A stretch of 37,814 nt of DNA, taken from Rhodococcus yananensis (GTDB lineage Bacteria > Actinomycetota > Actinomycetes > Mycobacteriales > Mycobacteriaceae). The stretch lies in contig NZ_JAIYEP010000042.1 of NCBI RefSeq assembly GCF_020515525.1, positions 1-37,814 on the forward strand, written 5' to 3'. Positions 1 through 37,814 of this stretch are shown here, piece after piece. A program made the translations under genes and the position numbers. How positions within the stretch are numbered: the stretch's first letter is position 1; each line of letters opens with the position of its first letter. The notes under the pieces were generated by a model that saw only the letters and a list, made by a program, of their open reading frames with translations, had not been told where the DNA came from and ran no database searches.

Positions 1-177
1 GTCGACCTCACCGGCGTGGCGGGCGATATAGTCGGCGACCTCGGCCTGCAGTGCGGCGGCGAGCATCTGCCGGGCGCCGTCGCGGACGATCTCGTCGAGT
101 AGCGACCCACCCGCACCCGCGGTGGCGCCGCTGCCGGCCTCGTTGGAGTCGTCGTTGTTGTCCAGTACCGTGAGCAC
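1..177 (-). CDS. IS256-family (mutator-type) transposase, N-terminal 59 residues, partial
   Basis: The minus-strand frame begins at a GTG at 177 and runs off the left edge. The visible part (LLDEIVRDGARQMLAAAL, then EVADYIARHAGEVD) is the conserved N-terminal region of IS256-type transposases and matches the copy at 2712-4024. This copy starts with GTG where the other has ATG. The catalytic DDE part is outside the window, so its activity cannot be judged. Confidence 0.85.
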   Translation of the reverse strand, partial: MLTVLDNNDDSNEAGSGATAGAGGSLLDEIVRDGARQMLAAALQAEVADYIARHAGEVD

Positions 178-293
178 GGGCGTGCCTTCCCGCCAGCGTT
201 GGCGCGCTAGTCTTGATCAGAATCCTGTGACTTCGTAGATCATCATCCGGGAAGGCGCGCCCTCCCGGGATCCACAGGTTCTGATCATTGCTC
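1..293 (-). mobile_element. IS256-family insertion sequence, copy A, 5' end only (runs off window)
   Basis: Positions 1-293 are nearly identical to 3854-4140 of the second copy, and the match ends at the same point (…gatcattgctc), which fixes the element boundary at 293. Copy A has six extra bases (two codons) in the variable segment just after the transposase start, so it is a diverged sister, not an assembly duplicate. Only the transposase N-terminus and the upstream leader with the left terminal repeat lie in the window. Both copies read on the minus strand and so form direct repeats. Confidence 0.9.
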
Positions 294-509
294 GGTGACC
301 AACCGTTGTGGGGTCACCAGGTCGAGAAACTGGGTATTGGTGTCGCGTTTCCGTTTCGGAAGATTAGCCACGGGCGTCTTCACCAAGCTCTGTGCACGGT
401 GTTGATGCCGGGAGTGCAGAACCGCGCGAGAGAGGTGGCACACGAGATGGCAGGCGAGAACGGTACGGTTCAACTCGGTGACACGGTGGAAGCGCTTGCG
501 GTGGCTTGA
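285..509 (-). pseudogene. Unidentified reading-frame remnant cut by the IS256 end
   Basis: After an in-frame stop at 510-512, a minus-strand frame runs through RKRFHRVTELNRT and KRKRDTNTQFLDLVTPQRL and ends at a TGA supplied by the IS terminus (GAGCAATGA). Codon use is partly actinobacterial. No start codon with a ribosome binding site is visible, and I do not recognise a family. It may be the tail-less stump of a gene or transposase interrupted by copy A. The rest of the stretch up to 648 contains only the leader of the mycolyltransferase gene. Confidence 0.25.
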
Positions 510-648
510 TCACAAGAGTGCAGCACCTGCGGAGAACACCCGCCTCGGTGCTTGGTCGCGATCTGACCATCCAGTAGCGTCCGCGTGTCTTGAGGTTGTG
601 CTGAAGGTCGAGGGGCGCCCCCGGGGGGCAAGAATGGAGAGGGTTGAC

Positions 649-1752
649 GTGAGTCGGAGATCGGTCCGCAGGGCCACATCGATAGCAATCGCAGGAGCGA
701 TGGCCATCGCGCTGGCGGGGACAGTTGGAAGCGGCGCGGCGATCGCCGAAGAGAACACATCGACGGATCCGATCGTGGTGTCGCAGTCTCTGTTGGCTGA
801 CCCGGTGGCACCGAACGGATCGAAGATCGTCTCGCAAGAGATCGACGGCCAGAAGCTGACGCTGAAGGTGTACTCGGCTGCGATGGACAAGGACATCACC
901 GTCTACGTCCAACGACCCAACGATGCGTCCGAGCCGCGGCCCGTGCTGTATCTGATCAACGGCGCCGGCGGCGGCGTGGACAGGGCCACGTGGTGGGCGA
1001 ACACTAATGTCGGCGACTTCCTGGCCACCCAGGATGTGAACGTGGTGATGCCGGTCGGTGGCCCGTTCGCTTACTACACCGACTGGAAGAACGACGATCC
1101 GGCGCTGGGTCGCAACAAGTGGCAGACGTTCTTCCTCGAGGAGCTTCCGCCGCTGGTGGATGCCGCCTTGGGAACGAATGGTGTGCAGGCGATCGCCGCG
1201 AACTCCATGACTGCCACCGCCGTTTTGCAGTATGCGATTGCCAAGCCCGGGTTCTACTCCGCGGTGGCCGGCTACAGCGGCTGTGCGCAGACCTCGGATC
1301 CGATCGGCAAAGAGTTCATGAAGCTCGTCGTCGAAACCTACGGTGGCGGCGACATCCGCAACATGTACGGCGAGGATGACGATCCGCTGTGGCGGGAGAA
1401 CGACCCGGTCATCAACGCCGAAGGTCTGCGTGGAACCCCGCTGTTCATCTCCGACGCCACTGGCCTTCCTGGTCGGCACGAGGTGCTCGGCAGCGAGTTC
1501 ACGATCGGCGAGCCCGACGCCACCACGGGGGAACAGGCGCTGGCGTTGGCCAATCAGGTCGTCGTGGGTGGCGTGATCGAAGGGGCGGTGCATTGGTGCA
1601 CCACCAATCTGCAGAAGCGCCTGAACGAGCTGGATATCCCGGCCACGTTCGACCTGCAACCTGGCGGTACCCACTCGTGGGGTTACTGGCAGGACGCCTT
1701 CTACCGGTCGTGGCCGATGCTCTCTGAAGAGCTCGGGCTCACCGAGAAGTAA
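649..1752 (+). CDS. Secreted mycolyltransferase / antigen 85-type esterase (alpha/beta hydrolase)
   Basis: Predicted 367-residue exported alpha/beta hydrolase of the antigen 85 (Fbp/Cmt) family, which transfers mycolyl groups from trehalose monomycolate to arabinogalactan or to another trehalose in the outer cell wall. A basic N-terminus (RRSVRRATS) and a hydrophobic stretch (AIAGAMAIALAG) form a signal peptide. The core has VLYLINGAGGG, a DW/NDDPALGRNKWQTFFLEELPPL segment (split here) typical of the family, the nucleophile motif AANSMTATAV, where Ser replaces the usual GLSMxx context, and the catalytic-His motif GTHSWGYW. GTG 649 was chosen because GGAGAGG lies 8 nt upstream; ATG 634 is an alternative. 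It lies between two IS256 copies and may have been mobilised with them. It faces a convergent membrane-protein gene. Confidence 0.85.
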   Translation: MSRRSVRRATSIAIAGAMAIALAGTVGSGAAIAEENTSTDPIVVSQSLLADPVAPNGSKIVSQEIDGQKLTLKVYSAAMDKDITVYVQRPNDASEPRPVLYLINGAGGGVDRATWWANTNVGDFLATQDVNVVMPVGGPFAYYTDWKNDDPALGRNKWQTFFLEELPPLVDAALGTNGVQAIAANSMTATAVLQYAIAKPGFYSAVAGYSGCAQTSDPIGKEFMKLVVETYGGGDIRNMYGEDDDPLWRENDPVINAEGLRGTPLFISDATGLPGRHEVLGSEFTIGEPDATTGEQALALANQVVVGGVIEGAVHWCTTNLQKRLNELDIPATFDLQPGGTHSWGYWQDAFYRSWPMLSEELGLTEK

Positions 1753-1777
1753 CACGTCGACGCGTCAGTCGTAGCCG

Positions 1778-1832
1778 GGGCGCCCAGCAGTCGAAGATCT
1801 TGTTTTCTGGAGATCTTCACTGCCGGGCGCCC
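1778..1832. terminator. Bidirectional stem-loop terminator
   Basis: Long inverted repeat with arms 1778-1800 and 1811-1832: GGGCGCCC…GAAGATCT pairs with AGATCTTC…GGGCGCCC with one bulge and one mismatch. The loop is the T-rich tgttttctgg. It sits between the convergent mycolyltransferase (ends 1752) and membrane-protein (ends 1851) genes, where a shared terminator is expected. Confidence 0.75.
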
Positions 1833-1850
1833 TTGCCTATGTCCAGTCGG

Positions 1851-2150
1851 CTACGCGACCATGCTCGCCGCGGGTTCGGCCCACGACGCGACCTTGTCGT
1901 TGTGACCTCGGTGTGGCAGTCGCCGCGACACCAGCACCAGTTGTCGTGCCAACACCGCCGTGGCGACTACGTAGTACGGCCATGCCACCCACATCCCACC
2001 GTCGGTGCCGTTCCATCCGAGATAGGTGAATCCCATCGGGATGAACGCAGCCGGCACGTACAACAGCGAACGCACCGCGCCAGCTGCCCAGGCAGAGCGC
2101 ACCAGCGAGATCGTGATCAACGCGGCAATGATGCCGAGCGCGAGTTGCAT
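1851..2150 (-). CDS. Small integral membrane protein, function unknown
   Basis: A 99-residue protein with about three hydrophobic helices: LALGIIAALITISLV near the start, SLLYVPAAFIPMGFTYLG in the middle and WVAWPYYVVATAVLARQL near residue 70. The tail (RRLPHRGHNDKVASW) is polar. The ATG at 2150 is well supported by AAAGGAGG about 7 nt upstream. I recognise no family. It is convergent with the mycolyltransferase and shares its hairpin terminator. Upstream lies the ISL3-type remnant, so the native promoter region has probably been disturbed; only about 100 bp separate the start from the IS end. Confidence 0.7.
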   Translation of the reverse strand: MQLALGIIAALITISLVRSAWAAGAVRSLLYVPAAFIPMGFTYLGWNGTDGGMWVAWPYYVVATAVLARQLVLVSRRLPHRGHNDKVASWAEPAASMVA

Positions 2151-2247
2151 CGGCCGCCTCCTTTCCGTTCCCGGACAGTGTGACGACAGCGGTTCGGTCG
2201 CGCGGCAGTTAGAACTCCGGAGCGTTCTCGTTGAGGTAGGTATTGAT

Positions 2248-2678
2248 GGCTCTTCGCAGTTAGCAGTGGCATTGGCGCCGGCTGGATGCGACCCGACGTG
2301 ATCGTCGAGTGCAGGCCCACCGTACCCGGCGGCGTTGGTTCTCCGGGGTACGGAACCCGAACGCGATACGGCCGACGTGCTTGACGATCCGGTTGTAGCC
2401 TTCACTGCGCGCATTCGACAGGCCGGTGGGGATCGCCAGGATCATCGGTTCCTGCCACGCCGAGACGGTCGTCGCCAGCTTGCCGATCTCCGGGACACGG
2501 CATGCCGCGCAGAACGTGTAGAACCGATACAGTCTGTCCCGGATCTCATGGCGAAGGCCACCACGATCGGTGCAGCGCAACACATCGCGCAGCAGTTCCT
2601 TCGCTATCCATGCCGCAGCGATGTCCCCGTGCGGGTCGGCGGCGGTCAGCTTCTCGAACAGGGCCGATCGTTTGTTCG
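2248..2678 (-). mobile_element. ISL3-family insertion sequence, 3' remnant
   Basis: The outer end GGCTCTTCGCAGTTAGC at 2248 has the form of an ISL3-type terminal repeat. The transposase stop codon (TAA, 2260-2262) lies inside it. The remnant ends abruptly at 2678, where the IS256 copy begins. The rest of the ISL3 element is not found on the far side of the IS256 copy (4141 onwards is the HNH gene), so the missing half was lost by deletion or rearrangement, not just split. Confidence 0.75.
2260..2678 (-). pseudogene. ISL3-family transposase, C-terminal fragment
   Basis: About 139 residues of the C-terminal DDE domain of an ISL3-type transposase remain, including GDIAAAWIAKELLRDVL, the helix with SNARSEGYNRIVKHVGR (catalytic Glu in SEGYN) and the usual end GFRTPENQRRRVRWACTR. 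The N-terminal zinc-binding and first catalytic regions are absent because the IS256 copy begins at 2679. It is not functional. Confidence 0.85.
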
Positions 2679-2705
2679 GAGGAATTGTCAATACCTGTGG
2701 ATCTC
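2679..2705. repeat. IS256 copy B terminal inverted repeat (transposase 3' side)
   Basis: This 27-bp end begins GAGGAATTGTCAATACC and matches the opposite end (4114-4140, read on the minus strand as GAGCAATGATCAGAACC) at 21 of 27 positions. The inner block CCTGTGGATC is identical in both. Confidence 0.85.
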
Positions 2706-2711
2706 GGTTTG

Positions 2712-4024
2712 TCAGGCGACCTCGGACACCGGAGTATCCGGTGACGGATCCGGGGTGATGTCGACCGGCCGCTCGAGGAGCTTGCCCTTGTGGAACAGCA
2801 CGCCCGCCCGCACCAGTGCGACCAGCTGCGGGGCGTTGACGGCCCGCCACCGCGACTGCGCCGCCTCGATCAGCTTGTAGGCCATCGCCATGCCTGCTGC
2901 TCGTGCGCCCGGTCCCTTCGTCACTCTGGTCCGAAGCCACACCGTCGCGAAGGTCGATTCGATGGGATTCGTCGTGCGTAGATGCACCCAATGCTCGGCG
3001 GGATACCGGAAGTATTCGAGCAGCACCTCGGCGTCGTCGACGATCTTTTTGACCGCCTTCGGATACTTCGCGCCGTAGTCCCGTTCGAACGCCGCGATCG
3101 CCAACTGCGCCCTGTCGATGTCCTCGGCCCCGATGATCTCCTTCATCGCCGCCAACGCACCCGGATGCGCCGACTTCGGGAGTGCAGCAAGAACGTTGAA
3201 TTGTTTGTGGAACCAGCAGCACTGTTCCCGCGTCTCGGGGAACACCTCCCGCAACGCCCTCCAGAACCCCAGCGCCCCGTCCCCGACTGCGAGCACCGGT
3301 GCCCGCACGCCGCGCCGGCGGCAGTCCCGCAGCAGGTCCGCCCAGGATTCGGTGGACTCGCGGTAGCCGTCGGTGAGCGCGACGAGTTCCTTACGTCCGT
3401 CGGCGCGGACCCCGAGCATGACCAGCAGGCAGAGTTTCTCCTGCTCGAGCCTCACCTTCAGTGGATTCCGACGACCCACAGGTACACGTAGTCGACCTGC
3501 GAGAGATCCCGCTGGGCGAAGGCTTTCGCCTCGTCCTGCCACTGCGCGGTCAGCCGGGTGATCGAGGAGGCTGAAAGACCCGCTCCGGAGCCGAGGAACT
3601 GCTCGAGTGCGGGTCCGAAGTCGCTGGTCGACAGGCCGTGCAGGTACAGCAGCGGCAGCACCTCGGACACCGGGGTGGACTTGCGGGCCCAGGCCGGCAG
3701 GATCGACGAGGCGAACTTCTTGCGTGTGCCGGTGTCGGGGTCGATGCGCTTGTCGTTCACGCGTGGGGCTTTCACTGTCACTGTTCCGGCGGCGGTCATC
3801 ACGTCGCGTTCAACGTGGTAGCCGTTGCGCACGACCAACCGGTGGCCGTTGTCGTCGACCTCACCGGCGTGGCGGGCGATATAGTCGGCGACCTCGGCCT
3901 GCAGTGCGGCGGCGAGCATCTGCCGGGCGCCGTCACGGACGATCTCGTCGAGCAGCGACCGACCCGTGGCGGCACCGCCACCGGCCTCGTTCGGGTCCTG
4001 GTCTTCGTGTACTACCGTGAGCAT
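2712..4024 (-). pseudogene. IS256-family transposase, frameshifted and lacking the first catalytic Asp
   Basis: Two frames together give a full-length (about 437 residue) mutator-type transposase. The N-terminal part (start 4024) ends with YLWVVGIH and a TGA at 3458-3460. The reading continues one base out of frame as LKVRLEQEKLCLLVMLGV. One C is missing at 3460/3461 (CACTGAAG where CACCTGAAG is expected). The family's first catalytic Asp lies in the xWVDGIHLKVR context; here codon 3470-3472 reads GTC (Val) where GAC is expected. The second Asp (GDGALGFW) and the Glu (TTNPIESTFATV) are intact. Either lesion alone should prevent transposition by this copy, although copy A or another copy could act in trans on its ends. 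Confidence 0.9.
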
Positions 4025-4025
4025 G

Positions 4026-4108
4026 GGCGTGCCTTCCCGCCAGCGTTGGCGCGCTGGTCTTGATCAGAATCCTGTGACTTCGTAGATCATCATCCGGGAA
4101 GGCGCGCC
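4026..4108. repeat. Leader inverted repeat just upstream of the IS256 transposase start
   Basis: GGCGTGCCTTCCCG (4026-4039) and CGGGAAGGCGCGCC (4095-4108) are complementary at 13 of 14 positions. They lie immediately before the transposase ATG in copy B and are conserved in copy A (about 179-261). In the transposase mRNA they would pair and bury the start region. This could damp expression driven by outside promoters, as known for some IS elements; that role is inference. Confidence 0.55.
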
Positions 4109-4113
4109 CTCCC

Positions 4114-4140
4114 GGGATCCACAGGTTCTGATCATTGCTC
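4114..4140. repeat. IS256 copy B terminal inverted repeat (transposase 5' side)
   Basis: Partner of the repeat at 2679-2705. The same end sequence closes copy A at 293, which independently confirms the boundary. Confidence 0.85.
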
Positions 4141-4156
4141 CGACGGGCTCGGTCGA

Positions 4157-5629
4157 GTGGGAAACCACCTGGCCACCCTCGACGCTGCCATCGAGGGTCT
4201 ACTCACCGAGCCGCTGACGAGCCTGTCCGAATCCAATGTTGTCGAAGCGCTGCAACGGATCGAAGTATCCCTACGGAAGGCCGCCGTCGTCGGGCACCGG
4301 CTTGTCGTCGAATCCGTCGAACGGTCGATCCCCGCACACCTCGCCTGCCGCTCCATCAACGACTTCCTCGTCTCCACTCTCCGCATCTCGGGAGCCGATG
4401 CCGCGAAACGCGTGAAGGGCGCCACCAAGACCGGCACCTGGCACACCCTCTGCGGCGAGCCGATGGACGCTACACTCCCCGCCACCGCGTCGGCCGGCCG
4501 CGAAGGTGCCATCGGCCCCGACCACGTTGCCGCAATCGCCAGAACCATGCGGCAGCTCCCGAGCGGCACCACCCCGGACGAAATCGACGCCGCAGAGCAG
4601 ATCCTCGCCGACGCCGCCCGCTCCACCACCCCTGAAGACGTCACCAAGATCGGCATCCACCTGCTCGCTCACCTCAACCCCGACGGCAACGCCCCCGACG
4701 AGCGCGAACGGAAGCGGCGCCGTGGCCTGCGGCTCGGCAAGCAGGGCACCGACCTGATGACCCCGATCTCCGGACTGCTGGATCCGGAGACGCGGGCATT
4801 CCTCGAACCGGTGCTCGCCAAGCTCGCCCGCCCCGGCATGAACAACCCCGACGACCCCGAATCACCCACCGGGGATGTCGATTCCCCGAATCTGGACCGT
4901 ACGGCGATGGCAAAGGCCGCTGCCCGCGACACCCGCACAGCGGTACAGCGCAACCACGACGCACTGAAGGCCGGGCTGCGGCAGATGCTGTCGTCCGGCG
5001 TGCTGGGCAGTCATCGCGGCCTACCGGTGACGGCGATCATGACAATGTCGGTACACCAACTCGAGAAGGCGTCCGGCGTGGCGACTACCGCCACCGGCGG
5101 CATCGTTCCCATCAGGGATGCACTGCGCATGGCGCAGAACGCCCACCCGGTGCTCGCCATTTTCGACCACAACGGCCGCCCCCTTCACCTCGGTCGCGCC
5201 CGACGCCTCGCCTCGGCGGATCAGCGACTCGCCCTCATCGCAGCGTCTCGCGGGTGCACGCGTCCCGGTTGTGATGCTCCTGCGTCCCTCACAGCCGTGC
5301 ACCACGTGAACGAGTGGCAGCACGGCGGCGCCACCGACATCACCAACGAGGATCTCGCCTGCGACAGCTGCCATGCCCTCGTTCACGACGGTCCCGGCGG
5401 CTGGAAAACCCGCGTCGCACCGCCCGATGCTGCGCATCCGGGCCGCGTCGAATGGATCGCGCCACCTCACATCGACCCCGACCGGCGACCCCGAGTCAAC
5501 CGCCGGCACCACCTGGATCATTTCGTCGCCGGCGCCCTCACCCGGCACCGTTACCGTCGGGAACGGCCGAGCCGGAGAGATACATCCCGCGACGCCCGGA
5601 GCGATGACAACGCCCCGCCACATCCTTGA
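4157..5629 (+). CDS. HNH endonuclease-domain protein, 13E12/DUF222 family, 5' end abutting IS256
   Basis: A 490-residue protein with the DUF222 (13E12 repeat) region over roughly residues 10-330 and a C-terminal HNH nuclease zinc fold at about 367-415: CTRPGC, then AVHHVNEW, then NEDLACDSCHALVHDG. The paired Cys, His-His, Asn and final His are all present. This family is abundant in actinobacteria and often has repeat-like behaviour; its role is uncertain. The first usable start is GTG 4157, only 17 bp from the IS256 end at 4140. The frame stays open into the IS and no good ribosome binding site is seen, so the native start and promoter may have been replaced. Its 3' end overlaps the convergent Fic gene by 92 bp. 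Confidence 0.8.
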   Translation: MGNHLATLDAAIEGLLTEPLTSLSESNVVEALQRIEVSLRKAAVVGHRLVVESVERSIPAHLACRSINDFLVSTLRISGADAAKRVKGATKTGTWHTLCGEPMDATLPATASAGREGAIGPDHVAAIARTMRQLPSGTTPDEIDAAEQILADAARSTTPEDVTKIGIHLLAHLNPDGNAPDERERKRRRGLRLGKQGTDLMTPISGLLDPETRAFLEPVLAKLARPGMNNPDDPESPTGDVDSPNLDRTAMAKAAARDTRTAVQRNHDALKAGLRQMLSSGVLGSHRGLPVTAIMTMSVHQLEKASGVATTATGGIVPIRDALRMAQNAHPVLAIFDHNGRPLHLGRARRLASADQRLALIAASRGCTRPGCDAPASLTAVHHVNEWQHGGATDITNEDLACDSCHALVHDGPGGWKTRVAPPDAAHPGRVEWIAPPHIDPDRRPRVNRRHHLDHFVAGALTRHRYRRERPSRRDTSRDARSDDNAPPHP

Positions 5630-6860
5630 TACCGAGACACGTCTCTCGGAAACAGTCGATCAGGTCGAGGACGTCGCGTGCGACGTACCCTGTGGTGCCG
5701 CGTTCGACGCTCTTGCGGGACAGGACTCCGGCGTCCGCGAGTTCCTCGAGCGCGGCTCGCGCTGCGGGGAACGACACCCCGAGGATCCGTTGCACAGTGC
5801 GCGCGGTCATGATCGGCGCCTCAGCGAGCACCGGAAGGATGCGTGCTGTCGCGGACCCTGCGCGGGGCTCCCCTCGAAGGCCTTGCGCCTCGCGGTGGCC
5901 GGCAAGGCGGCCAACCCACTCGAGCGCCAGCTCGTCGATGTCCCGTGCCAAACGTTGCGCGTGCTCCGATGCGATGACAGCGGACTCGATAAACGTCGAG
6001 AGCCAATCGTTCACACCAGCGACGGCGTCGGGATCGACCGGGTTGCCCACATACCGGTAGGCGCTCAACCCGTCGACGTAGCGGTCGCTGAGAGTCGCCA
6101 GCACGAGACTGATCGGGAGCACCGCCTCCGGGGCCAGACCGCGCCGGGCAAGAACGGTGTGGATCAACGCGCGCCCGACCCTACCGTTGCCATCGGTGAA
6201 CGGATGGATCGTTTCGAACTGGGCGTGCACGATCCCGGCTTGAATCAGCGGTCCGTGCAGGGATCCGTTGAGATAGTCGACGAGGTCGGTCATCAACGGT
6301 CCGACATCCTCGGGCGAGGGCGGGACGAAATCCGCTTCGAGCGGATGCCGATTCGAGCCTCCGATCCAGTTCTGAACCTGCCGGAGGCCGTGATGCCGTT
6401 CGTCGGGCAGTAGCGCTGCGTGCAGCATGACCACGTCATCCACGGTGACGGCGTCGGTGTCGACCAGACTGCTCGACGCACGCCGGAGGACCGAGATGTT
6501 GTTGGCCACCAGGCGCGCCTGGTCGCTGAACCCGCGGATGTCCTCATCCTGCGCCAATTCGGCCAGGGCGACCTGCTGAGGTGAGGGGGCGATCCCCTCG
6601 ATCATCGAGCTGGCGATCGCCTCCGACCGCAGCAGAAATCGAGCGATCGACTGCAGTCCGCCCGAACCAGGACCTGTTCCGAGTCTCCGGATGTCGCGCT
6701 CTGCGGACGCGGCACGCGCAGCAAGGTCGGGAGGCATGATCAGTGGTCGGTCCGTCACCAGGTCGGGAAGGTAACGGTCGTAATGACCGCCACGACGATC
6801 GCGCGCAACCAGACCGGAACCGGGATCCGGCTTCCAATACGCGCGATACAGCTCGGCCAC
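5538..6860 (-). CDS. Fic/DOC-family AMP-transferase, class II, self-inhibited
   Basis: A 440-residue Fic protein. The canonical active site HPFTDGNGRVGR is at residues 219-230, with the catalytic His at 219. The inhibitory motif SSMIEG at 84-89 (S/T-xxx-E-G/N) lies N-terminal to the Fic core, which defines a class II enzyme that carries its own inhibitory helix. A winged-helix-like C-terminal region follows (ILPVLAEAPIMTARTVQRIL, then AARAALEELADAGVL, residues about 350-390). Such proteins transfer AMP from ATP to target hydroxyls, or reverse this. GTG 6860 was chosen because AAGGGA lies 6-7 nt upstream; a longer frame to 7022 has no such signal. The gene is divergent from the HsdR-like gene and convergent with, and overlapping, the HNH gene. 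The target is unknown. Confidence 0.85.
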   Translation of the reverse strand: MAELYRAYWKPDPGSGLVARDRRGGHYDRYLPDLVTDRPLIMPPDLAARAASAERDIRRLGTGPGSGGLQSIARFLLRSEAIASSMIEGIAPSPQQVALAELAQDEDIRGFSDQARLVANNISVLRRASSSLVDTDAVTVDDVVMLHAALLPDERHHGLRQVQNWIGGSNRHPLEADFVPPSPEDVGPLMTDLVDYLNGSLHGPLIQAGIVHAQFETIHPFTDGNGRVGRALIHTVLARRGLAPEAVLPISLVLATLSDRYVDGLSAYRYVGNPVDPDAVAGVNDWLSTFIESAVIASEHAQRLARDIDELALEWVGRLAGHREAQGLRGEPRAGSATARILPVLAEAPIMTARTVQRILGVSFPAARAALEELADAGVLSRKSVERGTTGYVARDVLDLIDCFRETCLGIKDVAGRCHRSGRRGMYLSGSAVPDGNGAG

Positions 6861-7087
6861 TGTGCGAATCCCTTCATTCTGCCCGATACAATCAAAGCTT
6901 AGTATCTCAACCTTTAATGCGCGACGATCGTATTGAAGATTGGCGGCATTCGGCCCCGGCGTTCGTGTCAGACCCGGCCAGTAGTGTTCGTCGGCTCCGG
7001 ACAACTCGGATGCCTGTGCCAAGATCGAGCACAGAACGACACGTCACTGCGCGGGCGCGCACACGAGCGAAGAGAGGACCACGGTCC

Positions 7088-10000
7088 ATGGTGGGGAACT
7101 TCGACTTCCTACAGGCCGAATGGCCGCAGCTGCATGCCGAGGCCAAGAAGGCCGAGCGCGACGCACTCTTCGACCCGCGAACCACCTGCTTCTACGCCCG
7201 TCGCGTCGTCGAGCACACCGTCAAATGGATTTACCGCACCCAGAACCTGCCGGAACCGTACAAGTCCGATCTTGCGGCCCGGCTGCATGACGGCAAGTTC
7301 GTCGCCGTCGTCGGGCACTCCCTCGTCGCGAAAATGGATCTCATCCGCCGGCTCGGCAACACCGCCGTCCACGAGACCAGGCCCGTCCCGAAGGACGCAG
7401 GCACGAAGGCGCTCGCGGAACTGTTCCACATCCTGTCCTGGCTGGCCCGCAACTATGCGACGCAGCCGTCGAGCAAGCCGTCGCCGCAGCAGCAGTTCGA
7501 CCCGGCGCGGCTGCCCAAGCCGGGCGGCGGGGCAGTCGTCGCGAAGACCGTCGCGCAGCTCGGCAAACTCGAAGCCGAGTTGGCCACCAAAGACGCGAAG
7601 CTCGAGAAGTCCGAGGCCGAGAAGCAAGACCTGATCGCGCAGGTCCAGGCCCGCGACGAGGCTGCCGAGACGGCAGACCTGGAGAAGGCGAGCCTCGAGC
7701 AGCTCATCGCGGAGCTGCGCGCCCAGATCGAGGCGGCCCACCAGGCCAGTGCCGTCGCCCCCGACACCCATGACTACGACGAAGCGCAGACCCGCCGCGA
7801 CCTCGTCGACCTGATGCTCCGCGAATCCGGGTGGCTGCTCGACCAGCCGCGAGACCGCGAGTACCCGGTCACCGGAATGCCCGACAGCAAGAGCGGATTC
7901 GCCGACTACGTGCTGTGGAGCGCCGACGGGCGCCCGCTTGCCGTGGTGGAGGCGAAACGGACGTCCGTGGATCCGTTCGCCGGGAAGCAGCAGGCGAAGC
8001 TGTACGCCGACTGCCTCGAACAGATGACGGGGCACCGCCCGGTCATCTATTACACCAACGGTTTCGAGCACCATTTCTGGGACGACCTGCGCTATCCGGT
8101 GCGGCAGGTCGCCGGTTTCCACACCCGCGACGAACTCGAACTTCTCGTCGCGCGCCGAGCCTCGATCCGGCCACTCGCCGACATCCCCGTACCGCAGGAA
8201 ATCGCCGGCCGGCCGTACCAGGAGAAGGCCATCCGCGCCGTCTCCGAACGGTTCGAGCACGAGAACCAGCGGGCCGCATTGCTGGTCATGGCCACGGGTT
8301 CCGGAAAGACCCGTACCGTCGTCGCTCTTGCCGACATGCTGATGCGCGCCAACTGGGTCAAGCGGGTGCTGTTCCTCGCCGACCGCAAGGCCCTCGTCAA
8401 GCAGGCCGTCGCCGCGTTCAAGACGCATCTACCCGATTCGTCGCCGGTGAACCTGCTCACCGACAAGAACACCGAGGGCCGCGTCTACGTCTCCACCTAT
8501 CCCACGATGATGGGACTCATCGACGAAACTGATAGTGGTGCAAAACGATTCGGTCCTGGATACTTCGACCTCATCGTCATCGACGAGGCGCATCGTTCGG
8601 TGTACCAGAAGTACCGGCACATCTTCGGCTATTTCGACTCGCTGCTCCTCGGACTCACCGCCACCCCCAAGGACGAGGTGGACTACAACACCTACCAGCT
8701 GTTCCAGCTCGAAACCGGTGTCCCCACCGACAACTACTCGCTCGATCGGGCCATCAAAGACAAGTTTCTCGTACCGCCGCGCGCGGTGACGGTGCCACTG
8801 ACGTTCCCGCTGCACGGCATCCGCTACGCCGACCTCAGCGACGAAGAGAAGAAGCGGTACGAGGGCATCGACTGGGGCGACGACGTCCCCGACGACGAGA
8901 TCCCCGACGTCGTCCAGGCCGAGGCCGTCAACAAGTGGCTGTTCAACATCGACACCGTCGACAAGGTCCTCGAAACGCTCATGACGCACGGGCATCGCGT
9001 CGCTGGTGGCGACAGGCTCGGCAAGACCATCGTATTCGCGAAGAACGAGCGGCACGCCCAGTTCATCGCGGATCGGTTCGACGCCAACTACCCCGAGTTC
9101 AAGGGCTCGTTCGCGCGCGTCATCACCCACTCGGTGACGTACGGTCAAGACCTCATCGACAAGTTCTCACAACCCGACCAGGAACCGCACATCGCGATCT
9201 CCGTCGACATGCTCGACACCGGCATCGACGTCCCCGAAGTCGTGAACCTGGTGTTCTTCAAACCCGTGCGGTCGAAGTCGAAGTTCTGGCAGATGGTCGG
9301 CCGTGGCACCCGTCTGCGACCAGACTTGTACGGCCCCGGCCAGGACAAGACCGACTTCTTCATCTTCGACGTGTGCGGGAACTTCGACTACTTCGATCAG
9401 CACCCGGACGCCTCCGAGGGTGCACTCTCGCCGTCCCTGTCGCAGCGGCTGTTCACCGTACGCACCGAACTCGTGGCGGCACTGGACCGTTCCGGCGCGG
9501 TGACGGAACTGCGCAAGGCGACCGCGGACACACTGCACACCCAGGTTGCCGGTATGCGGCTCGACAACTTCATCGTCCGCACTCGCCGTCGTGAGGTCGA
9601 GAAATACGCCGACCGCGCTGCCTGGGACTCGCTGACAGAGCAGCAGGCCGCCGAGATCGTCGAGAGTCTCGCCGGGCTGCCGACCACCGTGCGCGACAGC
9701 GACGAGATGGCCAAGCGGTTCGATCTCGTAGTCCTGCGTGGTCAGCTCGCTGTCATCATCGACGACGGCACCCTTCCGAAACACGAGGGCACCATCCGCG
9801 GTGTCGCCGACGGACTGCTCGAGGAAGGGCTGACGATCCCGAAGGTCAAAGCCAAGGAAGAATTGCTCCGCGAGGTCGCGAGCGACGAATGGTGGCAGGA
9901 CGTCACCCCGGAAATGCTCGAACACGCTCGGCGGGAACTGCGATCGGTCGTCGGGCTGCTGGAGAAGAAGAAGCGGGCCATCGTCTACACCGACTTCACT

Positions 10001-10534
10001 GATACCCGCGGCGAGGTCGTCGAAAGGAACATGCCGGAGATGTCGTCCGGTACCGATGTCGAGCGCTACACCGCGAAAGTGCGCGACTATCTGCGTCGCC
10101 AGCCCCACAACCTGGCCCTGCAGAAGCTGCGCTCCGGCAAATCGCTGACCCCGGCCGACTTGGAATCCCTCGAAGAGCTGCTGGCACGCAGCGGCGCCGG
10201 CGACTCCGAGGACATGGAACGGGCCATCGCAAACGCACAGGGGCTCGGGCGATTCATCCGCTCCCTGGTCGGCCTCGACCAGCAGGCCGTGCAGGAAGCC
10301 TTCGCGGAGTTCCTCGGTGAGCGAACCGCCTCGTCGAGCCAGATCGACTTCGTCAACCTCGTGATCAGTCACCTCACCCGGCACGGAGAAATGGATCCGA
10401 AGCTGCTGTTCGAAGCGCCGTTCACCGATACCGCGCCGCAGGGGCCAACTCAATTGTTCGCACCCGAGCAGACAAGACGGCTCGTCGGTGTCATCCGGTC
10501 GATCAGTGACTCCGCAGGAGCAGCCACCGCCTGA
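7088..10534 (+). CDS. HsdR-like type I restriction helicase-nuclease (EcoEI-type), solitary
   Basis: A 1148-residue protein with the architecture of type I restriction R subunits. A DUF4145-like N-terminus (residues 1-120) is followed by a Lys/Glu-rich coiled coil (about 155-225: LEAELATKDAKLEKSEAEKQ). A PD-(D/E)xK nuclease has Asp in FADYVLW near 272 and the EAK motif near 288. An SF2 translocase has Walker A ATGSGKTRT near 402, DEAH (VIDEAHRS) near 497, LGLTATP near 521 and motif VI QMVGRGTRLRP near 735. An EcoEI_R_C-like tail completes it. Such subunits translocate and cut DNA when partnered with HsdM and HsdS; neither is present in this window. ATG 7088 follows GAGAGGA. The MMPL gene starts 13 bp downstream, so they may be co-transcribed. 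Confidence 0.88.
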   Translation: MVGNFDFLQAEWPQLHAEAKKAERDALFDPRTTCFYARRVVEHTVKWIYRTQNLPEPYKSDLAARLHDGKFVAVVGHSLVAKMDLIRRLGNTAVHETRPVPKDAGTKALAELFHILSWLARNYATQPSSKPSPQQQFDPARLPKPGGGAVVAKTVAQLGKLEAELATKDAKLEKSEAEKQDLIAQVQARDEAAETADLEKASLEQLIAELRAQIEAAHQASAVAPDTHDYDEAQTRRDLVDLMLRESGWLLDQPRDREYPVTGMPDSKSGFADYVLWSADGRPLAVVEAKRTSVDPFAGKQQAKLYADCLEQMTGHRPVIYYTNGFEHHFWDDLRYPVRQVAGFHTRDELELLVARRASIRPLADIPVPQEIAGRPYQEKAIRAVSERFEHENQRAALLVMATGSGKTRTVVALADMLMRANWVKRVLFLADRKALVKQAVAAFKTHLPDSSPVNLLTDKNTEGRVYVSTYPTMMGLIDETDSGAKRFGPGYFDLIVIDEAHRSVYQKYRHIFGYFDSLLLGLTATPKDEVDYNTYQLFQLETGVPTDNYSLDRAIKDKFLVPPRAVTVPLTFPLHGIRYADLSDEEKKRYEGIDWGDDVPDDEIPDVVQAEAVNKWLFNIDTVDKVLETLMTHGHRVAGGDRLGKTIVFAKNERHAQFIADRFDANYPEFKGSFARVITHSVTYGQDLIDKFSQPDQEPHIAISVDMLDTGIDVPEVVNLVFFKPVRSKSKFWQMVGRGTRLRPDLYGPGQDKTDFFIFDVCGNFDYFDQHPDASEGALSPSLSQRLFTVRTELVAALDRSGAVTELRKATADTLHTQVAGMRLDNFIVRTRRREVEKYADRAAWDSLTEQQAAEIVESLAGLPTTVRDSDEMAKRFDLVVLRGQLAVIIDDGTLPKHEGTIRGVADGLLEEGLTIPKVKAKEELLREVASDEWWQDVTPEMLEHARRELRSVVGLLEKKKRAIVYTDFTDTRGEVVERNMPEMSSGTDVERYTAKVRDYLRRQPHNLALQKLRSGKSLTPADLESLEELLARSGAGDSEDMERAIANAQGLGRFIRSLVGLDQQAVQEAFAEFLGERTASSSQIDFVNLVISHLTRHGEMDPKLLFEAPFTDTAPQGPTQLFAPEQTRRLVGVIRSISDSAGAATA

Positions 10535-10547
10535 CCAGGAGGATCTC

Positions 10548-12641
10548 TTGAGCACCACGACGACACCGAGTCCGCGCCGCTCGCGTCTGCGATGGCTGAT
10601 ACCAGCCGTTCTGCTGCTGGTGTGGCTCGGGATCGCGGGCGGCGGCGGACCCTTCGCCGGCAAACTCAGCGAAGTCGCCTCGACCGACGCAAGTTCCTTC
10701 CTGCCCACCTCGGCGGAATCGACCCGCGCCGACGAGATCTACGCCGAGTTCCGCGACAGCGACGCGATTCCGGCGATTGTCGTCGCCGAGCGCGACGGCG
10801 GGATCACCCAGGACGACATCGCCTTCCTCGCCACGGAATCGGCGGGACCGCCGCCCATCCCCTCCGAGGACGGGCAGGCAGTGCAGATGATCGTCCCGAT
10901 CGACAGCAACGTCGAGGTCAAGGACGCTGTCGAAGAGCTGCGTACCGCACTCGAAGGCGCACCGGAAGGCCTGACCGTCCACGTGACCGGACCCGCGGGT
11001 CAGGCGGCGGATCTCTCGGCTGCGTTCGCCGGGATCGACGGACTGCTGCTGCTCGTCGCGGGCGGTGTGGTGCTGCTCATCTTGATCGTCGTCTACCGCA
11101 GTCCACTGCTGCCGTTCGTCGTCATCATCTCGGCCGTATTCGCACTCGCGCTCGCCAGCGCGCTCGTCTACCTGCTCGCCGACGCAGGCACGATCGCGCT
11201 CAACGGGCAGAGCCAGGGCATCATGTTCATCCTGGTATTCGGTGCAGCCACCGACTATGCGTTGCTGCTCGTCGCCCGCTTCAGAGAAGAATTGCGCATC
11301 CAGGAAGACAAGTACGCTGCCATGCGCACAGCGTGGCGCGCCTCGCTCGAACCCATCGCAGCATCGGCGGGCACCGTCATCCTCGGTGTGCTCTGCTTGC
11401 TGCTGTCCGATCTGAACTCCAACCGCGGTCTCGGACCGGTCGCCGCGATCGGTATTGCCGCGTCGTTCGTCGCCTCCATGACATTCCTGCCCGCCGCCCT
11501 CGTCCTACTCGGACGAGTCGCCTTCTGGCCCACCCGGCCGCAGTACGAACCAGGCTTCGACAGCGACAACCTGGAACAGGCGCACCGCTTCTGGAACCGA
11601 ATCGCCCAGTGGGTGGGATCGAAACCGCGACCGATCTGGATCGTGTGCAGCCTCGTTCTCGTCGCGTTCGCTCTGCTGCTGCCGCAGTTCAAGGCAAGCG
11701 GTGTCGCCTCGTCCGACCTGTTCCTCCTGCAGACCGATTCGAAGTCCGGACAGCAGATACTCGGTGAGCACTTCGACGCAGGCAGCGGCTCCCCCACCGT
11801 GATCATCGCGAACGAATCGTCGCTCGACGCCGTCACCGACGCCGCCCGCATCGAGGGCGTCACCACCGTCGAACCGGTCACCGGACCCGACGGCAGCGTC
11901 ACAGTCGTCGACGGACAGGTCGCGCTCCAGGCCACCCTCTCCGATCCGGCCGACTCGCTCGACGCCGAACAGACCGTCGAACGCCTCCGTGACGCCGTGC
12001 ACGCAGTGCCCGGATCCGATGCGCTGGTCGGTGGACCCACCGCGGTCGATCTCGATACCAAGGACACCGCCACCCGCGACCGCACGCTGATCATTCCGGT
12101 GGTCGCGCTCGTGGTGCTGCTGGTGCTCATCGTGCTCCTGCGGGCGATCGTCGCACCGATCCTGCTGATGCTCACCGTCATCGTGTCCTTTGCGGCCACG
12201 CTCGGTGTGTCGTCGCTCCTGTTCAACCATGTATTCGGCTTCCCGGGCGCCGACCCCGTGGTGCCGCTGTTCGCGTTCGTGTTCCTGGTTGCGCTCGGCG
12301 TCGACTACAACATCTTCCTGATGACGCGGGTGCGGGAGGAGGCCGCGAGGGTCGGAACCCGGGAGGGCACGCTGCGGGCGCTGACCGTGACCGGCGGTGT
12401 CATCACGTCGGCGGGTGTCGTACTGGCGGCGACGTTCTCCGCGCTCGCGGTGATTCCCCTGCTGTTCCTCGCACAGATCGCGTTCATCGTCGCGTTCGGG
12501 GTGCTGCTCGACGCCCTGATCGTGCGCACGCTGATCGTGCCGGCACTGACCATCGACCTCGGCCGGAGGATCTGGTGGCCGAGCGCACTGTCGCGGAGCG
12601 AACCGCAGCGCGACGAGCAGGCGACGACCCCGGCGGGGTGA
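10548..12641 (+). CDS. MMPL-family RND transporter
   Basis: A 697-residue integral membrane protein. One helix near residue 20 ([18 protein letters not shown]) is followed by an external domain (about 40-165), a helix bundle (about 165-335), a further helix near 370 ([16 protein letters not shown]), a second external domain (about 395-520) and a second bundle (about 520-680). Both MMPL proton-relay motifs are present: [17 protein letters not shown] near residue 234 and [16 protein letters not shown] near 584. Family members export lipids or small molecules using proton motive force. The TTG start at 10548 is supported by AGGAGG five bases before it. It begins 13 bp after the HsdR-like gene and 73 bp before lysX; a link with envelope lipids is plausible but inferred. 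Confidence 0.85.
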
Positions 12642-12714
12642 ACCCCGACGACACGCCCACGACGGGCGAATACGGAGTTTCGGGCGGCGACGCGGGTGCC
12701 GCGCCGCTACCGTC

Positions 12715-15700
12715 GTGAGCATGTCTGCCGATCTCACCGAGCGGCCGGAGGCCCCGACCCGGGTGGGAACGTCCCGGCCGGCCGCGCTCGCCCACCGCCT
12801 GTCCGGACGTCTCGGTGCGGTTCCGCACATCGTGGGTGTCGCGCTGGCCGTGTATGCGGGGATCATGGCGTTGTGGTCGCTCTCGCCGACCCTCCGGTAC
12901 TGGATCCACGCGCCCCGCGCGTACGTCGACGAATACTATTTCGACGCGCCCGACACCAGCCTGTCGTTCGCGCTCGTCCTGGCGGTGCTGGCCGCGGCGG
13001 TCGCCGGTCGCAAACGGATCGCGTGGTGGATCCTCACGATCTACCTCGGTGGGTTCGCGATCACGAATCTGGTGTCCGCCATCGCCTACCGCGATGCCGG
13101 ACATCTCCTCGCGTTCGTCGTGCACGCGGTGGTCGTCGCGATCCTGCTGCTCGCGTATCCCGAGTTCTACACCCGGGTCCGGCGCGGCGCGGTCTGGAAA
13201 GCACTGGGGGTCCTGATCGTCGGGCTCGCGGTGGGCACGCTCCTCGGGTGGGGGCTGGTCGAGTTGTTCCCCGGCACCCTGCCCGGCGCCGACCGGTTCT
13301 GGTGGGCGTTCAACCGCGTCACCGCGTTGACGTTCGTCGACAACGACCAGTTCGGGGGGCGCCCGCACGGCCTGGTCAACACACTCCTCGGATTCTTCGG
13401 GGCACTGGCCCTTCTCGCCGCCCTGATCGTGTTGTTCCGGTCGCAGCGCGCGACCAACGCGCTCACCAGCAGCGACGAATCCGCGCTCCGCGGGTTGTTG
13501 GTGCAGCACGGCGACGATTCGCTCGGCTACTTCGCGACCCGCCGCGACAAGGCGGTCGAGTTCGCGCCCAGCGGGAAGGCCGCGGTGACGTATCGCGTCG
13601 AGGTGGGTGTGTGTCTGGCGTCGGGTGATCCGATCGGTGATCCGGAGGCGTGGCCGCACGCAATCGACGAATGGCTCGATCTGGCGCGTGCCTACGGATG
13701 GACACCCGCGGTGATGGGTGCGAGCGAAGCCGGGGCGACCGCGTTCCGCCGCGCGGGACTGACCGTTCTGCAGCTCGGCGACGAGGCGGTGCTCCACACC
13801 CGCGACTTCACGTTGTCCGGCCGCGACATGCGGCCGGTTCGGCAGGCCGTCAGCCGGGCACGCAAACATCATGTGATGGTGCGGATCCGGCGGCACCGTG
13901 ATCTCGGCGCCGCCGAGATGGCCAACGTCATCCGGCTCGCGGACCTGTGGCGCGACACCGAGGACGAACGCGGATTCTCGATGGCACTCGGTCGGCTCGG
14001 CGACCCGCTCGACGGGGATTGCCTGCTCGTCGAGGCACTCGACGGCGACGACCCCGTCGCGATGCTGTCGCTGGTGCCGTGGGGCACCGACGGTGTGTCC
14101 CTGGATCTGATGCGCCGTAACCCGCAGGCCCCCAACGGCGTTGTCGAACTGATGGTCACCGAGCTGGCGACGCACGCCGACGCGTTCGGAATCGAGCGGA
14201 TCTCGTTGAACTTCGCGGTGTTCCGCTCCGCGTTCGAGGAGGGCGCACGTATCGGTGCCGGCCCGATCATGCGGATGTGGCGGTCGATCCTGTTGTTCTT
14301 CTCGCGCTGGTGGCAGCTCGAGGCCCTCTACCGGTCCAACGTGAAGTATCACCCCGAGTGGGTTCCCCGGTACCTGTGTTTCCGCGACCACCGGGAGATC
14401 CCCCGCATCGGGATCGCCTCGGCGATCGCGGAAGGGTTCCTCACCGTCCCCACCTTCGGCCGACGGAACGCTCTCGCACACACCGGAATACACCCGAATG
14501 TCCCGGTTCCGCTCGCGGAGTCCGGTGTCCTGCACGACGACGGCAGCGCACCCGACGACGCGTCCTCCGGAACCACCGTCGCCGCACACGATCCCCGGCC
14601 CGAGCAGCAGCGGGTGCGCATGGAGACCCTCACCCGGATCGTCGCGCAGGGCGTCGATCCGTATCCGGTGGCGATCCCACCGACGCACGGCAACGCCGAG
14701 GCGCGAGCCGCACGGTCGGGGACCGCGGTGACCGTCGCGGGCCGCATCATGTTCATCCGGGATTTCGGTGGTGTCCTGTTCGCGGTGATCCGCGACCGGA
14801 CCGGCGACCTGCAGATCCTCGTCGACCGCGAGCGCGTCGCGGGTCAGCGATTCCTGTTCGACCTCGGTGACCTCGTGGAGGTGTCCGGGGAGATGGGGCG
14901 CAGTCGCAGCGGTGAGATCTCCGTGCTCGCCGACTCGTGGCGGATCGACGGCAAGTGCCTGCACCCCCTGCCGGACAAGTGGCGGGGGCTCGTCGACCCG
15001 GAAGCGAAGGTGCGTCTGCGCTACGTCGATCTCGCGACCGATCGTGCTGCGCGCCGTCTGCTGGCCGCGCGCAGCGCGGTGGTGCGTTCGCTGCGCGACG
15101 AGTTGCAGTCCCGGGATTTCCTCGAGGTGGAGACACCGATCCTGCAGGCCGTGCACGGCGGCGCGAACGCGGCACCGTTCCTCACCCACATCAACGCCTA
15201 CGACAGCGACCTGTACCTCCGGATCGCTCCGGAGCTGTATCTCAAGCGGCTGTGCGTGGCCGGCATGGAGAAGGTGTTCGAGATCGGGCGGGTGTTCCGC
15301 AACGAAGGTGCAGATTTCAAGCACAACCCGGAGTTCACGATTCTGGAGGCGTACGAGGCGCACAGCGACTACGAGAAGATGATGGTGCTGGCGCGGACAC
15401 TGATCCAGCGGGCGGCGGTCGCGGCGCACGGTCGCGAGATCGTCGTGCGCCCCGGGCCGGACGGCACCCCCGTGGAGATCGACATCTCCGGTGACTGGCC
15501 GGTCCGCACCTTCCACGACGCCCTCTCGGACGGTCTCGGCGTACCCGTCGACGCGCAGACGCCCGTCGAGGTGCTCCAACGGTTGTGTGACGACCGGGGC
15601 ATCGCGTACGACCCGGGCTGGGATGCCGGTACGACGGCACAGGAACTGTACGAACACCTCGTCGAATCACCCACCGAGTTCCCCACCTTCTACACCGATT

Positions 15701-16047
15701 TCCCGACGTCGGTGTCGCCGCTGACGAGGCCGCATCCACGCAAGCCGGGTGTCGCCGCGAAATGGGATCTGGTGGCGTGGGGCGTCGAACTCGGCACCGC
15801 GTACAGCGAACTGACGGACCCCGTCGACCAGCGGACGCGACTGACCGAACAATCGCTGCTCGCGGCCGGTGGCGACGAGGAGGCCATGGAACTCGACGAG
15901 GACTTCCTCACCGCCCTCGAATACGGGATGCCGCCGACCGGTGGGTTCGGCATGGGGGTCGACCGGATCGTCATGCTGATCCTCGGGGGCAGTATCCGCG
16001 AATCCCTCGCCTTCCCCTTCGTGAAACCGCTCCGCACTGGTATGTGA
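12715..16047 (+). CDS. lysX: Bifunctional lysyl-phosphatidylglycerol synthase / lysyl-tRNA synthetase LysX
   Basis: A 1110-residue fusion. The N-terminal half (about 1-600) has several membrane helices and an MprF-type DUF2156 transferase domain ([37 protein letters not shown]) that moves lysine from Lys-tRNA to phosphatidylglycerol. The C-terminal half is a class II lysyl-tRNA synthetase: an OB fold from about 625 ([19 protein letters not shown]), motif 1 LEVETPIL, motif 2 [17 protein letters not shown] near 860 and motif 3 [12 protein letters not shown] near 1077. In mycobacteria LysX modifies membrane lipids and gives resistance to cationic peptides. GTG 12715 or ATG 12721 could be the start; neither has a clear ribosome binding site. 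Length is close to the mycobacterial protein. Confidence 0.93.
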
Positions 16048-16198
16048 CACACATCGGTGTCGGCCGCGACCGTGCTCGACGACACAAATGGAAGCGCCGG
16101 TATACAAGATCGGGTCGGCCGGGTAGAACGGTGCGCTGGCGTGCAGTCACGCAGACCGGTCTCGTCGGGATTCTCTCGCGGAAGGAACGACTCGGAGG

Positions 16199-18208
16199 AT
16201 GGACAAACGCGGTATTCGTATGCTCCGGCCCCGCAACTGGCGGCTGGCGTACAAGCTCGGTGTGGTTCTGGCCGTGCCCCTGCTCGCCGCGACCGTCCTG
16301 GGAGGCTTCCGGGTGTCCTCCCAGCTCGACGACGCCCGCCGGGCCGCTGCCCTCGCCGAACAGACCGCGGTGGCCCCCGCGATGCTGGACTTCTCACGAG
16401 CCGTGGTCACGGTGGCGACGACGGCGTCGCTCGGGTTGCCTCCCCAATTCCAGTCGTCCGAAGACATCGAACGGTCGAAGGACTTCGCCGAACGTCTCGC
16501 CGCGCGGAGCGATCTCGACCCGCAGATCGCGCAGGACATCGATTCCGTTCTGGCCGACGGTGAAGCGCTCTACCTCGCCGCGGTCGACTCGCAGATCACC
16601 CCGGACGAGCTGCGCCGCAGCACCACCGACTTCCTGGCACGCTGCCGGAACATCATCCGCGTCGTGTTCGATCTCCTCGAGGACAACGAAGCGCTGGTCG
16701 ACGCCACCAACCTCCTCACGGTGTGGGACGCCCAGGTCAACCTGCTCGCCCAGATGGAATCGTTCCGGTTCCTCGGCACCAACCCGGAAGCCGCCCAGGT
16801 GGTGGCCCAGAACGCGATGAACGACGAGGAGGCCACGCTCGGCCTGCTCCGCGGATCCCGCCTCGACACCGGGCAGATCGACGCGATGCTCACCGACATC
16901 GCGAGCCGGAGGGAGCTCGTCCGCACCCTCGAACCGACCCCCGAATTCGGTGAGCAACTGGGCTTCGCGATGATCTCCGCCTCCCAGCCGTACAGCGACG
17001 CCATCGAGAGCGCCACCCGGAAGATCACCGTGACGATGGACCGGCTCGCCTCCGACGCGCGCAGCGCCGCGATCCGCGACGCGATCCTCGTCGGCGCGAT
17101 CCTCACCTTCGCTCTCGTCCTCGCGCTGCTCGTCGCACGTTCCCTGTCGCGACCGCTGCAGCGTCTGAGGGAGGGCACCCTCGGCGCCGCCCACACCGAT
17201 CTGCCCGCGGCGATCTCCGCGGTGAAGGACGGCGCCGACATCGACAGCGTGCGACTCCCGACGATCGACGTCCACACCGACGAGGAGATCGGTCAGCTCT
17301 CCCGCGCCGTCGACTCGATGAACAACGAGGCGCTGCGACTCGCCGGTGAGCAGGCCCGCCTCCGCAAACAGGTCTCCGTGATGCTCGAAACCCTGGCGCG
17401 CCGCAACAAGAGCCTCGTGGAACAGCAGCTGTCCCTGATCGATTCACTCGAATACCAGGAGAAGGACCCGGTCCGGCTGCAGAGCATGTTCGCGCTCGAC
17501 CACCTGGCGGCCCGCATGCGCCGCACCGGCGAATCCCTGCTGGTACTCGCCGGAACCAGACCTCGCACCCGCACGGCACCGACCCTCATCTCCGATGTGC
17601 TGCGGGGCGCGGTATCGCAGGTGGAGAACTATCAGCGCGTCCGGATCGGTACGACCCCGCACGGGTACTTCACGGGCGTCGCAGTCAACGACGTCGCACA
17701 CATGATCGCCGAACTCCTCGACAACGCGCTGCGGGCCTCACCACCGAACAGTTCGGTGTCGTTCGTGCTCTCCCCCGCCGTCGACGGCGGCCTGCTGCTC
17801 GACATCGCCGACAGCGGCATCGGTATTCCCGCCGACACGCTCGAGGAGATCAACACCCGCCTCGCGCAGGGCGACGACGCCGACGTCGACGCGCCCCGTC
17901 AGATGGGCCTGTTCGTGGTGGGCCGGCTCGCCGCCCGCAACGGCATCAACGTGCGACTCCGACCCACGTTCGACTCCGAGACCAACGCGGGTGTCACCGC
18001 ATCCATCTATTTCCCGGCGTCGATGCTGCTGGACGTGGACACCCGGGCACCCGCACCGATGCGTGAGCGGCCTCGCCGCCTGACGCTGCCCCGCTCCGAG
18101 AGCGACACCGAATACACATCCGTGCCCGCGGACCGGGCCGCGCACCACCACCGGGCACCGACGGAGCCCCCGCATCCGCGGACCGACAGGACGAATCCGC
18201 CGGATTGA
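16199..18208 (+). CDS. CvnA-type sensor histidine kinase with nitrate/nitrite-sensing-like domain
   Basis: A 669-residue membrane kinase. Helix 1 lies at about 17-37 (LGVVLAVPLLAATVLGGF). An extracytoplasmic helical domain resembling the NIT sensor (about 40-290) is followed by helix 2 (about 295-318: ILVGAILTFALVLALLVA), a HAMP-like linker and a DHp-like segment (LDHLAARMRRTGESLLVLAG). The ATPase domain has N-box ELLDNALRASPP (about 503), DIADSGIGIP and MGLFVVGRLAARNGI. In actinomycetes such kinases usually begin conservons with roadblock, DUF742 and GTPase genes; none of these follows here, so this is a solitary copy. ATG 16199 has GGAAGGA and GGAGG just upstream. It is followed by a parS-bearing hairpin. 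Confidence 0.8.
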   Translation: MDKRGIRMLRPRNWRLAYKLGVVLAVPLLAATVLGGFRVSSQLDDARRAAALAEQTAVAPAMLDFSRAVVTVATTASLGLPPQFQSSEDIERSKDFAERLAARSDLDPQIAQDIDSVLADGEALYLAAVDSQITPDELRRSTTDFLARCRNIIRVVFDLLEDNEALVDATNLLTVWDAQVNLLAQMESFRFLGTNPEAAQVVAQNAMNDEEATLGLLRGSRLDTGQIDAMLTDIASRRELVRTLEPTPEFGEQLGFAMISASQPYSDAIESATRKITVTMDRLASDARSAAIRDAILVGAILTFALVLALLVARSLSRPLQRLREGTLGAAHTDLPAAISAVKDGADIDSVRLPTIDVHTDEEIGQLSRAVDSMNNEALRLAGEQARLRKQVSVMLETLARRNKSLVEQQLSLIDSLEYQEKDPVRLQSMFALDHLAARMRRTGESLLVLAGTRPRTRTAPTLISDVLRGAVSQVENYQRVRIGTTPHGYFTGVAVNDVAHMIAELLDNALRASPPNSSVSFVLSPAVDGGLLLDIADSGIGIPADTLEEINTRLAQGDDADVDAPRQMGLFVVGRLAARNGINVRLRPTFDSETNAGVTASIYFPASMLLDVDTRAPAPMRERPRRLTLPRSESDTEYTSVPADRAAHHHRAPTEPPHPRTDRTNPPD

Positions 18209-18217
18209 TCACGTCCC

Positions 18218-18257
18218 GGGGACCGGTGTCGTTTCACGTGAAACGACGCCGGTCCCC
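18218..18257. terminator. 40-nt hairpin containing a parS core
   Basis: Arms 18218-18237 and 18238-18257 are complementary over 20 positions with a single T/G wobble. The hairpin ends GGGGACCGG…CCGGTCCCC and has CACGTG at its centre. It starts 10 bp after the kinase stop codon and would form a very stable RNA stem, but no T-run follows. Its centre is the parS core listed separately, so the symmetry may serve ParB, termination or both. Confidence 0.6.
18231..18244. promoter_or_regulatory. parS: parS centromere core (ParB binding site)
   Basis: GTTTCACGTGAAAC is a perfect 14-bp palindrome identical to the core of the bacterial chromosomal parS site. The outer two positions of the 16-bp consensus (T…A) are C…G here. 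ParB loads at such sites, which cluster around the replication origin. It lies in the intergenic gap between the kinase and phosphatase genes. I found no second full copy in the window. Confidence 0.8.
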
Positions 18258-18296
18258 GCGTCCGTCGCGTCCCCGCGCCGTGGCAGGGTGTGCCCC

Positions 18297-18896
18297 GTGC
18301 AACTGTTGTTGATCCGACATGCCCAACCCGCCCTCACCGTCGTCGACGCGGGCCCGGCCGATCCGCCGCTCACCGACGTCGGCCGTGCCCAGGCCGACCG
18401 GCTACCCGACGCACTCACGCCGTACCGGATCACCCGCATGTTCTCCAGCCCGCAACGCCGGGCGCTCGAGACCGCACGGCCCCTCGCCACCCGACGCGAC
18501 CTGCCGGTCGACCGGCTCGACGACCTCGCCGAGTACGACCACGGGCTGGGTCACTACATCCCGATCGACCAGGCCCGCGATCTCGCGCCCGCGGCATTTG
18601 CGCGTATCCGCGCAGGTCACCTTCCCGACTTCGTGGATGCGGACGAATTCCGCACCCGGGTGCTCGGCGCCGTCGACGCGATCGTCGACGCATCCGGGCA
18701 CGACGAGACGGTCGCGGTGGTCGCGCACGGCGGCGTGATCAACGTGCTGCTGCAGGACCTCCTCGATCTCGACCGGCCCCTGACCTTCCCCGTCGACTAC
18801 GCATCGGTGACGCGGATCCTGGTGTCACGGAACGGAGAGCGGCGCGTCGCCTCCGTCAACGAGACCGGACACGTGCGCGACACGCTGCGGGTGTGA
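18297..18896 (+). CDS. Histidine phosphatase family protein (phosphoglycerate mutase-like)
   Basis: A 199-residue branch-1 histidine phosphatase. The phospho-acceptor motif LLLIRHAQP is at residues 3-11, SSPQRRALETARPL follows at about 51-64, and the second catalytic His lies in VAVVAHGGVINVLL near residue 143. The enzyme forms a phospho-His intermediate; the substrate cannot be read from the sequence. GTG 18297 places the RHG motif at the usual distance from the N-terminus and has AGGG 8-9 nt upstream; GTG 18288 is a less likely start. It is downstream of the parS hairpin and probably has its own transcript. Confidence 0.85.
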   Translation: MQLLLIRHAQPALTVVDAGPADPPLTDVGRAQADRLPDALTPYRITRMFSSPQRRALETARPLATRRDLPVDRLDDLAEYDHGLGHYIPIDQARDLAPAAFARIRAGHLPDFVDADEFRTRVLGAVDAIVDASGHDETVAVVAHGGVINVLLQDLLDLDRPLTFPVDYASVTRILVSRNGERRVASVNETGHVRDTLRV

Positions 18897-18945
18897 CGAG
18901 ACGGGCGGGCCGTCCGATCACCTGCGCCGAGCACAGACCGCTGGC

Positions 18946-18980
18946 TACTCTGGAACCGTTCCCGTTCCGCGACCGAGGAG
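18946..18980 (+). promoter_or_regulatory. Putative promoter -10 box and ribosome binding site for the small secreted protein
   Basis: TACTCT at 18946-18951 fits the actinobacterial TAnnnT -10 pattern. GAGGAG at 18975-18980 lies 6 nt before the ATG at 18987. No convincing -35 box is visible. Confidence 0.4.
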
Positions 18981-18986
18981 TCCTGC

Positions 18987-19379
18987 ATGCGCACGTCCGC
19001 CCGACTGTCCGCCCTCCTCGCCCTCGTCGGCGCCGTCGTCCTCGGCGCACCGGCCGTGGCATCCGCCGACGTATGGCCCAGCGAGACCGACAATCCGTTC
19101 GTGGAAAAGGATCCCCCGTTCCTGACCCCGAACGACGGCGAGTTCTGGAACCCGCTGGTCGCCAAGGATCGACTCACGTCACCGTTCGGGACCTCGCACC
19201 GCATCGAGTGCACCTCGTTCCACGGTGTGCTGGGCGAATGCTGGCAGGCCGACGACACCGGAGCAGCCGTCAAGCTCGTCCATCTGCCGTTCAACTTCCC
19301 GGCCGTGACGGGATCGGCGCTACCCGGTGGGGGTCCGTCGCACTACGTCTACCCGGGGTTCATTCCCGGGATCGGGTGA
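18987..19379 (+). CDS. Small secreted protein, function unknown
   Basis: A 130-residue protein with a clear signal peptide (basic start MRTSARLS, hydrophobic core ALLALVGAVVLG, cleavage after VASA at about residue 27). The mature part is about 103 residues, rich in Pro, Phe and Trp (DVWPSETDNPF, PNDGEFWNPLV), with two Cys (IECTSF and GECWQA) that could form a disulfide, and ends in PGFIPGIG. No catalytic motif is visible. It resembles the many small exported proteins of mycolata. The start is supported by GAGGAG. Confidence 0.75.
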   Translation: MRTSARLSALLALVGAVVLGAPAVASADVWPSETDNPFVEKDPPFLTPNDGEFWNPLVAKDRLTSPFGTSHRIECTSFHGVLGECWQADDTGAAVKLVHLPFNFPAVTGSALPGGGPSHYVYPGFIPGIG

Positions 19380-19461
19380 CCTGTCTGCTCGATCACGGCA
19401 CTGCCGACCCGCCGATTCCGGCCTGGTCACGCCGCCCCTGGGATCGGTTCGAGTACGCCAT

Positions 19462-19782
19462 GTGAAGCCGGATTCGTTGCGCCGTCGACAGCGTCTCGCC
19501 CGCAGGCCCGTCCAGGACTTCGGCGACTCCGGCATGGCCTTCAACCGCACCCGCGCCGCTGCCACGCTCACCGGTGACCCGAAACTGGTCAAGGCGACCA
19601 CCGGCACTGTCCGGCGGAAGCTATCGGCTGTGCGAGCCGACGTGCTCGTCGACGTCCTCGGCCGCCTGGCCGCCGATGTCGAGGCCGTCGGCGAAGGCCC
19701 GGTACCGGTCGAGCGTGCAGCGTTCGATGACATGGCGGAGCGGGCCCGTTGGCACCGTGAGCGGGTCGCGTACGACGACTGA
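19462..19782 (+). CDS. Small hypothetical protein
   Basis: A 106-residue basic, helical protein from a GTG at 19462. Third codon positions are strongly G/C throughout, so it looks genuinely coding, but the ribosome binding site is weak. ATG 19534 (MAFNRTRAAATL) is an alternative start. The C-terminal half (RADVLVDVLGRLAADVEAVG) is probably helical. I do not recognise a family; it could be the remaining part of a longer gene. Confidence 0.45.
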   Translation: MKPDSLRRRQRLARRPVQDFGDSGMAFNRTRAAATLTGDPKLVKATTGTVRRKLSAVRADVLVDVLGRLAADVEAVGEGPVPVERAAFDDMAERARWHRERVAYDD

Positions 19783-20294
19783 CGCGGGCCACGGCGGACT
19801 TCTCTAGTCGGCGGCATCCTCGCAGACTCCACACGCGACTGTCGCTCAGCGGAATCGCCGCCGGCGTCGCGAACCTGACCATCCCCGGTGTCACTGTGCT
19901 GGTGGTAGCCCGGTCCGCATCCGGTCCGAAGGTCCCCAACCGGTGGGCGAATGCTTTGGGCGCCCAGCGACGAGAGCTCGCCCTCGTGCCTTCCGCATGA
20001 TCGAATCGGCTTGGTGTGCGGTGTCTGTTCCAGCGAAAGGCCGGTGCGCGGGACTTTCGAGCCATTCGTTCGGGTCGAAAGATCAACTGTGGCATCCGCG
20101 CGGGTCGCGCTTGCGTAGTCCCGGCCGAGCACTATAGTTGCGGCCGGAGAAACCGTTCGGTTGGTTCCTCCTCTTCGACGTCGGGGGGTCCGTCACCACA
20201 GCATCTGTTCCCGCGTGCCTGTACAAGTACACGCCGCGGGCCAGTCGGTGCTGGGTTCTCCACGCACGTGTGACACAACGTAGACGGGGGATTT
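19783..20294. other. 512-bp region without an intact gene, upstream of the biosynthetic operon
   Basis: No intact gene is seen. On the minus strand about 19830-19975 encodes HRLGTFGPDADR followed by TPGMVRF, which weakly resembles the N-terminus of cyclase-family (PF04199) hydrolases. This may be a decayed fragment, at low confidence. The right part holds the promoter-like elements and the leader of the ThiF-like gene. The region marks the left border of the atypical operon. Confidence 0.4.
20111..20138 (+). promoter_or_regulatory. Putative promoter of the ThiF/HDO/2OG operon
   Basis: TTGCGT (20111-20116) and TATAGT (20133-20138) are separated by 16 bp, a good sigma-70-type match for this GC-rich DNA. 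Transcription from here would give a leader of about 150 nt before the GTG at 20295. Confidence 0.45.
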
Positions 20295-21107
20295 GTGTAT
20301 CCACGAGAAGTACTGTTCGGGCGCATGCTGGGATTGGTCACAGAGGAACAGTTGCGTCAACTGGGCGAGGCCACGATTGCGATCCCTGGTTGCGGCGGAA
20401 CCGGTTACACGTACGCAGAGTGCCTTGCGCGGATGGGAATCGGGAACTTCCGTCTCTCGGATACGGACCGGTTCGGGCCCGAGAACATGAACCGCCAGTT
20501 CGGCGCAACGGTGGACACTGTCGGGCGTCTCAAGTCCGACGTGCTCGAAGAGCGCTTGCGGTCGATCAATCCGGAGATCACAGTCACGCGGTTCTCGGAC
20601 ATCGACGAAGACAATGTGTCCGACTTCGTCGTCGGCGCTTCGGCGCTGTGCGACACCATCGACTTCTTCGCCATGAACGAACGCCGGATGCTGCACCGTC
20701 AGGCGCGCGCTCACAAGGTTCCCACCGTGTTGTGCTGCCCGGTCGCGTACGGCGTGACAGGGCACTACTTCAACTACCATGAGAACGATCGAATCGACTT
20801 CGATGTCCTTTTCCACCAGTCTGATTCGAACGACGAGCAGCAGAACCTCGAGAACTTCGGAAATGCTCTGGCTCCGAACGCGCTGCACAGCGCCTACGTC
20901 GACGATCCCAACCTCGACTTCGAGAACCACAAGGTTGCCTCGCTGAGCGCTTCATGTCTTATGGCAACCTCGTGGGGGGCGATGCAAGCCGTTTGTGCAA
21001 TCCTCGGACAGCCGTCGGCTTTCCGGCCCGTTCCCGAGATGTACGAGTTCGATCTTCGTGCTATGCAATTCGTTTCCAGATCCATGTCCACCGCTGTTCT
21101 CGACTGA
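20295..21107 (+). CDS. E1-like/ThiF-family adenylyltransferase
   Basis: A 270-residue single-domain E1-like protein. The nucleotide loop is PGCGGTGY at residues 31-38, with acidic residues in SDTDRFG (56-61), the family's Asn/Arg pair in ENMNRQF (63-69), Lys80 in GRLKSD and Asp120/Asp123 in CDTIDFF. These are the usual ATP/Mg-binding elements, so it should adenylate a carboxylate. The two CxxC zinc pairs of MoeB/ThiF are absent, and no rhodanese or partner ubiquitin-like gene is nearby. This argues against sulfur-carrier activation and for a small-molecule or peptide substrate, as in MccB-type enzymes (inference). The GTG start follows GGGGGA by 5 nt. It is the first gene of a tightly packed five-gene operon. 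Confidence 0.8.
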   Translation: MYPREVLFGRMLGLVTEEQLRQLGEATIAIPGCGGTGYTYAECLARMGIGNFRLSDTDRFGPENMNRQFGATVDTVGRLKSDVLEERLRSINPEITVTRFSDIDEDNVSDFVVGASALCDTIDFFAMNERRMLHRQARAHKVPTVLCCPVAYGVTGHYFNYHENDRIDFDVLFHQSDSNDEQQNLENFGNALAPNALHSAYVDDPNLDFENHKVASLSASCLMATSWGAMQAVCAILGQPSAFRPVPEMYEFDLRAMQFVSRSMSTAVLD

Positions 21108-21131
21108 TCTATCGCGACCCTCGGAGACCTC

Positions 21132-22096
21132 ATGGCATCCCTCAGTTCAGGCCTGCTCGAACAGTCGGTCGATACCGACGAACTGTCCGAACTACTCGAC
21201 CGCGCATACGAATACGAGGACTGCACCGCCCTGCTTCAGGTCCAGCAGCGCCTCGCGGAGATTCACGCGCGTTCGTTCGAGATTCCCGCCTCCCTACCAC
21301 GGACCGACTTCAACGCGTTGCGTGCCGATCTGCACTGTGCGTTGCAGATCGAAGAACGCATGCTCTCCTACGAGGATCGATTCATCGACCTCGGCGCCTG
21401 CCCGTCCACGACCGGGGGCGGGCTCGAATTCGTGCGCAGCCTGAAATCGGTCGTGCGGGAGCATCCGGCGAACCGGCACCCGTTCTACATCGACTTCTTG
21501 CCCGACAGCGCCGACATCGCCTACTACCTCGCGCAGGAGTCGGCACTGGATCCCGGTTCGACGACTTCATCGCCCTGATGCAGATCGGGATGGCTGTACG
21601 GCCGAAACTCGAACTCGCCGGCAACTACTGGGACGAGATGGGGAACGGCACCGAGCCCCGCGTGCACACCGTGATGTTCCAGAATGCCCTCGACGAGGTC
21701 GGTGCTACCGACGACTTCATCCGCGAGAATCTCAGTGTCGACGCCATGGTGTGCGGGAACCTCTCGGCCATGCTGGCGTTGCGTAAGCCCTTGATCTTCC
21801 GCGCCGTAGGCAGCTTCGCTGTAACCGAGTTCCTGTTTCCGCGCCGGTGCGCGCAGCTGCTCGAGGCGTGGCGGCGTAACGCGCTGTCCGTCGAGGGCAT
21901 CGAGTATCACCGCGAGCACATCGGCATCGATGCGCGTCACGCGTCGGGGTTCTTCAAGAACGTCATCATTCCCCTGGTCGAGGAGCGCCCCGAGGTCGCA
22001 CCCGAGATTTCCTGGGGCGCCCTGGCCCGTCTCAACTCCTCGCAGCGCTATCTCGAATCCACCCTGCAGACCCTGACCTACGGGAGTGCCCGTTGA
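21132..22096 (+). pseudogene. Haem-oxygenase-like di-iron oxidase (iron-containing redox enzyme family), frameshifted
   Basis: Two overlapping frames make one 321-residue protein if one C is restored in the CCC run at 21552-21554 (…ALDP then RFDDFIALM…). Corrected numbering gives candidate metal ligands E136 (YYLAQES), E169 and H179 (WDEMGNGTEPRVH, ten apart), E233 (AVTEFLF) and H263, D267, H270 (HIGIDARH). This is the full HDO ligand pattern, including the extra His seen in N-oxygenase members such as SznF, as far as I recall them. Such enzymes use O2 and two Fe ions to N-oxygenate, cleave or desaturate amino-acid substrates. ATG 21132 follows GGAG. The gene overlaps the next by TTGA. As written it yields a 148-residue truncated product. 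Sequencing error is possible. Confidence 0.82.
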
Positions 22097-22803
22097 ACAC
22101 CGATCTCGCCCAGCGCGGCTATGCCCTCGTGGACGGATTGTTCGCCACGGAGGAGCAACTGGCCTCCTACGAGAACTGTCCGCACGATCCGTTCATGGGC
22201 AACGGCACCCGGTACAAGCGATTCTCCCAGTTCAAACTCGACCATGACAGCGACTGTTGGGGCATCGAGCTGCTGCCAGCACGTGCCTACACTGCGCCGA
22301 AGGAGTTCAACCCGGTTGGTGGCGGATTCAAGCGCCCCTACGAACCGCTCGAGGCGGACTTCAGTGGGATCATCACCAAACTGGCGGACCAGCTCGGCCT
22401 CGACCGCACGACAGCCTGGCAGATCACCGTGCACCAGAACCGCAGCATCGCCGAACCCCGGCGCCACGGCCAGCTGACCCCGGAAGGGCGGCACAAGGAC
22501 GGTCACGAGTTCGTCACCATCAGCGCGTTAGCCCGTTCCAACGTCACTGGCGGACGCACCCGGGTGTGGGGCGGTGAGGAGGCCGAACAGCCGCTGTGGG
22601 AACACACGATGGTCCCCGGTCAGACATTGCTGCTCGACGATCTGACCGTCCTGCACGATGTGACCGATATCGAAGCGGCCACCGACGTCCGCGGCACCCG
22701 AGACATCCTTATCGTTGCCTATTCACGTTGGGACGAAAGGTGGTACGGCGACGAGCACGACGCGGCCGTGCTCGAACCGCGCACCGTCCCGGGCCAGATG
22801 TGA
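22093..22803 (+). CDS. 2OG-Fe(II) dioxygenase family protein (PF10014 / isoleucine-dioxygenase-like)
   Basis: A 236-residue protein of the 2OG-Fe_Oxy_2 type, whose characterised members hydroxylate free amino acids. The iron triad is H134-x-D136 (GRHKDGHEF) with H188 (TVLHDV). Arg203 in GTRDILIVAYS is placed to bind 2-oxoglutarate. NVTGGRTRVW (150-159) matches the family's beta-strand after the HxD. The TTG start at 22093 overlaps the HDO stop codon and is supported by GGGAG 6 nt upstream, which suggests translational coupling. It is intact. In this operon it probably hydroxylates an amino acid or its oxidised derivative; the substrate is unknown. Confidence 0.8.
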   Translation: MNTDLAQRGYALVDGLFATEEQLASYENCPHDPFMGNGTRYKRFSQFKLDHDSDCWGIELLPARAYTAPKEFNPVGGGFKRPYEPLEADFSGIITKLADQLGLDRTTAWQITVHQNRSIAEPRRHGQLTPEGRHKDGHEFVTISALARSNVTGGRTRVWGGEEAEQPLWEHTMVPGQTLLLDDLTVLHDVTDIEAATDVRGTRDILIVAYSRWDERWYGDEHDAAVLEPRTVPGQM

Positions 22804-22825
22804 TCGGCTGGAGAGGACACCACCT

Positions 22826-23773
22826 ATGAGTATTTCCTTGTTCCTCGACGGAGCAGCCGGCACCACGGGCCTTCTGATCGAAGACCTGCTGCGACGCAGC
22901 CACCCCGAGTTCGAGATCCTGCAATTGTCCGACGACGAGCGGAAGGATCCCGCCGCCAAGCGTGCCCTGCTCGCCGAGGCCGAGTGCGCGGTGCTGTGTC
23001 TGCCGGACGCGGCGGCTGTAGAGTCCGCCGCTCTGGCAGATGAACTGGGCGTGCGAGTGCTCGATGCCAGCAGCGCGCATCGGGTGTCGGACGGCTGGGC
23101 GTACGGGCTGCCCGAACTGGATCAGGGCGCCCAGCGGCATCGGATCAGCGGTGCGTGGCGGGTGGCGAACCCGGGTTGCTACGCCACCGGTGCGCTCCTG
23201 TTGCTCAACCCGCTCTCGCGTGCGGGTCTCCTCCGTCCCGACGCGCACATTCCCATCTTCGGGATCTCGGGCTACAGCGGAGGCGGTCGAGCGATGCTGC
23301 AGCGCTTCGATCGCGACGGCGCGACATTGCGCACCGGCAGCTACGCCCACGACCACGAGCACAAGCACGTGCGCGAGATCGTGATGCACAGCCCAATCGA
23401 ACGCAAGCCGCAGTTCGTTCCGTCCGTCGGCGCTTTCGAGCGCGGGATGTCGGTGACAATCGCGCTCGGTCGCGAAGCCCTGACCGGCGAGATCGATGCG
23501 GCCACCATCCTCGAGCACTACGAACAGTCCTATTCGGTCGAGCAATTCGTGCAGGTGTGCACCGCGCAGCCGGACGACCCGAACGGTCTGCTCATGGTCG
23601 ATGACGTCGTGGGCACCAACGTCGCTGCCGTGCACTGCTTCGACGACGGCGCCGACCTGACCTTGGTGTGTCATCTGGACAACTTGGGCAAGGGCGCGTC
23701 GCTGGCCGCGATTCAGAACCTGAACATCATGTTCGGCTACCCGGAGGGGCTCGGTATCGGTGACCAACACTGA
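22826..23773 (+). CDS. ArgC-like N-acyl-gamma-glutamyl-phosphate reductase (short, type 2)
   Basis: A 315-residue member of the semialdehyde-dehydrogenase/ArgC family. The N-terminal NAD(P) site is FLDGAAGTTGLLIED (6-20), the catalytic Cys is C118 in ANPGCYATGALL, ISGYSGGGRAM follows at about 147-157, and the His-rich HDHEHKHVREI contains the likely general base. ArgC reduces an acyl phosphate to an aldehyde. No argB, argJ or argD genes surround it, so it is probably a dedicated pathway copy and not the arginine enzyme (inference). ATG 22826 follows GGAGAGGAC, 22 bp after the dioxygenase gene. It overlaps the dapF-like start by 14 bp. Confidence 0.82.
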   Translation: MSISLFLDGAAGTTGLLIEDLLRRSHPEFEILQLSDDERKDPAAKRALLAEAECAVLCLPDAAAVESAALADELGVRVLDASSAHRVSDGWAYGLPELDQGAQRHRISGAWRVANPGCYATGALLLLNPLSRAGLLRPDAHIPIFGISGYSGGGRAMLQRFDRDGATLRTGSYAHDHEHKHVREIVMHSPIERKPQFVPSVGAFERGMSVTIALGREALTGEIDAATILEHYEQSYSVEQFVQVCTAQPDDPNGLLMVDDVVGTNVAAVHCFDDGADLTLVCHLDNLGKGASLAAIQNLNIMFGYPEGLGIGDQH

Positions 23774-24275
23774 GCTTCTGCCGTTCGCAAAGTACACCGC
23801 GCTGGGTAACGACTACCTCGTCGTCGACGAGGAGCACTTCGGCACGACGCCGAACCCGCAGCGCATTGTCGAGTTGTGCGAGCGCCGATTCGGTGTCGGT
23901 GCCGACGGCATACTCGTCAGCCAACCCTCCGTGGCGGGTGGACCGTTCCGGATCCGGATCTTCAACTCCGACGGCAGCGAATGTGAGCGCAGCGGCAACG
24001 GATTGCGCATCTTTGCTCGATGGTTGCTCGATACCGGTGCAGTCGATCGTGATTACTTCGAGGTCTACTGCCTCGCCGGGATATCGCCGGTCGAGGTCAA
24101 CGAGGACGGCATGCCCACCGTTGCAATTGTACAACTGTTCTCGGGTTGGTTGCGGCAGCGATGCCGGGTGCATTTCATGCGGAACATCCGGGCGGCGGTC
24201 GGGGCGAAGGAACACGCTGCCGAACCTGTGTTGTCGTTGACCGGATCGGATGGAACAGCACAGTATTCGGCATGA
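23760..24275 (+). pseudogene. DapF-like epimerase, N-terminal half, fused to a transposase remnant
   Basis: Residues 1-122 are clearly the first half of the diaminopimelate epimerase fold: FAKYTALGNDYLVVDE, ERRFGVGADG and RIRIFNSDGSECERSGNGLR. The first catalytic Cys of DapF (…E-x3-C-G-N-G…) is Ser78 here, although a Cys lies at 75. The normal second half, with the second catalytic Cys (ACGTG region), is missing. From about residue 124 the frame reads IS256-type transposase sequence and stops at 171 residues, against about 280 for the family. The GTG start overlaps argC. The Cys to Ser change precedes the break in the protein and may mean the ancestor did a different proton-transfer or dehydration reaction. 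Confidence 0.8.
24132..24245 (+). mobile_element. IS256-type transposase remnant
   Basis: The segment WLRQRCRVHFMRNIRAAVGA has the QRCRVHFMRN hallmark of the IS256/IS1081-like transposase group. The elements at 1-293 and 2679-4140 differ here, with CCWFHKQFN at the equivalent place. It covers about 38 residues, with no ends recognised. It lies exactly where dapF homology stops, so the insertion and later decay of a mobile element probably truncated the operon. Confidence 0.6.
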
Positions 24276-24546
24276 CTCGTTGATCACTGCGCGTCCTGCG
24301 GGCCGATCCGAAGTCCACCACTCCACGGGGCACTATCGTGCTTCCGCAAGCGACACGTTCGAGGATGCTTCAGGATGTCGATGGACATCGTCCTCGGACG
24401 GCGCAGTCGACGGTGCCGACACACGCGTGGAAGGATGGGTCGCGGATCCCGATCCTTCGCGACACCGAAGAGATCGTCGGCCCGCGGCCCGTCCACAGAT
24501 CGAACACCGACGAGCGCATCGTCGCCGTGTCGTGTTGGATGAGTTC

Positions 24547-25458
24547 ATGCCGTCACGGTTCTCCCAGCTCCGCCGGTGGCGTTCCGGCGCCTCGACACAC
24601 ACGCGGCTGCGTGACCTGACGGGCACGCTCGTCGTCGTCACCGGCGGCGCCGGCGGGATCGGACGCGCCGTGGCCCGCGCGTTCGCCGCCGAAGGCGCCA
24701 TCGTCGTCGTCGCGGATGTCGACATCGACGGTGCCCGGGAAACCGTCGACCTCATCGACACGCCACCGCCGTCCGCGGGCGGATCCACCGCGGTGTTCGG
24801 CGGCGGCGCTCACGCATACGAACTGGACGTCTCCGACGAAGCGCAGGTCCGCCGGTTCGCCGAGACCGTCCGCGCACGGCACGGTGTCGCGGACGTGATC
24901 GTCAACAATGCCGGTATCGGCGTGATCGGCCCGTTCCTGGAGACCCCGTCCACGGCATTCGAGAACGTCGTGGACGTCAACTTCTGGGGTGTGGTCCACG
25001 GCTGCCGCGTGTTCGCCGAACAGATGGTCGAACGCGGCACGGGCGGTCACGTGGTGAACGTGTCGTCTGCGGCGGTCCTCGCACCGCAACGGAACATCGC
25101 CGCGTACTCGACGACGAAGGCGGCCGTACTGATGCTGTCGGAGTGCCTGCGCGCCGAATGGGTCGAACACGGTATCGGTGTGACGGCCGTGTGCCCGGAT
25201 CTCGTGGACACCGGGTTGATCCGCAACGCCGAATACGTCGCCCACGATCCGGAACGGGGCATCGCGCGGCGAGCCCGCGCACTGTCGGTGTACGAGCAGT
25301 TGCACGTTCCACCCGAACGCGTCGCCGACGCCGTCGTCGCGGCGGTCCGCCACAACCGCCCGGTGGTCACCGTGTCGCCACGGGCGAGGACCAGCGCATG
25401 GATCGCCCGGCTCACCCCTCAGGTGATGCGAGCCGGAACGAGATTCGACATCGACTGA
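24547..25458 (+). CDS. Short-chain dehydrogenase/reductase, EphD-like SDR domain
   Basis: A 303-residue classical SDR. The cofactor motif is TGGAGGIG at 32-39, with ADVDIDGA after beta-2 (NADP/NAD choice unclear), NNAG at 120-123, the catalytic Ser near 174 (VNVSSAAV) and YSTTK at 187-191. It matches best the SDR half of EphD-type hydrolase-SDR fusions of mycobacteria (LRDLTG lead-in, MVERGTGGHVVNVSSAA). No alpha/beta-hydrolase half is encoded upstream, so it is a stand-alone domain or a truncated fusion. The ATG has a weak GGATGAG upstream. The 271 bp before it (24276-24546) contain nothing I can identify. It converges on the cutinase gene with 15 bp between stops. Confidence 0.8.
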   Translation: MPSRFSQLRRWRSGASTHTRLRDLTGTLVVVTGGAGGIGRAVARAFAAEGAIVVVADVDIDGARETVDLIDTPPPSAGGSTAVFGGGAHAYELDVSDEAQVRRFAETVRARHGVADVIVNNAGIGVIGPFLETPSTAFENVVDVNFWGVVHGCRVFAEQMVERGTGGHVVNVSSAAVLAPQRNIAAYSTTKAAVLMLSECLRAEWVEHGIGVTAVCPDLVDTGLIRNAEYVAHDPERGIARRARALSVYEQLHVPPERVADAVVAAVRHNRPVVTVSPRARTSAWIARLTPQVMRAGTRFDID

Positions 25459-25473
25459 CCACCGCCGCGCCGA

Positions 25474-26409
25474 TCACACCTTCGATGCGATCCAGTCGTG
25501 CAGCCACCTGGTGGCCGTGGTCCCGTTCCCATCGACCACATAGTTCGAGTAGTCCTGGTGGATCTGCGAACCGTAGAACCTCCGGATGTCACCCTCACGG
25601 TCGGCGTTGGCCTCCGGGGATATCTGCGACTGCAGCGTCGGGATTCCACCGGCGCGTACGATGTCGTCGTACAGCACCATCGCCTCGTCCCGGTAGTTCT
25701 CGAGGTCCTCGGGTGAGCTTCCGGCGGAAATCGCAAGGAACCCGGCCAGTCTCGTCACGAAATCGTCGCGAGGCGTGGAGCAGTACAGGTCGCCGACGGC
25801 GCAGAGAGTGCGCACCGCGGGCGTGACGAGACCGAACCCGCCGAGTCGCGGACCGCCCGCACCGTTACCCACGACGGGCGGTCCCACGAACGGATCGGTT
25901 TCGGAGCGACGGGGATCGGACAGCAGGCCGACGGCTACGAGTCGGTTCGGTGCGATCACACCGAACCCGGTGCCGATCTCGGCGGCGAGATCGCCCGCGG
26001 CGTCGGCACCCTGACTGTAGCCGACGAGGGCGAAATCCGTTCCCGGACAGTGCACCGCGGTCGCCACGATGAGGTTGCGGGCGTTGTCGACGGCGCGGGT
26101 CCGCGACAGTGCGTACACCTCGCCCTCCCACGGGAAGGCGGTGGCCGGGTACTCCACGTAGTCGACGCGGGCTCCCGCCGGCAGCCCGGAGGTGACCTCG
26201 CCGAGCATCCCGTTGCCCCGCGCGGGATCCGAGGTGTTCGACGTCTCCCACGTGCCCGGAACGGCGATGACCTGGAGGGACGGACAACCCGGATTCGCAT
26301 GTGCGACATCCGCCGTCACCAGGGTGGTCGTCGCCACCGCCACGGCGCCGACCACCGCCGTCAGAATCCGCGCGGCGACCGTCGCCGGCCACGTCTTCGC
26401 CATCCCCAT
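25474..26409 (-). CDS. Secreted cutinase-family esterase/lipase (Culp-like)
   Basis: A 311-residue exported alpha/beta hydrolase. The signal peptide (RILTAVVGAVAVATTTLV) has cleavage near AHA-N (about residue 38). The mature protein begins with a Cys-containing strand (GCPSLQVIAVPGTWE), the nucleophile elbow is GYSQG with Ser132, and CAVGDLYC provides the Asp. A late His lies in GSQIHQDYSN. This is the pattern of mycobacterial cutinase-like enzymes such as the envelope lipase Rv3802c, which act on lipid esters outside the membrane. A second in-frame ATG at 26403 is an alternative start. The upstream gap (26410-26527) separates it from the repeat protein on the same strand. Confidence 0.85.
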   Translation of the reverse strand: MGMAKTWPATVAARILTAVVGAVAVATTTLVTADVAHANPGCPSLQVIAVPGTWETSNTSDPARGNGMLGEVTSGLPAGARVDYVEYPATAFPWEGEVYALSRTRAVDNARNLIVATAVHCPGTDFALVGYSQGADAAGDLAAEIGTGFGVIAPNRLVAVGLLSDPRRSETDPFVGPPVVGNGAGGPRLGGFGLVTPAVRTLCAVGDLYCSTPRDDFVTRLAGFLAISAGSSPEDLENYRDEAMVLYDDIVRAGGIPTLQSQISPEANADREGDIRRFYGSQIHQDYSNYVVDGNGTTATRWLHDWIASKV

Positions 26410-26527
26410 CCTCGCCCCCGGGTCTCGGTCACGTGTTGTGGATCGTCTCGTCCGTATCGCAACGAGAATGCACTCGCATGATTACACAATCGTTGACTTC
26501 ACGTGACCTCTACGTGGCTGTGTGCGG

Positions 26528-27406
26528 TCAGTCGCGCACGACCACGACCGAACCCGCACCGATGTTGGTGACGAAGACGTTGCCGGTGCCGTGGTCGAAT
26601 CGCGTGACGGGATCGGGCTCCTCCACCGTCCGCGACACCGGTCCACCGCGGTCGACGACGGTGACCGCGGGACCGAACAGGTTGGTGACGTACACGTTTC
26701 CGGTGATCGGATCGTGCACCACCACCTCGGGCGGCAACGGAACCTCTTCGGGCAGTGGCTCGGTCACGTGCGCGCGGTCGACGACGGTGACCGCCCCGGT
26801 TCCGATGTTGGTGACGAAGACACCGTCGTGGCCGGCGTCGAGTTCCAGTCGCGGCATCTCCCCGGCCGGTTCCGCGACCTCGACCGGGGCGGGCCGCACC
26901 CCGTCGCGACGCACCGTGACCGCGCCGGTTCCGATGTTGGTCACCGCGACGTTGCCGACCCCGCCGTCGACCCTCATCTCGAGTGGGGTGTCCGCCACCC
27001 GGGTGCCACCGGCCACGCGACCGTCGGGATGGCTGACGTGCACCGGTCCGGAACCGACGTTGGTGATGCACGAGTTTCCGATGCCACCGTCGAGACCGAG
27101 GAGCCGGAGTCCGTCGACGACCGGCACGGGAGGTGCGGCCGCCGAGCCGTCGATCGTGACGAGTCCCGGTGCGGTGCGCACACAGTCGTCGACGGCAACC
27201 GGTGGAGCGTCAGGAGACGGCGGGGCGGAGAGTGCCGGCAGTTCGGGAAGGGACGGCAGGTCGGGAAGGGACGGCAGGTCGGGAAGGGACGGGAGCACAG
27301 GATCGGCCGCCGCGGCGGGAGCGCTCAGCAACGCCAATACGGTCGCGCCGGCACCCGCAGCGGCGAGTACGCACGCCCGTTTCGTGCAGTTCCTCGTACC
27401 GGTCAT
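26528..27406 (-). CDS. Secreted repeat protein with five VTNIGTGAVTV-type repeats
   Basis: A 292-residue exported protein of unknown family. The signal peptide (about 1-34, ending SAPAAAA) is followed by a Pro-rich linker of repeated LPSLPD/LPDLPS units (about 37-58). Five repeats of about 40-45 residues then run to the C-terminus, each centred on GN-x-VTN(I/V)GTGxVTV: GNSCITNVGSGPV, GNVAVTNIGTGAV, GVFVTNIGTGAV, GNVYVTNLFGPAV and GNVFVTNIGAGSV. The regular beta-rich pattern suggests a solenoid or blade-like surface protein. No enzyme motif is present. Upstream spacing AGGGT to ATG is about 8 nt. It lies downstream of gltBD but is separated from it by a strong hairpin. Confidence 0.7.
   Translation of the reverse strand: MTGTRNCTKRACVLAAAGAGATVLALLSAPAAAADPVLPSLPDLPSLPDLPSLPELPALSAPPSPDAPPVAVDDCVRTAPGLVTIDGSAAAPPVPVVDGLRLLGLDGGIGNSCITNVGSGPVHVSHPDGRVAGGTRVADTPLEMRVDGGVGNVAVTNIGTGAVTVRRDGVRPAPVEVAEPAGEMPRLELDAGHDGVFVTNIGTGAVTVVDRAHVTEPLPEEVPLPPEVVVHDPITGNVYVTNLFGPAVTVVDRGGPVSRTVEEPDPVTRFDHGTGNVFVTNIGAGSVVVVRD
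27243..27293. repeat. 18-bp tandem repeat, about 2.8 copies
   Basis: The unit tcgggaagggacggcagg is repeated head to tail at 27243-27260 and 27261-27278, then partly again to 27293. It encodes the LPSLPD linker of the secreted repeat protein and is likely to vary in copy number between strains. Confidence 0.85.
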
Positions 27407-27513
27407 GCGCCGACCCTATATCGACAGACTTCATCACGACACTGCAAACGGCCCGAAACTCGATATCACGAGACCATCACGAGGCGGGGCGGCCGGGGTC
27501 CGGGGACGCCGAA

Positions 27514-27555
27514 ACCCGTCGGCCCCCGGTGCTCGGGCACCGGGAGCCGACGGGT
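27514..27555. terminator. Strong stem-loop terminator after gltD
   Basis: Arms 27514-27532 and 27537-27555 are complementary over 19 positions with one mismatch, around the loop TCGG (ACCCGTCGGC…GCCGACGGGT). It lies 44 bp beyond the gltD stop codon on the minus strand and before the repeat-protein gene, so it probably ends the gltBD transcript. Confidence 0.75.
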
Positions 27556-27598
27556 CTGTCGGAACGGGACGCCGGGACACGCCGACCGGCGCCCGGGT

Positions 27599-29050
27599 CT
27601 ACCGCTGGGGAGCGGAGGTCGGGACGATCGGGGCGGGCAACGCGGTGTTCTCCTCGAGGAAGCGATCCACCGCGGCCGCGCACGACCGACCCTCGGCGAT
27701 GGCCCACACGATCAGCGACTGACCGCGGCCCATGTCACCGGCGACGAACACGCCGTCGACGTTGGTGGCCCAGTCCGAGCCGCGGGCGACGTTGCCACGC
27801 TGGTCGAAGTCGACACCGAGGTCGGTGAGCAGTCCGGGCTTCTCGGCACCGGTGAAGCCCATCGCGAGCAGCACGAGGTCGGCTTCGAGCTCGAAATCGC
27901 TGTCCTCGACCTTCTCGAACCTGCCGTTCACCATCTGCACTTCGTGTGCCTTCAGCGCGGTGACTTTGCCGTCCACACCCACGAACTGCTCGGTGTTGAC
28001 CGAGAAGACCCGCTCGCCGCCCTCTTCGTGCGCAGACGACACCCGGAACATCAGCGGGTAGGTCGGCCACGGGGTGGACTCCGCCCGCTCCTCCGGGGGA
28101 CGCGGCATGATCTCGAACTGGTGCACGCTGACCGCGCCCTGACGGTGCGAGGTGCCCAGGCAGTCGGCACCGGTGTCGCCACCGCCGATGATGACGACCT
28201 TCTTGCCCTCGGCCGTGAGGGTGGGGGCCGGCAGATCACCGAGCTGCACGCGGTTCGCGATCGGCAGGAATTCCATGGCCTGGTGGATACCGTCGAGTTC
28301 GCGGCCGGGGATCGGCAGGTCACGGGCCACGGTGGCACCACCGGCGAGGACAACCGCGTCGAACTGCTCGCGCAGTTCGTCGGCGGTGATGTCGACACCC
28401 ACCTCGACACCGGTCCGGAAGATGGTGCCCTCGGCCTCCATCTGTGCGAGACGCCGGTCGATGAACCGCTTCTCCATCTTGAACTCGGGGATGCCGTAGC
28501 GCAGCAGACCACCGACACGGTCGGCGCGCTCGAACACCGTCACCGTGTGTCCGGCACGGGTGAGCTGCTGTGCCGCAGCGAGACCCGCGGGTCCGGAGCC
28601 GACGATCGCAACCTTGTGGCCCGTGAGCTTCGACGGGGCGACCGGCTTGACCCAGCCCTCGTCGAACGCCTTCTCGACCAGCTCGACCTCGACCTGCTTG
28701 ATGGTCACCGGGTCCTGGTTGATTCCGAGCACGCACGATGCCTCGCACGGCGCGGGACACAGCCGGCCGGTGAACTCCGGGAAGTTGTTGGTCGCGTGGA
28801 GCCGCTCGATGCCGTCCTCCCACTTGCCCTTGTAGGCGAGATCGTTCCACTCGGGAATTAGATTCCCGAGGGGACAACCGTTGTGGCAGAAGGGAATACC
28901 GCAGTCCATGCAGCGACTCGCCTGCGTCTGGAGGGTCTCGAGCGGGAACGGCTCGTAGACCTCCTTCCAGTCGAGCAGCCGCAGGGGGACGGGACGCCGG
29001 ACCGGCGTCTCACGCGAACCGTGCTTGAGGAAGCCGCTTGGATCACCCAC
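27599..29050 (-). CDS. gltD: Glutamate synthase (NADPH) small subunit GltD
   Basis: A 483-residue beta subunit that passes electrons from NAD(P)H through FAD and Fe-S centres to GltB. N-terminal Cys clusters [13 protein letters not shown] (47-59) and CPAPCEASC (98-106) bind 4Fe-4S. The FAD loop is [12 protein letters not shown] (149-160) and the NADPH loop [12 protein letters not shown] lies near 300; a final FAD motif [15 protein letters not shown] is near the C-terminus. The GTG start at 29050 overlaps the gltB stop by 8 bp (GTGGGTGA), so translation is probably coupled. Longer upstream reading lies inside gltB and was rejected. Confidence 0.95.
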
Positions 29051-32000
29051 GAGCCGCCTCCATGATCGCCTCGTCAACGTTCGCACCACGAATGGTGGCG
29101 TCCTTGATTGCCATGAGTACCTTCTTGTAATCGCGAGGCATGACCTTCGCGAAGTGGCTGACCTGCTGCGACCAGTCGGCCAGGATGCGGGCTGCGACCT
29201 CGGAGCCCGTCTCGTCACGATGCCGTTCGATGGCGCCCTTGAGCCACGCGAAGTCCTCGCCCTCGAGGTCTTCGAGATCGACCAGCTCGGGGTTCAGGTT
29301 CGCCTCGAAGTTGCGGTCCGGGTTGTACACGAAGGCGACACCGCCGGACATGCCCGCACCGAAGTTACGGCCGGTCGGACCGAGCACCACGACCTTACCG
29401 CCGGTCATGTACTCGCAGCCGTGGTCGCCGACACCTTCGACGACGGCCGTGGCACCCGAGTTGCGGACCGCGAAACGTTCGCCGACGACACCGCGCACCA
29501 GTGCCTCGCCGCCGGTCGCACCGAACAACATGACGTTGCCGGCGACGATGTTGTCCTCCGCGACGAAGCCGGGAGCGGCATGCAGCGGGGGACGCACCAC
29601 GATGCGTCCACCGGACAGACCCTTGCCGACGAAGTCGTTCGCGTCACCGAGCAGGCGCAGGGTGATGCCCTTGGGCACGAACGCACCGAAGCTGTTTCCG
29701 GCGGAACCGGTCAGCGTGATGTCGATCGTATCGTCCGGCAGCCCCTCCCCGCCGTACCGCTGGGTGAGCTCGTGGCCGAGCATCGTGCCGACGGTGCGGT
29801 TGACGTTCGTGACCGTGGTCTCGATCGCCACGGCCGTGCCCGACTCGAGAGCCGGCTGCGCCTTCGCGATCAGCTCGTTGTCGAGGGCCTTGTCCAGGGC
29901 GTGGTACTGCTCCTTGGTGCAGTACATGTCCTGCTCGGTGAAGATCGGTGAGGTCACCTTCTCCAACAGCGGCGACAGGTCCAGCTTCGACGCGCGGTAG
30001 TGGTCGACGGCCTTCCTCGTGTCGAGGCACTCGACCTGGCCGACGGCCTCGGCGAGCGTGCGGAAACCGAGTTCGGCAAGGTACTCGCGGACCTCCTCCG
30101 CGATGTACAGCATGAAGTTCTCCACGAACTCCGGCTTGCCGGTGAACCGCTCACGCAACACCGGGTTCTGCGTCGCCACACCCACCGGGCAGGTGTCGAG
30201 ATGGCACACGCGCATCATGATGCAGCCGGACACGACGAGCGGGGCCGTCGCGAAACCGAACTCCTCACCGCCGAGCAGCGCGGCGACCATGACGTCACGA
30301 CCGGTCTTCATCTGACCGTCGACCTGCACGACGATTCGGTCGCGCAGACCGTTGAGCATCAACGTCTGCTGGGTCTCGGCGAGACCGATCTCCCACGGTG
30401 CACCGGCGTGCTTGAGCGAGGTGAGCGGGGACGCACCCGTGCCGCCGTCGTGACCGGAGATGAGCACGACATCGGCGTGCGCCTTCGACACACCGGCCGC
30501 GACGGTGCCCACACCGAGTTCGGAAACGAGCTTGACGTGGATACGTGCCTGCGGGTTCGCGTTCTTCAGGTCGTGGATCAGCTGCGCGAGATCCTCGATC
30601 GAGTAGATGTCGTGGTGCGGCGGCGGCGAGATCAGACCCACTCCCGGCGTCGATCCACGCACCTCGGCGACCCACGGGTACACCTTGTGCGGCGGAAGCT
30701 GCCCGCCCTCACCGGGCTTGGCGCCCTGCGCCATCTTGATCTGGATGTCGGTGCAGTTGCTCAGGTAGTGCGAGGTGACACCGAACCGGCCCGACGCGAC
30801 CTGTTTGATCGCCGACCGGCGCCAGTCACCGTTCTCGTCCGGAGTGAACCGACGCGGATCCTCTCCGCCCTCACCGGAGTTCGAGCGGCCGCCGAGGCGG
30901 TTCATCGCGATCGCGAGGGTTTCGTGCGCCTCCGCGGAGATCGAGCCGTAGCTCATCGCACCCGTCGAGAAACGCTTGACGATCTCGCTGGCGGGCTCGA
31001 CCTCGTCGAGCGGAACCGGCGGGCGCAGGCCCTGCTTGAACTCGAACAGACCGCGCAGCGACGCGAGCTGCTCGGACTGGTCGTCGACGTAGGAGGTGTA
31101 CTCCTTGAAGACCTTGTACTGGCCCGTGCGGGTGGCGTGCTGCAGCTTGAATACCGTGTCCGGATTGAACAGGTGGTACTCGCCCTCGCGGCGCCACTGG
31201 TATTCGCCGCCGACCTCGAGCTCACGGTGCGCGTGCTCCGACGGACGATCGAGGAACGCCGCGGCGTGCCGCGTCGCGACGTCCTGCGCGATCTCGTCGA
31301 GACCGACCCCGCCGAGCTGCGACTGCAGGCCCGTGAAGTACTCGTCGACGAGCTCCTGCGACAGGCCGACCACCTGGAACAGCTGTGCACCGGTGTACGA
31401 CGCGAGAGTGGAGATGCCCATCTTCGACATCACCTTCAGCACACCCTTCGAGGCGGCCTTGATGTAGTTGGCGATGGCCTTCTGCAGCGTCATGCCCTCG
31501 GGCAGGTCGCCGTTCTGCAGCAGCTCGTCGATCGACTCGAACGCCATGTACGGGTTGACGACGGCCGCACCGAAACCACACAGTGCGGCGATGTGGTGGA
31601 CCTCGCGGGCGTCACCGGCCTCCACGAGCAGACCGACCTTCGTGCGGGTCTTCTCCCGCACCAGGTGGTGGTGCACCGCGGACGTGAGCAGCAGCGAAGG
31701 AATCGGGGCGAGCTTCTCGTTGGACTCACGATCCGACAGGACGATCAGGCGCGCGCCCTTCTCGATGGCATGCGACACCTGCTCGCGGATGCTCTCCAGC
31801 GCGGTGCGCAGCCCCTGACCGCCCTCGGCGACCGGGTACAGGCCACGCACGATGACGCTGTTGAAGCCGGGGTACTGCTTGTCGTCGTTGACGTGGATGA
31901 GCTTCTGCAGGTCGTCGTTGTCGATGACGGGCGCGGACAGCAGGATCTGGCGGCACGATTCGGCCGTCGGCTGCAGCAGATCACCCTCGGGACCGAGCAT

Positions 32001-33638
32001 GCCGCCCATGCTGGTGACGATCTCCTCGCGGATCGCGTCCAACGGCGGGTTCGTGACCTGCGCGAACAGCTGCGAGAAGAAGTCGAACAGCATCCGGGGA
32101 CGCGACGACAGCACCGCGATGGGGGTGTCGGTGCCCATGGAGCCGAGGGCTTCGATGCCAGCGGCGGCCATCGGCTTGACGAGGAGGTTGACCTCTTCGT
32201 TCGTGTAGCCGAACACCTGCTGCCGCAGCACGACCCGCTCGTGCGACATGTACGTGTACTTCGACGGCGGCAGATCCTCGAGTCGGGCGACGCCCCGTTC
32301 GATCCACTCCTGGTAGGGGTGCTCGGCAGCGAGCTCCGCCTTGATCTCCTCGTCCTCGACGATGCGCCCCTTGGCGGTGTCCACGAGGAACATGCGGCCC
32401 GGCTGCAGGCGACGCTTGCTGATGATCTTCTCGGCGGGAATGTCGAGGACACCCACCTCGGACGCCATCACGACGAGTCCGTCGTCGGTCACCCACGCGC
32501 GGGACGGGCGCAGGCCGTTGCGGTCGAGGACCGCACCGATGACGGTGCCGTCGGTGAAGCACACCGACGCCGGACCGTCCCACGGCTCCATGAGCGCCGA
32601 GTGGTACTCGTAGAACGCGCGACGCGCCGGATCCATCGACCGGTGCCGTTCCCACGCCTCCGGGATCATCATGAGTACGGCGTGCGGCAGGCTGCGGCCA
32701 CCGAGGTGCAGCAGCTCGAGCACCTCGTCGAAGCGCGCGGTGTCGGACGCTCCCTCGGTGCAGACCGGGAAGATCTTGTCGAGCTTGTCGCGGCCACCGA
32801 ACACATCGGACTCGATGAGTGCCTCGCGGGCTCGCATCCAGTTGCTGTTGCCGACGACGGTGTTGATCTCGCCGTTGTGCGCGACGCGGCGGAACGGGTG
32901 CGCGAGCGGCCACGACGGGAACGTGTTGGTGGAGAAACGCGAGTGCACGAGACCGAGCGCCGACTCGACGCGCTCGTCCTGCAGGTCGACGTAGAAGCCC
33001 TTGAGCTGCGGGGTGGTGAGCATGCCCTTGTAGACGAACGTCGACGCCGACAGGCTCGGGAAGTACACGGTCTCGCTGCCCGGTCCGTCATCGCCGGCGC
33101 CCTTGTTGCCGAGCTCGTGCTCGGTGCGCTTACGCACCACGTAGGCGCGGCGTTCGAGGTCCATCCCGGTGAGCGCACGTGCACCCGACGCGACGAAGAT
33201 CTGACGGAAGGTCGGCATGGCGCCCTGCGCCATCGAACCGAGATCCGACGCGTCGACGGGAACCTCGCGCCAGCCGAGGACTTCGAGGCCCTCTTCCTCC
33301 ACGATCTTGTTCACGGCGGCAGCGGCTTCGTCCGCGGCCTGCTCACCCTGCGGCAGGAATGCGATGCCCGTGGCGTACGCACCCTCGGCGGGCAGATCGA
33401 AGTCGACGACCGCGCGGAAGTACGCGTCGGGAACCTGGATCAGGATGCCGGCGCCGTCGCCGGTGTTCTGTTCGGCACCCGCGGCACCGCGGTGTTCGAG
33501 GTTGACCAGCGCGGTGATCGCCTTCTCGACGATGTCCCGGCTGCGCCGTCCGTGCATGTCGACGACGAACGCAACACCACAGGAATCGTGTTCGTTCGCC
33601 GGGTGGTAGAGCCCTCGAGGCCCGGGAAGATGAGACAT
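29043..33638 (-). CDS. gltB: Glutamate synthase large subunit GltB
   Basis: A 1531-residue alpha subunit that makes two glutamates from glutamine and 2-oxoglutarate. The class II amidotransferase domain starts at Cys20 ([10 protein letters not shown]), the residue expected to become the N-terminal nucleophile after removal of a 19-residue propeptide. A central domain, the FMN-binding synthase domain ([15 protein letters not shown], then [19 protein letters not shown]) and the 3Fe-4S Cys set [15 protein letters not shown] (about 1139-1153) follow. The C-terminal beta-helix has GXGXG repeats ([12 protein letters not shown]). ATG 33638 is chosen over an earlier in-frame start because GAAGG lies 6 nt upstream and the propeptide length is right. 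It is the first gene of the gltBD operon. Confidence 0.96.
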
Positions 33639-33944
33639 ACCTAGCCTTCGTTGCATGTGGTGGCAACCGACGACCAGCAACACTGATGGCCATCTACTGC
33701 TGTAGATGCGTATCGACCCGGGTGCGTCGATACCTTCGACATCGCCAGTATCCGCCCATCCGCGACGGTGCGGGTGCCATTTTCTGCAGCTCGGGCTCGA
33801 ACCTGACGATCGGTGGGACGTCGTGGGCCCACCGCCTCGAAACGCACGATATGTCAGGCCACCGGGGGTGATGCAAGCAAGGCTGCCCTATTTAAATGCC
33901 CTGAAGTGCGGAAATTCGGACGTAACACCCACGTTTCATCGGCG
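33639..33944. other. 306-bp intergenic region upstream of gltB
   Basis: No gene is seen. It holds the gltB leader and presumably its promoter on the minus strand, although I cannot point to convincing -10 and -35 boxes. Two perfect inverted repeats at 33691-33733 are listed separately. An AT-rich patch (tatttaaat, 33888-33896) lies towards the tetR gene. Confidence 0.6.
33691..33733. promoter_or_regulatory. Two adjacent inverted repeats upstream of gltB, possible operator
   Basis: CATCTAC (33691-33697) and GTAGATG (33702-33708) form a perfect 7-bp palindrome with a 4-bp gap. Immediately beside it GTATCGAC (33710-33717) and GTCGATAC (33726-33733) form a perfect 8-bp palindrome with an 8-bp gap. 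They lie 53-95 bp before the gltB start, a likely place for control by nitrogen or carbon status. No known actinobacterial consensus (GlnR, AmtR) is matched. Confidence 0.45.
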
Positions 33945-34511
33945 TCACGCAAGCGGTTGCGGTGCGGTGATTCCCGCCAGCACACGACGGATTCCCGCGC
34001 GCAGGTCCGGATCGTCGCCGGCGGTGAGCGCGTGCAGGATCACACCGTCCAGATAGTCGACGAGGACGCGGGCGCCGCGGGCCGGGTCGTCGACACCGAG
34101 CGCGCCCAGCATCTGTTCACCCCGGGCACGCAACTCACGTCGACGCACCTCGACGGCGCCGCGCAGCTCCGCGGTGGCCATCGCCTCGACGAACATCGCG
34201 TACCGGGCGCGGGTCCGCACGACATCCGGCCCTGTCGCGATGGTCACGTACCGGCACAGCAGATCCTCGAGTTCGCCCCGACTCGCCGGTGCGGACCCGT
34301 CGGCGAGCGTTGCCGCGTCGCCGCGGTCGCGTTCGAGGAGGCGGTCGAGCACACCCACGACGAGGGCCTGTCGCGTGCGGAAGTAGTTGGACGTCGACCC
34401 GGCCGGGACGCCGGCCAGCGCGTCGACGCGGCGGTGGGTCAGAGCACGCAGTCCGTCGGTGCCCACGAGGTCGATCGCGGCGTCGAGGACGAGGGTGCGC
34501 TTGTCGGTCAC
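33945..34511 (-). CDS. TetR-family transcriptional regulator
   Basis: A 188-residue repressor-type protein. The N-terminal helix-turn-helix (residues about 8-47: LDAAIDLVGTDGLRALTHRRV, then DALAGVPAGSTSNYFRTRQAL) is typical of TetR, followed by an all-helical ligand-binding domain. It is transcribed away from the FAD monooxygenase gene with 66 bp between starts; that gap contains two palindromes suited to a TetR dimer. The arrangement suggests that it controls both itself and the monooxygenase in response to a substrate of that enzyme. Confidence 0.9.
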   Translation of the reverse strand: MTDKRTLVLDAAIDLVGTDGLRALTHRRVDALAGVPAGSTSNYFRTRQALVVGVLDRLLERDRGDAATLADGSAPASRGELEDLLCRYVTIATGPDVVRTRARYAMFVEAMATAELRGAVEVRRRELRARGEQMLGALGVDDPARGARVLVDYLDGVILHALTAGDDPDLRAGIRRVLAGITAPQPLA

Positions 34512-34531
34512 GCGACGATCGTAACCACGAC

Positions 34532-34566
34532 ACTACTTCCGTAGTTTTTTTCACTACATCAGTAGT
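34532..34566. promoter_or_regulatory. Tandem operators for the TetR regulator
   Basis: Two copies of ACTAC-N4-GTAGT are present: 34532-34545 (ACTACTTCCGTAGT) and 34553-34566 (ACTACATCAGTAGT). The centres are 21 bp apart, two helical turns, so two dimers could bind the same DNA face. The second site ends 11 bp before the monooxygenase ATG and would cover its promoter. Confidence 0.8.
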
Positions 34567-34577
34567 ACGTTGCGTTC

Positions 34578-35603
34578 ATGGCGATGAACGAGAAGCGGGC
34601 GGCGATCCTCGGCGGCGGGATCGGAGGACTGACCGCGGCGACCACACTGATCCGCCGCGGCTGGGCCGTCGAAGTGTACGAGCGTGCACCGTCGCTCCCC
34701 CGTACCGGCACCGCACTGGGCATGTGGCCCGCGGCTCTGAACACGCTCGCGGAATGCGGGCTCGACCGAGCCGTCCGTGAACGCGGAGCGCTGCAGGATT
34801 CGGGCACACTGATGAGTTGGGACGGCAGGATCCTCGGCCGCATCACGGATCTCCGCCGACCCGCCGTCCTGCTGTCGCGGCCGGTGCTGCTCGAACTGCT
34901 CGCAGGCGACCTACCCGATGGCACCGTCCGCTTCGGCACACCGGCACCTGCCGTATCCGAACTCGACCACGACGTCGTGATCGCCGCCGACGGGATCGGC
35001 TCCGCCGCCCGCGACACCCTGTTCGGCCCGCGGTACCGCCCGGTCCACACCGGATACGCCGCGTGGCGCGGATCGGTCCCCGGCGCCACCTCGTCGATGA
35101 GCGAGACGTGGGGACCCGGTGCACTGTTCGGGATCACCCCACGGGACGGCGATCTCACGAACTGGTTCGCTGCGGTGAGAGCCCCGGAGCATTCTCCGGG
35201 CGATGTCGACGTCCTGCGCGACCGTTTCGGTCACTGGCATCCGGCGGTCCGCGACATCCTCGACCGCCTCGACCCCGCCGACATGCTGTACCACGACCTG
35301 TACGAATCGCCGCCGCTGCCGTCGTACGTCCGCGACAACACAGCCCTCATCGGCGACGCCGCCCACGCCATGGCCCCCAACCTCGGGCGCGGCGCGTGCG
35401 AAGCGATGGTCGACGCCGCCGTTCTCGCCGCACTGTTGTCGGAGCATCCGGTGTCGGACGCGCTCCGCCGCTACGACCGTGTGCGACGCCGGCACACCCG
35501 ACGGCTGGTGCGGGCCTCCCGCCTCGTTGCCGGGGTCGCGACATCGACGAGGTTCGAGTCGCTGCGCAACACCCTCCTCGGTGCCGCGTTCCGGCTCGCG
35601 TAG
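34578..35603 (+). CDS. FAD-dependent monooxygenase (class A flavoprotein hydroxylase)
   Basis: A 341-residue single-component flavoprotein. The dinucleotide motif is AILGGGIGGLTAA (about 9-21), the DG motif is AADGIGSAARDTL near 136-148, and the GD motif is ALIGDAAHAMAPNLGRGACEA near 255. Members use NAD(P)H and O2 to hydroxylate aromatic or polyketide-like substrates; the substrate is not predictable. It is slightly shorter than the usual 380-400 residues. No ribosome binding site is visible before ATG 34578 or 34584, and the operator lies very close, so the mRNA may be leaderless. It is divergent from tetR. Confidence 0.85.
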   Translation: MAMNEKRAAILGGGIGGLTAATTLIRRGWAVEVYERAPSLPRTGTALGMWPAALNTLAECGLDRAVRERGALQDSGTLMSWDGRILGRITDLRRPAVLLSRPVLLELLAGDLPDGTVRFGTPAPAVSELDHDVVIAADGIGSAARDTLFGPRYRPVHTGYAAWRGSVPGATSSMSETWGPGALFGITPRDGDLTNWFAAVRAPEHSPGDVDVLRDRFGHWHPAVRDILDRLDPADMLYHDLYESPPLPSYVRDNTALIGDAAHAMAPNLGRGACEAMVDAAVLAALLSEHPVSDALRRYDRVRRRHTRRLVRASRLVAGVATSTRFESLRNTLLGAAFRLA

Positions 35604-35696
35604 ATCGTCCGGAAAGCTCTTCGGATCCGATGGAACCGATCAGCCCGCTGCTGCGTCCAAGCCTGTAGAGACCCCACAGCGAAACGGAGCACCACG

Positions 35697-36005
35697 ATGG
35701 AAGTCGACCTCGAAGCGTTGCAAACGATGGCGATCGCCCTCGACAACGAGGGGCGGACGATCGCCGGACTGAAGACCGCCGAGGCGTTCGACACCGCGGA
35801 GGAGGCGATGTCGGGGTCGCAGGTCGGGGCTGCGCTCGCACGAGCAGGGCGACCCCTCGACACCTCGTATCGCGCGATGTCGAACTGCCTGTACCGGATG
35901 GCCGAGGCCATGGCCCACAGCGTCGTCAGCTACGAGGAAGCACTCGAGTTGTTCGTCGCCCAGGTCGAGGCCGTCGGCTCCGACTTCGAGAACGAGGTCC
36001 GGTGA
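35697..36005 (+). CDS. EspC-like type VII secretion substrate (WXG100-related helical protein)
   Basis: A 102-residue all-helical protein resembling the ESX-1 secretion-associated EspC/DUF2580 family. It has an N-terminal helix (LEALQTMAIALDNEGRTIAG), a second helix after residue 50 and the secretion-signal-like YxxxE in YRMAEAMA (about 67-74). No classical WxG is present. ATG 35697 follows ACGGAG by 7 nt. Its stop codon overlaps the start of the next gene (TGATG), as is usual for co-secreted partner pairs. No ESX core genes (eccA-E, mycP) are in the window. Confidence 0.65.
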   Translation: MEVDLEALQTMAIALDNEGRTIAGLKTAEAFDTAEEAMSGSQVGAALARAGRPLDTSYRAMSNCLYRMAEAMAHSVVSYEEALELFVAQVEAVGSDFENEVR

Positions 36006-37720
36006 TGCTGACACCCGCGCAGATCTGCCGACTCGACCCGGCAGCACTGACCGCTACCGCCGATGCCGTCGAACAGGCGAACGGCACGTTCACCGAGGCC
36101 ACCGACCAAGTGGACCGTCACGTGACCGCAGGCCTCGCGGCGTGGCACAGCGACGCCGCAGAGGCCGCACAGGTACGCGCATGGCGCAACCGCGTGGTGT
36201 ATCAGGACGTCGGCGGGACGGTCCGAAACCAAGTGGATGCGTTACGTGACGCGGCGCGCGACATGGGTGAGATGCGCGACGCGATCAGCTCCGTCGTGAA
36301 GAGCGCCATCGGTGCGGGCTTCACGGTCCGAGACAACGGCAGCGTGGTGGCGCCGAGTCCACAGACGGGGTCTGCGGAGAGCGATCTGATTCTCCAAGCG
36401 GGTCTCGACGACCCCGCCGCGACACTCCAGGCACAACTCGAACCCATGGTCGTCGCATTCGACGAACTCGATCGCGCCGCAGCCGAGACCATCAACGAGA
36501 TCACCAACCGGTTGGCGACGTTCGGCGGCGAATTCCGCACCCAGGGCGAGTGGAATGCCAAGAGCATCGACGGCGCTGCCGACGCTGCTCTCATCCTGTC
36601 GGGCGAAGCGCGGATCGGCGATCTGCGAAGGATCGGGCAACAGCTCTCTTCGAAGTCCGGTGTGTCCCTCGAGTACCTGGACGACCTCTTCCACGGTCTC
36701 GGACAGGAGAGCCTGTTCGATCTGTTCGAGACGTACAAGCGGTGGGAACTCCGCGGCGACCCTGATGCCGCGCGGTGGGCGGACGGCCTCGGCAACGGTC
36801 TGTTGACGTTGTCGAATCCGGCGTACGGCGGTTCGTGGGAGATGGTGCCACAGGATATTCGCGACACCCTTGCCGACGGCCACAGCCTGGACACGCTGGA
36901 CGAGGACACCGTCCCGACGTTCCAGCGACTCGACTCGTTGGCCGCGATAATCGGTGAAGCGAATCCGCAGTACCTGCCGGGGCCGGAGTTGGGTGTCGAA
37001 CTGACGCTTACCGCAGCCGACATATCCGAGCGGAAGGTCTCCACCCTCGAAGATGAACACGCGTGGCTCAATTTCCTCGACGAGTCCACCGCACAGACGT
37101 TCATCGACATCGGACTCCGCAACGACGAGGCGGCGTACTGGATTCTCACCGAGACCGGCGCGGATGGCTCCCCCGCCGACTTCCGACGCGACGAAGTGCT
37201 CATCCCGTTGATGAGGCGGGACTGGAGCGACGACGGCGCCGCACTCGCCCGCATGACCGACTGGATCGGCGCCGACGCCATTCCGGAGGACCCCGGCGAT
37301 CCTGCGGAGGTCACGCGGGCCGAACGTGCCGGACAGGCCGCGTTCGGGCTGGCGCACACACTGTCGACAACGAGCTCGGACTGGAATTCGACGAACAACT
37401 TCCAGGAATTGATGCAGATCGACAACGGTGGCTGGCGCGAACCGAAACACTCGATCGGCGAGACCAATCCCTTGGCGGTCCAATCCTTCGCCGAGGCACT
37501 GGCTCCGTACGCGTCCGAGATGGTCAATGCAACCGACGAGGCCACCGCCACCTACAACTTCGACGAGATAGGCCCGGTCGCTGCCAGTCGGGTGTTCACG
37601 GTCCTCAACACCGATCCGTCCGCCGCCGCCTACTTCAACGGATCCGCGTTGGCACAAGCCGATGAACTCGACCGGCAGTACACCCTACGGGCACTCCAGG
37701 GCCCCGTAGTTGTTGACTAG
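36005..37720 (+). CDS. Large WXG100-like / DUF6571-type protein, probable type VII secretion substrate
   Basis: A 571-residue protein paired with the EspC-like gene. The first 100 residues are helical and WXG100-like (Trp in LAAWHSDAAEAAQ in place of WxG, then VRNQVDALRDAARDM). A middle helical region follows (about 140-190). The C-terminal two thirds (DESTAQTFIDIGLRNDEAAY; RRDWSDDGAALARMTDWIG) resemble proteins often labelled TPR repeat region or DUF6571 in actinomycetes. No toxin catalytic motif is recognisable. ATG 36005 overlaps the upstream stop and has GAGG 7 nt upstream; GTG 36002 is an alternative. It could be an exported effector or a toxin-carrier lacking its toxin domain. Confidence 0.6.
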   Translation: MLTPAQICRLDPAALTATADAVEQANGTFTEATDQVDRHVTAGLAAWHSDAAEAAQVRAWRNRVVYQDVGGTVRNQVDALRDAARDMGEMRDAISSVVKSAIGAGFTVRDNGSVVAPSPQTGSAESDLILQAGLDDPAATLQAQLEPMVVAFDELDRAAAETINEITNRLATFGGEFRTQGEWNAKSIDGAADAALILSGEARIGDLRRIGQQLSSKSGVSLEYLDDLFHGLGQESLFDLFETYKRWELRGDPDAARWADGLGNGLLTLSNPAYGGSWEMVPQDIRDTLADGHSLDTLDEDTVPTFQRLDSLAAIIGEANPQYLPGPELGVELTLTAADISERKVSTLEDEHAWLNFLDESTAQTFIDIGLRNDEAAYWILTETGADGSPADFRRDEVLIPLMRRDWSDDGAALARMTDWIGADAIPEDPGDPAEVTRAERAGQAAFGLAHTLSTTSSDWNSTNNFQELMQIDNGGWREPKHSIGETNPLAVQSFAEALAPYASEMVNATDEATATYNFDEIGPVAASRVFTVLNTDPSAAAYFNGSALAQADELDRQYTLRALQGPVVVD

Positions 37721-37789
37721 CGGTGCCATGACCTGGGGTTTCGGTGTGTTCGGGGGCGGGTTGAGCGGGCATGGGGACAGGGATTGATC

Positions 37790-37814
37790 ATGGGTGTGTC
37801 TTACGCATCCAGAT
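37790..37814 (+). CDS. Start of a further gene, cut by the window edge
   Basis: ATG 37790 opens MGVSYASR and is preceded by ACAGGGA with 6-7 nt spacing, 69 bp after the preceding stop. Only eight codons are visible. It may be an immunity or chaperone partner of the type VII pair, but that is only positional inference. Confidence 0.3.

What the first reader, a model, noticed from the sequence alone, without database searches (positions are those of the whole stretch)
20295..24275. Decaying operon: E1-like enzyme + HDO di-iron oxidase + 2OG dioxygenase + ArgC-like + DapF-like
Five consecutive genes with overlaps or short gaps combine an ATP-dependent carboxylate-activating fold, two different iron oxygenase families that usually act on amino acids, an acyl-phosphate/acyl reductase and an epimerase fold. 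None has the arg, dap or sulfur-carrier neighbours its name would imply. I know no described pathway with this exact set. By eye the GC content is lower than the flanks. I infer a horizontally acquired route to a modified amino acid or small peptide: activation, reduction to an aldehyde, epimerisation and two oxidations. The frameshift and the truncation suggest that it is no longer functional here.
Basis: partly seen in the sequence, partly recalled or inferred. Interest (0 to 1): 0.8.

Follow-up and report, generated by a model that had tools for sequence, protein, structure and literature searches.

The report
Broken nitrocyclopropane amino-acid gene cluster
A bacterial chromosome carries the damaged front half of a travelling gene set that, judging by its closest studied relatives, turns lysine into a rare amino acid with a nitro-bearing three-membered ring and then changes it further by steps for which I found no description.

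Summary
The five genes are real: they are the front half of a conserved gene set found in Pantoea, Thiomonas, Glaciimonas, Halomonas, Billgrantia and Pseudomonas (a reduced variant in Aliivibrio and Moritella) and, nearly whole, in an unnamed species of the window's genus. The di-iron oxidase is of the HrmI/BelK kind (lysine to 6-nitronorleucine); the 2OG enzyme is most likely of the BelL/HrmJ kind (to 3-(2-nitrocyclopropyl)alanine, Ncpa). The 'DapF', placed like belM/hrmT, has serine at both catalytic cysteine positions in 11 of 11 full-length cassette copies, while 11 of 11 housekeeping copies keep both cysteines, so it is hardly an ordinary epimerase. E1, ArgC, a GntC/VioD-like PLP enzyme, a PAT-type GNAT and an exporter complete the set; I infer that they mirror ArgA-B-C-D logic on Ncpa. 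In the window the oxidase frame is broken, DapF is cut beside an IS256-like remnant, and the rest does not follow. Four congeners lack the insert at this site, and the congener with the cluster has it elsewhere.

The parts
20295..21107 (+). E1/ThiF-like adenylating enzyme, open frame (GTG start)
   Evidence: PF00899 E=2e-31; nearest NCBIfam model PRK08223, 188 bits, below its cut-off of 266; 93% identical to the congener copy, 41-54% to the proteobacterial ones
21132..21578 (+). HDO di-iron oxidase, first piece (HrmI/BelK kind); homology leaves this frame near 21554
   Evidence: tblastn to 8 of 10 relatives; carries the first predicted iron ligand (Glu)
21554..22096 (+). HDO di-iron oxidase, second piece in another frame, with the other five predicted iron ligands
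   Evidence: PF14518 E=9e-31; 10 of 10 relatives; 97% identical to the congener copy
22093..22803 (+). 2OG-Fe dioxygenase, probable nitrocyclopropanase (BelL/HrmJ kind), intact
   Evidence: PF10014 E=1e-45; 52.9% identical to PDB 9dq0 over 225 positions; iron triad and 2OG arginine invariant in 11 rows
22826..23773 (+). ArgC-type acyl reductase, intact
   Evidence: TIGR01851 287 bits, cut-off 229.85; Cys of NPGC and HKH invariant in 11 rows
23760..24127 (+). 5' part of the DapF-like gene (belM/hrmT kind), serine at the first catalytic cysteine position
   Evidence: PF01678 E=1e-20, TIGR00652 93.6 bits, below the cut-off; SGNG motif; DNA match to the congener stops at 24127
24123..24218 (+). 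IS256/Mutator transposase-like remnant at the break
   Evidence: NF033543 E=3e-4 over 32 residues, PF00872 E=0.007, both below cut-off; no second copy of this DNA in the own genome beyond a 23-base match
18904..24553 (.). stretch without a DNA match at the same site in four congeners (the insert and its edges)
   Evidence: blastn of the window against L045-L048

Best explanation
The locus is the decayed front half of a mobile gene cluster for an Ncpa-type (3-(2-nitrocyclopropyl)alanine) metabolite. [quoted passage not shown] Inferred: the GNAT acetylates the alpha-amine, the E1 adenylates the carboxylate, the ArgC-type enzyme reduces it to an aldehyde, the PLP enzyme transaminates or cyclises the product, and an exporter releases it. 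The DapF-like protein is not a cysteine-type epimerase and may do acid-base chemistry at the acidic carbon that bears the nitro group. In this genome the pathway is dead or dying.
For: HDO family profile: HrmI E=8e-137 against SznF E=1e-9 as next best; the congener HDO is 45.5% identical to HrmI over 299 positions with Glu, His, Glu, His, Asp, His all aligned. The window's 2OG enzyme is 52.9% identical to 9dq0, with the triad kept. HDO, 2OG and a DapF homologue are exactly the three gene pairs shared by the belactosin and hormaomycin clusters, whose HDO and 2OG enzymes make 6-nitronorleucine and Ncpa (PMC10764440, passages; HrmI also PMC13108848, passages). Conserved set. A ferredoxin gene stands before the HDO in the proteobacterial clusters (Pfam on the Halomonas copy only). 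Mobility. Ser/Ser DapF.
Against: No enzyme of this E1-bearing cluster type has been assayed. That 9dq0/8jms are BelL homologues is my inference: the PDB calls them 'BsmA domain containing protein', and the review passages give no PDB code for BelL. The residue between the two iron ligands (HxD) is Lys in the window and congener, Gln in Pantoea, Arg in Pseudomonas, His in 9dq0, so substrate or stereochemistry could differ. The roles given to E1, ArgC, GNAT and the PLP enzyme rest on family membership alone; the PLP enzyme is nearer to cyclases (GntC, VioD) than to ArgD, and scores far below their cut-offs. Aliivibrio and Moritella lack DapF and, by eye, the PLP enzyme.
Confidence: 0.72

Rival explanations
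1. The HDO and 2OG pair has diverged and carries out another oxidation of lysine or a lysine-like amino acid (such as N-hydroxylation plus C-hydroxylation), without a nitrocyclopropane.
For: The HxD middle residue differs between clusters; the Aliivibrio and Moritella 2OG enzymes are only 27-29% identical to the congener's.
Against: Near full-length similarity to HrmI with the six ligands kept; the 2OG enzyme is as close to 9dq0 (52.9%) as BelL is to HrmJ (49%); the third cassette gene is there too.
Confidence: 0.17
2. ArgC, GNAT and the DapF homologue are self-protection (spare targets or a detoxifying acetyltransferase) rather than pathway enzymes; E1 and the PLP enzyme finish the product.
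For: The GNAT is nearest to arsinothricin and phosphinothricin resistance acetyltransferases (116 bits to ArsN1a, cut-off 170); ArgC scores as a true ArgC.
Against: A DapF without its cysteines cannot stand in for the housekeeping enzyme; ArgC is kept in 10 of 10 relatives, the variant type included.
Confidence: 0.15
3. One reading: activation, reduction, epimerisation and two oxidations of an amino acid or small peptide.
For: The enzyme families are as named.
Against: Serine at both catalytic positions of the DapF homologue; the oxygenases point to lysine.
Confidence: 0.1
4. The pathway still works in the window's strain: the HDO frame change is an assembly error and the missing genes lie elsewhere.
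For: The HDO piece downstream of the frame change shows strong constraint (dN/dS 0.04), odd for a long-dead gene; the genome is a draft of 178 contigs.
Against: DapF is cut, with the 3' part not found by the DapF model in the own genome; the best own-genome matches of the cluster's PLP enzyme and GNAT are distant (37% over part; 32%). The exporter was not searched.
Confidence: 0.06

Closest known systems
Hormaomycin Ncpa cassette (HrmI, HrmJ, HrmT)
   Same: HDO of the same family (45.5% identity of the congener copy to HrmI), a 2OG enzyme and a DapF homologue together
   Different: Hormaomycin is assembled by NRPSs (PMC10764440); E1 and ArgC are not among the gene pairs that bel and hrm share. 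I had no full hrm gene list.
Belactosin Acpa cassette (BelK, BelL, BelM, BelN)
   Same: The same three genes; bel-like plasmid clusters of Streptomyces sp. NBC_01216 and Agrobacterium vitis have HDO-2OG-DapF next to a molybdopterin oxidoreductase
   Different: No molybdopterin enzyme noticed in the E1-type clusters (read by eye); E1, ArgC and GNAT instead. Belactosin uses ATP-grasp ligases.
Arginine acetyl cycle (ArgA, ArgB, ArgC, ArgD)
   Same: N-acetylation, ATP-dependent carboxylate activation, ArgC reduction and a PLP enzyme: the same four kinds of step; ArgC is above the TIGR01851 cut-off
   Different: E1 adenylation instead of the ArgB kinase; the PLP enzyme is fold-type class I/II (PF00155) near GntC/VioD, not ArgD
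GntC (guanitoxin) and VioD (capreomycidine) PLP cyclases
   Same: Best NCBIfam models for the congener PLP enzyme: 190 and 150 bits
   Different: Far below their cut-offs (415 and 391); substrate not arginine-derived by this reading
MccB / PaaA (E1 enzymes of microcin C7 and pantocin A)
   Same: E1-type adenylating fold in a natural-product pathway
   Different: Weak hits (46 and 39 bits), below TcdA (87) and ThiF (61); I noticed no precursor peptide, but did not search for one systematically

Membership tests
HrmI/BelK lysine N-oxygenases (HDO) | Sequence similarity over the whole protein and the six-residue 3-His/3-carboxylate iron set | tested here: met
   Met by the congener and eight relatives. 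In the window all six residues are present but spread over two frames.
HrmI/BelK lysine N-oxygenases (HDO) | Six-electron oxidation of L-lysine to 6-nitronorleucine | not testable with these tools
   Needs an assay
BelL/HrmJ nitrocyclopropanases | PF10014 fold with HxD...H iron triad and 2OG arginine | tested here: met
   the motif is HKD in the window
BelL/HrmJ nitrocyclopropanases | High identity to a characterised member | tested here: inconclusive
   52.9% to 9dq0, which I infer to be a BelL homologue; BelL and HrmJ sequences themselves were not at hand
BelL/HrmJ nitrocyclopropanases | Converts 6-nitronorleucine to Ncpa | not testable with these tools
   Needs an assay
Diaminopimelate epimerase (DapF) | Two catalytic cysteines (CGNG and (A/S)CG(T/S)G motifs) | tested here: not met
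   Ser at both sites in 11 of 11 full-length cassette copies and at the first site in the window; Cys at both in 11 of 11 housekeeping copies. TIGR00652 still scores two full-length copies above its cut-off.
ArgC (N-acetyl-gamma-glutamyl-phosphate reductase, TIGR01851) | Score above the equivalog cut-off and catalytic Cys/His (residues recalled) | tested here: met
   287 bits against 229.85; C118 and H179/H181 invariant in 11 rows. Substrate not tested.
E1/ThiF adenylating enzymes | Glycine-rich ATP loop, the Arg, Lys and Asp residues of MoeB-type adenylation (recalled); CxxC zinc pairs in MoeB/ThiF (recalled) | tested here: inconclusive
   Loop, NRQ, Lys80 and Asp120 invariant in 10 rows, but by eye no CxxC pair in the window's protein; activity and substrate unknown
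Belactosin/hormaomycin-type gene clusters | HDO, 2OG and DapF homologue together | tested here: met
   8 of 10 E1-type loci, the congener and the window, broken
Belactosin/hormaomycin-type gene clusters | Peptide-assembling enzymes (ATP-grasp ligases or NRPSs) with the cassette | tested here: inconclusive
   None noticed by eye in the printed ORFs, which are partial lists; no profile search for them was made

The most novel reading that the evidence does not exclude
A second, unrecognised family of Ncpa-derived natural products, spread by mobile DNA between Actinomycetota and Proteobacteria, in which Ncpa is not built into a peptide by NRPSs or ATP-grasp ligases. Instead an ArgA-B-C-D-like quartet, with an E1 adenylase in place of the acyl kinase, remakes its carboxylate into an aldehyde, amine or ring; and the cysteine-less DapF homologue (by extension BelM and HrmT) is a nitronate tautomerase or epimerase acting on the nitro-bearing carbon.
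Probability: 0.3. Interest if true: 0.75.

Novelty: new variant of a known kind. Interest (0 to 1): 0.55.

Why it matters
Hormaomycin and belactosin are the only products with this kind of ring that the passages I read describe. This gene set gives readable, largely uninterrupted clusters in named bacteria (Halomonas, Thiomonas, Pseudomonas, Pantoea) whose product is unknown and whose first two steps can be predicted and assayed at once. It also questions the suggested role of belM and hrmT as lysine-supplying DAP epimerases (PMC10764440): every cassette copy examined here, two belactosin-like ones included, lacks the catalytic cysteines although the database model still names it DapF. I did not have BelM or HrmT themselves.

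Tried and rejected
Considered and rejected: five unrelated genes side by side (co-occurrence); a peptide-modifying (RiPP) cluster with E1 as in MccB or PaaA (weak similarity; the MbnB/TglH-type gene near the Moritella locus was noticed in that locus only, by eye); a lysine- or arginine-supply operon (the own genome has a separate canonical DapF, and the cluster copy lacks its cysteines); the missing half lying elsewhere in the genome (DapF 3' part not found by the family model; PLP enzyme and GNAT only distant matches; the exporter was not searched).

Led nowhere: the plasmid search with E1 gave only relatives under 60% identity, best 33.6%, none inspected; own-genome search for another copy of the junction DNA; promoter and terminator scan (0 promoter-like sites, 1 terminator-like, fewer than in shuffles); E1 and HrmI-like HDO in a sample of 396 Actinomycetota genomes found only the own genome; E1 in 390 genomes of the order of L008's genome found 2, that genome itself and one not inspected. 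Paper searches for the five-gene combination gave nothing on it. PMC10725191, PMC11611017, PMC8810744 and PMC13420876 are not held, so the primary BelL/HrmI papers were not read. Searches (mangotoxin; beta-lactone peptides), passages only, did not bear on the question. Hits H22 and H24 (L015, L017) have an HDO but only a poor relative of the 2OG enzyme; H38 (L018) has an HDO in another setting.
Full report
1. What is there. The five genes are present in order on the + strand: E1/ThiF 20295-21107, HDO 21132-22096 in two frames, 2OG-Fe dioxygenase 22093-22803, ArgC-type reductase 22826-23773, and the 5' part of a DapF-like gene from 23760. DapF similarity ends at about 24110-24127. The ORF's remainder matches about 30 residues of IS256/Mutator transposases, weakly and below the curated cut-offs (NF033543 E=3e-4; PF00872 E=0.007). 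GC of the five genes is 0.59-0.66 against 0.67-0.71 in five neighbours.

2. A conserved cluster. A scan of genome contigs (one genome for each of 84,980 species) with E1 alone gave 10 loci: two Pantoea, Thiomonas, Glaciimonas, Halomonas, Billgrantia, two Pseudomonas, Aliivibrio and Moritella (the scan works through six short peptide patterns, so this is a lower bound). tblastn of the window's proteins found HDO, 2OG and ArgC relatives in 10 of 10 and DapF in 8 of 10, not in Aliivibrio and Moritella. The ORFs (L002) show the usual proteobacterial order HDO - 2OG - E1 - PLP enzyme - ArgC - DapF - GNAT, mostly with a 4Fe-4S ferredoxin gene in front (by eye; Pfam on the Halomonas copy). EamA-type (Glaciimonas) and LysE-type (Thiomonas) exporter genes follow in two loci checked with Pfam. 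The PLP enzyme was aligned from 7 of the 10 loci plus the congener, the GNAT from 7 of the 10 plus the congener, the Aliivibrio one only 21% identical. L002 also has both ORFs; in L007 two GNAT motifs lie in one frame behind DapF, not examined further. Aliivibrio and Moritella have a variant with desaturase-like and flavin-oxidase-like genes and a 2Fe-2S ferredoxin (named by eye).

3. The congener. Of 18 genomes held of the window's genus, 2 have E1: the window's own and G002. G002 carries E1 - HDO - 2OG - ArgC - DapF - GNAT - PLP enzyme - MFS exporter at 3.476 Mb of its contig C2; the first seven are open, and the MFS gene is split between two frames. The window matches it at 86.9% over 20104-24127 and then stops. 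dN/dS between the two is 0.04-0.31 over six pieces, so most of the divergence took place under constraint; the damage in the window is recent or, for the HDO, possibly an assembly error.

4. Mobility. In four congeners examined of 17 others held (G002, G006, G011, G017), the phosphoglycerate-mutase-like gene left of the insert and the SDR gene right of it lie 0.85-2.6 kb apart; in the window they are 5.7 kb apart, and window 18904-24553 has no blastn match there. In G002 the SDR gene is at 0.314 Mb and the cluster at 3.477 Mb of the same contig. Upstream of the G002 cluster lie an IS4/5-type transposase gene and a gene with only helix-turn-helix matches, which looks to me like part of an IS630-type transposase. 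Beside the Halomonas cluster is a gene with an integrase core and Mu-transposase C-terminal domain, beside the Pantoea one (L003) are DnaB and ParA-like genes. Two large ORFs beside one Pseudomonas cluster, which I took for recombinases, gave no Pfam match.

5. The core chemistry. A profile search of solved structures puts the HDO next to HrmI (E=8e-137; next SznF, E=1e-9). The G002 copy is 45.5% identical to HrmI over 299 positions and has Glu, His, Glu, His, Asp, His at HrmI 161, 204, 258, 288, 292, 295, which I take for the 3-His/3-carboxylate set described for HrmI (PMC13108848, passages). In the window the first lies in the first piece, the other five in the second. The window's 2OG enzyme is 52.9% identical over 225 positions to PDB 9dq0, which I infer to be a BelL homologue, with the iron triad and the 2OG arginine kept. 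The review PMC10764440 (passages) states that BelK and HrmI turn L-lysine into L-6-nitronorleucine, that BelL and HrmJ (49% identical) cyclise it to Ncpa, that belL homologues are found in many Actinomycetota and Proteobacteria and between them make all four stereoisomers, and that belM and hrmT may encode DapF enzymes that could supply lysine. Three of the five genes thus correspond to the Ncpa cassette. Two plasmid clusters, Streptomyces sp. NBC_01216 (L014) and Agrobacterium vitis (L016), have HDO-2OG-DapF followed by a molybdopterin oxidoreductase, as expected for belactosin-like clusters; no ThiF or ArgC gene is listed within 12 kb, in gene tables that are incomplete.

6. The DapF homologue. 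In 9 proteobacterial genomes (those of L003-L011), the congener and the window's genome, the housekeeping DapF has Cys at both catalytic positions (11 of 11). The cassette copies have Ser at the first position in 12 of 12, the window included, and Ser at the second in 11 of 11 full-length copies: nine E1-type (the two Pantoea copies nearly identical) and the two belactosin-like plasmid copies. This speaks against DAP epimerisation. Since deprotonation next to the nitro group is critical for the cyclisation and that carbon stays acidic in Ncpa, I suggest, as inference only, that the protein moves protons at that carbon.

7. The extra genes. E1 keeps the residues that I recall as those of adenylation in MoeB. 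ArgC scores above its equivalog cut-off. The GNAT is nearest to ArsN1a (116 bits, cut-off 170), the PLP enzyme to GntC (190, cut-off 415) and VioD (150, cut-off 391). GNAT, ATP-dependent carboxylate activation, ArgC reduction and a PLP enzyme are the four kinds of step of ArgA, B, C and D; I infer that the quartet acts on Ncpa's carboxyl end with adenylation in place of phosphorylation. No result shows this. LuxR-type genes lie beside three clusters (Thiomonas, there with a LuxI-type gene, and both Pseudomonas), which hints at quorum control.

8. State in the window. Homology passes from one frame to another near 21554, and three residues that the congener has shortly upstream are absent (sequences). 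DapF is cut. The cluster's GNAT, PLP enzyme and exporter do not follow it; the best own-genome matches of PLP enzyme and GNAT are 37% over part of the length and 32%. 'Decaying' is supported.

9. Rarity. E1 of this type: 2 of 101 own-and-related genomes; 1 of 396 sampled Actinomycetota, the own genome; 2 of 390 genomes of the order of L008's genome, including that one. HrmI-like HDO at E<=1e-40: 1 of 396, the own genome.

10. Verdict. The core is a known kind of pathway. The set as a whole is a variant that I did not find in the papers searched (open-licence papers only; the primary bel/hrm papers were not available). Hence: new variant of a known kind.

Noticed in passing
window 16199-18208 (+): A 669-residue sensor-kinase-like gene (named by eye) just left of the phosphoglycerate-mutase-like gene had no tblastn match in the four congener stretches, although DNA on both sides of it matches there: it may be a second insert near this site.
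   Followed up: no
L013 15969-17454 (unnamed congener G002): The MFS exporter gene at the end of the congener's cluster is split between two frames, so this copy may be decaying too.
   Followed up: no
L004, L008, L010: LuxR-type regulators beside the Thiomonas and both Pseudomonas clusters, with a LuxI-type synthase gene in Thiomonas: possible quorum-sensing control.
   Followed up: partly
L006 4525-6114 (-) and L004 14910-16568 (+): A B12-binding protein gene, by eye a radical-SAM type, lies near the Halomonas and Thiomonas clusters; only the Halomonas copy was scanned with Pfam (B12-binding domain).
   Followed up: partly
L011 4373-5215 (-) and 13345-14277 (+): Near the Moritella cluster lie an MbnB/TglH/ChrH-type gene (Pfam) and a gene that looks by eye like lysine 2,3-aminomutase.
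   Followed up: partly
L014 13727-14671, L016 13408-14304: The public annotation calls the Ser/Ser DapF homologues of belactosin-like plasmid clusters 'diaminopimelate epimerase' although both catalytic cysteines are missing.
   Followed up: yes
L015 and L017 (Streptomyces plasmids): A HrmI-like HDO is followed by a gene only 23% identical to the 2OG enzymes and without the HxD motif; a VlmB-like gene, a flavin reductase gene and (L015) a seryl-tRNA ligase gene lie about 8-11 kb away.
   Followed up: no
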